Notes under the pieces: generated by a model
Told to the model about the DNA's origin: nothing
Seen by the model: only the letters and a program-made list of their open reading frames with translations
Databases searched by the model: none
Shown: one piece after another, positions 1-64,000 of the stretch
Position numbering within the stretch: the stretch's first letter is position 1
How the letters are laid out: each line of letters starts with the position of its first letter
Made by a program: the position numbers and the translations under genes
Source of the DNA: Janibacter limosus
GTDB lineage: Bacteria > Actinomycetota > Actinomycetes > Actinomycetales > Dermatophilaceae
Length of the DNA stretch: 64,000 nucleotides
NCBI RefSeq assembly: GCF_004295485.1
Contig: NZ_CP036164.1
Location: 1-64,000, forward strand
Reading direction: 5' to 3'

Positions 1-289
1 CCGATCGACAGCTCACCCGTCCCCCGTCGCGCAGGTCGTCGACGACCGCGTCGACCCGCTTGAGCTCGACCATGAGCCGCTCGCTCTCCTGGGCGAGCGT
101 GTGGGCGGCCGGCGTGGGCCCGATACCCCGCCCGTGGCGGGTGAAGAGTGTGAGGCCCGTCTCCTTCTGCAGCGCGGCCACCTGCTGGCTGACGGCCGAC
201 GGCGACACCCCGAGGTGACCGGCGGCGGCGTTGACGGAGCCAGAAGCCATGACTGACAAGAAGATCCGCAGGCGGTGTGCGTCGACCAT
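1..289 (-). CDS. LysR-family transcriptional regulator, N-terminal part, runs off the left edge
   Basis: The reverse strand from ATG 289 encodes a LysR-type winged helix-turn-helix start: MVDAHRLRIFLSVMASGSVN, then a recognition helix around SPSAVSQQVAALQKETGLTL and the wing LFTRHGRGIGPT. This is the usual layout for residues 1-60 of LysR regulators. The effector domain lies outside the window. Near the edge the frame changes: the family motif TGELSIG appears in a different frame after the C5 run at 21-25, which suggests a one-base indel (real frameshift or sequence error). The gene is divergent from the small gene at 384, the usual position of a LysR target, but nothing proves regulation. 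Confidence 0.8.
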   Translation of the reverse strand, partial: MVDAHRLRIFLSVMASGSVNAAAGHLGVSPSAVSQQVAALQKETGLTLFTRHGRGIGPTPAAHTLAQESERLMVELKRVDAVVDDLRDGGRVSCRS

Positions 290-383
290 GCCCGAAAGCG
301 TAGCGGGACAGTTAAGCAAACCTGCACAAACCTGTGGAAAAGTGAATTGGAAAAAAATAGTTGATCCGGCCACGATTGACGAC
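290..383. promoter_or_regulatory. Divergent intergenic region with an A/T-rich stretch
   Basis: This 94-bp gap separates the LysR-type gene from the small forward gene. Positions about 333-363 are strikingly A/T-rich for this genome (GTGGAAAAGTGAATTGG followed by AAAAAAATAG). This is where promoters of both genes would lie. No clear dyad or -35/-10 pair can be assigned by eye. Confidence 0.3.
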
Positions 384-620
384 ATGGAGAAGCTCTGGAT
401 GACCTACATCAACGCCCTTCGTCCCGCCGCCAACCGCCACTGGGGTGCCGGCCCGGACTCCGACCACCACCGCATGGCCGCGGAGCTCGCCGCCATGTCG
501 CAGGACGACACCCGCACCAAGCAGGACCTCATCGACTCCGTGACCTCGGCGCCGCAGTACCACGCGCCCTACGACCACCGGATGAGCGACCGCTTCCACC
601 CCGTCCTCTCCACGCGCTGA
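384..620 (+). CDS. Small hypothetical protein (78 aa)
   Basis: The frame from ATG 384 encodes MEKLWMTYINALRPAANRHW, followed by a polar, His/Asp/Arg-rich chain ending in RFHPVLSTR. It has no membrane segment, signal peptide or recognisable domain. I prefer ATG 384 to the upstream ATG at 231, because the longer version would run through the divergent promoter region and the LysR N terminus. A strong hairpin terminator follows 32 bp after the stop. I do not recognise the family. Confidence 0.55.
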   Translation: MEKLWMTYINALRPAANRHWGAGPDSDHHRMAAELAAMSQDDTRTKQDLIDSVTSAPQYHAPYDHRMSDRFHPVLSTR

Positions 621-652
621 GCGCACGCCGCCCGGGGGTGATCCAGCCCGGA

Positions 653-705
653 CGAGCACGACGAAGGCCCCGCACCTGATCGGTGCGGGGCCTTCGTCGT
701 GCTCG
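653..705. terminator. Perfect 24-bp stem hairpin, probable bidirectional terminator
   Basis: Positions 653-676 pair perfectly with 682-705 around the 5-nt loop TGATC. The hairpin lies between the convergent small gene at 384-620 and ppdK. There is no U-tract, as is common for actinobacterial terminators. The stem also contains the over-represented word CGAAGG. Confidence 0.75.
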
Positions 706-755
706 GGTGGATGCGGACACGCTGACGATTCGTCCGCGCGTCCACCTCCACCCGG
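704..755. repeat. GGTGGAGGTG-type palindromic repeat, copy A
   Basis: A roughly 50-bp imperfect palindrome with arms CGGGTGGATGCGGACACG and CGTCCACCTCCACCCG around GACGATTCGTC. Related copies lie at 19151-19290 and 35338-35388. It is intergenic, directly after the terminator hairpin and before the ppdK stop codon. Confidence 0.6.
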
Positions 756-776
756 CGAAGGGAGCGGGTCAGGCCC

Positions 777-3494
<2,718 letters not shown>

Positions 3495-3631
3495 CGGGGG
3501 GCCTCCCATACGCGTGCGCGGAACCAGCCCACTATGACAGGCAACACGCACATCGTCGTGGTCGGTTCCGCCAGGCAGAGCAGCGGCGGGGCGAGGGGGG
3601 GGGGACCCCGCGCCTCGTCGTGGGGTCCCGA

Positions 3632-4150
3632 TCAGGCCCGGTCGAGCTCGCTCCCGGACTCGCTCTCCAGCTCGGTCCTGAGCCGGTCGAGCGTGCGTCG
3701 GATGTTCTTCGGCTGGTACTGCGCGAAGGTGCGCCCGCCGGTCACGGCCTTGTCGAAGACCTGGGCCACCGCGTCGGGCCAGCGCCGGTCGTCGGTCCAC
3801 GTCTCGGTGACGAGGGTCCCCCCTTCGGCCTCCTCGAAGCGGTACTCCCAGGTCGCGATCCGCGCGGGCACGAGCGGCTTCTTGCCGCCGATGCGGTGCA
3901 CGCGGAAGGCGAAGCGCTCACCGGGGTCGGCCGCCGTGACCGTGCACTCGGTCGTCCAGTGCGCACCGCCGCGCTCGTTGGTGCCGACGAAGGAGGTGCC
4001 GACCGCGACGGGCCCGCCGTCGGTGGTGCGTCCACCCCTGTTTTCCGGGCTCCAGCGACCCATCTGGGTGATGTCGCTGACCGCCTGCCACGCGGTCATC
4101 GGGCTGACGGCGATGGTGACGGAGTCGGAGACGGTGCGGGTTCGGCTCAT
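3632..4150 (-). CDS. SRPBCC (polyketide cyclase/START-like) family protein
   Basis: The 172-residue protein begins MSRTRTVSDSVTIAVSPMTA, with the pattern of a START/SRPBCC ligand-binding fold: VSDITQMGRWSPE, a central ECTVTAADPGERFAFRV strand pair, TWEYRFEEAEGGTLVTETWTD, and a C-terminal helix. Family members bind hydrophobic ligands in a single deep pocket, but the ligand here is unknown. It has no signal or membrane segment. The GNAT gene ends 12 bp upstream, so the two are probably co-transcribed. Confidence 0.85.
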   Translation of the reverse strand: MSRTRTVSDSVTIAVSPMTAWQAVSDITQMGRWSPENRGGRTTDGGPVAVGTSFVGTNERGGAHWTTECTVTAADPGERFAFRVHRIGGKKPLVPARIATWEYRFEEAEGGTLVTETWTDDRRWPDAVAQVFDKAVTGGRTFAQYQPKNIRRTLDRLRTELESESGSELDRA

Positions 4151-4162
4151 GTCCTCACGGTG

Positions 4163-4651
4163 TCACAGGTCGAGCCCGGAGCCGTCCAGCCGGTAGGTCT
4201 CCCACTCGGTCTGGGGCGTGGCGCCGATCGACTCGTAGAAGGCGATCGAGGGCGCGTTCCACCGCAGCACGGCCCACTCGAGCCGCCGGAACCCGCGCTC
4301 GCGGCACTCCGCGGCGAGCTCGGTCAGCAGCGCCTTGCCCAGGCCGGACCCGCGGTGGCGCGGCTCGACGAAGAGGTCCTCGAGGTGCATGCCGTTCTTG
4401 CCGGTCCACGTGGAGAAGGTGAGGAACCACAGCGCGATCCCCACGACGTGGCGGTCCTTGCCCTCACCCGCCTCGGCGACATGGCAGAAGGCGGTGGGCT
4501 CTCCCTTCGTCGGGAAGAGCGCGACCGCGAAGTCCTCCTCGGTGGCCTCGACGGCGTCGGGCTCCTTCTCGTAGACCGCGAGGTCGTGGACGAGGCGCAG
4601 GACGTCGGGGATGTCCGCGGCGGTCGCCGGACGGATGTCGGGGTGGCTCAT
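4163..4651 (-). CDS. GNAT acetyltransferase, diamine/thialysine (SSAT-like) type
   Basis: The protein of 162 residues starts at ATG 4651 (MSHPDIRPATAADIPDVLRL). It carries the motifs of spermidine/spermine- or thialysine-type N-acetyltransferases: VYEKEPDAVEAT near the N terminus, HLEDLFVEPRHRGSGLGKAL (the acetyl-CoA pyrophosphate loop R-x-x-G-x-G), and WNAPSIAFYESIGA at the C-terminal alkyl-binding end. It probably acetylates a small diamine or related amine in the cytoplasm; the substrate is inferred. An upstream extension of the frame reaches 4738, but it would consist of the repeat element at 4670-4706. Confidence 0.88.
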   Translation of the reverse strand: MSHPDIRPATAADIPDVLRLVHDLAVYEKEPDAVEATEEDFAVALFPTKGEPTAFCHVAEAGEGKDRHVVGIALWFLTFSTWTGKNGMHLEDLFVEPRHRGSGLGKALLTELAAECRERGFRRLEWAVLRWNAPSIAFYESIGATPQTEWETYRLDGSGLDL

Positions 4652-4669
4652 GAGCCGATTGTGCCCCGG

Positions 4670-4706
4670 TCCCTGAGGAGCTTGCGCAGCAAGCGTCTCG
4701 AAGGGG
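4670..4706. repeat. TGAGGAG...CTCGAAGGG hairpin repeat, copy 1
   Basis: TCCCTGAGGAG, the small hairpin GCTTGC-GCA-GCAAGC, and GTCTCGAAGGGG. The outer arms can pair (TCCCT with AGGGG). It fills the gap between the GNAT start and the MFS stop codon. Related copies lie at 40171-40206, 40391-40426 (inverted) and 52872-52903. Confidence 0.65.
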
Positions 4707-5954
4707 TCAGTCCAGCGTCGTGCGTCCCCGGTGGACACGAAGGGAGAGGAAGAGGACGACCAGCCCGGCCAGGGACAGGCCCGCGCCGACCAGCGAGGGG
4801 GCCCGCCAGCCCCAGCCGGCGGCCAGGACGAGCCCGCCGAGCCAGGCGCCGAGGGCGTTGGCGACGTTGAGGGCGGCGTGGTTGCCGGCGGCGCCGAGGG
4901 TGCGCGCCTTGCCGGCGACCTCCATCAGGCGCAGCTGGAGGGCCAGCACGAAGGCCGAGACGGAGATGCACACGAGGAGCAGGACGATGGCGGCCGGGAT
5001 CGCCCAGTCGGCCGCCCAGGCGAAGGCCGCGAGGGAGAGGCCGGTCGCGATGGTCGACCCGACGAGTGTGCGCAGCACCGACAGGTCGACGAGCCGCCCG
5101 GCGATCATCGTGCCGAGCAGGCCACCGACGCCGTAGACGAAGAGGTAGATCGGCACCGCGTCGGCGGGCAGGCCGGTCTGGTTGCGCAGGATCGGCGAGA
5201 TGTAGGAGTACATCGCAAAGACGCCGCCGAAGCCCACCGACCCGATGAGCAGTGTGAGCCACACCTGCGCGTCCTTGAAGGCCGACAGCTCGCTGCGGAC
5301 GTCCGCCTCGGTGTCGGCCGCCTGGTGGGGGACCACGGTGCTGACGAGGACCGCGGTGAGGATGCCCAGGGCCGCGACGAGCCAGTACGCGGAGCGCCAC
5401 CCCGCCTGCTGCCCGAGCCAGGTCGCCAGCGGTACGCCGGCGACATTGGCGATGGGGATGCCGAGCATGATGCGGCTGACCGCCCACCCGCCGCGACCGA
5501 CGGCGACGATGTCGTAGGCGACGATCGAGGCGATGCCGAAGAAGGCGCCGTGCGGGATGCCGGAGACGAAGCGGGCGAGCATGAGCAGCTCGTAGCCGCC
5601 GGCCATCGCGCTCAGCGCGTTGCCGATGGCGAAGAGCACCATGAGCGCGACGAGCAGCTCGCGCCGCGGCAGCCGGTTGCCGAAGATCGCGATGGCGGGA
5701 GCGCCGACCACGACGCCGAGGGCGTAGGCGGAGATCGTGTGCCCGGCCTGTGGGATGCTGGTGCCGACGCCCTGGGCGATCTCGGGGAGCAGGCCCATCG
5801 TGACGAACTCGGTGACCCCGATCCCGACCCCACCGAGCACGAGGGCGGCGAGGGCCGTCCCCACCCGACCATCGGTGGACGATCGTGCAACCGTGGGGGG
5901 CGAAGGGAGATTCACCGATCCATTCTCTCCCACCGTTTGACCTCTCAACGACAT
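4707..5954 (-). CDS. MFS drug/metabolite efflux transporter (DHA1, AraJ/YdhP-like)
   Basis: About 415 residues with twelve hydrophobic segments. After a polar N terminus, the first membrane segment reads ALAALVLGGVGIGVTEFVTM, then GLLPEIAQGVGTSIPQAGHT, the family's loop 2-3 GNRLPRRELLVALM (A-like motif) and SGIPHGAFFGIASIVAYDIV. These match DHA1 proton antiporters that export sugars, drugs or other small molecules; the substrate is unknown. The start is uncertain: ATG 5954 has AGAGG only two bases upstream, and internal GTG starts would also leave all membrane segments intact. It is divergent from the MMPL gene, and two short palindromes lie between them. Confidence 0.85.
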   Translation of the reverse strand: MSLRGQTVGENGSVNLPSPPTVARSSTDGRVGTALAALVLGGVGIGVTEFVTMGLLPEIAQGVGTSIPQAGHTISAYALGVVVGAPAIAIFGNRLPRRELLVALMVLFAIGNALSAMAGGYELLMLARFVSGIPHGAFFGIASIVAYDIVAVGRGGWAVSRIMLGIPIANVAGVPLATWLGQQAGWRSAYWLVAALGILTAVLVSTVVPHQAADTEADVRSELSAFKDAQVWLTLLIGSVGFGGVFAMYSYISPILRNQTGLPADAVPIYLFVYGVGGLLGTMIAGRLVDLSVLRTLVGSTIATGLSLAAFAWAADWAIPAAIVLLLVCISVSAFVLALQLRLMEVAGKARTLGAAGNHAALNVANALGAWLGGLVLAAGWGWRAPSLVGAGLSLAGLVVLFLSLRVHRGRTTLD

Positions 5955-5958
5955 TGCC

Positions 5959-5994
5959 TCTACATTTGTAGATGACTGTTCTACGGAAGTAGAA
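5959..5994. promoter_or_regulatory. Two TCTAC-N4-GTAGA palindromes, candidate operators
   Basis: TCTACATTTGTAGA at 5959-5972 and TTCTACGGAAGTAGAA at 5979-5994 are perfect dyads with centres about 21 bp apart, two helical turns. They lie in the 63-bp gap between the divergent MFS and MMPL genes. The first contains TACA-N2-TGTA, the core described for BlaI/CopY-family sites. No regulator gene lies next to them, so the cognate protein is unknown. Confidence 0.55.
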
Positions 5995-6017
5995 GAATCG
6001 ATCAGGAGATCACTCGC

Positions 6018-8537
6018 ATGGCACTTCGCCTCTACCGCCTCGGCCGCTGGTGCGCCACCCACGCCAAGAGCGTGCTCGCGGCCTGGCTCGTCGTCCTCGT
6101 GCTGGCCGGATCCGGCGCCGCCGCCTTCGGTCGCCCCCTGACCAACGAGGTGTCGGTGCCCGGGAGCGAGTTCGAGGAGGTGCTGGACAACCTGCAGACC
6201 GAGATCCCCGACGCAGCAGGCGGCTTCGGCACGGTGGTGCTCCACACCGAGGACGGCGCATTCACCTCCGAGCAGCGCAAGGCGATCGACAAGGTCTACG
6301 GCGAGTGGGAGGACCAGCCGAGCGTCAAGCGGGTCATCAACCCCTTCGACAACCAGCGGACCCTCGACGACTCGCGCACCGACCTGACGGACGCGAAGAA
6401 GGACCTCGACAAGGGCCAGAAGGACCTCGACAAGGCCTGGGTCAAGATCTCCAAGGCCCAGGGCCAGCTCGACTACGGCAACGCGTGGATCGACTACTTC
6501 GAGAAGAACGACCCCGACAGCCCGCACCTCGCCGAGATCCGCCAGCAGGTCAAGGACGGCGAAAAGGAGATGGCCAAGGCCAAGAAGGACTACGCCAAGG
6601 GGGAGCGCAAGCTCAAGACCGGCCGGACCCAGTACGACGCCGGCACGATCGTCTCCGGCGGCGCCGCGGACTCCCGATTTGTCACCGACAACGGCTATGC
6701 ACTGACCCAGATCCAGTTCGACACCAACACCAACTCCGTCGACCCCGAGGTCAAGGAGGCGATCGTCGAGATCGGCAAGCAGCTCGAGGACGCCGGGATC
6801 CAGACGCAGTACAGCGTCGAGATCACCCAGGAAAACACCCTCGTCGGCCCCGGTGAGGTCGTCGGCCTGGTCATCGCCGCCATGGTGCTCACCCTCGCCC
6901 TCGGCTCGCTCGTCGCCGCCGGACTGCCGATCTCCGGTGCCCTCCTCGGCGTCGGCGTCGGCCTCGCCGGAGCCATGGCCGCGACCCACTTCTTCGACAT
7001 GCACGCGATGACCCCGGCGCTCGCGCTCATGCTCGGCCTCGCCGTCGGCATCGACTACGCGCTCTTCATCGTCAACCGGCATCGCACCCAGCTGCTCGAC
7101 GGGCGCGAGATGACCGACTCCATCGCGCACGCCGTCGGCACCGCCGGCAGCGCCGTCGTCGTCGCCGGCACGACCGTCGCCATCGCGCTCACCGCACTCG
7201 TCATCACCCCCGTGCCGCTCCTCGGCCAGATGGGTCTCGTCGCCGCCGCGACCGTCGTCGTCGCCGTGTGCGTCGCGCTGACGCTCACCCCGGCCCTGCT
7301 CCACGTCGTCGGCCGCCGGGTCATCTCGAAGCGCGCGTGGGCCAAGCACGCCGCCCGGCCCGACACCGACCAGGTCTTCGGCTCGCGCTACGTCGGCGGC
7401 GTGACGAAGCGCCCCGCGCTCGTCGTGCTCGCCGTCATCGCCCTCTGCGGGATCATCGCGGTGCCGGCGCTCTCCCTTCGCCTCGGGCTGCCGGACGGGT
7501 CGAGCGAGCCGCTCGAGTCCACCGCCCACCAGGCCTACGTCGAGGTCGAGGACAACTTCGGTGCCGGGGCCAACGGCCCGATCATCGCCGTCGCGACCCT
7601 GGACGAGCCGGCGGAGGACGAGGACGCCGTCCTTGTCGAGCAGAGCCACCTCGTCAAGCAGCTGCGCACCGTCGGCGGCGTCAAGGCGGTCATCCCCTTC
7701 GGGGTCAGCGACGACCGGACCACGCTCGCCTTCCAGGTCATCACCGAAAGCGGCCCGGCGGACAAGGAGACGAGCGACACCGTCCGCCTGCTCAAGGCGA
7801 GCGCCGGCCCGATCGGCACGGCGACGCACTCCGAGATCGGCCTCACCGGCCAGACCGTCGCCAACATCGAGATCTCCGAGCAGCTCGCGGCCTCGCTGCC
7901 TCCCTACCTGGCGATCGTCATCGGGCTCTCGCTCGTCCTGCTCACCATCGTCTTCCGCAGCATCCTCGTGCCGCTCGTCGCGACCGCCGGCTTCCTGCTG
8001 TCCGTCGCCGCGTCCTTCGGTGCCGCCGTCGCGGTGTACCAGTGGGGCTGGCTCGGCTCGCTCCTCGGTGTCGACACCCCGGGGCCGATGCTCAGCTTCA
8101 TGCCGATCATGCTCATCGGTGTCCTCTTCGGCCTGGCGATGGACTACCAGATGTTCCTCGTGTCGGGCATGAAGGAGGCGCACGCCCACGGCGCCGACGC
8201 CCGCTCGGCGGTGCGGCACGGCTTCACCCACGGGTCCAAGGTCGTGCTCGCCGCGGCGCTGATCATGGCGGCCGTCTTCGCGGGCTTCGTCTTCGCCGAC
8301 CTGACGATGATCCGTCCGATCGGCTTCGCGCTCGCCGTCGGAGTCCTCGTCGACGCCCTGCTCGTGCGGCTGGTCCTGACGCCCGCGGTCATGCACCTGC
8401 TCGGTGAGGCCGCCTGGTGGATGCCCCGCTGGCTCGACCGGATCCTGCCGGATCTCGACGTCGAGGGCGCCGCCTTGGAGCGCCCCGGCACGAAGGGGGA
8501 GTCCGTGGCCACAGCGGAGGATGCCACCGCCTCGTAG
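6018..8537 (+). CDS. MMPL/RND-family membrane transporter
   Basis: An 839-residue integral membrane protein of the MMPL (RND superfamily) type. A first membrane segment (about residues 17-38) is followed by a large external domain containing Lys/Asp-rich coiled coil (about 120-212, e.g. DAKKDLDKGQKDLDKAW). Five further helices follow, with GIDYALFIVNRHR near residue 344. The second half repeats the design, with AMDYQMFLVSGMKEAH near residue 707. The paired G-x-D-Y signatures are the proton-relay helices of MMPL proteins, which export lipids, lipoproteins or drugs in actinobacteria. AGGAG at 6004-6008 supports ATG 6018. The divergent MFS gene and palindromic operators suggest joint control of two efflux functions. 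Confidence 0.9.
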   Translation: MALRLYRLGRWCATHAKSVLAAWLVVLVLAGSGAAAFGRPLTNEVSVPGSEFEEVLDNLQTEIPDAAGGFGTVVLHTEDGAFTSEQRKAIDKVYGEWEDQPSVKRVINPFDNQRTLDDSRTDLTDAKKDLDKGQKDLDKAWVKISKAQGQLDYGNAWIDYFEKNDPDSPHLAEIRQQVKDGEKEMAKAKKDYAKGERKLKTGRTQYDAGTIVSGGAADSRFVTDNGYALTQIQFDTNTNSVDPEVKEAIVEIGKQLEDAGIQTQYSVEITQENTLVGPGEVVGLVIAAMVLTLALGSLVAAGLPISGALLGVGVGLAGAMAATHFFDMHAMTPALALMLGLAVGIDYALFIVNRHRTQLLDGREMTDSIAHAVGTAGSAVVVAGTTVAIALTALVITPVPLLGQMGLVAAATVVVAVCVALTLTPALLHVVGRRVISKRAWAKHAARPDTDQVFGSRYVGGVTKRPALVVLAVIALCGIIAVPALSLRLGLPDGSSEPLESTAHQAYVEVEDNFGAGANGPIIAVATLDEPAEDEDAVLVEQSHLVKQLRTVGGVKAVIPFGVSDDRTTLAFQVITESGPADKETSDTVRLLKASAGPIGTATHSEIGLTGQTVANIEISEQLAASLPPYLAIVIGLSLVLLTIVFRSILVPLVATAGFLLSVAASFGAAVAVYQWGWLGSLLGVDTPGPMLSFMPIMLIGVLFGLAMDYQMFLVSGMKEAHAHGADARSAVRHGFTHGSKVVLAAALIMAAVFAGFVFADLTMIRPIGFALAVGVLVDALLVRLVLTPAVMHLLGEAAWWMPRWLDRILPDLDVEGAALERPGTKGESVATAEDATAS

Positions 8538-8547
8538 GGTCGGCGGC

Positions 8548-9021
8548 ATGACGACGCAGAACGCCGCCCTCCTCGAGGCCACGACCGACATCGCCGCGAC
8601 CCCGCAGGAGGTGTGGGCGGTCATCACCGACCCGCGCGCCCTCGGCGGACTCTCCGACCAGGTGCTCCGCACCCACGTCGTCGGCACCGCGCCGGTCGGG
8701 CTCGGTACGCGGACGATCAACGTCAACCGGCGCGGCCCGCTGCTGTGGCCGACGCGCGCCAAGGTCGTGCGCTTCGAGCCGCACCGCGACTACGCCTTCC
8801 GCGTCAAGGACAACGGGTCGATCTGGTCCTTCCTGCTCGAGCCGACGGCCACGGGTGGCACGACGGTCACGCACCGCCGTGAGGCGCCCCACGGGACGAC
8901 CAAGGTGTCGAGGACGCTGCAGGACAAGGTCCTCGGCGGCGTCGAGTCCTTCGACCGCGAGCTCGAGGCGGGCATGGCCGTCACCCTGCAGCGGCTCAAG
9001 GCGCTCCTCGAGCGCGGCTGA
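8548..9021 (+). CDS. SRPBCC family protein
   Basis: A 157-residue protein starting MTTQNAALLEATTDIAATPQ, with the SRPBCC pattern AATPQEVWAVITDPRALGGLS, a central strand region ending FLLEPTATGGTTVTHRREAP and a long C-terminal amphipathic helix (AGMAVTLQRLKALLERG). Such proteins bind hydrophobic ligands, but none can be named here. It starts 10 bp after the MMPL stop and is probably its co-transcribed partner. A lipid-handling role beside an MMPL exporter is possible but only inferred from position. Confidence 0.83.
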   Translation: MTTQNAALLEATTDIAATPQEVWAVITDPRALGGLSDQVLRTHVVGTAPVGLGTRTINVNRRGPLLWPTRAKVVRFEPHRDYAFRVKDNGSIWSFLLEPTATGGTTVTHRREAPHGTTKVSRTLQDKVLGGVESFDRELEAGMAVTLQRLKALLERG

Positions 9022-9166
9022 CCCACCCCGGCGGTCAGGGGGATGACCCCCCGCAGCCGCGGCGGAGGACCCGAGGGCAGATGGGTACTTCTCCCCATCG
9101 ACCCTGTGGCGCCGCCCTCGTAGATTCATCGATGTCAGCAGATTCGGGGATGTCGACTGGCACCGA

Positions 9167-9199
9167 GGGCGGGACTCTGCAGGGGGAGTCCCGCCCTTT
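9167..9199 (+). terminator. Hairpin terminator with short T-run
   Basis: GGGCGGGACT (9167-9176) pairs with AGTCCCGCCC (9187-9196), followed by TTT. It ends the MMPL-SRPBCC transcript. The rest of the 9022-9238 gap shows no gene. Confidence 0.65.
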
Positions 9200-9238
9200 C
9201 GCCTGCCGCGCGGGCCCCGACCGTGTGACGATTGGTCC

Positions 9239-10048
9239 ATGACCACACCAGCAGGGGGGCCGAGCGGCCCGAACATCCCACCGCCTCCGGGCCAGTCCGG
9301 TCCGTACGGTCAGCCGGCTCCTTACGGCCAGCCCGGTCCGTACGGTCAGCCGGCTCCCTACGGCCAGCCCGGGCCGGGCGGCCAGCCCCCCGGCGGTTTC
9401 GGCGGTCCGGGTGGACCCGGTGGACCCGGTGGTCCGCCCCCGGGCGGCTTCGGCGGTCCTGGTGGCGGCCCGCCCAAGAAGGGTCCTCGCACGGGCCTGA
9501 TCCTCGCCATCGCCGGTGGTGTCGCGCTCGTCCTGCTGCTCTGCTGCATCGGCGGCATCTTCCTCGCGCGCAGCAGCAGCGACGAGAGCCCGACGACGAG
9601 CTCCTCATCGACCTCCTCGTCCACCGAGTCCTCGTCGACGTCCGAGCCGACGAGCGAGACCTCGACCACCGAGTCCTCGACGAGCGAGCCGACGAGCGAG
9701 ACCTCGAGCTCGACCTCGGCTGCCGGTGGAGGCAGCTTCCCCGAGGAGTTCGACGGCTGGAAGAAGTCCGACAAACTGGGCAACCTGACGTCGATGGCCA
9801 CCTACACCAAGGGGACCGAGGCCCTGAGCGTCCTGGAGAGCCAAGGCGTCACGGCCAGCGACTACGAGGGCGTCTGGGACACCACGGAGAAGGTCGGCGA
9901 CATCTCCTGCGGCACGACGTCGAGCTCCACGGGCTCGATGCAGTGCGCCATGGACAAGAACGGGACCAGCTACCTGATGTCCTCGAGCGGCAAGAAGTCC
10001 GCCAAGGACCTCGCCGCCATCCTCACGAAGTTCACCGACGCCCTCTGA
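9239..10048 (+). CDS. Single-pass membrane protein with Pro/Gly-rich tail and extracellular domain
   Basis: The 269-residue protein has three parts. Residues 1-83 are a disordered PYGQPAP/PYGQPGP repeat and FGGPGGPGG tract. Residues about 85-107 (TGLILAIAGGVALVLLLCCI) form one transmembrane helix. A long Ser/Thr/Glu linker (about 111-160) leads to a small C-terminal domain, SFPEEFDGWKKSDKLGN to FTDAL, containing two Cys that could form a disulfide. Architecture is typical of actinobacterial envelope proteins with the tail inside and the domain outside. The function is unknown. Repeats make the 5' half prone to length variation. A hairpin follows the gene. Confidence 0.8.
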   Translation: MTTPAGGPSGPNIPPPPGQSGPYGQPAPYGQPGPYGQPAPYGQPGPGGQPPGGFGGPGGPGGPGGPPPGGFGGPGGGPPKKGPRTGLILAIAGGVALVLLLCCIGGIFLARSSSDESPTTSSSSTSSSTESSSTSEPTSETSTTESSTSEPTSETSSSTSAAGGGSFPEEFDGWKKSDKLGNLTSMATYTKGTEALSVLESQGVTASDYEGVWDTTEKVGDISCGTTSSSTGSMQCAMDKNGTSYLMSSSGKKSAKDLAAILTKFTDAL

Positions 10049-10065
10049 CGTCGCGCAGATCGGCA

Positions 10066-10099
10066 CGGAAGGGTCTCGTCCTGCGGCGGGGCCCTTCCG
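10066..10099 (+). terminator. Weak hairpin after the membrane protein gene
   Basis: CGGAAGGG (10066-10073) can pair with CCCTTCCG (10092-10099) across a GC-rich loop. It lies 18 bp after the stop and 30 bp before the crotonase start. Confidence 0.45.
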
Positions 10100-10128
10100 C
10101 CGTCCTCGGGCGGAATTAGGGTGGGCTC

Positions 10129-10938
10129 ATGCCCCGGTACATCACGACGACCATCCAGGACGGCATCGCCCACGTGCGTCTCGCCCGACCGGACAAGCTC
10201 AACGCGCTCACGCTCGACATGCTCGACGACCTGGCGGCGGCGGCCCACGGACTCGCCGCTGACCGTCGGCTTCGTGCGGTGGTCGTCTCGGGTGAGGGGG
10301 ACTCCTTCTGCGCCGGCCTCGACTTCGGCTCCGCGATGAAGCAGCCGTCGGCGATCGTGCGCCGCTTCGTCCCCCGCCCCTGGCGTGGCACCAACACCTT
10401 CCAGGAGGCCGCGTGGGGCTTCCGCCGGCTGCCGGTCCCGGTCATCGCCGCGGTGTCGGGCCACTGCCTGGGTGGCGGGCTGCAGATCGCGCTCGCCGCA
10501 GACTTCCGGATCACGCGCCCCGACTCCACGTGGTCGGTCCTTGAGGGCCGCTGGGGCATCATCCCTGACATGTCCGGGGTGCAGGCGCTCTCCGAGCTCG
10601 TCGGGATCGACGTCGCCAAGCGGCTGACGATGACGGCGGACAAGATCTCCGGTGCCCGGGCCCACGAGCTCGGTCTGGCGACCGAGCTCGCCGACGACCC
10701 GGTGGCGGCCGCCTTCGAGCTCGCGGACCAGCTGTCGGCGCGCTCGCCCGACGCACTGGCCGCCACCAAGCGACTCTTCGACGGCACGTGGAACCGCAGC
10801 GCCCGCCACACCTTCGCCCGTGAGCGGTGGGAGCAGCTCCCGCTGCTCTTCGGGCCCAATGCCCGGCGGGCCCGTGAGGCCAATGCTCGACGCGAGGTCC
10901 CCGAGTACCTGCCCAGGGGCCGGAAGATCACCCGATGA
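10129..10938 (+). CDS. Enoyl-CoA hydratase/isomerase (crotonase) family protein
   Basis: A 269-residue crotonase fold protein (MPRYITTTIQDGIAHVRLARP). The oxyanion-hole segments are GEGDSFCAGLDF (about residues 56-67) and SGHCLGGGLQIALAADF (about 110-126), followed by STWSVLEGRWGIIPDMSGV, which holds the acidic active-site positions (a Glu in VLEGR and an Asp in IIPDM). It should hydrate or isomerise an acyl-CoA ester in the cytoplasm, with the exact substrate unknown. The stop codon is the TGA of a CGATGA sequence that now begins IS110 copy 1. Before insertion the next gene (GNAT, 12479) would have overlapped it as ATGA, so the two form an interrupted operon. Confidence 0.9.
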   Translation: MPRYITTTIQDGIAHVRLARPDKLNALTLDMLDDLAAAAHGLAADRRLRAVVVSGEGDSFCAGLDFGSAMKQPSAIVRRFVPRPWRGTNTFQEAAWGFRRLPVPVIAAVSGHCLGGGLQIALAADFRITRPDSTWSVLEGRWGIIPDMSGVQALSELVGIDVAKRLTMTADKISGARAHELGLATELADDPVAAAFELADQLSARSPDALAATKRLFDGTWNRSARHTFARERWEQLPLLFGPNARRAREANARREVPEYLPRGRKITR

Positions 10939-10949
10939 GAAGCCCTGTG

Positions 10950-12215
10950 TCAAGCCGCCTGGTTTTGGGTGGCTCGTCGGTTGGTCAGGACGCGTTGGAG
11001 CGCGTGGTGCTTGTCGGGGTCGTAGGCAGCGTTGTCTTGCCAGCAGTGCCAGATGACGTAGAGCCAGGCGCGGGCGAGGATGCGCACGGCGTGGGCGTGA
11101 TCGTGTCCGCGGGCTCGGGACCGGTCGTAGAGGTCGGCGGCCCAGAGGTTGGCGTGTCGGCTGCCGCCGGCGAAGTCGGTGACGGCGTCGCGCAGTTGCT
11201 TGTCGCAGGCCCAGCGGAAGCCGACGACGCGCATCTTGCCGGATTGTCGGGTCGAGGGCGCGACGCCGGCCAGGCAGGCCAGGGATTCGGGGGTGGGGTA
11301 CTTGGCGCGGCAGTCGCCGATCTCGGCCAGCAGCCGGGCGGCGCGTACGCGTCCGGAGCGGGGCAGGCTGGTGAAGATGTGCCCGTCGGCGTGGGCGTCG
11401 AGCTGGTCGCCGATCTGGCGGCCCAGGATCTTGATCTGCTCGACCAGGGTCGTCAGCAGCGCGATCATCGCGTGGGTGCTGCCGGCCTCGGCGGTGGCCG
11501 CCGGGCCGGTCAGGCCCCTGGGTGCCTGGGTCAGGTGGGCGTGGAGCACGGCAGGGTCGGTGCGGCCGCTGTAGCCGACCGAGGCCAGCCACTTGCCCAG
11601 CCGGGCGGGAGAGAGCCAGTCGGCGCGCTCTTGGGTATCGAAGCGGGCGATGAAGGCCAGGCTGATCTCGGAGTCGAGGTCGGCGAACAGGCCCACCGCG
11701 CCGGGGAAGACGATGCTCAGGTGGGCGCGCAGCTGGTTGGCGGCGGCGACCCGGTGGGCCACGAGGTCCTTGCGGGTGCGGCAGGCGCGGCGCAGCGCCG
11801 TGGTGGCCTGGGTGTCCGGCTCCAGTCGGCGCAGCCGGGCCCGGTCGGTGCGCAGGGTGTCGGCGAGCACGAACGCGTCGAAGCGGTCGTCCTTGTTGCC
11901 GGCCGAGCCGTACCGGCCGCGCAGGTTCTTGACCTGGTTGGGGCTGATCACCACCACCGTCAGTTCGGCCTCGAGGAGGACGTCGATGATCGGCCCGTCG
12001 GGTCGTTCGATGGCGACCTCATCGACGCCGTGCTTGGCCAGGAAGATGACCAGGTCGCGCAGGCCGGTCGTGGTGTGTTCGACCATGACGCGCGCTATTT
12101 CGCGGCCGCGGCCGTCGACGATGCACGCGGCGTGGTCATCCACGGCCCAATCGATGCCGGCCGTGACGTCGTTGAGTGGGGTTTCGGGCAGGGTGGTGCT
12201 GGTGGCAGACTGCAT
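10950..12215 (-). CDS. IS110-family transposase (DEDD recombinase), copy 1
   Basis: The 421-residue enzyme has the two IS110 domains. The N-terminal RuvC-like DEDD domain includes VTAGIDWAVDDHAACIV (first Asp), VDEVAIERPDG (Glu) and KDDRFDAFVLADTLR (Asp pair). A helical linker follows. The C-terminal transposase-20 domain includes FTSLPRSGRVRAARLLAEIG and CLAGVAPSTRQSGKMRVVGF, which carries the catalytic Ser region. It recombines element and target DNA, and in this family is guided by an RNA from the element's noncoding end. GGAGG lies 6-10 bases before the ATG. The protein differs from copy 2 by one residue near the C terminus (Asn here, Ile there). Confidence 0.95.
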   Translation of the reverse strand: MQSATSTTLPETPLNDVTAGIDWAVDDHAACIVDGRGREIARVMVEHTTTGLRDLVIFLAKHGVDEVAIERPDGPIIDVLLEAELTVVVISPNQVKNLRGRYGSAGNKDDRFDAFVLADTLRTDRARLRRLEPDTQATTALRRACRTRKDLVAHRVAAANQLRAHLSIVFPGAVGLFADLDSEISLAFIARFDTQERADWLSPARLGKWLASVGYSGRTDPAVLHAHLTQAPRGLTGPAATAEAGSTHAMIALLTTLVEQIKILGRQIGDQLDAHADGHIFTSLPRSGRVRAARLLAEIGDCRAKYPTPESLACLAGVAPSTRQSGKMRVVGFRWACDKQLRDAVTDFAGGSRHANLWAADLYDRSRARGHDHAHAVRILARAWLYVIWHCWQDNAAYDPDKHHALQRVLTNRRATQNQAA

Positions 12216-12240
12216 GTCAGCCTCCTCGCTGCTAGTCCCA

Positions 12241-12441
12241 GTGGGGAGGCACCCTCATGTGGTGCCGCTGGTGCCGGGACGCAGCTGCCGGTTCGCTCAC
12301 TGATCGGCGCTCGGAGGCGCTCAGCCCTGTCGACGGTCTGCACGTCCCGGGTAACCACCAGACCTCGCAGATCTCATCGTGGACATCCAACGCATCGAGC
12401 GAGCTGGGCGATGGCCTGGTGGCACCTCGGGTGCATCAACG
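12241..12441 (-). ncRNA. Candidate bridge (seek) RNA of IS110 copy 1
   Basis: This mirrors the region described for copy 2 at 26225-26425. The predicted target guides on the RNA strand are GCTCGCT (12398-12404) and CGATGAG (12373-12379). The left guide matches this copy's own left target flank exactly (GCTCG-CT), and the right guide is the exact complement of the right flank (CT-CATCG). The predicted donor guides lie further along the RNA, at about 12323-12330 and 12296-12305. RNA ends are not determinable by eye. Confidence 0.6.
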
Positions 12442-12463
12442 CCCTATCGGAGAACGCTGATAC

Positions 12464-12481
12464 AAGGAAGGTAGACCAGTG
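12464..12481 (+). promoter_or_regulatory. IS-supplied Shine-Dalgarno and GTG start for the GNAT gene
   Basis: AAGGAAGG (12464-12471) lies seven bases before GTG 12479. All of this, including the GT of the start codon, is IS110 sequence, and the same bases precede the ABC ATPase at the other copy. The element replaces the host ATG by GTG and restores a strong ribosome binding site. Confidence 0.75.
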
Positions 12482-13591
12482 AGCGAGCAGGACCCCCGCG
12501 CTGGATTCCTCCCGATCGTCCCCGAGGGATTGCCGCAGGGATGGTCGAGCCGGGCACCCGACGAGGGTGACGTCGCAGACCTCGTCGAGCTCGTCCGCGC
12601 GGAGAAGCTGGCCGTGGTCGGCTCGGGCTCGGTCGACGAGGAGGCCATCGTCAGCCAGGCGGTGGGCGAGGGTGCGTGGACCCGGCGCCAGGTCGTCGTC
12701 CTCGACGAGGACGGACGGCTGCGGGTGTGGGCCCGCGTCCACGACCGGGCCGCCGGCCGCACCAATGTCGACCTCGCCACGGACCCGCAGCTCGATCGCG
12801 ATCAGGAGCAGTACCTCTCGCAGATCCTCCTCGCCTGGGCGGAGCAGGTCGCGTTGAACATCTCCCGCGGGCGTGGCCTGGGTGGCACCCGGCTCGACGT
12901 CTCGGTGCACGAGGCCGACGACCGGCTGCGCTCCATGCTCGAGGGCGCGGGCTACCGGCTCGCGCGTACCTGGTTGCAGATGACGCGGGATCGCCAGCAG
13001 GGCGACGAGGGCCTCGTCGAGGAGCACCGCCGCGAGGGCGTCGTGGTGCGTCGGGTCGCCAAGCGGGAGGACGGCACGCCCGTCGCGGCCGACCTGCAGG
13101 CGGTCTACCGGATGATCGAGGAGTCCTTCGCCGACCACTTCAACTCCTACCGCGAGTCCTTCCCGGAGTTCCTCGCCCGGCTGCGCGAGGCCCCCGGGCA
13201 CCGGTGGGACCACTGGTGGATCGCCGACATCGACGTCGAGGGCCAGTGGGTCCCCGGCGGCGCCGTCGCGGCGCTCGTGCTGCCGGCGGACGACAGCGGC
13301 AGCGAGGGCACCTACATCGACTACATCGGTGTCCACCGCCTGGCGCGGGGGCGAGGTGTCGCCAAGTCGTTGCTGCACACCGTCATCGCCGACACGGCTA
13401 GCCGCGACCGCAACCGCGTCTCCCTCGAGGTCGACGCGGACAGCCCGACCGGCGCCGACGGCCTGTACGAGTCGATGGGGTGGTCCACCCGCTACCGCAC
13501 CGAGTCCTGGCACAAGGACGTGCGCCTCGAGGGGACCGACGACCCTGTGCCGCTGGCCCGCCTGGACGAGCACCCCGGCGACCCCACCTGA
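12479..13591 (+). CDS. GNAT-family N-acetyltransferase, probably tandem-domain
   Basis: A 370-residue protein (MSEQDPRAGFLPIVPEGLPQ). The C-terminal half is a clear GNAT domain: GTYIDYIGVHRLARGRGVAK gives the acetyl-CoA loop, followed by VSLEVDADSPTGADGLYESMGWS. The N-terminal half (VADLVELVRAEKLAV... and EGAGYRLARTWLQM) looks like a second, degenerate GNAT domain, the layout of mycothiol synthase and its relatives, but I cannot assign that function. The start GTG 12479 and its Shine-Dalgarno come from IS110 copy 1. The undisturbed gene most likely began ATG AGC overlapping the crotonase stop. Confidence 0.85.
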   Translation: MSEQDPRAGFLPIVPEGLPQGWSSRAPDEGDVADLVELVRAEKLAVVGSGSVDEEAIVSQAVGEGAWTRRQVVVLDEDGRLRVWARVHDRAAGRTNVDLATDPQLDRDQEQYLSQILLAWAEQVALNISRGRGLGGTRLDVSVHEADDRLRSMLEGAGYRLARTWLQMTRDRQQGDEGLVEEHRREGVVVRRVAKREDGTPVAADLQAVYRMIEESFADHFNSYRESFPEFLARLREAPGHRWDHWWIADIDVEGQWVPGGAVAALVLPADDSGSEGTYIDYIGVHRLARGRGVAKSLLHTVIADTASRDRNRVSLEVDADSPTGADGLYESMGWSTRYRTESWHKDVRLEGTDDPVPLARLDEHPGDPT

Positions 13592-13597
13592 ACGAAC

Positions 13598-13681
13598 CGC
13601 ACGACCTTAAGGAGATGCGGACCCGGTGCGCACGACCTTAAGGAGATGCGGACCCGGTGCGCACGACCTTAAGGAGATGCG
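13598..13681. repeat. Tandem 31-bp dyad repeats (CCTTAAGG core), array 1
   Basis: Three head-to-tail units start at 13598, 13629 and 13660, each containing GCACGACCTTAAGGAGATGC. The unit is an imperfect dyad, GCA-N3-CCTTAAGG-N3-TGC. The 31-bp period is close to three helical turns. The array fills the gap between the convergent GNAT and enoyl-reductase-like genes. Relatives lie at 32972-33090 and, inside hrpB, at 48604-48720. Confidence 0.85.
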
Positions 13682-13695
13682 GGTTCTCGGGTCGG

Positions 13696-14997
13696 TCAGG
13701 CGGGGCAGCGGCGGGTCGAGATCGTGAAGCCCCGCGTGCGCAGGCGCTCGATGAGCGGGGCGGCCATGGCCACGGCAGGGGTGAGGACGCCCCCTTCGCT
13801 GTCGAGGTCGTCCAGGGCGAGGCACAGCGCGGACTGGCCGAGCATGATCGCGGTCCCGTTGTAGCCGGGGTCGGCGTCGGCGGCGACCTTGGTCGCGTAC
13901 TTGGTCCCGCTCGTCGTCCCGGCGACGACCTCGAGCGTGAAGCGTCCGTTGACCCGGGTCTGCTCGTCCGGGCCCTCGCCCGGGGCAGGCAGGAAGCGGT
14001 CGACGACCTTGCGGGTCGGCGAGTAGGACAGGCCCGCGACGAGGCCGAGCAGGCCCGCGGTCAGGCCGGTGGCACGAAGGGGGGAGGTCACGCTCGACCC
14101 GAAGTCGGTCACCTCGTGGTAGCGGAAGGCACGGCCGTACTGCCAGCCGAGCAGCGCATTGCTGCGGCGCACGATGCGGGTGTTGAAGGTGGCCATGACG
14201 AAGGGGCCGGTCCAGTGACCGTCCTCGGTCCGACGCACCGGCAGGCGTGACCCCAGGCGCTTGGTGACGGAGCGGACCCGACCGGCCCGACCCACCGGGG
14301 CGGGCGGCGCGGAGTCCTCGCGATCGGCCTTGGTCGGCTCGGCGGCCCTCTCGGGGCTCAGGCCGTAGGGGTCGGCGATGGCTCGTCGGTCCTCGAGGGA
14401 CTCGCGGGCGGCGATGGCTTGTCGGCGCATCGAGTCGATGGTGCCGCCGGACAGGCCTCCCTTGAGGCTGCGGACGAAGAGCACCGTGTCGGTGAGGGTC
14501 CCCGCGCCCTCGTCGGCCGCGACCCGCGCCGTCTCCCAGACACCGAGGTCCGACGGGATCGAGTCGAAGCCGCAGGAGTGGACGATCCGGGCCCCCGTGC
14601 GCTTGGCCACGTCATGGAAGGCCTCGGCGCTGTCGCGGACGAAGAGGACCTCGCCGGTCAGGTCGGCGTAGTGGGTCCCGGCCAGGGCGCAGGCCTTGAC
14701 GAGCTCGCCACCGTGGATGGCGTAGGGGCCGACCGTGGTCACGAGGACTCTCGTGCGGGCCGCGAGGTCGGCGCAGGCGGCCGGGTCGGAGACGTCGATG
14801 ACGATGCGCGGCCAGGACGCGGCCGCGCCGCCGAGCTCGGCGGCCAGCGCGTCGAGCCGGACCCGGGAGCGGCCGGCCAGGGCGATGCGCGTCCCCTCGG
14901 GTGCGTGCTCGCTCAGGTGCCCAGCAGTCAGCCGTCCGACGAAGCCGGTGGCCCCGACGAGGACGATGTCGAAGTCCCGTGCCTGGTTGTTGATCAT
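13696..14997 (-). CDS. Saccharopine dehydrogenase-like NAD(P)-binding protein (trans-acting enoyl reductase family)
   Basis: A 433-residue protein from ATG 14997. The N terminus DFDIVLVGATGFVGRLTAGH has a Rossmann loop G15-x-x-G18-x-x-G21. It continues with ALAGRSRVRLDALAAELG, VLVTTVGPYAIHGGELVKAC and GTHYADLTGEVLFVRDSAEAFHD, the signature of actinobacterial trans-acting enoyl reductases and related short saccharopine-dehydrogenase-like proteins. Mycobacterial members reduce polyketide intermediates of phenolic and wax lipids; no polyketide synthase lies nearby, so the substrate here is unknown. A short hydrophobic stretch (LTAGLLGLVAGLSYS, near residue 325) suggests membrane association. AAGGGG lies about 13 bases upstream of the start. 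Confidence 0.85.
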   Translation of the reverse strand: MINNQARDFDIVLVGATGFVGRLTAGHLSEHAPEGTRIALAGRSRVRLDALAAELGGAAASWPRIVIDVSDPAACADLAARTRVLVTTVGPYAIHGGELVKACALAGTHYADLTGEVLFVRDSAEAFHDVAKRTGARIVHSCGFDSIPSDLGVWETARVAADEGAGTLTDTVLFVRSLKGGLSGGTIDSMRRQAIAARESLEDRRAIADPYGLSPERAAEPTKADREDSAPPAPVGRAGRVRSVTKRLGSRLPVRRTEDGHWTGPFVMATFNTRIVRRSNALLGWQYGRAFRYHEVTDFGSSVTSPLRATGLTAGLLGLVAGLSYSPTRKVVDRFLPAPGEGPDEQTRVNGRFTLEVVAGTTSGTKYATKVAADADPGYNGTAIMLGQSALCLALDDLDSEGGVLTPAVAMAAPLIERLRTRGFTISTRRCPA

Positions 14998-15144
14998 GAA
15001 ACGACAGTAACCCCTTGTCCTGCAGGGGGATTCATTCAGACGTGACAACGCGCGCTCCGCGGCCTTCCCAGAGAGCGCATGGTCCGATAGGAAGGGGGGT
15101 ACAGGCACCATGCACGCTCGTACCCACGACGAAGGAGAAGCACC

Positions 15145-15408
15145 ATGACGCAGCCTCCGAACGAGACCCCTGACCTGCCCGAGGAGGCCATCGGCGGCGT
15201 GCCGACGCAGGCCCCGCAGTCCGACGGCTCCGCTGGTGACGGTGGCGCCGATGGTGGCGCAGACGGTTCTGCCGGTGACGGTGGCGCCGACGGCGCAGCC
15301 GGCGACGGTGCTGCTGGCGATGGTGCCGCTGGTGATGGTGGCGCGGATGGTGCCGCCGGCGATGGTTCCGCTGGTGACGGCGGCGCATCGGCCGACCGCG
15401 GCCTCTGA
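15145..15408 (+). CDS. Gly/Ala/Asp repeat peptide (87 aa), acidic low-complexity
   Basis: A strong AAGGAG site precedes ATG 15145. Residues 1-28 (MTQPPNETPDLPEEAIGGVP onward) are non-repetitive and acidic. Residues 29-87 are almost entirely four-residue units of the forms AGDG, GADG and AAGD with occasional Ser. At DNA level this is a GATGGTGCCGCTGGT-like minisatellite. The stop TGA 15406-15408 is immediately followed by the GTG of the cupin oxygenase, so the two are translated as a coupled pair. It could be a structural or disordered protein, a modified substrate of the downstream oxygenase, or a non-functional minisatellite frame. I do not recognise a family. Confidence 0.6.
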   Translation: MTQPPNETPDLPEEAIGGVPTQAPQSDGSAGDGGADGGADGSAGDGGADGAAGDGAAGDGAAGDGGADGAAGDGSAGDGGASADRGL

Positions 15409-16644
15409 GTGACTGGATCCGACGAGGCCGGCGCACCCCAGCGGTGCGCCGGCCTTCGCCGCATCACGGACCTGGCTCCGCAGGACTTCGCCGCGTCCTG
15501 GGGCCGGGAGCCCCGGTATGTCCCCGCGCAGGCGCTGCCGCGCGACTTCGTCGACCTGCTCGACACCCCTGCGGTCGACGGGCTGCTCTCGCTCCACGGC
15601 CTGCGGGCCCCCTTCCTGCGGGTGGCACGGGACGGGCGCACCCTCGCCGACGGTGAGTTCACCCGCGGCGGCGGCGTCGGCGCCGGGGTGGGCGACCAGC
15701 TCGACGACACCGCGCTGGTGCGGCTCTTCGCCGAGGGCCACACCCTCGTCCTGCAGGGGCTGCACCGCACCCACCCGCCGGTGCTGGACTTCGCCCAGGA
15801 CCTCGCGGCCGACCTCGGGCACCCCGTGCAGGTCAACGCGTACGTCACGCCACCCCAGAGCCGAGGGTTCGCCGCGCACTACGACGTGCACGACGTCTTC
15901 GTCCTGCAGGCCGGCGGCGACAAGCGCTGGCGCCTGCACCGCCCGGTCCAGCCCCACCCCCTTCGCGACCAGCCGTGGCAGCAGCGCACCGACGGCGTGG
16001 CGGAGGCGGCGAAGGGGGAGCCCCACCTCGACGTGACCCTGCACCCGGGCGACGTGCTCTACGTCCCCCGCGGCTGGCTGCACTCGGCGACCGCACTCGG
16101 TGGGGTCAGCACGCACCTGACCGTCGGCGTCCACGTCTGGCACCGGGGCCACGTCGCCGAGGCCGTCCTCGACACGGCACGAAGGGCGCTCGCCGACCTC
16201 CCGGAGCAGCGGACCTCCCTTCGTCCCGGTGTGGACGTCGCCGACGCCGCGGACCTCGTCGAGGACCTCGCCGTCGTGCGCGCGGCGCTCCTCGACGCAA
16301 TCGGCGCGGTCGACGAGTCCGCCGTCGCGGCCCAGCTCGCCGCCCGGGCGCGGTCGGCCGAGCGCCCCGCCCCCGTCTCCCCGGTCGCCACCACGCAGGC
16401 CCTGACCGACGGCCCGGACGGTCTGCCCGTCGCGCCCCGCCGGCACCTGCAGGCGACGCTTCAGCCCACCGCCGAGGGATCGGTCCTCGTCAGCAGGGCC
16501 GGGCGGTTGCCGCTCGCCGCGGCGGAGGCCGCCGACGTCACCGCGTGGCTCGCCGCCGGGAAGGCCGCGCTCCTCGCCCCCGACCTGACCCGTCGGCTCC
16601 TCGTCGCCGGGGTGGCGGTCCCTGCGCAGCCCACGCCCACGTAG
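15409..16644 (+). CDS. JmjC-like cupin oxygenase (cupin_4, ribosomal-oxygenase-like)
   Basis: A 411-residue protein with the cupin_4/ROX layout. It contains VQVNAYVTPPQSRGFAAHYD, VHDVFVLQAGGDKRWRLHRP and DVLYVPRGWLHSATAL. The predicted Fe(II) ligands are His157, Asp159 and His225, and the Lys of DKRW is placed to bind 2-oxoglutarate. Known relatives hydroxylate Arg of ribosomal protein L16 (YcfD/RoxA) or His of ribosomal proteins. The C-terminal part (RRHLQATLQPTAEGSVLVSR) resembles their winged-helix and dimerisation region. It starts at GTG 15409 with no gap after the repeat-peptide stop. The peptide, L16 or another protein may be the substrate. Confidence 0.82.
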   Translation: MTGSDEAGAPQRCAGLRRITDLAPQDFAASWGREPRYVPAQALPRDFVDLLDTPAVDGLLSLHGLRAPFLRVARDGRTLADGEFTRGGGVGAGVGDQLDDTALVRLFAEGHTLVLQGLHRTHPPVLDFAQDLAADLGHPVQVNAYVTPPQSRGFAAHYDVHDVFVLQAGGDKRWRLHRPVQPHPLRDQPWQQRTDGVAEAAKGEPHLDVTLHPGDVLYVPRGWLHSATALGGVSTHLTVGVHVWHRGHVAEAVLDTARRALADLPEQRTSLRPGVDVADAADLVEDLAVVRAALLDAIGAVDESAVAAQLAARARSAERPAPVSPVATTQALTDGPDGLPVAPRRHLQATLQPTAEGSVLVSRAGRLPLAAAEAADVTAWLAAGKAALLAPDLTRRLLVAGVAVPAQPTPT

Positions 16645-16654
16645 GGTCGCCGGT

Positions 16655-17554
16655 GTGAGCGCGTCCCTGTCGACCCAGCGGTTCCGGTGCTCGCTCGCCG
16701 CCCTCGAGCGCGGCGACGTACCGGTGGGCACGGCCGTGCCCGCCCGCTACTGGCTGCTCGTCGCCCACCCCGGCCCCTGGCCGGCGAAGCCCATCGAGGC
16801 GGACTTCCTCACCGACGTCGCCCCTGACCTGTCGGCGGCTCTGGGCCGCTTCGGGGCCCGGCTGCAGCTCATCCGCCGCCACGGCCGCCAGGAGGGCGAC
16901 CTGGTCGAGGCGGACACCGCCGACGGCGCCAGCCCGGTCTTCCTGGTCGACGTGCGCCGCGGACTCGTCGGGCGGGCGACCTGGCAGCAGCCCGAGGACC
17001 TCGTCGCCCTCGCTGCGCGATTCGACGACCTGCCCGACCCGAGCACCGAGCCGCTCCTGCTCGTGTGCACCCACGGCCGCAAGGACGTCTGCTGCGCCAT
17101 CGACGGCCGGGTCGTCGCCGCCGTCCTCGACGACGCCCTGCCCGGCGCGGTGTGGGAGACCACCCACCTCGGAGGGGACCGCTTCGCCGGCAATGTCGCC
17201 CTCCTGCCCGAGGGGTCCCAGTACGGCCGGCTCGACGGTGACGTCGCTCCGCAGGTGGTCCTCGACCACCTCGACGGGCGCGTGGACCTCGACCGCTGGC
17301 GCGGTCGCTGCTCCTGGCACCCGGCCGCCCAGGTGGCCGTCCACGACCTGCTCGGCAGCGACGCCGACGTGCACCTGCCGGACGTCTCTCCTCCCGTCGT
17401 CGAGGCGACCGGCGACGACTCCTGGCGGGTGCGGATCGAGGCCGCTGGACGGACCTCCGACCGACTCGTCACGCGCACGATGAGCACACCGCACCAGCTG
17501 ACCTGCTCCGGGGGATCCAAGGTCCAGGCGCTCTACTCCGTCCTGCCGGGATGA
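16655..17554 (+). CDS. Sucrase/ferredoxin-like (Suc-Fer-like) protein
   Basis: A 299-residue protein (MSASLSTQRFRCSLAALERG) starting at GTG 16655, 10 bp after the cupin stop. It carries the family motif CTHGRKDVCCAIDGRVVAAV (Cys138, Cys146, Cys147) and WETTHLGGDRFAGNVALLPE. The fold is thioredoxin-like, and members are thought to bind an iron-sulfur cluster or act in redox transfer. The gene probably belongs to the same transcript as the oxygenase and could supply electrons to it, but this is inferred from spacing only. Confidence 0.85.
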   Translation: MSASLSTQRFRCSLAALERGDVPVGTAVPARYWLLVAHPGPWPAKPIEADFLTDVAPDLSAALGRFGARLQLIRRHGRQEGDLVEADTADGASPVFLVDVRRGLVGRATWQQPEDLVALAARFDDLPDPSTEPLLLVCTHGRKDVCCAIDGRVVAAVLDDALPGAVWETTHLGGDRFAGNVALLPEGSQYGRLDGDVAPQVVLDHLDGRVDLDRWRGRCSWHPAAQVAVHDLLGSDADVHLPDVSPPVVEATGDDSWRVRIEAAGRTSDRLVTRTMSTPHQLTCSGGSKVQALYSVLPG

Positions 17555-17630
17555 CCCGTCCGTCTGGGGCAGTGCACACCAGCCGGACCGCCGACCCGCG
17601 GTTTGACGTGAGCGACTAATCTGGGCGCCC

Positions 17631-19085
17631 ATGACGACCACCCCGCAGCGCACCGCAGCAGACGAGCACCTGGCCGAGTGGGCCGACCGACAGGCCAAGG
17701 CCGAGGCGATCATCCCCCTGGTGGGCCGCCTCTACCGTGAGTACGGCGTCGTGACGTCGATCCACGGCCGCACCCTCCTCGGCCAGTCGCCGACCGATGT
17801 GCTCAAGGCGCACCGCTTCGCGCGTCGCGTCGACATCGAGCTCAACGTCGACGACACCCTGCCCCTGCTCGAGGCGCTCACCGCCCTCAAGCCGGGACCG
17901 GCCTCGGTCGACATCGCCCGCCTGCACCGCCGGCACCTCGAGGCCGGCGAGGACGTCACGCTCGAGGACTTCCTGCGCTCCGAGCTCGGCGACGTCATCG
18001 ACAAGCACGGCGCCGACGTGCTCCCCAGCACCGACGTGGTCCTCTACGGTTTCGGTCGCATCGGCCGTCTCCTCGCCCGCATCCTCATCGAGCACGCGGG
18101 CACCGGGCACGGCCTGCGCCTGCGCGCGGTCGTCGTGCGCAAGGGCGCCGACAACGACCTGAGCAAGCGCGCCAGCCTCCTGCGCCGCGACTCGGTGCAC
18201 GGCTCCTTCGCCGGCACGATCACCGTCGACGAGGAGGCCAACACGATCCTCGCCAACGGCACCCTGATCCAGGTCATCTACTCCGACAGCCCCTCGAGCG
18301 TCGACTACACGCAGTACGGCATCTCCGACGCGATCGTCGTCGACAACACCGGCAGGTGGCGTGACGAGGAGGGCCTGTCCCAGCACCTGGAGTGCCCCGG
18401 TGTCTCCCGCGTGCTGCTCACCGCCCCGGGCAAGGGCGGCCTGCCCAACATCGTCAGCGGCATCAACGACGCGATGATCGGCGACGGCAAGGTCGTCACC
18501 GCGGCGTCCTGCACGACCAACGCGATCGTTCCGACGCTCAAGGTCATCAACGACGAGTACGGCGTCGTCGGCGGGCACATCGAGACGGTGCACTCCTTCA
18601 CCAACGACCAGAACCTCATCGACAACTTCCACAAGGGCGAGCGTCGCGGCCGCTCGGCGGCACTCAACATGGTGCTCACCGAGACCGGTGCCGCCAAGGC
18701 CGTCGCCAAGGCGCTGCCCGAGCTCGAGGGCAAGCTCACCGGCAACTCCGTGCGCGTCCCCACGCCCAATGTCTCGATGGCGATCCTCAACCTCACCCTG
18801 GAGAAGCCGGTCGAGCGCGAGGCGCTCAACGACTTCGTCCGCGAGGCCTCGCTCTACGGCGACCTGCACAAGCAGCTGGACTACATCGACAGCCCCGAGG
18901 TCGTCTCCACCGACTTCGTCGGCAACCGCCACGCCGGCATCGTCGACGGCCGCGCGACGATCACCGCGGGCGACCGGGTCGTCATGTACGTCTGGTACGA
19001 CAACGAGTTCGGCTACTCCTGCCAGGTCGTGCGCGTCCTCGAGGAGATGGCCAAGGTCCACCCGCCGGTCTTCCCCGCGGTCTGA
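17631..19085 (+). CDS. gap: Glyceraldehyde-3-phosphate dehydrogenase, long form
   Basis: A 484-residue GAPDH with a roughly 135-residue N-terminal extension before the Rossmann start VVLYGFGRIGRLLARILIEH. The catalytic Cys294 lies in VTAASCTTNAIVPTLKVIND, and the C terminus has the family's YVWYDNEFGYSCQVVRV. The enzyme oxidises glyceraldehyde-3-phosphate in glycolysis or runs in reverse in gluconeogenesis. The length and extension match the long GapB-type class of corynebacteria, which is favoured in the gluconeogenic direction (established for that class, inferred here); the nearby ppdK fits that. A strong terminator follows at 19097-19131. Confidence 0.95.
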   Translation: MTTTPQRTAADEHLAEWADRQAKAEAIIPLVGRLYREYGVVTSIHGRTLLGQSPTDVLKAHRFARRVDIELNVDDTLPLLEALTALKPGPASVDIARLHRRHLEAGEDVTLEDFLRSELGDVIDKHGADVLPSTDVVLYGFGRIGRLLARILIEHAGTGHGLRLRAVVVRKGADNDLSKRASLLRRDSVHGSFAGTITVDEEANTILANGTLIQVIYSDSPSSVDYTQYGISDAIVVDNTGRWRDEEGLSQHLECPGVSRVLLTAPGKGGLPNIVSGINDAMIGDGKVVTAASCTTNAIVPTLKVINDEYGVVGGHIETVHSFTNDQNLIDNFHKGERRGRSAALNMVLTETGAAKAVAKALPELEGKLTGNSVRVPTPNVSMAILNLTLEKPVEREALNDFVREASLYGDLHKQLDYIDSPEVVSTDFVGNRHAGIVDGRATITAGDRVVMYVWYDNEFGYSCQVVRVLEEMAKVHPPVFPAV

Positions 19086-19096
19086 GCCACGCCTCA

Positions 19097-19131
19097 CGAA
19101 GCCCCCGGTCAGCTCCTGGCCGGGGGCTTCG
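19097..19131 (+). terminator. Hairpin terminator after gap
   Basis: CGAAGCCCCCGG (19097-19108) pairs perfectly with CCGGGGGCTTCG (19120-19131) 12 bases after the gap stop codon. Confidence 0.85.
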
Positions 19132-19150
19132 CCGTGCCCACGCCCCTGGT

Positions 19151-19290
19151 CGCCGGGTGGAGGTAGTCGCCGGGTGGAGGTGAACGCGCGGACGATTCCT
19201 GCGCGAGCCGGCGTCCACTCCCTTCGGCGTCCGGCTGGGTGGACTGAGGCGCGCCCACCATTCGTCGGCGCGTTTACCTCCAACCGGGCG
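19151..19290. repeat. GGTGGAGGTG-type palindromic repeat, composite copy B
   Basis: The left part has CGGGTGGAGGTGAACGCGCG followed by GACGATTC. The right part has GCGCGCCCACCATTCGTC followed by GGCGCGTTTACCTCCAACCG. Together they look like two decayed or nested copies of the palindrome seen at 704 and 35338. Long G runs flank its right side (about 19292-19320). It lies between the convergent gap and phosphoesterase genes and no gene is visible here. Confidence 0.5.
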
Positions 19291-19341
19291 AAGGGGGGGG
19301 GGCCAGGCGGGGGGGGGGCGGGCCAGGCGAAGGGGGGAGCC

Positions 19342-20856
19342 TCACCCTCCGAGCGGGCGCACCACCAGGTCGTCCCCGCCGCAGGTGCGGCCCTCGTCGG
19401 GGTCTTCGATGAACCGTGAGGCGTTGAGGACCGACAGCGAGTCGAAGGACGGGCGGCCCTCGATGATCGCGCGGTACTGGTAGCGCACGAGCCGCTGGGC
19501 GCGGCACTGGTCGTCGAAGCTCAGCACGTCGAAGGAGCTCGGCTGGCCGACGAGCTCGGCGTCGGGTCCGGTGATGAAGTGGGAGAGGGTCCCGCCCCCT
19601 GTGAAGGTCCCCGCCTGCACGCGGTTGCCGTCGAGAGCCGGGACGTGGCCGTGGCCGTTCAGCCGCATCCGTCCGGGCGCGTCCTCCAGGGCTGTGGACT
19701 CGTGGGAGACGGTGATGTCGGGCCGGGCCCCGTCGCCGAGGGCCTCGAGCCACCGGTCCCGCGCCGCCGTCTGCTGCACCGTGGTGCCGTCGTCGGCGTC
19801 GCCGTAGTAGCGGGGGTCGTTGAAGCCCGCGATCCGCAGCCCACCGATGGTCACCTCGCGGTACTCGTCGGGGCCGGGCTGGAGCAGCTCGACGCCGTCG
19901 GTGCGACCCAGCGCGTCGAGCAGCGAGGTGTCGTCGGCCGAGCTGCGGTCGTGGTTGCCGGAGACGAAGACGTACGGCACCCCGAGCGAGGTGATCGACC
20001 CGTAGAGCTTGCTCAGCCGCGCCTCCTCGACGTGGCCGAGGTTGATCAGGTCGCCGGAGTCGATGACGACGTCGATGCCCTGCTCCTGCACGATCGTGCG
20101 CATCAGCGCGTACTGGTTGGAGGAGTGGATGTCGGAGACGAGCAGCACCTTCAGCGCCTCGGCGTCGCGGGGGGCCTCGGGCGCGTACTCGTCCTGGACC
20201 GCCGAGGACAGGGCGAGCAGGTTGCGCAGGTAGGGCGTTGCCTGGTCGGCCCGCTGCTCGACGTCGTCGAGGAGCCCGCGGTTGGCGATGGCCAGCTGGA
20301 GCAGGCCGGTCGAGTGCAGCTCGACGAGCCGGTCGGGGTCGTAGGTGCGCCCGGCGGACACACCGAGCCCGGCACAGGTGAGCGCCGTGACGGTGAGCGC
20401 GCCGAGGGTGGTGCGCGCCGTGGGCAGGGAGCGGCGACGCAGCCCGGCGACGAGCAGCACCAGGCCCGCCCCGCCGAGGGCGCCGACGCCGAAGCGCAGG
20501 GCCACTCCCTTCGCCGCCTCGCCGATCACCCGGGAGCGCTCCTGCGGACTCACGTCGAGCGCCGCGGCGCCGAGGTTGCCGGAGGCGACCAGCTCGGTGA
20601 TCTCGGGCTTGACCCGCGGCGAGACCCGCACGCCCGGCGCGAGGCCGGAGAACTGCGCGGTCACGCTGCCCACGATCGTGTCGGTCCCGATGCGGGAGCG
20701 CTCGCCCCAGCTCGGCGAGAGCCGCACGTCGGCGGCGTAGTAGTCGGTCTCGACGCCGACCGGCCAGAGCGAGGCCGTGACGACGCCCCCGGTCAGCACG
20801 GCCGCGGCCACGAGCAGCGCCATCGCGACCGGGCGCAGGCGTGCGATGCGTCCCAT
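19342..20856 (-). CDS. Membrane-anchored calcineurin-like metallophosphoesterase
   Basis: A 504-residue protein. An N-terminal signal-anchor (AMALLVAAAVLTGGVVTASL) leads to an external domain, then two further hydrophobic helices (about residues 115-137 and 146-168). The C-terminal phosphoesterase domain shows all metal-binding motifs: VLLVSDIHSSNQYAL, VVIDSGDLINLGHVE, YVFVSGNHDRSSADD, ITVSHES and LNGHGHVPAL. It should hydrolyse phosphodiesters or phosphomonoesters. The catalytic domain follows an even or odd number of helices that I cannot settle, so cytoplasmic or external action is open. The next forward gene is divergent. Confidence 0.88.
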   Translation of the reverse strand: MGRIARLRPVAMALLVAAAVLTGGVVTASLWPVGVETDYYAADVRLSPSWGERSRIGTDTIVGSVTAQFSGLAPGVRVSPRVKPEITELVASGNLGAAALDVSPQERSRVIGEAAKGVALRFGVGALGGAGLVLLVAGLRRRSLPTARTTLGALTVTALTCAGLGVSAGRTYDPDRLVELHSTGLLQLAIANRGLLDDVEQRADQATPYLRNLLALSSAVQDEYAPEAPRDAEALKVLLVSDIHSSNQYALMRTIVQEQGIDVVIDSGDLINLGHVEEARLSKLYGSITSLGVPYVFVSGNHDRSSADDTSLLDALGRTDGVELLQPGPDEYREVTIGGLRIAGFNDPRYYGDADDGTTVQQTAARDRWLEALGDGARPDITVSHESTALEDAPGRMRLNGHGHVPALDGNRVQAGTFTGGGTLSHFITGPDAELVGQPSSFDVLSFDDQCRAQRLVRYQYRAIIEGRPSFDSLSVLNASRFIEDPDEGRTCGGDDLVVRPLGG

Positions 20857-20888
20857 GGGTCAACTCTAGGCAGGGCGACCTGGACACT

Positions 20889-20909
20889 CATTGCTACTCA
20901 CAAGTAATG
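20889..20909. promoter_or_regulatory. Imperfect dyad upstream of the flavoprotein dehydrogenase
   Basis: CATTGCTACT followed by CACAAGTAATG is an imperfect inverted repeat (14 of 21 positions symmetrical) in an A/T-rich island between the divergent phosphoesterase and dehydrogenase genes. It is a candidate TetR-type operator; the regulator is unknown. Confidence 0.3.
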
Positions 20910-20926
20910 AGGTCTATGGTCACCCA

Positions 20927-22591
20927 ATGGATGCAGACGCCATTGTCGTGGGCCACGGCCTTGCCGGACTCGTTGCCGCAGCGGAGCTCGCTGACGCGGG
21001 ACGCAAGGTGCTCGTCGTCGACCAGGAGAGCGAGGCCAACCTCGGGGGCCAGGCGCACTGGTCCTTGGGTGGGCTCTTCTTCGTCGACAGCCCCGAGCAG
21101 CGACGGATGGGCATCAAGGACTCCGCCGAGCTCGCGTACGCCGACTGGATGAACACCGCCGGCTTCGACCGCGACGAGGACCACTGGCCGCGTCAGTGGG
21201 CGCAGGCATACCTCGACTTCGCCGGCGGCGAGAAGCGTTCGTGGCTGCACGAGCAGGGTATGCGCTGGTTCCCGATCGTCGGGTGGGCCGAGCGCGGCGA
21301 CGGCTCGGCGCACGGTCACGGCAACTCCGTGCCCCGCTTCCACATCACGTGGGGGACCGGACCGGGCGTGGCTGCTCCCTTCGTCCGACGGGTGCAGGAG
21401 GCCAAGGAGCGCGGCCTGATCACCTATGCCCACCGCCACCGGGTGGACGAGCTCGTCGTCGAAGGGGGTGCCGTCACCGGTGTCCGTGGGGCCCGACTCG
21501 CGCAGGACCCCGCCGAGCGGGGAGTGGCGACCAACCGTGATCCGGTGGGCGGCTTCGAGCTGCGCGCGCCCGTCGTCCTCGTCGCCTCCGGTGGCATCGG
21601 GGGCAACCACGACCTGGTCCGCCAGAACTGGCCGGAGCGCCTCGGGACCCCGCCCAAGCACATGGTCACCGGTGTCCCCGCGCACGTCGACGGCCGGATG
21701 ATCGCGATCACCGAGGCCGCCGGTGGCAGCCTGATCAACCGCGACCGGATGTGGCACTACGTCGAGGGCATCAAGAACCACTCGCCGATCTGGGACCAGC
21801 ACGGCATCCGGATCCTGCCCGGCCCGAGCTCGATGTGGCTCGACGCCGAGGGCAACCGCCTGCCCGCGCCCCTGCTGCCCGGGTACGACACCCTCGGGAC
21901 GCTCGCCCACCTGCGCGCGACCGGGCACGACCACTCGTGGTTCATCACCAACCGGTCGATCGCGGGCAAGGAGTTCGCCCTGTCGGGCTCGGAGCAGAAC
22001 CAGGACCTCACGGACAAGGAGGTCGGCGCGGTCATCCGCAAGCGCTCGCTGGCCGATGTCTCGCCGTCGATGCAGGCCTTCCTCGACAAGGGGGTCGACT
22101 TCGTCCAGGCCGACACGGTCGAGCAGCTGGTGGCGAGGATGAACGAGCTGGTCGAGGACGGCGAGCCGCGGCTCGACGCTGCCCACATCAAGAAGCAGGT
22201 CGACGAGCGCGACATGCAGCTGGACAACGCCTACTCCAAGGACGCCCAGATCGCCGCCATGCGGACGGCGCGCTCCTACCTCGGCGACAAGATCTCCAAG
22301 CGGGCCTACCCACCGCACAAGCTGACCGACCCCAAGAAGGGGCCGCTCGTCGGCGTCAAGCTGCACATCCTCTCGCGCAAGACCCTCGGCGGCTTCGAGA
22401 CCGACCTGTCCGCGCGGGTGCTCGGGCACGACGGCGAGCCGATCCGAGGGCTCTACGCGGCGGGCGAGGCGGCCGGCTTCGGCGGTGGCGGTGTGCACGG
22501 CTACCGGGCGCTCGAGGGCACCTTCCTCGGTGGCTGCATCTTCAGCGGTCGGACCGCCGGCCGGGCGATGGGCGCCGAGATCGGGGACTGA
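20927..22591 (+). CDS. FAD-binding dehydrogenase (3-ketosteroid dehydrogenase/fumarate reductase-like flavoprotein)
   Basis: From ATG 20927 the 554-residue protein begins MDADAIVVGHGLAGLVAAAE, a dinucleotide-binding G-x-G-x-x-G, then VLVVDQESEANLGGQAHWSL. A second FAD contact lies at the C terminus, IRGLYAAGEAAGFGGGGVHG, with LEGTFLGGCIFSGRTAGRAM. This is the flavoprotein family annotated as KstD-like FAD-binding dehydrogenases, which introduce a double bond in ring ketones or reduce enoates. The substrate is unknown and there are no steroid-degradation genes nearby. An in-frame ATG at 20891 would place the start inside the A/T-rich operator-like region, so I prefer 20927. Confidence 0.87.
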   Translation: MDADAIVVGHGLAGLVAAAELADAGRKVLVVDQESEANLGGQAHWSLGGLFFVDSPEQRRMGIKDSAELAYADWMNTAGFDRDEDHWPRQWAQAYLDFAGGEKRSWLHEQGMRWFPIVGWAERGDGSAHGHGNSVPRFHITWGTGPGVAAPFVRRVQEAKERGLITYAHRHRVDELVVEGGAVTGVRGARLAQDPAERGVATNRDPVGGFELRAPVVLVASGGIGGNHDLVRQNWPERLGTPPKHMVTGVPAHVDGRMIAITEAAGGSLINRDRMWHYVEGIKNHSPIWDQHGIRILPGPSSMWLDAEGNRLPAPLLPGYDTLGTLAHLRATGHDHSWFITNRSIAGKEFALSGSEQNQDLTDKEVGAVIRKRSLADVSPSMQAFLDKGVDFVQADTVEQLVARMNELVEDGEPRLDAAHIKKQVDERDMQLDNAYSKDAQIAAMRTARSYLGDKISKRAYPPHKLTDPKKGPLVGVKLHILSRKTLGGFETDLSARVLGHDGEPIRGLYAAGEAAGFGGGGVHGYRALEGTFLGGCIFSGRTAGRAMGAEIGD

Positions 22592-22612
22592 CCCCCGACC
22601 CCGGCGCCCGGG

Positions 22613-25462
22613 TCACTCCGTGCGGCGGGTGAGGTCCGGCGTGCGGCGGATCCCGAGCCCGGCGAGCAGCGCGGCCAGCGCCGGGACGGCGACCAGGACG
22701 ATCGCGAGCGGCAGCCACGGGATGTCGACGATCGCGTCACGGTCGAGCTGCAGGCCGGTGATCGGGTCCCATCCCTCGGAGGTCAGGGCCCGCGCGATCG
22801 TGATGCCGGGGAAGCTCCCGACGAGCGCACCCAGGACGATCCCGATCGTGGCGAGCAGCCAGGTCTGCGAGGCCACCATCAGGCGTCGGGTGCGTCTGCT
22901 GCCCCCGACCGCCGCGATCGTCGCCTGGTCGCGCTCCTGCTCGGCAATGCTCAGCGCCGTGGCGGTGAGGGTGACGACGAGCAGCACGAGGGTGAAGATC
23001 GCGATGAGCACCGCGATGACGAGGGCCAGCGGGTTGCTGAACCCGCGCTCGACGTCGACATAGGTCTCGTCGCCCAGCAGCTGCTGCAGTCGCTCCTGTG
23101 TCGCGGCATCGATCGGGCCGTCGGGGTCGCGCACGAGCTGGGCATCCTGCATCAGTGGCCACCCGGCCTCCTGGGCGACCTCGGTGGGCAGGACCAGACC
23201 CGCCTGCCAGGAGCGCGCCAAGGTGTCCTTGGACCGGTCGCGGACGACCACCGGGACCCGGCTCGTGGAGGTGGTCCCCGCCAGCTCGGACACGCCAGTG
23301 TTGTCGTCGATCGTCAGCGTCCCCCGGGCGATCGCGACCCGACCCTCGGACACGATGCCCTGGGGCTTGCCGGCAACGAGCACGCCACCGCCATCGGTGA
23401 CGGTGCGGGCCTCGTCCCCCGTGAGGTCGAAGCGACGGACGATCTCCGCGGCGGGCATGAAGGAGATCGTCGACGTCACCGGGATGGAGCCGGACCCGGT
23501 GCTGAGGTCGAGGCACGGGTTACCGGAGCCCTCCTCGGGCGCCAGCTCGACATCGCCCTGGGGCGCCAGGTCGGGGCTCACGACGTCCTTGACGGTGCAG
23601 CCCCTGGGCAGCGTGGTGACGAAGGGCTCGGCGGGGATGTCCGACGCGGGGGGCGGGTCCTCGAAGGGCTGCCCGTAGGAATGCACGGGGGTGATGACGA
23701 GCTCGGGCAGCTCGCGGGCTGCTCGGTCGACGGGGTCCTGTCGCTGCGTGGCCCCGCCCGCGTACATGTAGCCCTCCCCGGAGAGCGTCTGCGGGAGGTA
23801 GTCCAGCCGCTGCTGGGTGTTGTCGCTGCTGGCCCCGATGAGACCCATCGTCAGGGCTGCGGACCCGGCGAGCACGGCGGCGACGGTCGGCGCGCTGCGC
23901 GTGCGGTGCCGCGCCAGGTCGCGCACGGCGAGGCGAAGGGGGAGGGGCAGCGGTCCCGCGAGACCTCCGAGCGCGTGCAGGATCCTGGGGACCAGGAGGA
24001 GCGTGCCGAGCACGAGCAGGATGGCCGCGAGGGCGATGACGTACTCGGTGCGATCGAGGCCGATGATGACGCCGGCGCCACCGACTGCGGCGAGGACCAG
24101 ACCGAGGACGAAGAGCCAGCGGGAGGGCGGCGGGGTGACGACGCGCCCTCGCATCGCCCCGACGATGTCGAGCTTGGTGAGCCGCTGTGCCGGGACGAGC
24201 GCGGCGAGGATCGCGGCGACCAGGGCGATCGCGCAGATCGCGGCGAGCTGCCACCACGGCACCTCGAAGGGCCCCAGCGGTGACCCACGGTCGGCGATGA
24301 CCCGGAGGACGATCCAGCCGATCGGCACCGCGACGACGGCCCCGACGAGCGCGCTCAGCCCGCCGAGGACGATCGCCTGCGCCAGCACCGTGCGCCGCAG
24401 CTGACCGGCGGTCGCGCCGTTGCTCGCAGCGAGGGCGAGCGTGCGTCGCTGCCGGGTGGCGCCGACGGCGAAGGCCGGCCCGACGAGGAGGGCGATGACG
24501 ATGAGCAGGAGGGTGGCTCCGAGGGCGACGAGCTGGGCCGTGTCGCTGGTGCTCGAGCCCATCTCGCGCAGCTCGGGGTCGATCTGGTCCTGGGTCGGTG
24601 GGTGGGTCACCACGTAGGCGCTGTGGACGGCCAGGCCGTACTCGTTGAGCCGGGTGACGTCCGCCCAGGTGACGGGCCGGTCGCCCATGAGGAACCAGCC
24701 GCTGCTGCGCGAGTCGTCGACCATCGCGTCGGGCGTCGTCGTGAGGAGCTCGTGGCTGGCTCCCCAGCCCTGGAGGGACAGGGCCGTGCCGACGACCTGG
24801 ACGGTGCGCTCGCCACCGTCGACCAGCAGCTGCAGCGACCCGCTGTCGGGGACGCCTCGTCGCACGGCCGAGGGGGAGACGAGCACCTCGTCCGCACCGG
24901 TCGGCCAGCGGCCGGAGCGCAGGGTCACCTTGCCCGTGAGGCGGCTGGGCTCGGCGACGGCGAGGGTGTCGAGCCCGAGGTCACGATCACCGATGCGGGC
25001 CCGGGTACGGCCCGTGGTCCACGGGAGGGCCTCGCCGCCGGTGAGCTCGCCGATGGCGGCGGCATTCATCTCGACAGTGCCTCCCGGGCGGGACCCGGGG
25101 ACCTCGCGAGCCGCAGCCTCCTTGATGCTGAACCCGTTCTCGGGGTTGGCCGCCTGCGCGATCCGGTGGCCGTCGCCCGCCGTGATCGAGGCCTGCGCGG
25201 GCCCCATGGCCAGCGGGACCGACTCCTCCGGCGAGATCGAGCTGGTCGCGCCGACGACGAGCCCGAGGCAGATGAGCATCGTCGGCACGCCGACCATGAG
25301 CAGCACGGCGAAAGAGCGGCCCCGGTGGCGGCGCACGTCCCGTCGCGCCAGTCGCAGGGCAACCCGCCACGAGGCGAGCCAGGCCGATCCTCGCGATGAC
25401 GAAGGGGGTGACGCCGGTGGTGTCCCCCCTGCGGACACCACCGGCGTGGTCTGGGTGGTCAT
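22613..25462 (-). CDS. ABC transporter permease, FtsX/MacB-type with duplicated core
   Basis: A 949-residue membrane protein. A first helix (SFAVLLMVGVPTMLICLGLV) is followed by an external domain. The first FtsX core has helices near LVALGATLLLIVIALLVGPA, the conserved RRTLALAASNGATAGQLRRT loop and WWQLAAICAIALVAAILAAL. A second external domain precedes the C-terminal FtsX core, which has LALVIAVLIAIFTLVLLVVT, QATIAAVGGSRRTRRLMVAS and final helices. ATG 25462 overlaps the ATPase stop as ATGA. With that ATPase it forms a MacB/LolCDE-like mechanotransmission or export system of unknown cargo, and PadR (28321) was the original head of the operon. Confidence 0.9.
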   Translation of the reverse strand: MTTQTTPVVSAGGTPPASPPSSSRGSAWLASWRVALRLARRDVRRHRGRSFAVLLMVGVPTMLICLGLVVGATSSISPEESVPLAMGPAQASITAGDGHRIAQAANPENGFSIKEAAAREVPGSRPGGTVEMNAAAIGELTGGEALPWTTGRTRARIGDRDLGLDTLAVAEPSRLTGKVTLRSGRWPTGADEVLVSPSAVRRGVPDSGSLQLLVDGGERTVQVVGTALSLQGWGASHELLTTTPDAMVDDSRSSGWFLMGDRPVTWADVTRLNEYGLAVHSAYVVTHPPTQDQIDPELREMGSSTSDTAQLVALGATLLLIVIALLVGPAFAVGATRQRRTLALAASNGATAGQLRRTVLAQAIVLGGLSALVGAVVAVPIGWIVLRVIADRGSPLGPFEVPWWQLAAICAIALVAAILAALVPAQRLTKLDIVGAMRGRVVTPPPSRWLFVLGLVLAAVGGAGVIIGLDRTEYVIALAAILLVLGTLLLVPRILHALGGLAGPLPLPLRLAVRDLARHRTRSAPTVAAVLAGSAALTMGLIGASSDNTQQRLDYLPQTLSGEGYMYAGGATQRQDPVDRAARELPELVITPVHSYGQPFEDPPPASDIPAEPFVTTLPRGCTVKDVVSPDLAPQGDVELAPEEGSGNPCLDLSTGSGSIPVTSTISFMPAAEIVRRFDLTGDEARTVTDGGGVLVAGKPQGIVSEGRVAIARGTLTIDDNTGVSELAGTTSTSRVPVVVRDRSKDTLARSWQAGLVLPTEVAQEAGWPLMQDAQLVRDPDGPIDAATQERLQQLLGDETYVDVERGFSNPLALVIAVLIAIFTLVLLVVTLTATALSIAEQERDQATIAAVGGSRRTRRLMVASQTWLLATIGIVLGALVGSFPGITIARALTSEGWDPITGLQLDRDAIVDIPWLPLAIVLVAVPALAALLAGLGIRRTPDLTRRTE

Positions 25463-26187
25463 CGGACCTGCTCGGTCTCGAGCAGGTCCTCGGCGTCCGA
25501 GGGGTCACCGGTGGTGTCGACGACGATGCCGTCGCGCAGGAAGACGACCCGGTCGGCCCATGCCGCGTGCCGTGCCTCGTGGGTGACGAGCAGGCCGCCG
25601 GTCCCGGCGTCGCAGCGCTCGCGGAGCACGCGCAGCACCTCCTCACCCGTGTGGGTGTCGAGGGCGCCGGTGGGCTCGTCGGCGAGGACGAGCCGGCGAC
25701 CGCCGACGAGTGCCCGGGCGAAGGCGACCCGCTGCTGCTGGCCACCGGACAGCTGGTCGGGGTATCGGTCGACGAGGTCGGCCAGCCCCATCAGCTCGAG
25801 CGACTCGACGGCGGAGCGTCGCGCCGCACGCACCCGCTGGCCGTCGAGCTCGAGCGGCAGCGCCACGTTCTCTGCGGCGGTGAGGGCCGGGATCAGGTTG
25901 TAGTCCTGGAAGACGAAGCCGACGTGGCGCCGCCTCAGCGCCGCGAGCTCACGGGGGGTGAGGGAGTTGATCTCCTGCCCCTCGATGACCACGCGGCCGG
26001 ACGTGGCCCGGTCGAGGCCACCAGCGAGGTTGAGCAGCGTCGACTTGCCCGAGCCGCTCGGGCCCATGACCGCGACGAGCTCGCCGGGGTGCACGCTCAG
26101 GCTGACGCCCGCGAGCGCGGGGACCGACGTCGCCCCCTCGCCGTGGATCCGGGTGACGTCCTCGAGGAGCAGGCAGGGCGCGCTCAC
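25459..26187 (-). CDS. ABC transporter ATP-binding protein (LolD/MacB type)
   Basis: A 242-residue ATPase with Walker A VMGPSGSGKSTLLNLAGGLD, Q-loop FVFQDYNLIPALTAAENV, signature LSGGQQQRVAFARALV, Walker B RLVLADEPTGALD and H-loop LLVTHEARHA. It powers the FtsX-type permease encoded immediately downstream (ATGA overlap). Its GTG start and AAGGAAGG Shine-Dalgarno are furnished by IS110 copy 2. In the uninterrupted operon the gene would have started ATG AGC, overlapping the padR stop. PadR-ATPase-permease is a common operon order, which supports this reconstruction. Confidence 0.93.
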   Translation of the reverse strand: MSAPCLLLEDVTRIHGEGATSVPALAGVSLSVHPGELVAVMGPSGSGKSTLLNLAGGLDRATSGRVVIEGQEINSLTPRELAALRRRHVGFVFQDYNLIPALTAAENVALPLELDGQRVRAARRSAVESLELMGLADLVDRYPDQLSGGQQQRVAFARALVGGRRLVLADEPTGALDTHTGEEVLRVLRERCDAGTGGLLVTHEARHAAWADRVVFLRDGIVVDTTGDPSDAEDLLETEQVR

Positions 26188-26202
26188 TGGTCTACCTTCC
26201 TT
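26185..26202 (-). promoter_or_regulatory. IS-supplied Shine-Dalgarno and GTG start for the ABC ATPase
   Basis: On the reverse strand AAGGAAGG (26195-26202) lies seven bases before GTG 26187. It is identical to the arrangement at 12464-12481, although the two downstream genes are unrelated. The shared part is IS sequence up to the G of the start codon. Confidence 0.75.
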
Positions 26203-26224
26203 GTATCAGCGTTCTCCGATAGGG

Positions 26225-26425
26225 CGTTGATGCACCCGAGGTGCCACCAGGCCATCGCCCAGCTCGCTCGATGCGTTGGATGTCCACGATGAGATCTGCG
26301 AGGTCTGGTGGTTACCCGGGACGTGCAGACCGTCGACAGGGCTGAGCGCCTCCGAGCGCCGATCAGTGAGCGAACCGGCAGCTGCGTCCCGGCACCAGCG
26401 GCACCACATGAGGGTGCCTCCCCAC
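26225..26425 (+). ncRNA. Candidate bridge (seek) RNA of IS110 copy 2
   Basis: The noncoding left end shows two guide-bearing loops. The target loop is enclosed by the stem CCACCAG (26244-26250)/CTGGTGG (26305-26311) and holds GCTCGCT (26262-26268) and CGATGAG (26287-26293). These equal the left target half plus core and the complement of core plus right half of the target GCTCG-CT-CATCG. The donor loop is flanked by GCAG/CTGC (26325-26328 and 26382-26385). It holds ACAGGGCT (26336-26343), which matches the right element end, and GATCAGTGAG (26361-26370), which is 9 of 10 complementary to the left end CTCACTGGTC. A further hairpin, GGCACC/GGTGCC, ends at 26418 before the transposase ribosome site. 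Confidence 0.65.
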
Positions 26426-26450
26426 TGGGACTAGCAGCGAGGAGGCTGAC

Positions 26451-27716
26451 ATGCAGTCTGCCACCAGCACCACCCTGCCCGAAACCCCACTCAACGACGT
26501 CACGGCCGGCATCGATTGGGCCGTGGATGACCACGCCGCGTGCATCGTCGACGGCCGCGGCCGCGAAATAGCGCGCGTCATGGTCGAACACACCACGACC
26601 GGCCTGCGCGACCTGGTCATCTTCCTGGCCAAGCACGGCGTCGATGAGGTCGCCATCGAACGACCCGACGGGCCGATCATCGACGTCCTCCTCGAGGCCG
26701 AACTGACGGTGGTGGTGATCAGCCCCAACCAGGTCAAGAACCTGCGCGGCCGGTACGGCTCGGCCGGCAACAAGGACGACCGCTTCGACGCGTTCGTGCT
26801 CGCCGACACCCTGCGCACCGACCGGGCCCGGCTGCGCCGACTGGAGCCGGACACCCAGGCCACCACGGCGCTGCGCCGCGCCTGCCGCACCCGCAAGGAC
26901 CTCGTGGCCCACCGGGTCGCCGCCGCCAACCAGCTGCGCGCCCACCTGAGCATCGTCTTCCCCGGCGCGGTGGGCCTGTTCGCCGACCTCGACTCCGAGA
27001 TCAGCCTGGCCTTCATCGCCCGCTTCGATACCCAAGAGCGCGCCGACTGGCTCTCTCCCGCCCGGCTGGGCAAGTGGCTGGCCTCGGTCGGCTACAGCGG
27101 CCGCACCGACCCTGCCGTGCTCCACGCCCACCTGACCCAGGCACCCAGGGGCCTGACCGGCCCGGCGGCCACCGCCGAGGCCGGCAGCACCCACGCGATG
27201 ATCGCGCTGCTGACGACCCTGGTCGAGCAGATCAAGATCCTGGGCCGCCAGATCGGCGACCAGCTCGACGCCCACGCCGACGGGCACATCTTCACCAGCC
27301 TGCCCCGCTCCGGACGCGTACGCGCCGCCCGGCTGCTGGCCGAGATCGGCGACTGCCGCGCCAAGTACCCCACCCCCGAATCCCTGGCCTGCCTGGCCGG
27401 CGTCGCGCCCTCGACCCGACAATCCGGCAAGATGCGCGTCGTCGGCTTCCGCTGGGCCTGCGACAAGCAACTGCGCGACGCCGTCACCGACTTCGCCGGC
27501 GGCAGCCGACACGCCAACCTCTGGGCCGCCGACCTCTACGACCGGTCCCGAGCCCGCGGACACGATCACGCCCACGCCGTGCGCATCCTCGCCCGCGCCT
27601 GGCTCTACGTCATCTGGCACTGCTGGCAAGACAACGCTGCCTACGACCCCGACAAGCACCACGCGCTCCAACGCGTCCTGACCATCCGACGAGCCACCCA
27701 AAACCAGGCGGCTTGA
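26451..27716 (+). CDS. IS110-family transposase (DEDD recombinase), copy 2
   Basis: This is the second copy of the 421-residue recombinase, intact, with the same DEDD and C-terminal Ser-domain motifs as copy 1. It ends ...RVLTIRRATQNQAA, where copy 1 has Asn in place of Ile. GGAGG at 26441-26445 precedes ATG 26451. Its product should act on either copy, since ends and guides are the same. Confidence 0.95.
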   Translation: MQSATSTTLPETPLNDVTAGIDWAVDDHAACIVDGRGREIARVMVEHTTTGLRDLVIFLAKHGVDEVAIERPDGPIIDVLLEAELTVVVISPNQVKNLRGRYGSAGNKDDRFDAFVLADTLRTDRARLRRLEPDTQATTALRRACRTRKDLVAHRVAAANQLRAHLSIVFPGAVGLFADLDSEISLAFIARFDTQERADWLSPARLGKWLASVGYSGRTDPAVLHAHLTQAPRGLTGPAATAEAGSTHAMIALLTTLVEQIKILGRQIGDQLDAHADGHIFTSLPRSGRVRAARLLAEIGDCRAKYPTPESLACLAGVAPSTRQSGKMRVVGFRWACDKQLRDAVTDFAGGSRHANLWAADLYDRSRARGHDHAHAVRILARAWLYVIWHCWQDNAAYDPDKHHALQRVLTIRRATQNQAA

Positions 27717-27727
27717 CACAGGGCTTC

Positions 27728-28321
27728 TCATCGCCGCACCTGCGTCCGGTCGGGGGTGCTCGTCCGGGCGTCCGCGGTGGCGGCCCGCCGGGGGAGCGAG
27801 GAGTAGCGCGCGAGCGTGGACTCGACGTGGTCGAGCCACCGGACCTCGGCTTCTGAGGTGAAGATGAGGTTGTCGAGCACGAGCAGCCACGCGAGGTCGG
27901 TCTCGGTCTCGGTCGCCGCCGACCGCTTGAGCTTCGTCAGGTCCCGCAGGTGGCGCAGGGTGGCGGTCCGCTGGGTCTGGACGACCCTGGTGACGTCCAC
28001 ACCGACGGCGGTGACCGACAGGGCCAGCTTGATGACCAGCTCGTCCCGCGGGGTGCTGCTCCGGTCGACCGGTGTCAGCCACCAGCCGTCGACCTCGGCG
28101 CGGCCGGCCGTGGTGAGGGCGTAGGCGATCCTCCCTTCGCCATCGGGCCCGCCGGTCTGCGTGACGAGACCGTCCCGCTCGAGGCGGGTCAGGGTCGTGT
28201 AGACCTGTCCGATGTTGAGCGGCCACGTCCCGCCCGTGCGTGCCTCGAACTCTGCGCGCAGCTGCGCGCCGTACATGTTGTCCTCCGCCAGCAGCGCAAG
28301 GATCCCCAGTCGGACCGACAT
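27728..28321 (-). CDS. PadR-family transcriptional regulator
   Basis: A 197-residue protein. The N-terminal winged helix is typical PadR: MSVRLGILALLAEDNMYGAQ, FEARTGGTWPLNIGQVYTTL and RLERDGLVTQ. The C-terminal part (LRHLRDLTKLKRSAATETET... LDNLIFTSEAEVRWLDHVES) is the helical dimerisation domain. AGGAGGGG gives a strong ribosome site. PadR proteins usually repress an adjacent efflux operon and themselves. Two ATAC-N3-GTAT dyads lie in the shared upstream region with the divergent ABC operon. The stop TGA 27728-27730 is part of the CGATGA at which IS110 copy 2 inserted, which separates it from the ATPase-permease pair. Confidence 0.92.
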   Translation of the reverse strand: MSVRLGILALLAEDNMYGAQLRAEFEARTGGTWPLNIGQVYTTLTRLERDGLVTQTGGPDGEGRIAYALTTAGRAEVDGWWLTPVDRSSTPRDELVIKLALSVTAVGVDVTRVVQTQRTATLRHLRDLTKLKRSAATETETDLAWLLVLDNLIFTSEAEVRWLDHVESTLARYSSLPRRAATADARTSTPDRTQVRR

Positions 28322-28333
28322 GTCCCCTCCTAG

Positions 28334-28366
28334 ATACTCGGTATGCGCAGAAGGTATACCGGGTAT
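28334..28366. promoter_or_regulatory. Two ATAC-N3-GTAT dyads, candidate PadR operators
   Basis: ATACTCGGTAT (28334-28344) and ATACCGGGTAT (28356-28366) have centres 22 bp apart, two helical turns. They lie just upstream of padR and before the divergent permease start at 28427. A palindrome GGTATACC overlaps the second. The location fits autoregulation and control of both divergent operons. Confidence 0.6.
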
Positions 28367-28426
28367 TCATCCCATGCAAGCACCACGGGGGACTAACGTG
28401 TCCGTCGGCTACCAGGGGGTCATCAC

Positions 28427-31400
28427 ATGTGGGCAGCGTTGCGCCACCGCCGAGGGCAGGTCATCGCCCTTGCCCTCGTGTCGGCGCTGGTCGCCACCTG
28501 CGCCGTCTTCGCCCCCGTCTTCGCCCGCAGCATCGACCAGGCCCTGCTGCGCGTGCACGTCACCGAGGCCGACCCGGCGACCTCCGCGACGACCCTGACC
28601 CGGCCGCGGACCTCGACCACGCCGCAGCTCATGCCCCAGAGCGTCGTCGACCTCGTACCCGCAGACCTGGCTCGGGTGTCGCAGGAGCCGATCTCCGGTC
28701 TGCGGTACGCCACCGATGTCGTGCCGCGCCAGGGCAAGCGCGCCTCGCCGGTCGTCCTGCGCACCCGCACGGACCTGTGCGGCCACGTCGAGGTGACCGG
28801 ACGCTGCCCCGACGCCGCCGGTGAGGTGCTCGTGTCCGCCGCCGACGCCACGACGTGGGGCTGGCGAGCGGGGACGACGCTGGCCGCTCCGCAGGCGAAG
28901 TACTCGCGCTTCGACCCGGACCTGCCGGACGTCGAGCTCACCGTGGTCGGGACCTACACGGCACCGCAGGAGGACCCGGCCTACTGGCTGAGCGACCGAC
29001 CGGACGGCAAGTCGGGGGTCCCCCAGCCCGACCTGGACAACCTGCCCGGGGTGGACGACATCTTCACCGACGAGGAGACCTTCGCCGAGGCCCTCCCGAC
29101 GGCCGCCGTCACCGTCGACCTCCCGCTGGACCCGGCCACGGCGACGCTCGACTCCCTTCCCCTGGCTGCGGCCTCCGTGGACCGGCTGGCACAGGACCAC
29201 GAGGAGGTGACCATCGACGACTCCGCCGGCGAGCTCGTCGACGGCATCGCGACCGGCCGCAGCCAGACGGCCGTGATCGTCCCCTTCGTCATGGTGCAGC
29301 TCGCGCTGCTGTCGGTCCTCGTCCTCTTCCTCGTCGCCCAGGCGGCCGTCGACCAGCGCCGTCACGACGTCGCCCTGGCCCGGCTGCGCGGTCGCTCCCG
29401 CTCGGGTGCCCGGCGGCTGCTGCTCACCGAGCTCGGCGTGCCGGTGCTGCTCGGGCTGCCCATCGGCTGCGCGGCCGCGCTCGGTCTGGCGGTGCTCGTG
29501 CGCCGGGCGATGCTGCCGGCCGACATCCCCTTCGAGATCCCGCTCGCGGTGGTGCCGTGGCTCGTCGGGGCGCTCGTCGCGTCCGTCGTCACGGTGCATC
29601 TCGCCGCGCGACCGGTGCTGCGCGAGCCGGTCAACGACCTGCTGCGCTCGGTGCGGCCGAGCGCCGCCGCGGGAGCCCCGGTCGCCGAGGTCGTGGTCGT
29701 CGTCCTCGCGGTGCTCGGCGTCGCCGGCCTGGCCACCGGTGCCCTCAGCGGGCCTGCGGCACTGGCGACCCCGACGCTCCTGGCCATCGCCGTCGGGGTC
29801 CTCGCCGCTCGACTCGTCCCTCGCCTGGCTGCCCGTCGGGCCCGCTCGGCGATGCGCCGCGGACGGGTCGCCGCGGCGATCGCCGGGCACGCGATCGGGC
29901 GACGTCCGGCCGCCCGGCGCGTCCTCGTCGTGACGACGGTGGCGACGGCCGTCGCGGTCTTCGGGGCCAACGCCGTCGTCGTCGCCGACCGCAACCGGAT
30001 GGCCCGGGCCGAGCTCGAGACGGGTGCGCCGGCCGTCGTGACCGTGGACTCACCCTCTGCCCCGGCCCTGATCGCGGCGGCCGACGCGCTCGAGGAGCAC
30101 GACATCGTGGCCGCGCCGGTCGCCATGATCCGGCCACGGGACGGCGGCGCCGCCGCCACGATGGCGACGGACCCGCAGCGGCTGCTCGAGGTGGCCCACT
30201 CCGACACCGTCCGCGGGCTCGACGTGGCCACGCTCGCCCTGCCCGACCAGGAGCCGATCGTCCTGCCCGCCGGCTCCGTCACGGGCGCGGTCTCCTGGGA
30301 CTTCGTGATCTCCACGGGCGACGTGGCGCCCACCCTGGTCGCGGACCTGACCACGCCGCAGGGCGACAAGCGCTCGGCCGACCTCGCCACCCTCGGTCCC
30401 CGCCCCGCGGGCACCCGGCACGTCGACGCGCCGCTCTTCTGCTCCGACGGGTGCCGACTCGCCGGACTGCGCGTGAGCACCTCCGGATTCGCCGGGGCGG
30501 AGGTCAAGGGGAGCGTCACCGTGACCGGACTCGCCGTCGACGGGACGGCGCTGCCGGTGACCGGTGACGGAGTCTGGTCGTCGAGCAAGGCCGCCGACGG
30601 CACCGGGCTGCAGGTCACGACGCAGGGCAAGGGCCTGCACCTCGAGGTCTCTGCGGCAGACGGGGCCGACGTCTCCGCCCACGTCGCCGACGTCCCGCGA
30701 CCGATGCCGGCCATCGTCTCCGGTGACGTGGCCCAGCAGGGTGCGGTGCTCCAGGTGCTCGACATCGCCGGCGGCCAGACCGAGGTGCGCGCCGACCAGC
30801 ACGTCAGGGCCCTCCCCGGCACCACGGACCGAGGCGTGCTCCTATCCCTTCCCGCCCTCGCCCGTGTGACGGGTGAGCTGGACACCACCCGGACCGAGCG
30901 CCAGCTGTGGCTCGCCGACGCGTCCCCCGCGGCGATCGCCGAGGTCGAGCGGGTGCTCGAGCAGGACGGGGTCGCCGTGCGCTCGGTGCGGACCACCGCC
31001 GAGGCCGACACCGTCTACGACGACTCCGCCTCCGGCTGGGGCCTGCAGCTCGCGCTGCTCGGCGGAGCGCTCGCCGTCATCCTCGCCGGGCTGGTCCTGC
31101 TCATCCTCGCGATCACCGGGTGGCGGGCGGCCGTCAGCGACCTCGCGGCCCTGCGCATCAGCGGTGTGGGCCGGCGCGCGGCCGCCCGTGCGCTGCGCAC
31201 CGAGCACCTGACGAGCGTGGCGGTCGGCGTCCTCCTCGGTGCCCTGTGTGCCCTCGCCGGCGCGTGGATCGCGCTGCCCGCGCTCCCGCTCTTCACCTCG
31301 CCGGCGGCCGTCCCCGCGCTCGACTTCGCGCCCGCGTGGCTCGCCGTGGCCGCGGCCACCGTGGTGGTCGCGCTCGTCCTGCTCGTCATCGCCTGGCTGC

Positions 31401-31459
31401 TGTCCGTCGCCGTCCTGCGCCGGGTGCGTCTCTCCGCGGCGAAAGGGGAGCCGACGTGA
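28427..31459 (+). CDS. ABC transporter permease, large FtsX-type
   Basis: A 1,010-residue membrane protein. A first helix (GQVIALALVSALVATCAVFA) is followed by an external domain. Next come a four-helix FtsX block with the loop RRHDVALARLRGRSRSGARR (about residues 305-335) and more helices to about residue 520. A second external domain follows, and a final FtsX block carries WGLQLALLGGALAVILAGLV and AALRISGVGRRAAARAL. This suggests a complete permease dimer in one chain. AGGGGG lies eight bases before ATG 28427. The stop overlaps the next ATPase start as GTGA. Cargo is unknown; PadR control suggests stress or drug export. Confidence 0.87.
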   Translation: MWAALRHRRGQVIALALVSALVATCAVFAPVFARSIDQALLRVHVTEADPATSATTLTRPRTSTTPQLMPQSVVDLVPADLARVSQEPISGLRYATDVVPRQGKRASPVVLRTRTDLCGHVEVTGRCPDAAGEVLVSAADATTWGWRAGTTLAAPQAKYSRFDPDLPDVELTVVGTYTAPQEDPAYWLSDRPDGKSGVPQPDLDNLPGVDDIFTDEETFAEALPTAAVTVDLPLDPATATLDSLPLAAASVDRLAQDHEEVTIDDSAGELVDGIATGRSQTAVIVPFVMVQLALLSVLVLFLVAQAAVDQRRHDVALARLRGRSRSGARRLLLTELGVPVLLGLPIGCAAALGLAVLVRRAMLPADIPFEIPLAVVPWLVGALVASVVTVHLAARPVLREPVNDLLRSVRPSAAAGAPVAEVVVVVLAVLGVAGLATGALSGPAALATPTLLAIAVGVLAARLVPRLAARRARSAMRRGRVAAAIAGHAIGRRPAARRVLVVTTVATAVAVFGANAVVVADRNRMARAELETGAPAVVTVDSPSAPALIAAADALEEHDIVAAPVAMIRPRDGGAAATMATDPQRLLEVAHSDTVRGLDVATLALPDQEPIVLPAGSVTGAVSWDFVISTGDVAPTLVADLTTPQGDKRSADLATLGPRPAGTRHVDAPLFCSDGCRLAGLRVSTSGFAGAEVKGSVTVTGLAVDGTALPVTGDGVWSSSKAADGTGLQVTTQGKGLHLEVSAADGADVSAHVADVPRPMPAIVSGDVAQQGAVLQVLDIAGGQTEVRADQHVRALPGTTDRGVLLSLPALARVTGELDTTRTERQLWLADASPAAIAEVERVLEQDGVAVRSVRTTAEADTVYDDSASGWGLQLALLGGALAVILAGLVLLILAITGWRAAVSDLAALRISGVGRRAAARALRTEHLTSVAVGVLLGALCALAGAWIALPALPLFTSPAAVPALDFAPAWLAVAAATVVVALVLLVIAWLLSVAVLRRVRLSAAKGEPT

Positions 31460-32292
31460 GCGGGCTGCCCGTGCGCACCCACGGTCTGGTGCACATCTAT
31501 CGCGCAGAGGGGCACGACGTCGCGGCGCTCTCGGGCGTCGACCTCACCGTCGCAGCCGGCGAGCGCGTCGCGCTCCTCGGGCCCAGCGGTGCCGGCAAGT
31601 CGACGCTGCTGGCGCTCTTCGGCGGGCTGCTGCGCCCCAGCGCCGGACGGATCCACGTCGGCGAGCACGAGCTGTCCGTGATGTCGGAGGCCCAGATCGA
31701 CGCCTTCCGCGCCGGTGAGGTCGGTATCGTCCTGCAGGTCGCCGCGCGCAACCACCTGCCGTGGCTCACCGCCCGGGGCAACATCGAGTTCGCCCAGCGT
31801 CCGGCCCGCCGCAGCGGTCGCACCGTCCCCGCCGTGGCGGAGCTGCTCGACCTGCTGCGGCTGGACGCGGTGGCCGACGCCCCTCTCGAGTCGCTCACGC
31901 CCGGTCAGCTCCAGCTCGCGGCGCTCGCCGTGGCGCTGGCCAGCGGCCCGGGGCTGCTGCTCGGTGACGAGCCGACCAGCCAGCTCGACCACGACTCCCG
32001 TGATGTCGTGCTCGAGGCCGTGGCAGAGGTGGGCCGCACACTCGGGACGACGGTCGTGGTCGTCACCCACGACCCGGACGTGGCCCGCGCCTTCCCCCGC
32101 ACCGTCACGATCCGCGACGGGCGCGTCGGGGGCGAGGGCCGCAGCGGCGAGGAGTACTCCGTCGTGGCCGCCGACGGCTCGTTGCCCCTGCCGGCACCAG
32201 CCGTCGAGGCCTTCCCGCCGGGGACGCTCGTGCGGGTGCACCGCACGGGCGAGGGGACCTGGCAGCTGATCGCCGAGGAGACGGACGCATGA
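31456..32292 (+). CDS. ABC transporter ATPase with degenerate signature motif
   Basis: A 278-residue ATPase starting at GTG 31456 inside a GTGA overlap. Walker A LLGPSGAGKSTLLALFGG, Walker B GLLLGDEPTSQLD and H-loop VVVVTHDPDVA are intact. The signature motif is ESLTPGQLQLAALAVAL, not LSGGQ, and the Q-loop is VLQVAARNHLP. The C terminus carries an extra segment of about 50 residues. Paired with the following canonical ATPase it probably forms an asymmetric heterodimer in which one ATP site is impaired, as in other heterodimeric ABC systems. It drives the large FtsX permease. Confidence 0.9.
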   Translation: MSGLPVRTHGLVHIYRAEGHDVAALSGVDLTVAAGERVALLGPSGAGKSTLLALFGGLLRPSAGRIHVGEHELSVMSEAQIDAFRAGEVGIVLQVAARNHLPWLTARGNIEFAQRPARRSGRTVPAVAELLDLLRLDAVADAPLESLTPGQLQLAALAVALASGPGLLLGDEPTSQLDHDSRDVVLEAVAEVGRTLGTTVVVVTHDPDVARAFPRTVTIRDGRVGGEGRSGEEYSVVAADGSLPLPAPAVEAFPPGTLVRVHRTGEGTWQLIAEETDA

Positions 32293-32984
32293 CGGAGCAG
32301 ATGACCGGCCGGTTGGTGCTGCACGACGTGAGCGTGCGCTACGGCGACGTCGTGGCGGTCGACGCAGCGACCGCGAGCGCGGCGCCGGGCGAGATCACCG
32401 CCGTCACAGGGCACTCGGGAGCCGGCAAGACCTCGCTGCTGTGGGCCATCGGCGGGATGCTCGACGACGGGCGGTCCGACGGGTCGATCTCGCTGGGGGA
32501 CAAGACGATCGGTGACGAGGCCACGTCACGCAGTGCTGGCGCGGTGCTCATCCCCCAGGGCAGTGCGCTCGCCGAGGTGCTCACGGCGCGCGACAACATC
32601 GCGATCCCGCTCGTGGCCGCGGGCATGTCGGGGGGCGAGGCGAGCGCCCTCGCGGACCGGACGCTCGCGTCGGTGGGCCTCGCCGAGCACGGCGGTCACC
32701 TCGCCGAGGAGCTCTCCGGAGGCCAGCGGCAGCGCGTGGCCGTGGCCCGCGGACTGGCGCTGTCCTCCCTTCGCCTCGAGTCGGGGAGTGCGGTGCTGCT
32801 CGCTGACGAGCCGACCTCGGAGCTCGACCACGACACCCGTGAGCTCGTCGTCGGCCTGCTGCAGGACATCGCCCGCCGCGGCGGGATCGTGCTGCTCGCG
32901 ACCCACGACCCGGAGGTCGCCGAGGTCGCCGCTGCCACGTGGCACCTGGAGGACGGCCGCCTCACCGCGACCGCACGACCTTAA
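32289..32984 (+). CDS. ABC transporter ATPase (canonical partner)
   Basis: A 231-residue ATPase with Walker A VTGHSGAGKTSLLWAIGGM, signature LSGGQRQRVAVARGLAL, Walker B AVLLADEPTSELDHDT and H-loop VLLATHDPEVAEVA. ATG 32289 overlaps the previous stop as ATGA, completing a permease-ATPase-ATPase operon. The last codons (GCA CGA CCT TAA) lie in the first unit of the 31-bp repeat array, so the repeat supplies the stop codon and the final three residues. Confidence 0.92.
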   Translation: MTEQMTGRLVLHDVSVRYGDVVAVDAATASAAPGEITAVTGHSGAGKTSLLWAIGGMLDDGRSDGSISLGDKTIGDEATSRSAGAVLIPQGSALAEVLTARDNIAIPLVAAGMSGGEASALADRTLASVGLAEHGGHLAEELSGGQRQRVAVARGLALSSLRLESGSAVLLADEPTSELDHDTRELVVGLLQDIARRGGIVLLATHDPEVAEVAAATWHLEDGRLTATARP

Positions 32985-33090
32985 GGAAATGCGCACCCAG
33001 GACGCACGACCTTAAGGAAATGCGCACCCGGGGCGCACGACCTTAAGGAAATGCGCACCCGGGGCGCACGACCTTAAGGAGATGCGGAGT
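32972..33090. repeat. Tandem 31-bp dyad repeats (CCTTAAGG core), array 2
   Basis: Four units start at 32972, 33003, 33034 and 33065. The first three contain GCACGACCTTAAGGAAATGC and the last GCACGACCTTAAGGAGATGC. The period is exactly 31 bp. The array fills the gap between the convergent ATPase and quinone oxidoreductase genes and overlaps the ATPase stop codon. Confidence 0.88.
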
Positions 33091-33094
33091 CAGG

Positions 33095-34072
33095 TCAGGC
33101 AGTGAGCAGGATCTTGCCGATGTGACCGCTCGCCTCGAGCTCGCGGTGCGCGTCGGCGGCGCGGTCCAGGGGGTGGGTGCCCTGGATGATCGGCCGGACG
33201 GCGCCGTCCTCGATGAGCGGCCAGACGTGCTCGTGCACGGCTGCGACGATCGCGGCCTTCTCGGCTGCGGGCCGGGCCCGCAGCGAGGTGGCGATGACCG
33301 CGGCGCGCTTGCTGAGCATCTTGCCCAGGTCGAGCTCGCCCGTGCGGCCACCCATGAGCCCGATGACGACGAGCCGGCCGGACGTGGCGAGCAGGTCGAC
33401 ATTGCGGGGGAGGTACTTCGCCCCCATGAGGTCGAGGATGACGTCGGCACCGTGGCCGTCCGTCGCCTCGCGCACCTCGTCGACGAAGTCCTGCTCCTTG
33501 TAGTTGACCAGGATGTCCGCACCCAGCTCGCGGCAGACGTCGAGCTTGTCCTGCGACCCGGCGGTGACGGCGACGCGTGCACCGGCCGCCGTGGCCAGCT
33601 GGGTCGCCATCGTGCCGATCCCGGACGACCCGCCGTGGACGAGGAAGGTCTCGCCCGGCTGCAGGTTGGCGGTCATGAAGACGTTGGACCACACCGTGCA
33701 CGCCACCTCGGGCAACCCGGCGGCGTCGGTGACGGAGACCCCCTTCGGCACGGGCAGCAGCTGGGCGGCCGGCACCAGGACCTGCTCCGCGTAGCCGCCG
33801 CCGTCGACGAGGGCACACACCTCGTCACCGACGGACCAGCCCTCGACGTCGGGGCCGACCTCGCGGATCGTGCCCGAGACCTCGAGACCGGGAAGGGGGG
33901 AGGCCCCCTTCGGCGGTGGGTAGTGCCCCAGGCGCTGCATGACGTCGGCGCGGTTGACCCCGGCGGCCACCATGTCGACGACGACTTGGCCGGGACCGGC
34001 GGTCGGCGCGTCGACGTCCGCGATCTGCAGGACGTCGGCGTCACCCGGCTCGGTGATGGCGATGCCGCGCAT
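33095..34072 (-). CDS. Zinc-type/quinone oxidoreductase (MDR family)
   Basis: A 325-residue medium-chain reductase (MRGIAITEPGDADVLQIADV). It has GINRAD-like VAAGVNRADVMQRLGHYPPP, PLPGLEVSGTIREVGPDVEG and the NADP loop FLVHGGSSGIGTMATQLATA. It lacks the structural-zinc Cys cluster, as in the quinone oxidoreductase (QOR/PIG3) branch. It should reduce quinones or enones with NADPH in the cytoplasm. The start overlaps the DUF4235 stop by one base (TGATG), so the two are coupled. Confidence 0.9.
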   Translation of the reverse strand: MRGIAITEPGDADVLQIADVDAPTAGPGQVVVDMVAAGVNRADVMQRLGHYPPPKGASPLPGLEVSGTIREVGPDVEGWSVGDEVCALVDGGGYAEQVLVPAAQLLPVPKGVSVTDAAGLPEVACTVWSNVFMTANLQPGETFLVHGGSSGIGTMATQLATAAGARVAVTAGSQDKLDVCRELGADILVNYKEQDFVDEVREATDGHGADVILDLMGAKYLPRNVDLLATSGRLVVIGLMGGRTGELDLGKMLSKRAAVIATSLRARPAAEKAAIVAAVHEHVWPLIEDGAVRPIIQGTHPLDRAADAHRELEASGHIGKILLTA

Positions 34073-34359
34073 CAGGAGACCTTGTCGATCTCATCCTTGA
34101 GGCCGAGCATGGCGTCGGGGAGGTGGCCGGAGGACTTCTTGTAGAAGGAGGCCGCCTGACGCGTGGCCATCGTGCGTGCCAGACCCATCGCCAGACCGGC
34201 CAGCGCGGCGAAGGCGATGGCCTCACCGATGGGGTTCTCAGGGTTGTTGGGGTCGATGTCCTGGCCACTGCCGAAGCGTGACCACACGATCGCCACGACC
34301 TTGTTGGCGACGATGCCGGCGACGATCGCGGAACCGGTGCCGAGGATCTTCCAGACCAT
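34072..34359 (-). CDS. DUF4235 family small membrane protein
   Basis: From ATG 34359 the 95-residue product (MVWKILGTGSAIVAGIVANK VVAIVW region) has a first membrane helix, a short loop DIDPNNPENPIGEAIAF and a second helix (FAALAGLAMGLARTMATRQA), the DUF4235 layout. The frame extends to ATG 34440, but that extension (MAMLSTHRVGELLVHRIYAK) lacks family features, so I prefer the inner start. DUF4235 has no established function. It is translationally coupled to the quinone oxidoreductase. Confidence 0.8.
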   Translation of the reverse strand: MVWKILGTGSAIVAGIVANKVVAIVWSRFGSGQDIDPNNPENPIGEAIAFAALAGLAMGLARTMATRQAASFYKKSSGHLPDAMLGLKDEIDKVS

Positions 34360-34493
34360 GTTGCCCACAGCGGACCTGCCCTTCGCGTAGATGCGGTGGA
34401 CGAGGAGCTCGCCCACCCGGTGCGTGGACAACATTGCCACAGGAGCGCCGGGCCCGAGGCTCCGCTGCCGACGGCGCTATGCTGGACGGGCAC

Positions 34494-34577
34494 GACAGGG
34501 GAGCGCAGCAGCGCTGAGAGTGCGGGTGACCGCAGACCCTCGTACCTGATCCGGCTCGCACCGGCGTAGGGAGTCGA
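34494..34577 (+). promoter_or_regulatory. TPP riboswitch (THI element)
   Basis: The leader contains the THI-box parts in order: AGGGGAGCGCAGC, GCGCTGAGAGTGCG, ACCGCAGACCCTCGTACCTG and ATCCGGCTCGCACCGGCGTA followed by GGGAGTC. The CTGAGA and ACCTGATC segments are the conserved TPP-binding internal loops. It lies 92 bases before the ykoE start, so thiamine pyrophosphate should shut off the transporter operon. Confidence 0.93.
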
Positions 34578-34668
34578 GTCTCAGGACCTGATCGTCGATG
34601 GCCAGACGTCAGCGTCCGGTCGCGACGGCAGGCCCTCCCTGTGGGTACCGACACAGGAGAAGCACCAC

Positions 34669-35313
34669 ATGTCCACCACCACGACCCCGGCCGCCGAGCG
34701 CGCCCGGACCGTCCTCGCCACCGGCCAGCTCATGGGCTGGCGCACCGTCGACCTGCTGACCATCGCCTTCCTCGGCGTGGCCTTCGGCGTCGCCTACTGG
34801 GGCTACGGCCTCCTCTACAACGGCCCGATCTCCGCGCTCGGCCTGGCCTTCCAGCCGCTCTTCGGACTCTTCGTCGGCTTCTGGTTCATCGCCGGCGTCG
34901 TCGGTGGGCTCGTCGTCCGCCGTCCCGGTGCCGCGCTGGCCTGCGAGCTGATCGCGGCGATCGTCTCGGCACTCTTCGGCAACCAGTGGGGCGTCACGAC
35001 GGTCGTCTCCGGGCTCGCCCAGGGCCTCGGCGCCGAGCTGGCCTTCGCGATCTTCGCCTACAAGGCCTTCGGCCCGGCCGTCGCGGTCCTCGCTGGCGCG
35101 CTCTCGGCACCGCTCGAGTGGGTCTACGAGGCGTACGCCTACTTCGCCGACTGGACCTGGGCGTGGAAGCTCGCCTACCTGCCCCTCATGGTCGTCTCCG
35201 GCATCGTCATCGCCGGCGTCGGCGGGTGGCTGCTCACCCGGGCGCTGGCGCAGGCGGGCGCGCTCAACCCCTTCCCCCCGGGCCAGGAGGTCCTCGAGCG
35301 GAAGGCCGTCTGA
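34669..35313 (+). CDS. ykoE: Thiamine/HMP ECF transporter S component, YkoE family
   Basis: A 214-residue membrane protein with about six helices, starting MSTTTTPAAERARTVLATGQ. Motifs such as WRTVDLLTIAFLGVAFGVAY, GGLVVRRPGAALACELIAAI and SALFGNQWGVTTVVSGLAQG are YkoE-like. It is the substrate-binding component of an energy-coupling-factor importer for thiamine or its hydroxymethylpyrimidine precursor. The TPP riboswitch and the following ATPase-permease gene fix the assignment. GGAG lies just upstream of ATG 34669. Confidence 0.93.
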   Translation: MSTTTTPAAERARTVLATGQLMGWRTVDLLTIAFLGVAFGVAYWGYGLLYNGPISALGLAFQPLFGLFVGFWFIAGVVGGLVVRRPGAALACELIAAIVSALFGNQWGVTTVVSGLAQGLGAELAFAIFAYKAFGPAVAVLAGALSAPLEWVYEAYAYFADWTWAWKLAYLPLMVVSGIVIAGVGGWLLTRALAQAGALNPFPPGQEVLERKAV

Positions 35314-35337
35314 TCCCCATCGAGCACCCCACCCCGT

Positions 35338-35388
35338 CGGGTGGAGGTGTGCGCGCCGACGACTTGTCCGCGCGGACACCTCCACCCG
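35338..35388. repeat. GGTGGAGGTG-type palindromic repeat, copy C, overlapping a start codon
   Basis: CGGGTGGAGGTG and CACCTCCACCCG form the outer arms, around GCGCGCCGACGAC and GTCCGCGCGG. It is the best-preserved copy of the family. It begins 24 bases after the ykoE stop and contains the most plausible start codon (GTG 35349) of the downstream gene. Confidence 0.7.
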
Positions 35389-37601
35389 CGGGAGCGGCTG
35401 CCGTCGCCGTCCGAGGTCTCACCTGGCGACCGGCCGGGCGAAGGGAGCCGGTCCTGCGCGAGATCGACCTCACCCTCGTCGAGGGCGAGCGGGTGCTGCT
35501 CGTCGGCCCGAGCGGGTCCGGCAAGTCCACGCTCCTGCGGGCCCTCGCGGGCCTGCTGCTGACCGTCGACTCGGGCGACCTGTCCGGGAGCGTGACGATC
35601 GACGGCTCCGAGCCGGGTCGGCGTCCCGGCGCCGTCGGGCTCGTCCTGCAGGAGCCCGGCTCCGGGACGGTCGCCGCGACCGTGGGCCGAGATGTCGCCT
35701 TCGGCCTGGAAAATGTCGGGCTGCCCGCAGACGCCATGCCAGCCCGTGTCGATGCGGCGCTCACCGCGGTCGGGCTCGACCATCTCGAGCGGGACACCCC
35801 GACCGGGGCCCTCTCCGGTGGCCAGACCCAGCGACTCGCGCTCGCCGGTGCGCTCGCCCTGCGCCCGAGCCTGCTCCTGCTCGACGAGCCGACGGCGATG
35901 CTCGACGAGGCGAGCGCGGCCACCGTGCGAGACGCCGTCGTCCACGGCGCAGCCGGCCTCACGACGGTCATCGTCGAGCACCGCATCGAGCCGTGGCTCG
36001 AGCACGCCGACCGGATCATCGTGCTCGGACGCGACGGCCGGATCCAGCACGACGGTCCGCCCGCGCAGGTGCTCGCGCAGCACGGGGACGAGCTCGCCGC
36101 TGACGGCATCTGGGTGCCGGGCGTCCCCACGCCCCAGCCCCTCGACATCGACCTCGGGCCGCTCGCTCGACCAGTCGAGGCCGGCGTCGAGCTGCTCACC
36201 TGCGAGCCCCTGCGCGTCGAGCGCCGTCGCAACCACCTCGACGGCAGCAGCGAGGTCGCCACCGCGCTCGTCACGGACGTGCCGCTCGCCGTGACATCCG
36301 GCCGGTCCACCGCGCTCGTGGGCCCGAGCGGTGGGGGCAAGAGCACGTGGCTCGCCGCGATCGCTGGACTCATCCCCCCTTCGTCGGGGCGGGTGGTGGG
36401 CGCCGACGGTCGTGAGGTCGGCGAGCTGCCGGCCACCGACGTGGCCCCGCTCCTGGGCTGGGTGCCGCAGTGGAGCTCCAGCGCACTGCTCTCCCGCACG
36501 GTCCTGGACGAGGTGCTCCTCACCGGTCGCACCCTCGGCACCGCCGACGAAGGGAGGGCCCGCCACCTCCTCGAGGTCCTCGGCCTGGCGCACCTGGAGC
36601 GGGCCGACCCGCAGACCCTCTCGGGCGGGGAGCAGCGACGGCTGGCCGTCGCCGCGGCCCTCGCCCACGGCCCCAGCGCCGTCCTCGCCGACGAGCCCAC
36701 TGTCGGGCAGGACCGAGGGACCTGGGCAGCCGTGACCGGGCTCCTGCTCTCGCACCGCGCCCGCGGCGGGGCCGTCGTCACGGCCACCCACGACCCCGAC
36801 CTGGTCGAGCTCGTCGACGAGGTGCGGCACGTGCGCACCCCACCACCGGAGCCACGGCGCAGCACCCCGCGCGCCGTGCTCTCCGCGTGCGGGCCGCTCT
36901 CCCTCTTCGCCGCCGCGGCGATCCCGATGATCTCGGCCGTGCTCTCGCCCGGCTGGCGGGTCTCGCTCGTCGTGCTCGCGCTGCTCGCGGTCGGGGCGCT
37001 CGTCGGCCTGTCCAACCGCCCCGGCTCCGGCGCCGGGTGGACGGTCGGCGGACGGTGGCGCGGGCTGACGATCCGCCTGCTGCCGGGCCTGGTCGGAGGC
37101 CTGAGCGTCGGCTGGTCGACCTGGCTGCTCGGCTCGCACGACGTCGAGACGGCCCTCTCGGCCGCGCTGCGGCTGCTCGTCATCGTCGTGCCCTCGGCGA
37201 TCACGTTGGCCTTCATCGACCCCGACGACCTCGCCGACCACCTGGGTCAGCGACTGCGGCTCCCGGCGCGACCGGTGGTCGCGCTCGGTGCGGCACTGCA
37301 GCGGGTGCAGTCCTTCGGCGCGGCCTGGACCGAGGTCGGGTGGGCTCGGCACCTGCGCGGGCAGGGGGTGTCGTGGCGGGCGCCGCGCTCGGTGATCGCG
37401 TACCTGTGGGCCTCGACCTTCGGCATGCTGCTGCGCTCGCTCGGGTCCGCCGCGACCCTGGCCGTGGCGATGGAGGCGCGCGGCTTCGCCTCCGGAGGCC
37501 GGCGGACCTGGGCCGAGCCGGCCGCGTGGCGACTCGCCGACACGCTCGTCGTGCTCGCCTCGCTGGTCACCGTGCTCGTCGTGGCCATCGCCCGGCTCTG
37601 A
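35349..37601 (+). CDS. ECF transporter: two ATPase domains fused to the T-component permease (YkoD-YkoC fusion)
   Basis: About 750 residues in three parts. ATPase 1 (about 20-250) has VGPSGSGKSTLLRALAGLL, LSGGQTQRLALAGALA and LLLLDEPTAMLD. ATPase 2 (about 290-490) has VGPSGGGKSTWLAAIAGLIP, LSGGEQRRLAVAAAL and AVLADEPTVGQD. The EcfT-like membrane part (about 510-750) has LSLFAAAAIPMISAVLSPGW, and the coupling helix region is near RVQSFGAAWTEVGWARHLRG. It supplies energy to YkoE for thiamine/HMP uptake. YkoD (double ATPase) and YkoC (permease) are usually separate. GTG 35349 is the first in-frame start after the ykoE stop and lies in the palindromic repeat, with GGAGG only one base upstream, so the start is uncertain. 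Confidence 0.88.
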   Translation: MRADDLSARTPPPAGAAAVAVRGLTWRPAGRREPVLREIDLTLVEGERVLLVGPSGSGKSTLLRALAGLLLTVDSGDLSGSVTIDGSEPGRRPGAVGLVLQEPGSGTVAATVGRDVAFGLENVGLPADAMPARVDAALTAVGLDHLERDTPTGALSGGQTQRLALAGALALRPSLLLLDEPTAMLDEASAATVRDAVVHGAAGLTTVIVEHRIEPWLEHADRIIVLGRDGRIQHDGPPAQVLAQHGDELAADGIWVPGVPTPQPLDIDLGPLARPVEAGVELLTCEPLRVERRRNHLDGSSEVATALVTDVPLAVTSGRSTALVGPSGGGKSTWLAAIAGLIPPSSGRVVGADGREVGELPATDVAPLLGWVPQWSSSALLSRTVLDEVLLTGRTLGTADEGRARHLLEVLGLAHLERADPQTLSGGEQRRLAVAAALAHGPSAVLADEPTVGQDRGTWAAVTGLLLSHRARGGAVVTATHDPDLVELVDEVRHVRTPPPEPRRSTPRAVLSACGPLSLFAAAAIPMISAVLSPGWRVSLVVLALLAVGALVGLSNRPGSGAGWTVGGRWRGLTIRLLPGLVGGLSVGWSTWLLGSHDVETALSAALRLLVIVVPSAITLAFIDPDDLADHLGQRLRLPARPVVALGAALQRVQSFGAAWTEVGWARHLRGQGVSWRAPRSVIAYLWASTFGMLLRSLGSAATLAVAMEARGFASGGRRTWAEPAAWRLADTLVVLASLVTVLVVAIARL

Positions 37602-37617
37602 GGGCAGGATGGGGGGC

Positions 37618-38112
37618 ATGGCACGTCTGCTCGTCGTCCACCACAGCCCGACCCGGTCCACCCGCGCGCTGCTCGACGCGGCGCTCGAGGGTGCGCGTCA
37701 CCCCGACATCGACGGGGTGGAGGTGCAGGTCGTCGCGGCCCTCGAGGCCACCGCGGACGACGTCCTTGCCGCTGACGGCTACCTGCTCGGGACGCCCGCC
37801 AACTTCGGGTACATGTCGGGCGCGCTCAAGCATTTCTTCGACTCGACCTTCCTGCAGGTCGGCGGCGCGCTCGATGACTCCGGCGGCGCCGGTGACGGCT
37901 CGGGGGGAGGCGGCACCGCCAAGCGGCCGTACGGACTGTGGGTGCACGGGCGCTACGACGTCACGGGTGCGGTGCGAGCCGTGACCGGGATCGTCCAGGC
38001 GCTCGACTGGAAGCAGTCGGCGCAGGTCCTCGAGGTCGTCGGTGACGTCGACGAGGCCGCGCTCGAGTCGGCCACCGAGCTGGGCGGCACGCTGGCCGCG
38101 CTGCTCGCCTAG
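37618..38112 (+). CDS. Flavodoxin-like/NADPH-dependent FMN reductase family protein
   Basis: A 164-residue protein (MARLLVVHHSPTRSTRALLD). The loop HHSPTRSTRAL is the FMN phosphate-binding site, and YLLGTPANFGYMSGALKHFF matches the WrbA/flavodoxin-reductase pattern for isoalloxazine contact. It is probably an FMN-dependent quinone or nitro-reductase, soluble. An in-frame ATG nine bases earlier (37609) is an alternative start. A G-rich stretch precedes either start. A strong terminator follows. Confidence 0.82.
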   Translation: MARLLVVHHSPTRSTRALLDAALEGARHPDIDGVEVQVVAALEATADDVLAADGYLLGTPANFGYMSGALKHFFDSTFLQVGGALDDSGGAGDGSGGGGTAKRPYGLWVHGRYDVTGAVRAVTGIVQALDWKQSAQVLEVVGDVDEAALESATELGGTLAALLA

Positions 38113-38124
38113 GGCTCCACCGAC

Positions 38125-38167
38125 GACGAAGGGGGATCCCACCGACTCGGTGGGATCCCCCTTCGTC
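38125..38167. terminator. 19-bp stem hairpin between convergent genes
   Basis: GACGAAGGGGGATCCCACC (38125-38143) pairs perfectly with its complement at 38149-38167 around GACTC. It lies between the flavoprotein gene and the convergent membrane protein gene. Both arms carry the CGAAGGG word. Confidence 0.85.
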
Positions 38168-38185
38168 CTGCCGGGGCGAGAGGCG

Positions 38186-38665
38186 TCAGGCGTGACGCGG
38201 GGCGTAGCGGCTGTGGCGCGCGGAGTAGCGGGCGTTGGTGCGGCGCAGCGCGATCGCCGCGCTGACGACGACGAGGGCGTAGATGCCCAGGGCGATCCAG
38301 CCGGCGAGCCAGGTCAGGGCCGCACCGACGACGACGACCGAGACGAGGACGCAGGCGATCGCGACGAGGTTGCGGCGGATCGCGGCGACCGACTCGGGGG
38401 TCGCGTGCCGGCTGCGCAGGTTGTGCCCCACGGGGGTCGCGACGTGCTCGACGTCGTCGCGGGGGGACTCGACGACGGTGACGAGGCTCTGGCCGGGGGC
38501 TGCTGCCTCCTCGACGGCGTCGCGGTAGGCCAGACGGGGGATGACAGCGGTGTCCACCGTGTCGTCGTCGGTCGCGAGCATCGCCTCGAGATCTGCGGTC
38601 TGGATGGCCCAGGTCGGCAGGTCGGTCGGGGCGGTGCGGGAAGAAGTCGTGCTCGCCGTGCTCAT
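38186..38665 (-). CDS. Two-helix membrane protein of unknown function (159 aa)
   Basis: The N-terminal 100 residues are polar (TAPTDLPTWAIQTADLEAML, VIPRLAYRDAVEEAAAPGQS). Two adjacent membrane helices follow, LVAIACVLVSVVVVGAALTW and LAGWIALGIYALVVVSAAIA. The basic tail ends RRTNARYSARHSRYAPRHA. The layout suggests a cytoplasmic domain with a C-terminal hairpin anchor. I do not recognise the family. Confidence 0.75.
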   Translation of the reverse strand: MSTASTTSSRTAPTDLPTWAIQTADLEAMLATDDDTVDTAVIPRLAYRDAVEEAAAPGQSLVTVVESPRDDVEHVATPVGHNLRSRHATPESVAAIRRNLVAIACVLVSVVVVGAALTWLAGWIALGIYALVVVSAAIALRRTNARYSARHSRYAPRHA

Positions 38666-38706
38666 GAGGCCATGATCCCGCGCGCCCGTAGGGATCCGGC
38701 GGAGGT

Positions 38707-39516
38707 CTACGCCTCCGGGCGTGTCTCGAGCTTGGCGATGACGCGTGTCACATCCGCCACACGTGCCTCACCCGTGTTGACCCGGTCGCGGGCGGCCACG
38801 AGCGCGGCACGCGCCCGCGACTCGGCGGACCGGGCCGCACCCAGCTCGCGCTCGGCCTCGCGCAGCTCCTCGCGGGCCTCCTGCAGCTCCTGCTGGCGAG
38901 CCCGCTCTGCCTGCCGCGCCTGCTCGGACTCATCGCTATCGCCATCGCCATCGCTGCCGTCGTCGGACTCGGCTGGCTCGTCCGTCTCGTCGTCGGGGAG
39001 CGGCGGCACCAGGCGAAGGGGGGTCGCCACCGCGTCGTCGAGCTCGACCTCGCCGAAGCCGGCGTAGGACAGCGGCCGCAGCAGGCTGCCCGACGCGAGG
39101 GCCCGTCCGCTCTGCTCGTCGGCGAGGGCGGCCACCGCCGTCGCGTCGACCTCGTCCTGGGTCGAGGGACCGAAGGTCGCGCCGCTCGACTCGGCGCAGC
39201 GGCCGGCCGCGGCGATGAGGGCGTCGATGGCGGCGCGACGCTCGGGCCGCGCCTGCGCCAGGGCCGGCATGTCGCCCTGCGACTGGGCACTGCGCATCCG
39301 GGCGCCGAGCTCCTCGAGGTCGGCGATGACCTGCGGCTCGTCGCGGGCGACGCGGTTGAGCAGCCACGCGGCCACCGTCGGCTTGCGCAGTGCCTTGATC
39401 TCGGCCGCGAGGGCCGGGTCGTCGCCCTTGGTCGCGGTGACCAGTCGGGTGCGGGTCGCGACGAAGTCCGCGAGCGGGACCCCGTAGAGCTCGTCGACGG
39501 CAGCGCGCAGGTCCAT
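38707..39516 (-). CDS. Conserved hypothetical protein with C-terminal coiled coil
   Basis: From ATG 39516 the 269-residue protein begins MDLRAAVDELYGVPLADFVA, TRTRLVTATKGDDPALAAEI, ALRKPTVAAWLLNRVARDEP. This N-terminal pattern recurs in many actinobacterial proteins of unknown function. Residues about 180-200 are an Asp/Ser/Gly acidic linker, and residues about 200-255 form a Glu/Arg coiled coil (QELQEAREELREAERELGAA). It is soluble. The DinB gene ends 14 bp upstream, so the two may be co-transcribed. The reading frame extends beyond 39516, but that part overlaps the DinB gene. Confidence 0.8.
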   Translation of the reverse strand: MDLRAAVDELYGVPLADFVATRTRLVTATKGDDPALAAEIKALRKPTVAAWLLNRVARDEPQVIADLEELGARMRSAQSQGDMPALAQARPERRAAIDALIAAAGRCAESSGATFGPSTQDEVDATAVAALADEQSGRALASGSLLRPLSYAGFGEVELDDAVATPLRLVPPLPDDETDEPAESDDGSDGDGDSDESEQARQAERARQQELQEAREELREAERELGAARSAESRARAALVAARDRVNTGEARVADVTRVIAKLETRPEA

Positions 39517-39530
39517 GGGGCGATCCTGCC

Positions 39531-40115
39531 TCAGCCGTGCCGATCGGCAATGCGGGTGAGGCGCCCGACGTACTCGGCCCAGCGCTCCTCGTCCCACTCG
39601 GGCAGGTTGTTGCCCTCGGAGCGCAGGCCGACCCGGCCGTCGAGCTGCTCGCGCAGGATGTCGGCGTGCCCGGCGTGACGGGCCTCGTCGAGGGCCATGT
39701 GGATGATGATCTGGCCCAGCGTGACGCGGTTGCGCTCCGGCGGCCACCACGCGACCGTCCCCGGCGCATCGAGCGGCAGCGCCTCGATCGTCGCGTCGGC
39801 GTGGTCGAAGCAGGCCTGTGACCAGGCGAGCACGTCGGCCATCGACTCGGTCTCGGTCGCGAACATGTCCTCGTTGTCGTCCGGGTCGACGCCCTCGATC
39901 TCCCAGGGAAGCACCAGGTCGCTCGGCCGGCCAAAGGTCTCCCCGAAGTACCCCAGCTCGCATGCCGCCGCATGCTTGACCAGACCCAGCAGGTTGGTCC
40001 CGGTCGGTGTCCTCGGCAGCCGGGCATCACGCTCGCTCAGCCCGTCGAGCTTGAGCAGCAACGCCGCCCGCTGCGCCTTGAGATAGGTGTGCAGGTGCGT
40101 CTTGAGGTCCGTCAT
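39531..40115 (-). CDS. DinB/DUF664 family protein
   Basis: A 194-residue four-helix protein (MTDLKTHLHTYLKAQRAALL). The family pattern shows as GLVKHAAACELGYFGETFGR, VTLGQIIIHMALDEARHAGH (metal-binding His residues) and a C-terminal ADILREQLDGRVG. DinB-like proteins include thiol-S-transferases using mycothiol or bacillithiol; the substrate here is unknown. A second DinB-like gene lies at 43156. Confidence 0.88.
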   Translation of the reverse strand: MTDLKTHLHTYLKAQRAALLLKLDGLSERDARLPRTPTGTNLLGLVKHAAACELGYFGETFGRPSDLVLPWEIEGVDPDDNEDMFATETESMADVLAWSQACFDHADATIEALPLDAPGTVAWWPPERNRVTLGQIIIHMALDEARHAGHADILREQLDGRVGLRSEGNNLPEWDEERWAEYVGRLTRIADRHG

Positions 40116-40170
40116 GAGTCCACCCTGCCACCGGGGTGCGACAGCCGCTTGGCTCTGACGTGCCCCTCGT

Positions 40171-40206
40171 TCCCTGAGGAGGCCGCCCGCGGCCGTCTCG
40201 AAGGGA
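40171..40206. repeat. TGAGGAG...CTCGAAGGG hairpin repeat, copy 2
   Basis: TCCCTGAGGAG, inner hairpin GGCCGC-CC-GCGGCC, then GTCTCGAAGGGA. The inner stem differs in sequence from copy 1 but still pairs. Confidence 0.65.
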
Positions 40207-40390
40207 GGAGGTGCCGGCCGCTCCCGACGAGCAGGTCTGTGGCCCGCTCCCGACGGGGACGGTCGGCGCGCTGCCGAAGTCCTTCGTCATCTCGTGGGCA
40301 CGTTGTCGTGCCCGACTTCGGCTTGATGCTGCGCCAACCCTCCTCGTCGTCCGCTCGTCACCGTCGGTGCTTCCTCGGGCCGGGGGACTC

Positions 40391-40426
40391 TCCCTTCGAG
40401 ACGGTTGCTGCGCAACCTCCTCAGGG
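40391..40426. repeat. TGAGGAG...CTCGAAGGG hairpin repeat, copy 3 (inverted)
   Basis: TCCCTTCGAGAC, inner hairpin GGTTGC-TG-CGCAACC, then TCCTCAGGGA: the same element in the opposite orientation, 185 bp from copy 2. The partial copy at 40446-40461 retains GCGCAAGCTCCTCAGGGA-like sequence. Confidence 0.65.
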
Positions 40427-40515
40427 AGCGTGCGGTCGGGCGCGGCGCAAGCTCCTCAGGGATCGGGCGGCTGGCGCCCAGCGTCTGCCAAGGTGCGGGG
40501 CCTACGGTCTGTCAG

Positions 40516-41220
40516 ATGGCACAGATCTCGCACCCCGGGCGTTGGCTCACGGGGCTCACCCTGGTCCTCGTGGCGGGCACGCTGGTCGCGGCCGGGCTGC
40601 AGGACGTGCGGGCCGAGCGGGCGGGCGCGCCGGTCTTCGCCTTCCTCTTCTGGAACCTCTTCCTCGCCTGGGTCCCCTACGTGCTGGCGCTGGTCATGAC
40701 CGGGTTGCACCGGGCCCGGGCGTCGGGCTGGCTGCTGGGGGTCATCGGCGTCGGGTGGCTGGCCTTCCTGCCCAATGCGCCGTACATCCTCACCGACTTC
40801 ATCCACCTCGGCGCGATCCCGGGGGCGCCGCGATGGTTCGACGCGCTGCTCATCGGGTCCTTCGCCGGGACGGGGCTGCTGCTCGGGCTGGCCTCCCTCC
40901 TGCTCGTCCACCACGTCGTCGAGGCCCGCGTGGGTCGGGTCGCCGGGTGGGCGCTCGCCATCGGGTCACTGACGTTGTCGTCGATCGGGATCTACCTGGG
41001 GCGCTTCCCGCGCTTCAACTCCTGGGACATCCTCACCAACCCGCACGGGCTGCTCGAGGTCATCGCCTACCGGCTCGCCGACCCGCTGGGCAACCCCTTC
41101 CTCCTGCAGTTCGGGGTGCTCATGACGGGCGGGTTGGTCCTGTCCTACCTCGCGACGTGGGGCCTGGGCCGGGCCCTCGCGGGCGGTCGTCGGACCGGGG
41201 TGGCACAGTACGGCGGGTGA
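40516..41220 (+). CDS. DUF1361 family membrane protein
   Basis: A 234-residue protein with about six membrane helices from ATG 40516 (MAQISHPGRWLTGLTLVLVA). The family hallmark is VGWLAFLPNAPYILTDFIHL followed by WFDALLIGSFAGTGLLLGLA, and IGIYLGRFPRFNSWDILTNP near the C terminus. The function of DUF1361 is not established. The stop overlaps the downstream MFS start (GTGA). An upstream in-frame ATG (40405) lies inside the inverted repeat and is unlikely. Confidence 0.87.
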   Translation: MAQISHPGRWLTGLTLVLVAGTLVAAGLQDVRAERAGAPVFAFLFWNLFLAWVPYVLALVMTGLHRARASGWLLGVIGVGWLAFLPNAPYILTDFIHLGAIPGAPRWFDALLIGSFAGTGLLLGLASLLLVHHVVEARVGRVAGWALAIGSLTLSSIGIYLGRFPRFNSWDILTNPHGLLEVIAYRLADPLGNPFLLQFGVLMTGGLVLSYLATWGLGRALAGGRRTGVAQYGG

Positions 41221-42422
41221 CTACCCAGGCCCTCCCCGAGCAGGATCGGCCGCCCATCCCGACCGAGATCAAGGTCCTCGTCGCGGCGGCCTTCGTCATC
41301 GCGATCGGCTTCGGGCTGATCTCCCCGGTCCTGCCGCAGTTCGCGCAGAGCTTCGACGTCGGCGTGACCGCAGCGTCAGTCATCGTCTCGGCCTTCGCCT
41401 TCTTCCGCCTGCTCTTCGCCCCCGCCGGGGGCTCGCTCGTCACCCGTCTGGGTGAGCGGCCGGTCTACCTGATCGGCCTGGTCATCGTCGCGCTGTCGAC
41501 CGGCGCCTCGGCCTTCGCGCAGAGCTACTGGCAGCTGCTGATCTTCCGCTCGCTCGGCGGCATCGGCTCGACGATGTTCACCGTCTCGGCCATGGCCCTC
41601 CTGGTGCGCCTGGCACCGCCGCTCATCCGCGGCCGCGTCTCGTCGATGTACGGCAGCGCCTTCCTCATCGGTGGCGTCATCGGGCCCGTCATCGGCGGCG
41701 CGCTCGGCGAGCTGGGGATGCGCGTCCCCTTCGTCGTCTACGGCGTCGCCCTGCTCATCGCAGCCGGGCTCGTCGGGCTCATGCTGCGGGGGACCCCCCT
41801 TCGTCACATCCCGGTCGACGGTGCCCTGCCGCCGATGACCGTCAAGGAGGCGCTGCAGGACAGTGCCTATCGCTCGGCGATGGTCTCCGCCTTCGCCAAC
41901 GGCTGGACCAACTTCGGGGTGCGGGTGGCGATCTTGCCGCTCTTCGCCGTCGCGATCGTGGGGGAGACCTGGGCCGCGGGTGTCGCGCTCGCCGTGGGTG
42001 CCGCGACGACTGCCCTGACCCTGCAGTACTCCGGGCGACTGGCTGACTCCATCGGACGCCGCCGCCCGATCATCATCGGCCTGGCCCTCAGCGCGGTCTC
42101 GATGGGGACCATGGGGCTGGCCGGCGGACTGGTGATGATCCTCGTGCTGACGGCAGCCCTCGGCGTGGGGTCCGGCCTGCTCAACCCCGCCCAGCAGGCG
42201 ACCGTCGCCGACGTCATCGGCAATGGCCGCTCCGGGGGCAAGGTCCTCGCGGCCTTCCAGATGTGCCAGGACGCCGGAGGCATCGGCGGCCCCGTCTTGG
42301 TCGGGCTCGTCGCGGACAACGCCGGCTGGGAGTGGGCCTTCGCCCTGAGCGGGCTCATCTCGGCGCTCGCGATCATCCCGTGGCTGCGCTCCCGGGAGAC
42401 CTTGGTCGTCCACCCGGGATGA
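41217..42422 (+). CDS. MFS transporter (multidrug type)
   Basis: A 401-residue protein starting at GTG 41217 inside a GTGA overlap. Twelve hydrophobic segments are visible, with EIKVLVAAAFVIAIGFGLIS and PVLPQFAQSFDVGVTAASVI at the start. GGSLVTRLGERPVYLIGLVI is the conserved loop 2-3 (G-x-L-x-x-R-x-G-x-R-x), and SLGGIGSTMFTVSAMALLVR follows. It resembles drug:H+ antiporters; the substrate is unknown. It is coupled to the DUF1361 gene. Confidence 0.9.
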   Translation: MTTQALPEQDRPPIPTEIKVLVAAAFVIAIGFGLISPVLPQFAQSFDVGVTAASVIVSAFAFFRLLFAPAGGSLVTRLGERPVYLIGLVIVALSTGASAFAQSYWQLLIFRSLGGIGSTMFTVSAMALLVRLAPPLIRGRVSSMYGSAFLIGGVIGPVIGGALGELGMRVPFVVYGVALLIAAGLVGLMLRGTPLRHIPVDGALPPMTVKEALQDSAYRSAMVSAFANGWTNFGVRVAILPLFAVAIVGETWAAGVALAVGAATTALTLQYSGRLADSIGRRRPIIIGLALSAVSMGTMGLAGGLVMILVLTAALGVGSGLLNPAQQATVADVIGNGRSGGKVLAAFQMCQDAGGIGGPVLVGLVADNAGWEWAFALSGLISALAIIPWLRSRETLVVHPG

Positions 42423-42451
42423 TCCCGACGGCCTCGCGTGTTGGCCCCGGT

Positions 42452-43156
42452 ATGAAGATCGACATCTGGTCCGACATCGCCTGCCCGTGGTGCTACATCG
42501 GCAAGCGCCGCCTCGAGACCGCCCTGGCCGACCACCCGCGCCGCGACGAGATCGACGTGACCTGGCACAGCTACCAGCTCGACCCGACGCTGCCCGAGCA
42601 CTACGACGGCACCGAGATCGAGTACCTCGCGACCCGCAAGGGGATGCCGCAGGAGCAGGTCCGCCAGATGTTCGGCCACGTCACCGAGCAGGCCGCCGGC
42701 GAAGGCCTCGCCTACGACTTCGACACGCTCGTCGTCGCCAACTCCGCGCGGGCGCACGAGCTGCTCCACCTGGCCAAGGAGCGCGGCCTCGCCGACGCGG
42801 TCAAGGAGGCGCTGCTGTCCGGGCACTTCGAGCACGGCATGGACATCGGTGACCTCGACCAGCTGGTGCGGGTCGGCGTCGACGCCGGTCTGGACGAAGG
42901 GGAGGTCCGCGCGGCCCTCGACGACGGCCGGTACAAGGCTGCCGTCGCGTCCGACATCGACATGGCCCGCCAGATCGGGGTGACGGGCGTCCCCTTCGTC
43001 GTCGTGGACATGAAGTACGCCGTCTCCGGGGCCCAGCCGCCCGAGGTCTTCCGCGAGGTCCTCGACAAGGCGCTGGCCGAGCAGGCCCCCGCGCTCCAGG
43101 TCGTCGACGGTGCGCAGGATGCCGACGCCTGCGGGCCCGACGGGTGCGCGATCTGA
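42452..43156 (+). CDS. FrnE-like DsbA family oxidoreductase
   Basis: A 234-residue thioredoxin-fold protein without a signal peptide. MKIDIWSDIACPWCYIGKRR carries the Cys-Pro-Trp-Cys active site (residues 11-14). The large helical insertion (ALADHPRRDEIDVTWHSYQL... QMFGHVTEQAAGEGLAYDFD) and cis-Pro loop QIGVTGVPFVVVDMKYAVSG match FrnE/2-hydroxychromene-2-carboxylate isomerase-like proteins. It ends with a Cys pair motif ACGPDGCAI. It probably acts in cytoplasmic thiol-disulfide exchange and oxidative-stress protection. The stop overlaps the next gene (TGATG). Confidence 0.92.
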   Translation: MKIDIWSDIACPWCYIGKRRLETALADHPRRDEIDVTWHSYQLDPTLPEHYDGTEIEYLATRKGMPQEQVRQMFGHVTEQAAGEGLAYDFDTLVVANSARAHELLHLAKERGLADAVKEALLSGHFEHGMDIGDLDQLVRVGVDAGLDEGEVRAALDDGRYKAAVASDIDMARQIGVTGVPFVVVDMKYAVSGAQPPEVFREVLDKALAEQAPALQVVDGAQDADACGPDGCAI

Positions 43157-43656
43157 TGACACCGTCCGAGCTGCTCATCGACTCCTTCGAGCGGGTGCGC
43201 GAGGGCGCGCTCGCTGCCATCGACGGGCTGAGTGAGGAGCAGCTGGCCCACCGGGTCGCCCCGGACGCCAACTCCATCGCCTGGCTGGTCTGGCACGCCT
43301 ACCGAGTCCAGGACGAGCACCTCGCCGATGCCGCCGGGCTCCAGCAGGTCTGGGCCGCACGGGGGTTCATCGAGCACTTCGACCTCGACATCGACGAGGA
43401 CGACACCGGCTACGGGCACACCTCCGCGCAGGTGGGCAAGGTCCGGGCCCCCGCCGAGCTGCTCGCCCGGTACGTCGAGGCGGTGCACAAGCAGACCCTC
43501 GCCTGGGTGGGTGGGCTCTCGGCAGAGGACCTCGACCGGGTCGTCGACACCTCGTGGGACCCGCCCGTCACGCTCGGCGTGCGCATCGTCAGCGTGATCA
43601 ACGACGACACCCAGCACATCGGCCAGGCTGCCTACGTGCGCGGGCTGCTCGACTGA
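43156..43656 (+). CDS. DinB/DUF664 family protein (mycothiol-dependent-like)
   Basis: A 166-residue four-helix bundle (MTPSELLIDSFERVREGALA). LSEEQLAHRVAPDANSIAWL and VWHAYRVQDEHLADAAG give the first metal-site His region, and VSVINDDTQHIGQAAYVRGL the second. This is the DinB-like thiol transferase pattern. It is translationally coupled to the FrnE-like gene, suggesting a shared thiol or stress role. It belongs to the same superfamily as the gene at 39531. Confidence 0.88.
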   Translation: MTPSELLIDSFERVREGALAAIDGLSEEQLAHRVAPDANSIAWLVWHAYRVQDEHLADAAGLQQVWAARGFIEHFDLDIDEDDTGYGHTSAQVGKVRAPAELLARYVEAVHKQTLAWVGGLSAEDLDRVVDTSWDPPVTLGVRIVSVINDDTQHIGQAAYVRGLLD

Positions 43657-43754
43657 CGGCGGGCCGCCGCCGCAGCACCCTCGACGCGGCGACCGATCAG
43701 GGCCATGCTGGGAGCACGGTAGGTGGGAGTGGTCCGAGCCGAGGGGTGTTGGTC

Positions 43755-44099
43755 ATGGACAGGTCTCTGGTGGCGCAAGTGCTCGTCTGGTCTGGCGCGG
43801 TGCTGTCCGCCGTCGCCCTCGCAGTGTCGGTCTCGGTGGCTGCTGACGACCCCAACGCACGCTTGGCCACCATGATCCTGCCGATCACGGTGCTCGCTGT
43901 CGCCGGCGCGGTGGCCGCGACGCGGGGCTCCGGGTGGTCGTGGCTCCTGGTGCTCATCGAGGTGCCCTTCATCGTCCTTGCGCTGGCCTCGGTGGGCATG
44001 CTCTTCATCCCCGGCCTCGTGCTGGGACTCGCTGGCACTGCCGTCGGCCGGAGGACTGCAAAGCGCCGACGTCCGCCGCGCAATCTGCTCAGCGCGTGA
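43755..44099 (+). CDS. Small membrane protein with four hydrophobic segments
   Basis: About 114 residues from ATG 43755 (MDRSLVAQVLVWSGAVLSAV). The hydrophobic segments ALAVSVSVAADD, ATMILPITVLAVAGAVAATR, WSWLLVLIEVPFIVLALASV and GMLFIPGLVLGLAGTAVGRR are followed by a basic tail. No family was recognised. GTG 43746 is an alternative start. The 3' end overlaps the convergent NUDIX gene by 11 bp. Confidence 0.65.
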   Translation: MDRSLVAQVLVWSGAVLSAVALAVSVSVAADDPNARLATMILPITVLAVAGAVAATRGSGWSWLLVLIEVPFIVLALASVGMLFIPGLVLGLAGTAVGRRTAKRRRPPRNLLSA

Positions 44100-44757
44100 T
44101 CGGCGGGTTGAGCTGCTCGACCGGACCGCGCCGGTAGAGCTTGGCCGGCCGCCCCGGCTCAGCGCTCGACGTCGCGCCGGTCTCCTCCAGAAAACCGGGG
44201 GTCTTGGTCACCTTGCGGTGGAAGTTGCGCGGGTCCAGCCGCTCGCCCCACACCGCCTCGTAGACCTCCCGCAGCTGGCTGACGGTGAACTCCGGCGGGC
44301 AGAAGGCTGCGCCCAGCGAGCTGTACTCGAGCTTGGCCCGCGCGCGCTCGACCCCGTCGCGCAGGATCTCGTCGTGGTCGAAGGCCAGGTCCAGGTCGAG
44401 GGCGTCCGCGACCGGCCACCACCGGGCGTCGGCAGCATCGGTGCCGGCCGCCGGCGCGGCAGCGTCCGGGGTGAGCGCCAGGTGCGCGACCGTCACCGTC
44501 CGGCCCCTCGGGTCGCGGCCGGGCGCGCCATAGGTCGCCAGCTGCTCGAGGTGGAGGTCGGTCAGGCCGGTCTCCTCCCGCAGCTCCCGGTCGGCCGCTG
44601 ACCGCAGGTCCTCGTCCGGGAGCACGTAACCACCCGGCAGGGCCCAGTCGCCGACGAAGGGGGGAACCCCCCTTCGCACGAGCAGGACGCACAGCTCGCC
44701 GGAGCGGACCGTGAGGATCGCCAGGTCGACGGTGACGGCCATGAGTGATGCGGTCAT
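44089..44757 (-). CDS. nrtR: NUDIX-domain protein with C-terminal winged helix (NrtR-like)
   Basis: A 222-residue protein. The NUDIX box GYVLPDEDLRSAADRELREE followed by TGL (about residues 43-65) keeps the full G-x5-E-x7-RE-x2-EE-x-G pattern. The C-terminal winged helix is FTVSQLREVYEAVWGERLDP, RNFHRKVTKTPGFLEETGA and GRPAKLYRR. This is the NrtR architecture: ADP-ribose-sensing repressors of NAD metabolism. An intact box leaves open ADP-ribose hydrolysis as well. It is divergent from an SPFH gene and a NAD-kinase-like gene, with GTCA-N3-TGAC dyads between them, which supports a regulator of NAD(P)-linked genes. Confidence 0.85.
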   Translation of the reverse strand: MTASLMAVTVDLAILTVRSGELCVLLVRRGVPPFVGDWALPGGYVLPDEDLRSAADRELREETGLTDLHLEQLATYGAPGRDPRGRTVTVAHLALTPDAAAPAAGTDAADARWWPVADALDLDLAFDHDEILRDGVERARAKLEYSSLGAAFCPPEFTVSQLREVYEAVWGERLDPRNFHRKVTKTPGFLEETGATSSAEPGRPAKLYRRGPVEQLNPPITR

Positions 44758-44775
44758 GGGAGCAGCCTAGCGCGC

Positions 44776-44830
44776 TTATCGTCAGATTGACATTTAGCGC
44801 TCGACAGGGTTATCGTCAACATGACGCAAA
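44776..44830. promoter_or_regulatory. Two GTCA-N3-TGAC dyads, candidate NrtR boxes
   Basis: TTATCGTCAGATTGACATTT (44776-44795) and TTATCGTCAACATGACGCAA (44810-44829) share TTATC-GTCA-N3-TGAC. The centres are 34 bp apart in the 95-bp gap between nrtR and the divergent SPFH gene. NrtR operators are palindromes of this kind, so binding by the adjacent gene product is likely but unproven. Confidence 0.65.
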
Positions 44831-44852
44831 CAACCCGAGGAGGCGCGTCACC

Positions 44853-45884
44853 ATGGCAACCATCACCAGCTATCCCTTCGTCACCCACCTGCGGACCCCG
44901 GCCACGAGCTATGTCCAGCACCTCGCCCACGGCACCCTCAAGCACGAAGGGGTCGGCAGCTCCTTCTGGTTCCGCCGGCTGCCCGCCGTGCTCAGCGAGG
45001 TGCCCGTCGACGACCGCGAGCAGGCCGTCCTGGTCAAGGTGCGCGCCAGCGACCTGCAGGAGGTCAACGTGCCCGGCGTCGTCACCTACCGCATCGCCCA
45101 GCCGGCGACCGCGGCCGCCCGGGTCGACTTCGGGATCGACGCGAAGGGAGGAGCCTGGCTCGGCCGTCCCCTCGAGGTCGTCGGCGCCACGGTCCACGGA
45201 GCTGCCGCCGACGCGATCACAGCCGGGCTCACCGGACGGCCCCTGGCCCAGATCCTCATGAGTGACCCGGCAGACCTGGCCGGACGGGTCATCCAGCGGC
45301 TCACCGCCGACCCGCGACTGGCCGACCTCGGCATCGCCGTCGTCGCCGTCCGCTTCGACGTGCTGCGGGCCGACCCGGACGTCGAGCGGGCCCTGCAGCT
45401 CCCGTCGCGCGAGCAGATCCAGCAGGAGGCGGACAAGGCGACCTTCGAGCGTCGGGCCGTCGCGGTCGAGCGCGAGGCCGCGATCGGGGAGAACGAGCTG
45501 ACCAACCAGATCGACCTGGCCCGCCGCGAGGAGGAGCTCATCGCCCAGCGGGGCGCCAACCGGGTGCGCGAGGCACAGGACAGCGCCGCCGCCGACCGGG
45601 TCACGGTCGCTGCCGAGGGTGAGCGCACCGTCTCGCTCGCGAGGGCCAGCGCCGAGGCGACCGAGGCCATGGGGGCCGCAGAGGCCCAGGCCGAGCGGGC
45701 CCGTCTGGCAGCCCAGTCGGAGGTGGCGCCGCAGGTGCTCATGGCCCTGGCGCTGCGCGAGCTGGCGGGCAACCTGCCCGACATCGACCAGCTCGTCCTG
45801 ACGCCCGACGTCGTGAGCAGCGTGCTGGGTCGGCTGGCCGTCGGCCAGCCTCCGGCCACGACGACGGCGCGAGAGGAGCTCTGA
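44853..45884 (+). CDS. SPFH/band-7 (slipin-like) domain protein
   Basis: A 343-residue protein without an obvious N-terminal membrane helix (MATITSYPFVTHLRTPATSY). The SPFH core has SSFWFRRLPAVLSEVPVDDR, VKVRASDLQEVNVPGVVTYR and ITAGLTGRPLAQILMSDPAD. A long Ala/Glu/Arg coiled coil follows (about residues 190-310: REQIQQEADKATFERRAVAV, EREAAIGENELTNQIDLARR). Such proteins make large oligomers or cages that scaffold membrane or enzyme complexes. GAGGAGG is placed well before ATG 44853. The next gene, NAD-kinase-like, starts three bases after the stop. Confidence 0.85.
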   Translation: MATITSYPFVTHLRTPATSYVQHLAHGTLKHEGVGSSFWFRRLPAVLSEVPVDDREQAVLVKVRASDLQEVNVPGVVTYRIAQPATAAARVDFGIDAKGGAWLGRPLEVVGATVHGAAADAITAGLTGRPLAQILMSDPADLAGRVIQRLTADPRLADLGIAVVAVRFDVLRADPDVERALQLPSREQIQQEADKATFERRAVAVEREAAIGENELTNQIDLARREEELIAQRGANRVREAQDSAAADRVTVAAEGERTVSLARASAEATEAMGAAEAQAERARLAAQSEVAPQVLMALALRELAGNLPDIDQLVLTPDVVSSVLGRLAVGQPPATTTAREEL

Positions 45885-45887
45885 GCG

Positions 45888-46778
45888 ATGGGCACCCCAC
45901 GGGTCGTCGTCGCCCACCGGGCGAGCGAGTACACCGAGCTGATCGCCCGGCACGGCACTCGGGGCCAGGTCGGATTCGTCCTCGAGACACGGGGGCGGGC
46001 GCTCGCCGAGGTGGACGCCGGCCACGAGGCGCTCGAGGTCGCGCTCGCCACGGTGGGCGCGGCGATCCCTGCCGACTGGCGCCGGGCCACGGTGGAGCGG
46101 GCCGAGCTGGCCCGCTTCGTCTTCGAGCCGGGCGACGTCGTCGTCGCCGTCGGCCCGGACGGGCTGGTCGCCAACGTCGCCAAGTACCTGCGCGGCCAGC
46201 CGGTGATCGGTGTCGACCCACGGGCGGGGGTCAACGCCGGGGTCCTCGTGACCCACGCCGCGTCTGCCGTGGCAGGGCTCCTGCCGCTCGTGGCGAAGGG
46301 GGGAGCCCGCACCCTCGATCGCACCATGGTCGAGGCCGTCGCCGACGACGGCCAGCGCCTGCTGGCGCTCAACGAGGTCTTCGTCGGGCAGGCTGGGCAC
46401 CAGTCGGCGCGCTACTCGCTGCAGGTCGGTGGCCGGGTCGAGCGGCAGTCCTCGTCGGGCGTGATCGTCGGGACCGGCACCGGGTCGACGGGGTGGTGCG
46501 CCTCGCTGCAGCGCATCCAGGCGCCGGACCTGTCGCTGCCGGAGCCGACCTCGCCCCGGTTGTCGTGGTTCGTCCGCGAGCCCTGGCCCTCGCCGAGCAC
46601 GGGTGCCGACCTCGTCGCCGGGGCGATGGCCGCGCAGGAGGAGCTCGCCATCGACGTCGAGTCGGAGGGCCTGGTGGTCTTCGGCGACGGCATGGAGCAG
46701 GACCGGCTGACCCTGGGCTGGGGGCAGCGGGTCGTGGTGCGTCGGGCGCCCGAGGTGCTGCGTACCGTGGTCGCATGA
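45888..46778 (+). CDS. NAD-kinase-like protein
   Basis: A 296-residue protein (MGTPRVVVAHRASEYTELIA). Its centre resembles the NAD kinase/diacylglycerol kinase fold: VVVAVGPDGLVANVAKYLRG (with GPDG where NAD kinases have GGDG), VIGVDPRAGVNAGVLVTHAA, LLALNEVFVGQAGHQSARYS and SSSGVIVGTGTGSTGWCASL, matching the N-E and T-G-S-T-x-Y/W motifs. It may phosphorylate NAD or bind a dinucleotide as sensor. The neighbours (NrtR regulator, SPFH scaffold) support an NAD-linked role. The stop overlaps the next gene as ATGA. Confidence 0.82.
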   Translation: MGTPRVVVAHRASEYTELIARHGTRGQVGFVLETRGRALAEVDAGHEALEVALATVGAAIPADWRRATVERAELARFVFEPGDVVVAVGPDGLVANVAKYLRGQPVIGVDPRAGVNAGVLVTHAASAVAGLLPLVAKGGARTLDRTMVEAVADDGQRLLALNEVFVGQAGHQSARYSLQVGGRVERQSSSGVIVGTGTGSTGWCASLQRIQAPDLSLPEPTSPRLSWFVREPWPSPSTGADLVAGAMAAQEELAIDVESEGLVVFGDGMEQDRLTLGWGQRVVVRRAPEVLRTVVA

Positions 46779-47218
46779 GCGAATTCGTCGTGCGGGTCGA
46801 GACCGAGTTGGAGCCGCAGGTCGCGTGGGCGCGGCTGTGGGACCTCGAGCGCCACACCGCCGTGATCCCCCTGACGACGGTCGCGCTCGACCCCCCGGCC
46901 CTCGCGCTGGGTGAGGGCGTCGGCTTCACCGGCCGCACCGCCCTCGGGCCGCTCGGCTTCGACGACACGATGCGGGTGTTGGTCTGGGAGCCGCCGAGCG
47001 CGAGTGGGGGCCGTGCCGTCGTGACCAAGACCGGAGCCCTCATCGCCGGCCGGATCGAGGCCACCTTCGCCCCCTCCAGAGGGGGCAAGACGCAGATCAC
47101 CTGGCGCCAGGACGTGGCGCTGCCGTGGCTCCCTTCGCGTCTGTCGTGGGCGGAGGGGCTCGCCGCCCGCGCCGCCGCGCCCGGATATCGCCGGGTGCTG
47201 CGCACTTTGCTGGACTGA
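46775..47218 (+). CDS. SRPBCC-type small protein
   Basis: A 147-residue protein (MSEFVVRVETELEPQVAWAR). The pattern PQVAWARLWDLERHTAVIPL, DDTMRVLVWEPPS and RIEATFAPSRGGKTQITWRQ followed by a C-terminal helix fits a START/SRPBCC fold. The ligand is unknown. It overlaps the NAD-kinase-like gene by ATGA and therefore belongs to the nrtR-divergent operon. Confidence 0.75.
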   Translation: MSEFVVRVETELEPQVAWARLWDLERHTAVIPLTTVALDPPALALGEGVGFTGRTALGPLGFDDTMRVLVWEPPSASGGRAVVTKTGALIAGRIEATFAPSRGGKTQITWRQDVALPWLPSRLSWAEGLAARAAAPGYRRVLRTLLD

Positions 47219-47246
47219 CTCCCGGCGGAGTGGCAGCGTCGTGGGC

Positions 47247-47606
47247 ATGGGCATGACACTGCGGATCGAGATCTTCCCGGCCGACATCGAGGCCTCGCTG
47301 GCGTTCTACACGGCATTGGGCTTCGAGGTCGTCGGACGCAAGGAGGGCCCGCCCTACGCCTCGATCGTCAGGGACGAGGTGCGCATCGGGATGGTGCAGT
47401 CGCACGCCCAGCCGAGCGAGCACCGAGCGGTCCCGACCGGCACCGAGATCGTCCTCGGCGTCGACGACGTGCGCGCCGAGAGGGACCGCCTCGTGGCAGC
47501 CGGCATCGAGCTCGCCGAGGACCTGCAGGACCGGGAGTGGGGGCTGACCGACTTCCGCGTGCACGACCCCGACGGGTACTACCTGCGGATCACTGACCGG
47601 CGATGA
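47247..47606 (+). CDS. VOC/glyoxalase-like protein
   Basis: About 119 residues with a single vicinal-oxygen-chelate unit pair: LRIEIFPADIEASLAFYTAL, GFEVVGRKEGPPYASIVRDE and a C-terminal VHDPDGYYLRITDRR. The family covers glyoxalases, dioxygenases and fosfomycin- or bleomycin-resistance proteins. Nothing here fixes the function. Starts at GTG 47241, ATG 47247 and ATG 47253 are possible. It is convergent with hrpB, one base apart. Confidence 0.82.
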   Translation: MGMTLRIEIFPADIEASLAFYTALGFEVVGRKEGPPYASIVRDEVRIGMVQSHAQPSEHRAVPTGTEIVLGVDDVRAERDRLVAAGIELAEDLQDREWGLTDFRVHDPDGYYLRITDRR

Positions 47607-47607
47607 G

Positions 47608-50220
47608 TCAGGAGCGTCGCTTGGTCCGCGCGGTCGCCGGGGCGCTCCACGGGTCCTCGGGCCACGGGTGCCGCGGGTAGCGACCGCGCATCTCGGCGCG
47701 CACCTGCGTGTAGGGGCCGGACCAGAAGGACGCGAGGTCGTCGGTCACCGCCAGCGGCCGCCGCGCCGGCGACAGCAGGTGGAAGAGCACGGGGACCCGA
47801 CCGTCGACGAGCCGCGGGGTCGCGGCCAGGCCGAAGCACTCCTGCAGCTTGACCGCGAGCACCGGTGCGGCAGAAGGCTCGTCGTGCGGCGGCCAGGTGA
47901 TCGTGATGCGTGACCCGCTGGGGACGGGCAGGCGCTCGGGTGCCAGCTCGTCGAGCCGGGTCGCCTCGGGCCACGGCAGCAGACGACGAAGGGGGTCGGT
48001 CAGGTCGACCCTCCCGACCGGCGTCCCTGTCGCGATGCGCCGCAGCTCCGGGCCGAGCCACTCGTCGAGGCGGACGGCCAGCGCCTCGTCGGAGACGTCG
48101 GGCCACGGTGTGCCGAGGTGGTGGTGCAGTGCCGCCAGGCGTCGGCGGAGCCCGTCGGCGGCGGGCGACCACGACAGCAGGCCGAGGCCCTGGGTCTTGA
48201 GGGCGCGGCGCACGGCCCCGGCACCGGTCGCCGCATCGGCGCGGACCGGGGTCGAGCTCAGCTCGATGGCACCGATGGCGTCGACCTCGCGGGCGGTGAC
48301 CCTCCCGTCGCCCAGGTCGGCGCGGACCTCTCGCACCCGCAGGCCGGCGCCGGCGGTCTCGGCCTCCTCGCGGGCGAGGCCGGCGGCCAGCCGGATGACC
48401 GCACCGGTCCCGGCCGCAACCCGACCGTCGGCGCGGGCGACGTCGGCGACGACGACCCACTCGTGGTGGCGAAGGGGGCTGCCCGCCGGCAGCGCGGCCC
48501 GCGTCCCCGAGGCGAGGAGGTAGGTGGGTCCGTCGCCCACCCGACGGGCGATGCGCCCGGGATGGGCCAGGGCCGCGACGAGGCCGGTCGCGCCCGGACG
48601 AGCCCGCATGTCCTTGAGGTCGTGCGCATGTGTACGCATCTCCTTGAGGTCGTGCGCATGGGTGCGCATTTCCTTGAGGTCGTGCGCATGTGTGCGCATT
48701 TCCTTGAGGTCGTGCGCGTCGCTCTCCGAGACCGACGGGAGCAACCGCACCAGCCGGTCGACCTCGCGGCGCCACCGGGCGGACTCACCGGCGCGCCCGG
48801 AGCGCAGGTCCGCCATGAGCCGGTCGAGATCGCCGTCGTCGCTGCGCAGATCCCCGGCCAGGGCCGCGACCACCTCGGCCGCGGCCTGCGACCCGACGAG
48901 ACGCGACCCGTCGAGCAGCGCTCGCGCCAGGCGAGGGTCGGCGGGAACCCGCGCCGCGGCCTCGCCGTCCGGGGTGATCCGGCCGGCGTCGTCGAGCAGC
49001 CCGAGCGCCTGCAGCCCGGCCTCGGCCGCCGCGATGGCGGTGGGCGGGGGAGGGGTGAGCAGCGGGAGGCCCTCACCCCGCGGCGATCCCCACGCCGCGA
49101 GCGTCAGCGCCGTCTCGGTGAGGTCGGCCGTCGTGATCTGCGGGGTGACGTGCTCGGGCGCTCGCGACCACGCCGCCTCCTCGACGAGGCGCACGGCCCG
49201 CCCCGGGCCGAGGCGGGCGGCGCGGCCGGCTCGCTGCGTCATCGAGGCGCGTGAGGCCTGCACGGTGACCAGGCCCGACATGTCGCGTGCGGCGTCGCGG
49301 CGAGGCTCGCGCGAGAGGCAGGCGTCGACGACCAGCCGCACGCCGGGGACGGTGAGCGAGGACTCGGCGAGGTCGGTGGAGACGATGATTCGTGACGAAT
49401 CACCACGGCCCTCACCGGTCGCGCGGTCCTGCTCGCGCGGAGCGAGGCGGCCGTGCAGCGGCAGGACCTCGGCGCCCGGGACGAGGCCGCGGACCTGCTC
49501 GACGACCCGGTCGACCTCGCGGGCGCCGGGGACGAAGACGAGCGTGTCACTCCCTTCGTCATGGTGGTGCGCGGTGGTCCTCGCGACGTGGTCGAGGAAC
49601 TCGCGGGTCACACCGCGCGCGTCGGTCCGCGGGCCGGGGGCGGGTGCCCAGAGGGTCTCGAGCGGGTGCAGCGCGCCCTCGCTGTCGACGACGGGGGCGT
49701 CGCCGAGCAGGCGGGCGATCGCCGGGGCGTCGAGGGTCGCCGACATGGCGACGAGCGGCAGGTCGCGCAGCTGGCGCACCTCGGCGAGCATCCCGAGGAG
49801 GAGGTCGGAGTCGAGCCCGCGCTCGTGGACCTCGTCGAGGACGACGGCCGCGGTCCCGCTGAGCTCGGGGTCGGCGAGGAGGCGGCGCACGAGCACGCCG
49901 GGAGTCACGAACTCGACCCGGGTGCCGGGCTGCACGTGGCGCTCGCCGCGGACGGTGTACCCGGCGAGCTCACCCAGCGGGGTGCCGGTGAGCTGCGCGA
50001 GGCGGCGGGCGGCGGCGCGGACCGTGACCCGGCGCGGCCCGGTCACGACCACCCGACCGTCGACGTGGCTGGCGACGAGCGGTGGCGCCAGGGTCGTCTT
50101 GCCCGAGCCCGGCGGTGCCTGGACGACGGCGACCCCGTGGGCGGTCAGGGCGGCCGTGAGCTCCGGCAGCGCGTCGGCGAAGGGGAGGCCGGCGCCGATC
50201 CTCGCGAGGTCCCAGATCAT
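47608..50220 (-). CDS. hrpB: ATP-dependent RNA helicase HrpB, with an in-frame repeat insertion
   Basis: An 870-residue DEAH helicase. It has VAVVQAPPGSGKTTLAPPLV (motif I, about residue 35), AVVLDEVHERGLDSDLLLGM (motif II), LVAMSATLDAPAIARLLGD (motif III), IIVSTDLAESSLTVPGVRLV (motif V) and QRAGRAARLGPGRAVRL (motif VI). The C-terminal HrpB domain includes RLVDGRVPVLFHLLSPARRP near the end. Around residues 500-540 four units of about DLKEMRTHAH are inserted; they are encoded by the 30-bp form of the CCTTAAGG-type repeat at 48604-48720. The insertion keeps the frame and lies between domains, so the enzyme is probably functional. The start at ATG 50220 fits the family. Confidence 0.92.
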   Translation of the reverse strand: MIWDLARIGAGLPFADALPELTAALTAHGVAVVQAPPGSGKTTLAPPLVASHVDGRVVVTGPRRVTVRAAARRLAQLTGTPLGELAGYTVRGERHVQPGTRVEFVTPGVLVRRLLADPELSGTAAVVLDEVHERGLDSDLLLGMLAEVRQLRDLPLVAMSATLDAPAIARLLGDAPVVDSEGALHPLETLWAPAPGPRTDARGVTREFLDHVARTTAHHHDEGSDTLVFVPGAREVDRVVEQVRGLVPGAEVLPLHGRLAPREQDRATGEGRGDSSRIIVSTDLAESSLTVPGVRLVVDACLSREPRRDAARDMSGLVTVQASRASMTQRAGRAARLGPGRAVRLVEEAAWSRAPEHVTPQITTADLTETALTLAAWGSPRGEGLPLLTPPPPTAIAAAEAGLQALGLLDDAGRITPDGEAAARVPADPRLARALLDGSRLVGSQAAAEVVAALAGDLRSDDGDLDRLMADLRSGRAGESARWRREVDRLVRLLPSVSESDAHDLKEMRTHAHDLKEMRTHAHDLKEMRTHAHDLKDMRARPGATGLVAALAHPGRIARRVGDGPTYLLASGTRAALPAGSPLRHHEWVVVADVARADGRVAAGTGAVIRLAAGLAREEAETAGAGLRVREVRADLGDGRVTAREVDAIGAIELSSTPVRADAATGAGAVRRALKTQGLGLLSWSPAADGLRRRLAALHHHLGTPWPDVSDEALAVRLDEWLGPELRRIATGTPVGRVDLTDPLRRLLPWPEATRLDELAPERLPVPSGSRITITWPPHDEPSAAPVLAVKLQECFGLAATPRLVDGRVPVLFHLLSPARRPLAVTDDLASFWSGPYTQVRAEMRGRYPRHPWPEDPWSAPATARTKRRS
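48604..48720 (-). repeat. Tandem 30-bp repeats inside hrpB, coding form of the dyad family, array 3
   Basis: On the reverse strand four units read GCGCACGACCTCAAGGAAAT, with variants GAGAT and GACAT at the end, then GCGCACACAT-type linkers. Compared with arrays 1 and 2, the central CCTTAAGG is CCTCAAGG and the period is 30 instead of 31 bp, which keeps the frame (Asp-Leu-Lys-Glu-Met-Arg-Thr-His-Ala-His). Confidence 0.88.
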
Positions 50221-50307
50221 CGACGCTCCAGGACGAAGAGCCGCGTCGTCGTGTCGTCTTCGCGGCGCTCGGTCGTCAGGGTCGTGAGCACGGTGGTCTC
50301 CTGTGCA

Positions 50308-51675
50308 TCAGCTGGTCGGCGGGCCGGGCCGGCGTGGACCACGGGCGGGGCGACGGGCGAGCTGTCGGACGAAGGCCCGTCGGGTCGGGCTGAGGCGGGT
50401 CGTCATGGAGCGAAGGGGGTGGGCCAGGCCGGCGCCGACGAGCACGCCGAGGGCGATGGACGCGACGATGACGAGCACCTCGACGGCCGCGAGCACGCCG
50501 GCCGTCGGCGAGGACTCGATCTGGGCGACGGACACCAGGCCGAGGGACCCGGGCACGAGCAGCCAGAAGCTCGGCAGGAAGGCCACGACGCGCGGCACCT
50601 GGGGCCGGACGAACTCGATGAGCGTCGCGGTGAGGCTCGCGGCGCAGGCCCCGACGAAGGCACCGACCCAGGGGCCTTCGCCGGCGAGGTTGCCGATCGA
50701 CTGGGCGACGAAGGTCGCGAGGACCGTGACGAGCAGCGCGGGCACGAGGGAGGGCGGCACCGACTCGAGGAGGGTGATGCCCACCGCGATGAGGACGAGG
50801 CCGACGAGGGCCACCCACCAGCCCAGGCCCTCGGGTCGGGCGCCGTCGAGGCTCGACAGCGGGACGCCGAGCACGGCCACCGCGGCGCCGACGCCGAGTG
50901 CCGCCAGCAGCATCTGGGTGCCGCCGTAGGCCAGCCGCCCGGTGCCCGCCATCATCGCGCCGGCCGACAGCTCGGTGAGCCCGGTGACGATGAGCGAGCC
51001 CGGCAGCAGCACGGCGATGGGCGGCACGAGGGTCCACAGCGGGGCGTCGACGAGCCCGCGCTCGGCGAGGGCGAAGGCGGCGGCCGACGAGGTGAAGGCA
51101 GCGAGGAAGGGCAGCAACGGCCCGACGAAGAGGGTCCGGCCGCCGAGCAGGACGAGCCCGGCGACGACCTGGCTGATGACGGCGGCGAAGACGATGGAGG
51201 ACCACGCGGGGGCAAGCACCAGCGCGATGCCGACCGCCACGAGGAAGGACCCGAGAGGCACCCCGTAGGCGGGGTAACGGTGCGGGCGCTGGCGCAGGAC
51301 GGACAGCCGCTGGAGGGCCTCGGCGGCAGGGAGGGTCCCGGCCGTCAGCGCGGCGTGCACTGCCGTCACCTCGGCGAGCTGGTCCAGCCGCACGCCGCCG
51401 TCGACCGCCTCGAAGGTGGCCGGCTCACCGCTCGCGAGCGTCACCCACAGGCCCGTCGGCGAGGCGGCGACCTCGATGCCGTCATGGCCCAGGGCCGCGG
51501 CGGCCTCCCGCACGTCCTCCTCGACCTCGTGCACCGGCATGCCTCCCGCGAGCAGCCCGGAGCCCATCCAGGCGAGCAGGCGTCGAGTCTGCTGGGCCTC
51601 GTCCGGCTGGGGCGGGGTCGGGGGCGTCGGCACGACGTCGATCCTCCCACCCGGTGCGCGACCGCTCGTCTGCAT
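50308..51675 (-). CDS. Threonine/serine exporter family protein (ThrE-like)
   Basis: A 455-residue protein. The cytoplasmic N-terminal ThrE domain has LLAWMGSGLLAGGMPVHEVE, EDVREAAAALGHDGIEVAAS and a conserved central core. About ten helices follow (e.g. GSFLVAVGIALVLAPAWSSI, VPPIAVLLPGSLIVTGLTEL, with the LLPGS and TELSAG motifs). C. glutamicum ThrE exports threonine and serine, and this may do likewise. The 86-bp gap to hrpB shows no gene. Confidence 0.88.
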   Translation of the reverse strand: MQTSGRAPGGRIDVVPTPPTPPQPDEAQQTRRLLAWMGSGLLAGGMPVHEVEEDVREAAAALGHDGIEVAASPTGLWVTLASGEPATFEAVDGGVRLDQLAEVTAVHAALTAGTLPAAEALQRLSVLRQRPHRYPAYGVPLGSFLVAVGIALVLAPAWSSIVFAAVISQVVAGLVLLGGRTLFVGPLLPFLAAFTSSAAAFALAERGLVDAPLWTLVPPIAVLLPGSLIVTGLTELSAGAMMAGTGRLAYGGTQMLLAALGVGAAVAVLGVPLSSLDGARPEGLGWWVALVGLVLIAVGITLLESVPPSLVPALLVTVLATFVAQSIGNLAGEGPWVGAFVGACAASLTATLIEFVRPQVPRVVAFLPSFWLLVPGSLGLVSVAQIESSPTAGVLAAVEVLVIVASIALGVLVGAGLAHPLRSMTTRLSPTRRAFVRQLARRPARGPRRPGPPTS

Positions 51676-51679
51676 TGCC

Positions 51680-52228
51680 CTAGGGCAGTGCGAGCTTGGT
51701 GGCGATGCGCTGGACCGTCAGCCAGGTGCGGGTGGTGATGTCCTTGCCGTGGGTGCGCTCGAGCCACCGCATGAAGTCCGGGGTCTTGCCCGGTTCGCTG
51801 TTGTCGATGACCGCGAGGAAGGCTCGGGCCGGCTCGTCGAAGCGGACCAGGCGCATCCGCGGGTCGGGGTCTGCGGGCAGGTCGGCCGGCTGCCCGGCGC
51901 CGTCCTTGAGGAAGGTCGCGACGAGGTAGCTGCCGCGGCCGTGCGTCAGCCCGGGGAAGGGGTCGCTGTCGATGAGTGCCTGCAGCTCGCCGAGCTCACG
52001 GATGATCGTGCCGCCACCGATGCCGAGGTCAGCGACCAGCGCCTCCTGGATGGTCCGCTCGAGCCGCGGCACATCGGTCTGCTCGCTGCGGAAGAGGATG
52101 TTGCCGCTCGCCAGGACCGACTCCACCCGCTCGTGGCCGAGCCCCTCGATCACCCCGCGCAGCTGGACATTGCTGTTGTTGGGCAGGGCCGGGGCGATCC
52201 CGCGCAGGAGCGCGACGTAGCGGTTCAC
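51680..52228 (-). CDS. DUF1697 family protein
   Basis: A 182-residue protein from GTG 52228 (VNRYVALLRGIAPALPNNSN). The DUF1697 pattern is plain: VALLRGI, HERVESVLASGNILFRSEQT, a central FPGLTHGRGSYLVATFLKDG and a C-terminal SEPGKTPDFMRWLERTHGKD and ITTRTWLTVQRI. The function is unknown. The start overlaps the SDR stop as GTGA, so it is coupled to that gene. It ends 5 bp before the ThrE-like start. Confidence 0.87.
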   Translation of the reverse strand: MNRYVALLRGIAPALPNNSNVQLRGVIEGLGHERVESVLASGNILFRSEQTDVPRLERTIQEALVADLGIGGGTIIRELGELQALIDSDPFPGLTHGRGSYLVATFLKDGAGQPADLPADPDPRMRLVRFDEPARAFLAVIDNSEPGKTPDFMRWLERTHGKDITTRTWLTVQRIATKLALP

Positions 52229-53043
52229 GGCCGCAGGTGGGACGCGCCGTTGAGGTCGAGCGTCGCCCCGGAGGCCCAGACCGCCTCGGGGGAGGCGAGC
52301 CACAGCACCGCCGAGGCCACCTCCTCGGGACGACCGACCCGACCGAAGGGGGAGCCCGCCCGGATCTCGTCGCCGGCCGGGGAGGCGAGCTTGTCGGCGA
52401 CCCGCTCGGTCTCGATGAACCCGGGAGCGACGGTCGCCACGGCGATGCCGTGAGGGGCCAGCGCGACAGCGAGGGATGCGTCCATGGCGTGCAGCGCCGC
52501 CTTGCTCGCGGCATAGGCCGGGAAGTCCGGCTCGCCCTTGTGCACCCCGCGGGTCCCGATGCTGATGACCCGGCCCGGCAGCCCGAGCTCGACCAGTCGG
52601 CGGGTCATCGCATGGGTGACCAGCGACGGCCCGAGGGTGTTGACCCGCAGGTACGTCTCCCAATGGCGTTGCCACGTCGCGGAGTCCGTGGTGGCCGGAG
52701 GATGGGCCAGCGCGGTGCTCGTGGCGATGCCGGCGTTGTTGACGAGCACGGTGACGGGCTCGCCGAGCGCCTCCTCCGCGTCCGACGGCAACCGCGCCGC
52801 CTGGTCCGCGTCGCCGAGGTCGGCGACGACGAGGGCGTGGCCGGTCCCCGGGAGGGCAGCGAGCGTGCCCCTCCCCTTCGAGGCTCCTCCGTCGCTCCTC
52901 AGGACACCGCCTTCGTCCACCGCGGAGCGCACGTGGACCGCCACGCGATCGCCCTGCTGCGCGAAGGCCATGGCGACGGCGCGGCCGATGCCGCGCGCGG
53001 CGCCGGTGACGAGGACGGCGCGGGGGCCGGGTGCGGGAGCCAT
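52225..53043 (-). CDS. Short-chain dehydrogenase/reductase with a repeat-derived insertion
   Basis: A 272-residue SDR from ATG 53043 (MAPAPGPRAVLVTGAARGIG). The cofactor loop is TGAARGIG, the second motif is VTVLVNNAGIATST, and the catalytic Tyr/Lys lie in FPAYAASKAALHAMDASLAV after ISIGTRG. The active-site Ser is the one preceding IGTRG. Residues about 41-60 (SAVDEGGVLRSDGGASKGRG) lie between the NADP-specifying region and strand 3, where SDRs usually have only a short loop. This segment is encoded by a copy of the TGAGGAG...CTCGAAGGG repeat. The substrate is unknown. Confidence 0.9.
   Translation of the reverse strand: MAPAPGPRAVLVTGAARGIGRAVAMAFAQQGDRVAVHVRSAVDEGGVLRSDGGASKGRGTLAALPGTGHALVVADLGDADQAARLPSDAEEALGEPVTVLVNNAGIATSTALAHPPATTDSATWQRHWETYLRVNTLGPSLVTHAMTRRLVELGLPGRVISIGTRGVHKGEPDFPAYAASKAALHAMDASLAVALAPHGIAVATVAPGFIETERVADKLASPAGDEIRAGSPFGRVGRPEEVASAVLWLASPEAVWASGATLDLNGASHLRP
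52872..52903. repeat. TGAGGAG...CTCGAAGGG repeat inside the SDR gene, copy 4
   Basis: On the coding strand, TCCTGAGGAGCGACGGAGGA then GCCTCGAAGGGGAG. Both conserved arms of the family are present, but the inner hairpin is imperfect (GGAGCGACGGAGGAGCC). The reading frame is kept. Confidence 0.55.
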
Positions 53044-53119
53044 GACCCCAGTCTGCTCGCTCGCGATTGCCTCTGCGGGCCGCGGGTATGGAGAGGGACC
53101 CGAGCGAGAGGAGTGGGTC

Positions 53120-53341
53120 ATGCGTGACCGGACGGACGAGGGCCGCGACGGCGGGCAGGTCTCCGAGACCAACAACCTGCGCGAGAGCGACCAGGACGAG
53201 GCCTACCAGCAGAGCGAGGGCGTCCCGCCCGGTGATGTGGCCGACCAGGAGGACCAGAGCGTCGCCGAGGCCAGGATCTCGCCGGAGGAGGGCGACGTCG
53301 AGGAGTCCGTCGAGCACAGCCTCGGCGAGGAGTCGCCGTGA
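53120..53341 (+). CDS. Small acidic hydrophilic protein (73 aa)
   Basis: A 73-residue chain (MRDRTDEGRDGGQVSETNNL) rich in Asp, Glu, Gln and Ser, with no hydrophobic segment and probably disordered. AGAGGAG precedes ATG 53120. The stop overlaps the GTG of the diiron-oxidase-like gene (GTGA), making it the first gene of a four-gene coupled operon. I do not recognise a family. Confidence 0.65.
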   Translation: MRDRTDEGRDGGQVSETNNLRESDQDEAYQQSEGVPPGDVADQEDQSVAEARISPEEGDVEESVEHSLGEESP

Positions 53342-54327
53342 GCGCCCCGCTGCCCAGGGCCCGCGGCCCGCTCAGCGAGCTCGTCCTGGCGATGCTGCGC
53401 GGCGAGGCGCACTCGCTCGCACCCCTGCGCACCGGCGACGACGTGATCCTGGACGAGGACGCCCAGCTGGCGCTGTGGCTGCTGCTCGAGCTGCACCACC
53501 GCGGGCTCCGAGGGGTCGACCCGGAGCTCGAGTGGGACCCGCAGGTCATCCGGGTGCGGCGTGAGCTCGAGGAGGCGCACCTCGCGGCGCTCCGCGAGCT
53601 GGTCCGTGACCGGCTGGCGCTCGTCGACCCGGACGAGGACCTGGCCCGGCAGATCGCCACGCTGCTCGCGCAGGACGACGGCCCGTCGGTCGCGGACTTC
53701 CTGGCTCGCCGGGCCGACGAGGAGCAGTTCCGCGACTTCCTGCGCCAGCGCAGCATCTACCACCTCAAGGAGTCAGATCCGCAGGCCTTCGTCGTACCGC
53801 GGCTCGACGGGCCGGCCAAGGTGGCGCTCGCCGAGCTCCAGTACGACGAGTTCGGGGCTGGCCGCCCTGCCGGGCTGCACTCGCTGCTCTTCGCGCAGGC
53901 CCTGCAGGCCTGCGGCCTGGACCCGTCCTACGGGGCCCATCTCGATCAGGCCCGGGCGAGCACCCTCGCGGTGAGCACGACGATGTCGATCTTCGGGCTG
54001 CATCGTCGCTGGCGGGGCGCGGCGATGGGCCACCTCGCTGCCTTCGAGTCGACGAGCTCGGTGCCCTGCCGGCGGATCGCCGCCGGCGCGCGCCGGCTCG
54101 GGCTGCCCGACGCCGTCGCCGCCTACTACGACGAGCACGTCGAGGCGGACGCGGTGCACGAGCAGCTGGCGGTGCACGGAATCTGCGTCCCGATGGTCGC
54201 GGCCGAGCCCGAGCTGCGCGCGGACGTCCTGCTGGGCGTCGCCGCCTGCCTCGAGCTCGACGCGCTCGCCGGTCGGGAGCAGCTGGACCTCTGGCAGGCC
54301 GGCGCGGCCGAGCAGGTGCCGGCATGA
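53338..54327 (+). CDS. Iron-containing redox enzyme family protein (heme-oxygenase-like diiron fold)
   Basis: A 329-residue helical protein. Candidate metal ligands are a Glu/His pair in LWLLLELHHRGLRGVDPELE, LAELQYDEFGAGRPAGLHSL, and the C-terminal AAYYDEHVEADAVHEQLAVH (D-E-H-V-x-x-D-x-x-H). These match the heme-oxygenase-like diiron oxidase/oxygenase family, whose known members oxidise amino acids or fatty acids. It starts at GTG 53338 and is coupled upstream and downstream. The substrate is unknown. The adjacent CDGSH protein is a plausible electron or cluster partner. Confidence 0.82.
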   Translation: MSAPLPRARGPLSELVLAMLRGEAHSLAPLRTGDDVILDEDAQLALWLLLELHHRGLRGVDPELEWDPQVIRVRRELEEAHLAALRELVRDRLALVDPDEDLARQIATLLAQDDGPSVADFLARRADEEQFRDFLRQRSIYHLKESDPQAFVVPRLDGPAKVALAELQYDEFGAGRPAGLHSLLFAQALQACGLDPSYGAHLDQARASTLAVSTTMSIFGLHRRWRGAAMGHLAAFESTSSVPCRRIAAGARRLGLPDAVAAYYDEHVEADAVHEQLAVHGICVPMVAAEPELRADVLLGVAACLELDALAGREQLDLWQAGAAEQVPA

Positions 54328-54533
54328 GACCTCCCGCGCGGCCCGAGGTGTCCGTGCAGCTGTGCCCGGGTGGTCCCGTGCTCGTCCGGGGTGCCGACGT
54401 CGTGCGCGACGCGGGCGGGGCGGAGCACGAGGTCACCAGGCCGGTCGTGGCCGTCTGCGCCTGCGGCATGAGCGGGCGGGCCCCGTGGTGCGACGGCACC
54501 CACAAGGTCGTCGCGGCGAAGGGAGCGGGCTGA
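54324..54533 (+). CDS. CDGSH iron-sulfur domain protein (mitoNEET-like)
   Basis: A 69-residue protein with the CDGSH signature VCACGMSGRAPWCDGTHKVV, which gives the Cys-x-Cys-x2-Ser-x3-Pro-x-Cys-Asp-Gly-Thr-His ligand set for a [2Fe-2S] cluster with three Cys and one His. No membrane anchor. ATG 54324 overlaps the diiron-like gene (ATGA) and its stop overlaps the methyltransferase start (TGATG). It probably transfers electrons or clusters to one of these. Confidence 0.92.
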   Translation: MRPPARPEVSVQLCPGGPVLVRGADVVRDAGGAEHEVTRPVVAVCACGMSGRAPWCDGTHKVVAAKGAG

Positions 54534-55177
54534 TGGCGCGCTCCGTGTTCACCTTCGCCGGCCTGCACCTCGAGACCGACGACCGGCTCCTGACGCCGAG
54601 GGCGTGGACGCAGGAGCAGTCCGCGTGGGCCGCCGACCTGCTGCCGCAGCTGCCGGAGGGCCCGGTGCTCGAGCTGTGCGCGGGGGCGGGACACATCGGT
54701 CTCGCCGCCCTGCGCCAGAGCGGGCGTCGGCTCGTCGCCGTCGACCGCGAGACGGTGGCCGCGGACATGATCCGCGACAACGCGGAGCGGCTCGGCATGG
54801 CGTCTCGCGTCGAGGTCCGATGCGGGGAGCTCTCCCGGGTGGTGGACCAGGACGAGTGCTTCGCCCTGGTCATCGCCGACCCGCCGTGGGTGCCCACGTC
54901 CGGCATCGGCCGGTTCCCCGAGGACCCGCGCGGCGCGATCGACGGCGGGGACGACGGGCTCACCGTCGCCCGGCAGTGCGTCGAGGTCATCGCGCAGCAT
55001 CTCCTGCCGTGGGGTGCCGCGCTGCTGCAGCTGGGCACGCTCGAGCAGGTGGGCGCACTGGACCTGCCGGCAGGTCTGGTCGTGGTCGAGGTGCGGGAGT
55101 ACCCACGTGGCGTGCTGGCGCGACTGGTGCCGGCCGGTGCTGATCAGGTCAGCTGCGCGGCAGGACCATCGCGATGA
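54533..55177 (+). CDS. SAM-dependent methyltransferase, HemK/PrmC-like
   Basis: A 214-residue protein. Motif I is GPVLELCAGAGHIGLAALRQ and motif IV ALVIADPPWVPTSG, a D-P-P-W variant of the NPPY motif found in enzymes that methylate planar amides or bases. Start AMARSVFTFAGLHLETDDRL-like residues resemble PrmC-type substrate recognition, but the N-terminal domain of true PrmC is absent. It is the last gene of the diiron/CDGSH operon. The 3' end overlaps the convergent GNAT gene by 29 bp. Confidence 0.83.
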   Translation: MARSVFTFAGLHLETDDRLLTPRAWTQEQSAWAADLLPQLPEGPVLELCAGAGHIGLAALRQSGRRLVAVDRETVAADMIRDNAERLGMASRVEVRCGELSRVVDQDECFALVIADPPWVPTSGIGRFPEDPRGAIDGGDDGLTVARQCVEVIAQHLLPWGAALLQLGTLEQVGALDLPAGLVVVEVREYPRGVLARLVPAGADQVSCAAGPSR

Positions 55178-55679
55178 CGTCGGGGGAGTCGTCGTGCAGC
55201 CAGCTGGGGCGGGTCGTCCCGACCTCGAGCCACCCGGTGCGCCGGTAGAGGCCGGCCGCCCCGCCGGTCGGGACGACGTCGAGGCACGGTGCCAGGTCGC
55301 GGTTCTCGAGGTCGTCGAGGGCAGCGCGCATGAGGGCGGCGCCGACACCCTGGCCGCGCACGTGCGTCGCGGTGAAGTACACCCCGACCTCACCGAGCCG
55401 CTCCGCCGGCAGGCCGTGGCCGGCCGCCCACAGTCGAGCCAGCTCCGGCTCGCGGCTCACCGCGGGGTCGAGCACCGGCAGGGTGGCGACGTGCCCGACC
55501 GGCACGCCGTCGAGCTCGGCCGTCCACGTGGCGAGCGCCCCGGCACGCGCGACGAAGTCCTCCGGCGCCATGGGCAGCGGGTCACGGTGCGGGTAGCCGG
55601 ACTGGCTCTGCTGCTCGACGAGGGCACGGCCCAGGGCCGGTAGGTCGGTGTCGACACGGGGACGGATGGTGAGACTCAC
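55149..55679 (-). CDS. GNAT-family N-acetyltransferase
   Basis: A 176-residue protein from GTG 55679 (VSLTIRPRVDTDLPALGRAL). It has GNAT motif A LGEVGVYFTATHVRGQGVGA (R-x-x-G-x-G) and a C-terminal PTGGAAGLYRRTGWLEVGTT. The substrate is unknown. The frame continues upstream to 55898, but this part overlaps nothing recognisable. The region 55680-55777 shows no gene. Confidence 0.85.
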   Translation of the reverse strand: MSLTIRPRVDTDLPALGRALVEQQSQSGYPHRDPLPMAPEDFVARAGALATWTAELDGVPVGHVATLPVLDPAVSREPELARLWAAGHGLPAERLGEVGVYFTATHVRGQGVGAALMRAALDDLENRDLAPCLDVVPTGGAAGLYRRTGWLEVGTTRPSWLHDDSPDVIAMVLPRS

Positions 55680-55777
55680 CCGCTCATCATCGCCGACGGC
55701 GGGTCCTGACCGGGCGGGCCCGGTGGACGCCCCACCAGAGCGTGAGCTCGTGCGCTGAGCGGGCGCGCGACCGGACG

Positions 55778-56185
55778 TCAGCGGCGCAGCACCTCGGCGG
55801 CCATCGCCAGTCCGGCCTCGCGCTCGGGCTGGATGATCCGGGCGACTCCCAGCCGGGTGAGCGCCTCGACGTGCTGGCGCGAGCCCGCCTTGGCCCACAC
55901 CTCGCGCACCTGGAGCTCGGCGAGGGCCGTGGCGATCATCAGGGAGGGGGCGACGCTCGTCATGCCGAGCACGACCAGCGTGTCGGGCCGGATGTCGAGC
56001 TGGCGCAGGGTCTCCTCGTCGTGGGCCTCGGCGACCGCGAGGTGCTCGATGTCCTCGGCGAGCGAGCTCACCACGGCCTCGTCGGCGTCGACGCCGAGCA
56101 CGCGTCGCCCCTCCTCGACCAGGCGCAGGGCGAGGGTCGAGCCGAACCGGCCCAGCCCGATGACGGCGACGTCGTACCTAGCCAA
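55778..56185 (-). CDS. Potassium channel regulator, TrkA-N (RCK) domain only
   Basis: A 135-residue protein beginning MARYDVAVIGLGRFGSTLAL, with the NAD(H)/ATP-binding G-x-G-x-x-G and VLGVDADEAVVSSLAEDIEH. It ends after ...RIIQPEREAGLAMAAEVLRR, where KtrA proteins continue into a roughly 80-residue RCK-C ligand domain. That domain is missing and no frame continues it downstream. The start overlaps the TrkH stop by 8 bp. It should gate the adjacent TrkH/KtrB channel, perhaps without c-di-AMP control. Confidence 0.85.
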   Translation of the reverse strand: MARYDVAVIGLGRFGSTLALRLVEEGRRVLGVDADEAVVSSLAEDIEHLAVAEAHDEETLRQLDIRPDTLVVLGMTSVAPSLMIATALAELQVREVWAKAGSRQHVEALTRLGVARIIQPEREAGLAMAAEVLRR

Positions 56186-57542
56186 CGAGGACCCTCTCCT
56201 CCGGGACCTCGTAGCGTCGAGGTCGGTTGCGCAGCGCCAGGGCGGCGCCCAGCGTGATCGGCCCGATGCGGCCGAGGAACATCATGACGACGAGGATGAC
56301 CTGCCCCGCAGCGGGGATGTCCGCGGTGATCCCCGTCGACATGCCGACGGTGGCGAAGGCCGAGATCACCTCGAAGAGCACGACGTCGAGGCGGAAGGGG
56401 GTGAGTACCATGAGTGCGCCCGTCGCCGCCACGACCATGCCGGTCGCCAGCAGCGCGACGGTGAGGGCCTGGCGCATGTTGGCAGGGGAGAGGCGTCGGT
56501 TGAGGACCCGGACGGTGGGTTCACCGCGCAGCTCGGCCCAGATGACGAAGCCCAGGATGGCGAAGGTCGCCACCTTGACGCCGCCAGCGGTGCCTGCGCT
56601 GCCGCCACCGATGAACATCAGGCCGTCGAGCAGCAGCAGGCTCTCCTGGCGGAGGGCGCCGATGTCGACGCTGTTGAAGCCCGCGGTGCGGGCGACGACC
56701 GACTGGAAGGTCGCCGCGAGGATCTTGCCACCCGTCCCCATCGGCCCGAGCGTGCTCTTGTTGTCCCACTCGAAGGCGGCGAAGAGCACGGTGCCGGCGA
56801 CCCAGAGGACGACCGAGCCCCAGATGGTGATGGTCGCGTGGACCGTCCAGCGGGCGTAGGGGCGGCGCCAGTGCCGCAGCAGCTCCCACCAGACGGGGAA
56901 ACCGAGGCCGCCGATCATGACCGACAGCATGAGGGGCACGGACATCCACGGGTCCTCGGCCCACTGCACCGCGCTGTCGGGCAGCAGCCCGAAGCCGGCG
57001 TTGTTGAAGGCCGAGATCGCGTGGAAGACGCCCGAGTAGACGGCCGACCCCCAGTCGGAGTGGTAGGCCACCCGCAGCCGCACGATGAGGACGAGGGCCA
57101 TGACAAGCTCGACGGCCAGGGTGAAGCGCACGACGCCGAGGAGCACCTGGCCCGGGGTGCGGTCGGCGATCGAGCGGGCCTCCGCGCCCGTCAGCACCTC
57201 GGCCGAGGCGGTGAGCCGGCGTCCGACGAGCATCACGAGGAGCGTCGCGACCGACATGATCCCGAGGCCGCCGACCTGGATCAGCCCGAGGATGACCAGC
57301 TCGCCGAAGGTCGACCAGTGGCCACCCGTGTCGACGGTGACCAGGCCGGTGACGCAGGTGGCGGAGGTCGCGGTGAAGAGCGCGGTGAGCGGGTCGGTTG
57401 CCTCGCGCGACTGCGAGGCGAAGGGAGTCATCAGCACCAGCGTGCCCAGCAGGATGGTGCTGGCGAACCCGAGCATGACCGTCCGTGACGGGTTTGCCAC
57501 GAGGCGGTTGAGGAGGTGCGCGCTCGCCGAGTCCTGACCCAC
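56178..57542 (-). CDS. Potassium uptake protein, TrkH/KtrB family
   Basis: A 454-residue membrane protein with four repeated M1-P-M2 units. Selectivity-filter-like loops are ATSATCVTGLVTVDTGGHWS, AISAFNNAGFGLLPDSAVQW, VARTAGFNSVDIGALRQESL and VISAFATVGMSTGITADIPA, each with the key Gly (e.g. CVTGL, NAGF, TAGFN, TVGMS). It mediates potassium (or sodium-coupled potassium) entry with the RCK subunit. GTG 57542 is taken as start; ATG at about 57477 is an alternative close to the first helix. Confidence 0.92.
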   Translation of the reverse strand: MGQDSASAHLLNRLVANPSRTVMLGFASTILLGTLVLMTPFASQSREATDPLTALFTATSATCVTGLVTVDTGGHWSTFGELVILGLIQVGGLGIMSVATLLVMLVGRRLTASAEVLTGAEARSIADRTPGQVLLGVVRFTLAVELVMALVLIVRLRVAYHSDWGSAVYSGVFHAISAFNNAGFGLLPDSAVQWAEDPWMSVPLMLSVMIGGLGFPVWWELLRHWRRPYARWTVHATITIWGSVVLWVAGTVLFAAFEWDNKSTLGPMGTGGKILAATFQSVVARTAGFNSVDIGALRQESLLLLDGLMFIGGGSAGTAGGVKVATFAILGFVIWAELRGEPTVRVLNRRLSPANMRQALTVALLATGMVVAATGALMVLTPFRLDVVLFEVISAFATVGMSTGITADIPAAGQVILVVMMFLGRIGPITLGAALALRNRPRRYEVPEERVLVG

Positions 57543-57610
57543 GGGGTGGGACGCTACTCCGATCTCGGCCCGTCGGCCTGGCCGCGACCAGGCGGGCGAA
57601 GGGAGGGTCG

Positions 57611-58204
57611 TCAGTCGTCGAGCAGGCCCGCCGCCCGGGCGGGCTCGGCGTAGGCCAGGGCGAGGGACTGCACCGTCTCGTGAGCGTTGAGTCCGCTGGG
57701 GTTGGGGACGACCCACAGCCGGGCCCCCTCGAAGCCTTCGGCCTGCTCGCCGACCCGCGCCGAGCGCGCACCGAAGGCGCTCCGGTAGGCGGTGATCCCT
57801 GCCACGGCCACCACCGTCGGTCGGGCCCCGCGCACGGTGGCCCGCAGACGCTCGCCGCCCTCGCGCAGCTCCGCGGGCGTCAGCTCGTCGGCGCGGGCCG
57901 TCGCCCGCCGCACGATGTTGGTGACGCCGATGCCCCGGGCCCGCAGGTCGGACCGGTCCTCGTCGGTCATGCCCGCCGACGGGTCGATCCGCCGCTCGAT
58001 GATCCCCGCCCGGAGCAGGGCGGGGTAGAAGCGGTTGCCGGGGTGGGCGAAGTGGGTCTGGGTCGCGGCGGTCCACAGCCCGGGGTTGATGCCGACGAAG
58101 AGCAGCCGCAGGACCTGCCCCCGCTCAGGGAGCAGGTCCGGCACCTCGGCGTCCCGGAAGGACTCGAGCTCGGCGCGGGTGGGTGTGCTTCGGGTGTCCG
58201 CCAT
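57611..58204 (-). CDS. mug: Mismatch-specific uracil/thymine-DNA glycosylase (Mug family)
   Basis: A 197-residue glycosylase from ATG 58204. Motif 1 LLFVGINPGLWTAATQTHFA carries the catalytic Asn of GINPG, and motif 2 LWVVPNPSGLNAHETVQSL the intercalation loop (N-P-S-G-L-N). HPGNRFYPALLRAG follows as in the family. It removes U or T from G mismatches for base-excision repair. Its start is separate from the convergent or tandem neighbours by about 40-70 bp. Confidence 0.93.
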   Translation of the reverse strand: MADTRSTPTRAELESFRDAEVPDLLPERGQVLRLLFVGINPGLWTAATQTHFAHPGNRFYPALLRAGIIERRIDPSAGMTDEDRSDLRARGIGVTNIVRRATARADELTPAELREGGERLRATVRGARPTVVAVAGITAYRSAFGARSARVGEQAEGFEGARLWVVPNPSGLNAHETVQSLALAYAEPARAAGLLDD

Positions 58205-58243
58205 GGCCACACGCTACGACGCCGGCGGGTCCACATCGCCAGG

Positions 58244-59128
58244 TCAGAGGTCGCGGTGACGTCGGCGGATCCGCCGCAGCAGCCGCCGCTGGAGCTCGAG
58301 CTCGCGCGCGATGAGCACCCCGTAGCCGAGGGTGTCCTCTCCCTTCGCCCGGGCCTGCTCGGCGCTGCGCAGCAGACGGTCCGTGAGGAGCACGGAGTCC
58401 CGGTGCTTGCCGAGGGCGGTCTGGAGCCGCTCCACGTCGCGCAGCGCGGCACCCACTGAGTGACCGAGCGGCAGGCCGGTGGCGTCCTCGACGGCCGCCA
58501 CGGCGTAGCGCACCCGCTTGGCCTCCTTGCGCAGCTCGTGCAGCCGCAGGACCCGGCCCTCCGCCCCCCGGCGCCCGAGGAGGTCAGCGACGTCGTCGCG
58601 CACGTCGCGCATCCGCTCCAGGGCGAAGGGGGTCAACGTCGCCGCCGCGTCCGCGTGATCCGCCGAGGTGAGCCCCCGGGCCAGGGGAGGGTGCTGGGCA
58701 TACCGGGCCACCCGGTCGAGGTCCTCGGCGTGGTCAGGTGTCGCGAGGTGACGGAGGAGCTCGGTGCGGGCCTTGGCGTGCCTGCGCCCGGCGGTGCGGC
58801 GCAGCCGCGCGACCACCGGGGTGCTGACGAGCTCGGCGGCGGGGGCCGGCAGGGCGTCGAGTCGCTGCTCCAGCAGCTCGCGCAGCACCTCGGCATCCCG
58901 CGTGACCGACAGGTGCCGACCGAGCTCGCGGAGGGTGTCGGCCACCTCCCGGCGAGGCGCCTCCGCGAGCAGCGGGGCGTAGACCTGGAGCACCGAGCGC
59001 AGCCGCCGGGCGGACACGCGCATCTGGTGGACGGAGTCGGGGGCGTCCTCGCGCACCAACGCGTCCCGGGCGCGGAGGGAGTCAGCCTCCGCCCCGGTCG
59101 TCCGCGCCAACGCGGAGCCGAGGTCCAT
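58244..59128 (-). CDS. CHAD domain protein
   Basis: A 294-residue helical protein from ATG 59128. The conserved CHAD helix pairs show as DSVHQMRVSARRLRSVLQVY (His and basic residues) and LRLHELRKEAKRVRYAVAAV (second conserved His). The long Arg-rich helix ends QRRLLRRIRRRHRDL. CHAD domains bind inorganic polyphosphate and often accompany CYTH phosphatases; no CYTH domain is present here. Start codons at 59134 and 59137 are possible. GAGG is best spaced for 59128. Confidence 0.9.
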   Translation of the reverse strand: MDLGSALARTTGAEADSLRARDALVREDAPDSVHQMRVSARRLRSVLQVYAPLLAEAPRREVADTLRELGRHLSVTRDAEVLRELLEQRLDALPAPAAELVSTPVVARLRRTAGRRHAKARTELLRHLATPDHAEDLDRVARYAQHPPLARGLTSADHADAAATLTPFALERMRDVRDDVADLLGRRGAEGRVLRLHELRKEAKRVRYAVAAVEDATGLPLGHSVGAALRDVERLQTALGKHRDSVLLTDRLLRSAEQARAKGEDTLGYGVLIARELELQRRLLRRIRRRHRDL

Positions 59129-59371
59129 GACCATCACCTCACCGTAGACGCGGCGACCCGTCAGGGCGAGGGGTGGCCGAGGGTGATCGGGCCCGGCGAC
59201 GAGCTCCCCCTCGGAGCTGGCGCGTACACCCGAGGCGGCCGCGGCGATGTGGGTCGACAGCGTGGACCTCGTCGGGTCATGAGTGTCGTGAGGCCGACGC
59301 CGCCGGTCGCCGTCGGCACACTCACGACGGAGCCCTCGCCCACGTCATGCATCTTCTGGTGAGATGGATCC

Positions 59372-61309
59372 ATGGCCAAGCAGCATCGCAACCGCAAGCA
59401 GCGCGGTCCGCACCGCACCGCAACCCGGCCCAGTCGCGGGCAGTCATCGCCTCGACGGGAGCCCGCGGAGCTCGGGCCGCTCATCGGTCCCTTGCGTCAG
59501 GGGCTCCGGGCAGCCGATCCGACGGCGTTCTGGGTCACCGCCGCCCCCATCGTGACCGTGCTGGAGGAGCCCGGCGAGCTGAGCGCCCAGTTGCCCGACG
59601 GTGTCGATCTGCTGCAGAGCTTCATCGACGTCGACGTCGCCGAGACGACCGCGCTCCTCCACATGGTTGCAGCGATGAGCCGGGACGATCTGTTGCGTGG
59701 CCGCTCCCGGCGCGCCCTCACGTCCCGGCGCCAGCCCATCCCACCGGAGGTCACCGGGCTGAGCCAGGCGAGGGTCACGGGGACTCAGGTGTTCGGCGAT
59801 GGGGGCGGTGACAACCATCTGGTGGAGCTGACCCTGCCGGGCGGCGTGCGGGCGACCCTGCTTGCCTATGTCGCCAGATTCCCCCACCTGTACCTCAAGG
59901 ACGCCTTCGTCATGGGTGAGCGGCTGGACCAGGTGCAGGAGCGCTACACGCAGATCCTGGCGGTCGAGGGGTATGACTTCGCCGACGCTGTACGGACGCT
60001 CGATCCGGCGCAGACGCGCGCGTCCCTGGAGCACGCTCTCGCCGGCATCCGTCCCGACGTGGCCAAGAAGCCGGAGGAAGGCGACCAGTGGCCGATGCTG
60101 CGGCCCTTCGTCGAGTTCGTGCTGTCGCTGCTGCCCGAGGGCGGCGAAGGGTATGACCAGCGCGGGTGGCTCGTCGGCCAGGGCCCGGGGGCACTGCGTG
60201 CGGGCGGCCTCGGGGGCTTCGGGGCCGACTGGGACGACTGGGACGACGACGATTCGATTCCATGGGATGAGGCCGCTGAGTTCGCACTCGACGACGAGTT
60301 CGACTGGGGCGAGGATCCGCCGTGGATCGATGAGGACGGCACGGATCTGGCGGAGCTCTTCCTGTCGTCACCGCAGGCAGCCGACCTCGAGCAGGGCTCC
60401 CGGGCCGCCATGCTGGTGCGCTACCTCATGGTCCTCTCCGCGGATCTCACCGACGATCCCTTGGTCTGGGATCCTGACGTGGTGCGAGGGGTGCTCGAAG
60501 ACGTCCTACCGACGGACCCGCTCATCCCGCCGGAGATGGTGGACGAGGTCACCGTGGTGCTTCCGGCGCTGGTGGCTTGGGCGCACCACATCACCGAGGT
60601 CGATCCGGACCTGACGGAGGCCGTCAGGTTGATGATGACGCCCCTGTTGACCGAGCTGCCGAGCCGGCGGTCCGATCCCCTGGCGCGCGTGATGCGGTCG
60701 GAGGCGCTGGTCGATATCGCGCTGAGCAGCGGCGACGCCGGCGTGTTTGAGCTGGCCCTGCTCGCCCAGCGCGTCGGCGGGAACACGGAGCTGCAGGACC
60801 TGGACTCGGAGCCGCTCCCGCTCGAGCAGCTCGATCTCGATGCGGCCCCGGACGATGTGATCGAGCAGATGCAGGAGATCGATGCCGCCCTCGTCGCGGG
60901 TCTCGAGCGAGTGGGAGGCGGACAGCTGGATCTGGGCGATGCCGTCCTGGACGTCGAGTTCCGCACCGCGTGCCGCCGGTTCCTGACGCAGGTCGCCACC
61001 AGGGATGCGAGTGCACTGCGGCGTCGCGCGAGCGCCCGGACCACTGCTGTGGCCGTCGCGTGGATCGTCGGTCGCGGCAATGAGCTGGTCGGCCACCTCC
61101 CAGCGCCGGTGCGCACGGGCGAGTTGTTGCGCGCCTTCGGCGTCAAGAGCACACCCAGCTCCCGGGCCGGGACCCTGATGCGGGCTGCGGTGCTCCCGCA
61201 AGACCATCTGGGCGTCTCTCTTGGTAGCCCCGATCTGCTGGTGGGATCCGCTCGAGCGGCGATCATGGGGCACAGGGACCGTCTGCTGGAGGACCAGCCG
61301 GACGCGTAG
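59372..61309 (+). CDS. Large acidic protein of unknown function (645 aa)
   Basis: A basic N terminus (MAKQHRNRKQRGPHRTATRP) leads to a helical domain (about 40-250). A very acidic, Trp-rich linker follows (about 285-330: FGADWDDWDDDDSIPWDEAA, FDWGEDPPWIDEDG). A long helical C-terminal part ends with RRRASARTTAVAVAWIVGRG and a helix-turn-helix-like GELLRAFGVKSTPSSRAGTL, reminiscent of DUF6398-type domains that follow SEC-C-like proteins. It is soluble, with no catalytic motif seen. Codon choice is looser (more GAT, TCG, ATC mixtures) than in the neighbours, so recent acquisition is possible. Confidence 0.7.
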   Translation: MAKQHRNRKQRGPHRTATRPSRGQSSPRREPAELGPLIGPLRQGLRAADPTAFWVTAAPIVTVLEEPGELSAQLPDGVDLLQSFIDVDVAETTALLHMVAAMSRDDLLRGRSRRALTSRRQPIPPEVTGLSQARVTGTQVFGDGGGDNHLVELTLPGGVRATLLAYVARFPHLYLKDAFVMGERLDQVQERYTQILAVEGYDFADAVRTLDPAQTRASLEHALAGIRPDVAKKPEEGDQWPMLRPFVEFVLSLLPEGGEGYDQRGWLVGQGPGALRAGGLGGFGADWDDWDDDDSIPWDEAAEFALDDEFDWGEDPPWIDEDGTDLAELFLSSPQAADLEQGSRAAMLVRYLMVLSADLTDDPLVWDPDVVRGVLEDVLPTDPLIPPEMVDEVTVVLPALVAWAHHITEVDPDLTEAVRLMMTPLLTELPSRRSDPLARVMRSEALVDIALSSGDAGVFELALLAQRVGGNTELQDLDSEPLPLEQLDLDAAPDDVIEQMQEIDAALVAGLERVGGGQLDLGDAVLDVEFRTACRRFLTQVATRDASALRRRASARTTAVAVAWIVGRGNELVGHLPAPVRTGELLRAFGVKSTPSSRAGTLMRAAVLPQDHLGVSLGSPDLLVGSARAAIMGHRDRLLEDQPDA

Positions 61310-61415
61310 CGGGTCATGGCTGATGACGTACACATTGACGGTGGCCGGGCTGGTCCCAGTCGACGCCGCCGTTGCGTGCGCGTGGCCCTGCGTGGTTACG
61401 AGGCAGACTGTGCCG

Positions 61416-62123
61416 ATGCGACGATTCGAAGAGCTGGCCTGGAGCGAGACCCCACGAGGTGAGATCAGCCTGCGCCGCAGGGTCGAGCCGACGCTCGAGG
61501 TCGACGTCTACGAGGTCAAGCTCGGCGACGAGTTCCTCATGTCGAGCCTCTTCACCGTGGCCGAGATCGAGCTGGCGCGCCTCGGCCTGGCGCAGGCGAA
61601 GGGGGAGTCCCTCGACGTCGTCGTCGGCGGCCTCGGGCTCGGGTGCACCGCGCGTGCCGCGCTCGAGGACGGCCGGGTGCGCTCGATGATCGTCGTCGAC
61701 GCCATGCCCGAGGTCATCGACTGGCACGAGCGAGAGCTGCTGCCGGACGCCCCGGCCGTGGTGCGGGACGAGCGCACGCGGCTGCTCCTGGCGAACTTCT
61801 TCGAGCTCGCGGGCTCGTCCGAGGGCTTCGACCCGCAGGCTCCGGGCCGCACCTTCGACGCGGTGCTGCTCGACATCGACCACACGCCGCACCACCTGCT
61901 GCACCCCGACCACGCCCCCTTCTACTCCGTGGACGGGCTGCGGCGGCTCAAGGCGCACCTGCGCACCGACGGCGTCTTCGCGCTGTGGTCCGACGACCCG
62001 CCGGACGAGGACTTCATGACCCTGCTGCGGCAGGTCTTCGGCCAGGTGGACGCGCACGTGGTGACCTTCGCCAACTTCCTCACCGGCGGTGAGTCGAGCA
62101 ACACCGTCTACGTCTCGGTCTGA
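61416..62123 (+). CDS. Spermidine-synthase-like methyltransferase-fold protein
   Basis: A 235-residue protein from ATG 61416 (MRRFEELAWSETPRGEISLR). It has DEFLMSSLFTVAEIELARLG, the glycine-rich loop LDVVVGGLGLGCTARAALED, IVVDAMPEVIDWHERELLPD and FDAVLLDIDHTPHHLLHPDH. This resembles polyamine synthases (SpeE-fold), but the GGGDG loop is GGLGLG, so aminopropyl transfer is not assured. The stop overlaps the next gene (TGATG). The 106-bp gap to the previous gene has no clear feature. Confidence 0.82.
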   Translation: MRRFEELAWSETPRGEISLRRRVEPTLEVDVYEVKLGDEFLMSSLFTVAEIELARLGLAQAKGESLDVVVGGLGLGCTARAALEDGRVRSMIVVDAMPEVIDWHERELLPDAPAVVRDERTRLLLANFFELAGSSEGFDPQAPGRTFDAVLLDIDHTPHHLLHPDHAPFYSVDGLRRLKAHLRTDGVFALWSDDPPDEDFMTLLRQVFGQVDAHVVTFANFLTGGESSNTVYVSV

Positions 62124-63247
62124 TGGTCGCGGTGCGTCAGGCGGTCTTCGAGGACGCCGAGGCCCTTGCCCGGATCGACCTGGTGACGTGGACGAGCGAG
62201 ACCTCTCCGGTGCCCGCGCCTCAGGTCGACACCTACGACTTCTTCGACGAGCGCACCTCTCCCGCAGACGTACTCGTCGCAGAGGTGGGCGGGACCGTCG
62301 TCGGCTACGTCAAGCTGCGCAGCGTCCTGCATCCTCCGTCGCGGTCGCACGTCATGGAGATCAACGGCCTGGCCGTCGACCCCTCCCACCAGCGCGAAGG
62401 GGTGGCCCCCCACCTCGTCGAGGCGGCCGTGGAGGAGTCCGCGCGCCGAGGGGCACTCAAGGTCTCGCTGCGCGTCCTCGGGCCCAATGCCCGGGCGCGG
62501 CGCCTGTACGAGAGGTGCGGCTTCGTCGTCGAGGGTGTCCTGCGTGGGGAGTTCGTGCTCGACGGCCGCCCCGTGGACGACGTCTTCATGGCGCGGCGGC
62601 TCGACGACGGTGACCGCGACATCTGGGGCATCACCACGCACGACTGGTCCGTGGATGTCGACGTCGAGCACCTGGCCAAGGCGCGGCAGGCGGCAGAGTC
62701 GCTCGGTGATGCGATGGCCCTGCACCTCGTGCTGGAGGTGCTCGCCTACGCGGACGACGAGGCGGAGGCCGCCGGGCGTCGCGGGTGCGTGCGCGTGGTC
62801 GTGCGCGGTGACGAGATCCAGGTGGCCGACGACGGTCGTGGGACGGACACCCGGCGCGACGCCGAGGGCAGGGTCGTGCGCAAGCCGATCATGGCCACCC
62901 GGGACGTGCGGTTCTTCGACGAGGAGGATCCCGTGCTCCTGCCGGACGGGCTGCCTCGGCGAGGGATGAGCACCGTGTCGGCGGCGAGCCCCTCCCTCCT
63001 GCACGACAACTGGCGAACCTCTGGGGCTTGGTCCCAGGAGTACAGATTCGGAACCCCGCAGGCGGAGCTGCGGGAGCTCCCTCCGACCGGCCGCACCGGG
63101 ACCACCGTCACCGTGCGGCTCCCTTCGCCGGTCGACCTTGATCTGACGCAGCTGGCGGTTCTCGTCAGAGGCTTCGCCCACGTGGACGTCGAGGTGAGTG
63201 GCGGGCGTGGCGCTGACGGCGCACCCCCCACTCCTGATCGGCGGTAG
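62123..63247 (+). CDS. Fusion of a GNAT acetyltransferase and a GHKL (GyrB-like) ATPase domain
   Basis: Residues 1-160 are a GNAT domain: HVMEINGLAVDPSHQREGVA gives the acetyl-CoA loop, and LGPNARARRLYERCGFVVEG the C-terminal motif. Residues about 175-365 look like a GHKL nucleotide-binding domain: VLEVLAYADDEAEAAGRRGC (N-box-like), VVVRGDEIQVADDGRGTDTR (G1 box D-x-G-x-G), KPIMATRDVRFFDEEDPVLL, LPRRGMSTVSAASPSLLHDN and TGTTVTVRLPSP. Actinobacteria have stand-alone ATPase-like proteins with these motifs; the fusion to GNAT is unusual. It may be an acetyltransferase controlled by ATP. It is coupled to the SpeE-like gene. Confidence 0.82.
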   Translation: MVAVRQAVFEDAEALARIDLVTWTSETSPVPAPQVDTYDFFDERTSPADVLVAEVGGTVVGYVKLRSVLHPPSRSHVMEINGLAVDPSHQREGVAPHLVEAAVEESARRGALKVSLRVLGPNARARRLYERCGFVVEGVLRGEFVLDGRPVDDVFMARRLDDGDRDIWGITTHDWSVDVDVEHLAKARQAAESLGDAMALHLVLEVLAYADDEAEAAGRRGCVRVVVRGDEIQVADDGRGTDTRRDAEGRVVRKPIMATRDVRFFDEEDPVLLPDGLPRRGMSTVSAASPSLLHDNWRTSGAWSQEYRFGTPQAELRELPPTGRTGTTVTVRLPSPVDLDLTQLAVLVRGFAHVDVEVSGGRGADGAPPTPDRR

Positions 63248-63281
63248 GGGTACCGGCCCGCAGCGTCGGCCTGGTGCTGGA

Positions 63282-63614
63282 TCAGTGGCGGACAGCCACC
63301 GTCAGCAGCACGGCGGAGTCCTCGATCGCCTCGAGAGCATGCCGAGCGTCGGGGATCGGCATCAGGTCGCCGAGCGTGCCCGTCGACCTGCTGTCGCCTG
63401 CGACCAGCGCAACGTGACCGTGCAGGACCTGGAGTGTCGCCTCGCCCGGGCTCTCGTGCTCGTCCAGGGTCGATCCGGCGCGGAGCGCGATGAGCGTCTG
63501 GCGAAGGCTGCGCTCGTGCCCCCCGTAGATCGTGTGGGCGCTGCGGCCGCTCGATGCGGTCGACGCGATCTCCAGGTGCTCCTGCACCAGTGCGGTCAGG
63601 GACTCTTTGTTCAT
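63282..63614 (-). CDS. Small cupin-domain protein
   Basis: A 110-residue protein from ATG 63614 (MNKESLTALVQEHLEIASTA). The cupin barrel is GSTLDEHESPGEATLQVLHG, VALVAGDSRSTGTLGDLMPI and PDARHALEAIEDSAVLLTVA, with His/Glu positions in both motifs. AGAGGAA precedes the ATG. It is probably a metal-binding or small-molecule sensor protein. It follows narI, 42 bp downstream, and is probably the last gene of the nitrate reductase operon. Confidence 0.82.
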   Translation of the reverse strand: MNKESLTALVQEHLEIASTASSGRSAHTIYGGHERSLRQTLIALRAGSTLDEHESPGEATLQVLHGHVALVAGDSRSTGTLGDLMPIPDARHALEAIEDSAVLLTVAVRH

Positions 63615-63656
63615 GGGTTCCTCTTCCTGCGTGGGTATGTCCTCGATGCGCACACG

Positions 63657-64000
63657 TCAGCCCACCCGGTCCCAGCCACGCCGTGGCCGGTGGCTGCCGA
63701 GCCGGCTGTCATCCCGACTGCGGTAGACGATGTACGGACGGGTGAGGTAGCCGAGCGGTGCGCTGAAGACGTGGACCAGTCGGGTGAAGGGCCACAGCGC
63801 AAACAGCCCGAAGGCGACCAGGGCGTGCAGCTGGAACCCGAGCGGTGCGTCGCCCATGAGTGCTGCATCGGGCTGGAAGGCCAGGAAGGATCGGTACCAG
63901 ACGGACACCCCTTCGCGATAGTTGTACTCGCCGCCGATCGTCAGGATCGACCCGGCGATGGTGTTCCACATGCCCAGCACGATCACGACGGCGAGGAAGG
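63657..64000 (-). CDS. narI: Respiratory nitrate reductase gamma subunit, C-terminal part, runs off the right edge
   Basis: The last 114 residues of NarI are present. VIVLGMWNTIAGSILTIGGE is followed by YNYREGVSVWYRSFLAFQPD. LGFQLHALVAFGLFALWPFT holds the heme-ligand His of the last helix pair, and RLVHVFSAPLGYLTRPYIVY the second His. The cytochrome b subunit passes quinol electrons to NarGH. The rest of the nar operon should lie beyond position 64000. Confidence 0.93.
   Translation of the reverse strand, partial: FLAVVIVLGMWNTIAGSILTIGGEYNYREGVSVWYRSFLAFQPDAALMGDAPLGFQLHALVAFGLFALWPFTRLVHVFSAPLGYLTRPYIVYRSRDDSRLGSHRPRRGWDRVG

Follow-up and report, generated by a model that had tools for sequence, protein, structure and literature searches.

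A predicted RNA-guided IS110 element at operon stop/start overlaps in Janibacter limosus, with features that may make it transparent to translation

The first 64,000 nucleotides of the Janibacter limosus contig NZ_CP036164.1 (the window) hold two copies of an IS110 element in opposite orientations. Copy 2 (1544 bp) lies on the forward strand at 26183–27726, a span that includes the left core CT and ends ahead of the right one at 27727–27728; copy 1 lies on the reverse strand at 10940–12483, with its right core at 10938–10939. There are six copies genome-wide (own1 to own6, copies 1 and 2 being own5 and own6), each with zero to two differences from the window copy over 1500 compared bases, and for own1, own4 and own6 the element boundaries fit CGATGAG sites that stand uninterrupted in congeners. 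The element carries a full-length DEDD recombinase gene (26451–27716, forward strand, 421 amino acids) with both the RuvC-like DEDD domain (Pfam DEDD_Tnp_IS110, E = 7.9e-35) and Transposase_20 (E = 4.9e-15). Its product matches the NCBIfam model NF033542 for IS110 family RNA-guided transposases at 163 bits (cut-off 140); a sequence search of the PDB returned no relative. As in the IS110 group, the left end (268 bp, 26183–26450) is longer than the right end (10 bp, 27717–27726) and holds the predicted RNA. On the right side all six copies read ACAGGGCTT-CT-CATCG, followed by C in five of them, and on the left the bases preceding CT-CACTGG vary among the six.

The preliminary description of this DNA had read the left end as a bridge RNA, and re-reading the coordinates bears out the layout that it gave. 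Specifically, the left target guide GCTCGCT (26262–26268) and the right target guide CGATGAG (26287–26293), both on the forward strand, lie 18 nucleotides apart inside a CCACCAG/CTGGTGG stem (26244–26250 and 26305–26311) that encloses both. The matches it had counted are also found: the left guide fits its target at 7/7 positions for copy 1 and 6/7 for copy 2, and the right guide at 7/7 for both. The right guide matches 7/7 in own1 to own4 too, and left-guide matches from own1 to own6 are 5, 3, 4, 5, 7 and 6 of 7, all read from an alignment that scores eight letters on the left side. A second pair, which the same description had matched to the element's own ends, holds up as well. The left donor guide ACAGGGCT (26336–26343, forward strand) fits the right end that precedes CT-CATCG, and the right donor guide GATCAGTGAG (26361–26370, forward strand) is complementary at 9/10 positions to the left end CTCACTGGTC, whose full complement is GACCAGTGAG.

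Covariance folding of the left end with relatives gives this layout a structural frame. The predicted bridge RNA was folded as the segment 26227–26402 (forward strand; the coordinates are those of the folded segment) over 24 relatives, and the consensus has 41 pairs, 20 of them with two-sided changes; 97.9% of its paired cells are pairs, against 90.1% in shuffled controls and 33.5 to 40.0% in slid ones. A long stem closes an internal loop that holds the left and right target guides, and the donor guides lie in a second arm. The fold is supported because of this covariation and not by the single-sequence folding energy, which is not unusual (z = -1.03 against shuffles); the segment has no Rfam match up to E = 1. 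At gathering thresholds Rfam matches the window just once, with a TPP riboswitch at 34487–34589.

The elements used to relate guides to targets come from 80 loci, the top-scoring part of 95, and from searches of 186, 396 and 394 genomes, which mostly gave elements already in that set; 14 duplicates were removed. Of the 80 loci, six without a recognisable left end and eleven without a right end were left out. The right guide equals the element's own target at 330/345 non-core positions (0.96, against 0.66 when permuted; z = 16), counted at five non-core positions in each of the 69 elements whose right junction could be read, the six own copies being entered as one. When each distinct guide (19) is represented by a single element, the match is 92% against 53% permuted. 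Rare targets are followed by their guides at 7/7 (GGACGAG in L056, CCCTGAG in L037, CTCTGAG in L024), and the poorest fits are those of L069 (4/7) and L084 (5/7). For the left guide the match is 49%, against 39% permuted (78 elements), and 51% against 33% over 31 distinct guides, figures that are lowered because some rows are cut out of register in the alignment: those of the convergent-stop clade described below and of L037, L061, L063, L091 and L107 score 0–2 of 8. On the donor side, the left donor guide has one variable base (C or T), which equals the right-end base in 69 of the 69 elements parsed, out of 70 with a right end; the 9/10 fit of the right donor guide refers to the window element alone, as its covariation was not cleanly parsed (at least three rows mis-hit) and that result is unused. 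This guide–target covariation, together with RNA structure conserved among relatives, supports the reading that the left end encodes a bridge-type RNA, which would be expressed from the element.

All six copies sit at CT-CATCG, which in the operon direction is CGATGAG; in CG-ATG-AG, an ATG and a TGA have two bases in common. The preliminary description took this to be a stop codon overlapping the next gene's ATG. To read the flanks we used a codon model that was seeded with six hand-chosen genes, trained on the window and applied to other genera also; it is right in 165/193 windows of its own training genes. By this model all six copies lie at a start codon, as would be expected of an element like IS900, which Doran is said to have reported in 1997 to target translation initiation signals, facilitating expression of hed. 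Both flanks are in overlap frames in five of six copies, for which the overlap reading stands; own3 shows the downstream start alone. Pfam identifies the genes on both sides of own1 (ArsR, then an E1-E2 ATPase below the curated cut-off in a partial protein), own2 (PLP decarboxylase, then GNAT) and own6 (PadR, then ABC transporter), and on one side of own4 (dynamin-like GTPase downstream) and own5 (enoyl-CoA hydratase, ECH_1, upstream; the downstream ORF, MSEQ..., has no match); the ORF downstream of own3 has no Pfam match. At one right junction an independent annotation is available, and there the predicted TGA is exactly where the annotated CDS, that of a VWA-like gene, stops.

The same junction type recurs among the relatives. 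Of 86 rows, in which the own copies count six times, 67 have a guide that spells ATGAG or GTGAG. Both flanks are in the overlap frame at 28 of 50 ATGAG/GTGAG sites (23/44 without own copies), and the remaining sites have neither flank in frame (10), the downstream flank only (7) or the upstream flank only (5). At other targets both flanks are in frame in 1/18, the exception being L033 (GACTGAG), perhaps with a CTG start. L033, L085 and L182 share the target GACTGAG, guide-matched in all three, which is a TGA without an ATG or GTG overlap, and all three have stops in the antisense frame; in the Nonomuraea element L182, which is outside the counts, that frame is open for 408 of 508 codons and the downstream frame closes at once.

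The earlier claim that the guide is tuned to stop/start overlaps gains from these flank frames and from uninterrupted junctions in congeners at four of the six sites, and it also needs correction. Aligning the flanks of the six copies confirms a shared CT-CATCG core in 6/6 and guides that track targets, but the left flanks differ strongly despite identical guides; the fixed part of the target is its right half, CGATGAG. Orthologous uninterrupted junctions were found for own1, own4, own5 and own6, with the exact target word for three of them: CGATGAG is present in five of six loci for own1, seven of eight for own4 and 2/2 for own6, and in none of eight for own5, where sequences such as CGATGAC, TTGAG and GTGAG stand instead. 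No orthologous site of own3 was found among the congener loci. For own2 the flanks correspond to two neighbouring CGATGAG junctions of one operon in G060 and G062; the J. limosus genome has no match to the gene that these junctions enclose there, as if two element copies had recombined and deleted the intervening gene. Comparison of own2 (L008, 3082300–3084900) with L138, L180 and L181 likewise derives its left and right flanks from adjacent ATGA junctions; the operon is of a siderophore type by our own naming. A dispersed repeat of about 40 bases starting GGCCCTTCGAGACG occurs at the end of the gene upstream of own2 and at many places in G000, G058 and G066, and is found across several genomes of the genus.

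The preliminary description, correct as to the overlap at most copies, missed a larger point: the element's ends and its antisense frame together restore a stop/start overlap on both sides. In copy 2 the upstream PadR gene (27728–28321, with PadR and Vir_act_alpha_C domains in frame) retains its TGA stop at 27728–27730 on the reverse strand. From the retained ATG, an antisense frame of 515 codons (26184–27731, reverse strand) runs across the full element to a TGA in overlap with a GTG that belongs to the element (26185–26187, reverse strand). This GTG replaces the ATG of the downstream gene (25459–26187, ABC_tran), and it is preceded in the left end by a ribosome-binding-like AAGGAAGG (26195–26202, reverse strand; anti-SD duplex energy -9.7, calculated, like all such energies here, with what we take to be the 16S tail). 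Read outward, the left end is AAGGAAGGTAGACCA-GTG-AG, and in all six copies the downstream frame starts with GTG instead of ATG. In copy 1 the equivalent frame (10935–12482, forward strand) lies between the enoyl-CoA hydratase gene and the ORF MSEQ... The 515-codon frame contains no stop, against 15 and 8 in the other two antisense frames, and like that of IS900 hed it spans the element from a host start. It is in register with the recombinase codons. Because the registers coincide, the frame stays open over the recombinase gene as long as that gene has no TTA, CTA or TCA codon, and openness there is thus largely expected in GC-rich genes. The notable part of the openness is the noncoding left end.

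This openness follows the class of target. Among 70 elements with both ends, a complete open in-frame antisense frame is present in 37 of 51 with ATGAG/GTGAG targets and in 0 of 19 with other targets, ten of which belong to one clade (Fisher 1.3e-8). The 37 open-frame elements have 22 distinct total lengths, from 1322 to 1586; several of the 14 incomplete ones among the 51 seem to have been truncated, frameshifted or interrupted. Left-end length is in register in 56/63 elements whose guides spell ATGAG or GTGAG, a count that has the own copies six times, with 22 distinct in-register lengths; fifteen elements, the whole convergent clade of ten among them, have no frame anchor for this count, and of the anchored elements with other guides 3/8 are in register and 3/8 are without left-end stops. 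Where guides spell ATGAG or GTGAG, the left ends hold 14 antisense stops in this frame versus 113 and 172 in the other frames. In 29 disjoint close pairs, differences that create a stop in the same antisense frame number 39 versus 58.7 +/- 7.6 expected; for the other frames the figures are 70 versus 76.6 and 55 versus 62.9. Left-end length differences are divisible by 3 in 13/18 disjoint pairs (p = 8.5e-4), and individual gap lengths, which are mixed modulo 3 (30, 23 and 17), lend no support on their own. The mean anti-SD energy is -10.2 where the guide spells RTGAG (n = 58, window element included) and -2.3 in the convergent-stop clade (n = 10), in which L076 is an exception at -9.7.

That clade comprises ten elements (L070, L074–L081 and L084) with support of 100/100, in a tree that has the own row out of frame, leaves out L113 and L096, and shows long branches for L085, L086 and L091. 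Its guides are of the type GGCTGACC and GGCTGAG, and in all nine cases with both flanks the element lies between two convergent genes: the first base of the left TGA is 5 to 9 bases ahead of the core, and the right stop begins one base inside it. Lengths in the clade are mixed modulo 3 and the antisense frame is closed. In phylogenetically independent pairs (from a tree without L096 that has the own row in frame and keeps the long branches), target type and open frame shift in the same direction in about 4.8 of 8 and in no case in opposite directions (median p 0.0625); without the convergent clade the figures are 4.4 of 7 and 0.125. This outcome of the pair test is suggestive, not decisive.

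We propose that this is an RNA-guided, translationally transparent IS110 element that targets operon stop/start overlaps, a reading to which we give a probability of roughly 0.7. Its guide would have evolved to recognise a TGA stop overlapping an ATG or GTG start within operons. Transposition directed by the bridge RNA would duplicate the AG/CT core alone and leave both the upstream stop and the ATG overlapping it in place. A ribosome finishing the upstream gene could then restart on the retained ATG, read the stop-free frame antisense to the recombinase gene and stop at the TGA that overlaps the element's GTG, behind the AAGGAAGG site; the downstream gene would be read next, its start merely changed from ATG to GTG. 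Neither gene would be broken and little polarity is predicted, and this low cost to the host may be the selective cause.

On a rival account, survival is all that lies behind the enrichment at junctions: the element inserts wherever its guide matches, insertions inside genes disappear, and GC-rich codon usage together with a conserved RNA leaves the frame open incidentally. The genome (G000) contains 1709 occurrences of CGATGAG versus 153 of the word read backwards, and 27 of 37 sampled background words are antisense inside genes. None of the 37 other CGATGAG words of the window (the two occupied places excluded) is at an overlap, nor is any of 30 CGATGAGCGAG sites that match at 11 bases and carry no element (the genome has 39 such words), eight of which are start codons without overlap. 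Because guide-matching unoccupied sites are overlaps in 0/30 cases, the guide alone does not pick overlaps; the right guide is insufficient for the junction preference, which again tempers the earlier claim of tuning, and post-insertion survival or an additional preference must contribute to it. The phylogenetic pair test, not being significant, is compatible with survival too. However, survival leaves unexplained a total length kept in register over 22 lengths, the depletion of stops in one antisense frame, the predominance of ATGAG/GTGAG guides and the weak mean ribosome-like site of the convergent-stop clade. As the whole explanation we regard it as rather unlikely; it may contribute to the enrichment at junctions.

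Alternatively, the antisense frame could encode a functional protein like IS900 hed, with the choice of target serving its expression. IS900 is reported to target translation initiation signals to express hed (from the part of PMC8141618 consulted), and in the Janibacter element too the frame runs from end to end and begins on a start codon of the host. But the 515-codon frame has no Pfam match up to E = 0.1, and left-end differences carry no codon periodicity in the antisense frame (0.142, 0.136 and 0.124 at positions 1–3; 22 disjoint pairs, p = 0.21), albeit in a region that overlaps the RNA. Because periodicity is absent, openness and register, not protein sequence, seem to be what is kept. 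Moreover, a protein-only model has no need of a GTG and a ribosome-like site for the downstream gene. We consider an encoded protein quite improbable. Chance resemblance, in which the left end is no bridge RNA and its matches are coincidental, could point to the ordinary single-sequence fold and the lack of an Rfam match, but is contradicted by the guide–target covariation and the two-sided changes in 20 pairs, and is scarcely tenable.

Returning to the transparent, RNA-guided element that we favour, we lean towards a broader reading in which the guides of IS110 elements in Actinomycetota evolve to a gene-boundary grammar, with stop/start overlaps in one grade and convergent stops in a derived clade, and in which a pass-through frame in the overlap-targeting elements keeps the host operon translated and all but hides the element, its openness and not a protein being selected. 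In evolutionary terms, natural bridge-RNA guides would then be selected for gene-boundary signals, the places where an insertion is least costly. One short region would have three overlapping functions, as guide RNA, antisense ribosome path and start signal for a host gene. If pass-through works, nature has here a module for non-polar insertion into operons, which also hints at how programmable insertions could be placed inside them.

Among the titles and abstract beginnings searched, with most subscription papers and preprints outside the scope, none was found to describe translational transparency, and the comparison with known systems is as follows. IS621 and the IS110 group have a bridge RNA in the left end with a target loop and then a donor loop; the Janibacter element has in common with IS621 the DEDD recombinase, the left-end RNA, the loop order, the core dinucleotide in the guides and a core at both ends, as far as the excerpted text of PMC11208160 describes them. 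Unlike the Janibacter element, IS621 inserts into REP elements, and that excerpt contains no stop/start-overlap targeting or pass-through frame (PMC11208160). The seekRNA of IS1111/IS110 elements is also a noncoding-region RNA with two segments that match the target, and the portion of PMC11187229 consulted contains no gene-boundary targeting. Termination-reinitiation at ATGA and TGATG overlaps is known for native gene pairs (in the sections of PMC6728339 and PMC10666635 consulted); reinitiation at such overlaps would be shared, but here a mobile element rebuilds the overlap. There is also a likeness to IS900, another IS110 family element that targets initiation signals and has an antisense frame, hed, running across the whole element without a start of its own; its length, printed as 1451 bp, likewise leaves a remainder of 2 when divided by 3, by our own arithmetic (PMC8141618, in part). 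On its other strand the printed IS900 target CATGNNNNNNTCTCCTT is a ribosome site plus an ATG; it is no TGA/ATG overlap, and the same part of that paper describes no new start or site given to the downstream gene (PMC8141618). The motif CATGNNNNNNTCTCCTT is present in none of the six reconstructed Janibacter sites, where the target is CGATGAG. The Janibacter element and its relatives thus differ from IS900 in the overlap as target, the start supplied to the downstream gene, and a class of target that is tied to an in-register open frame.
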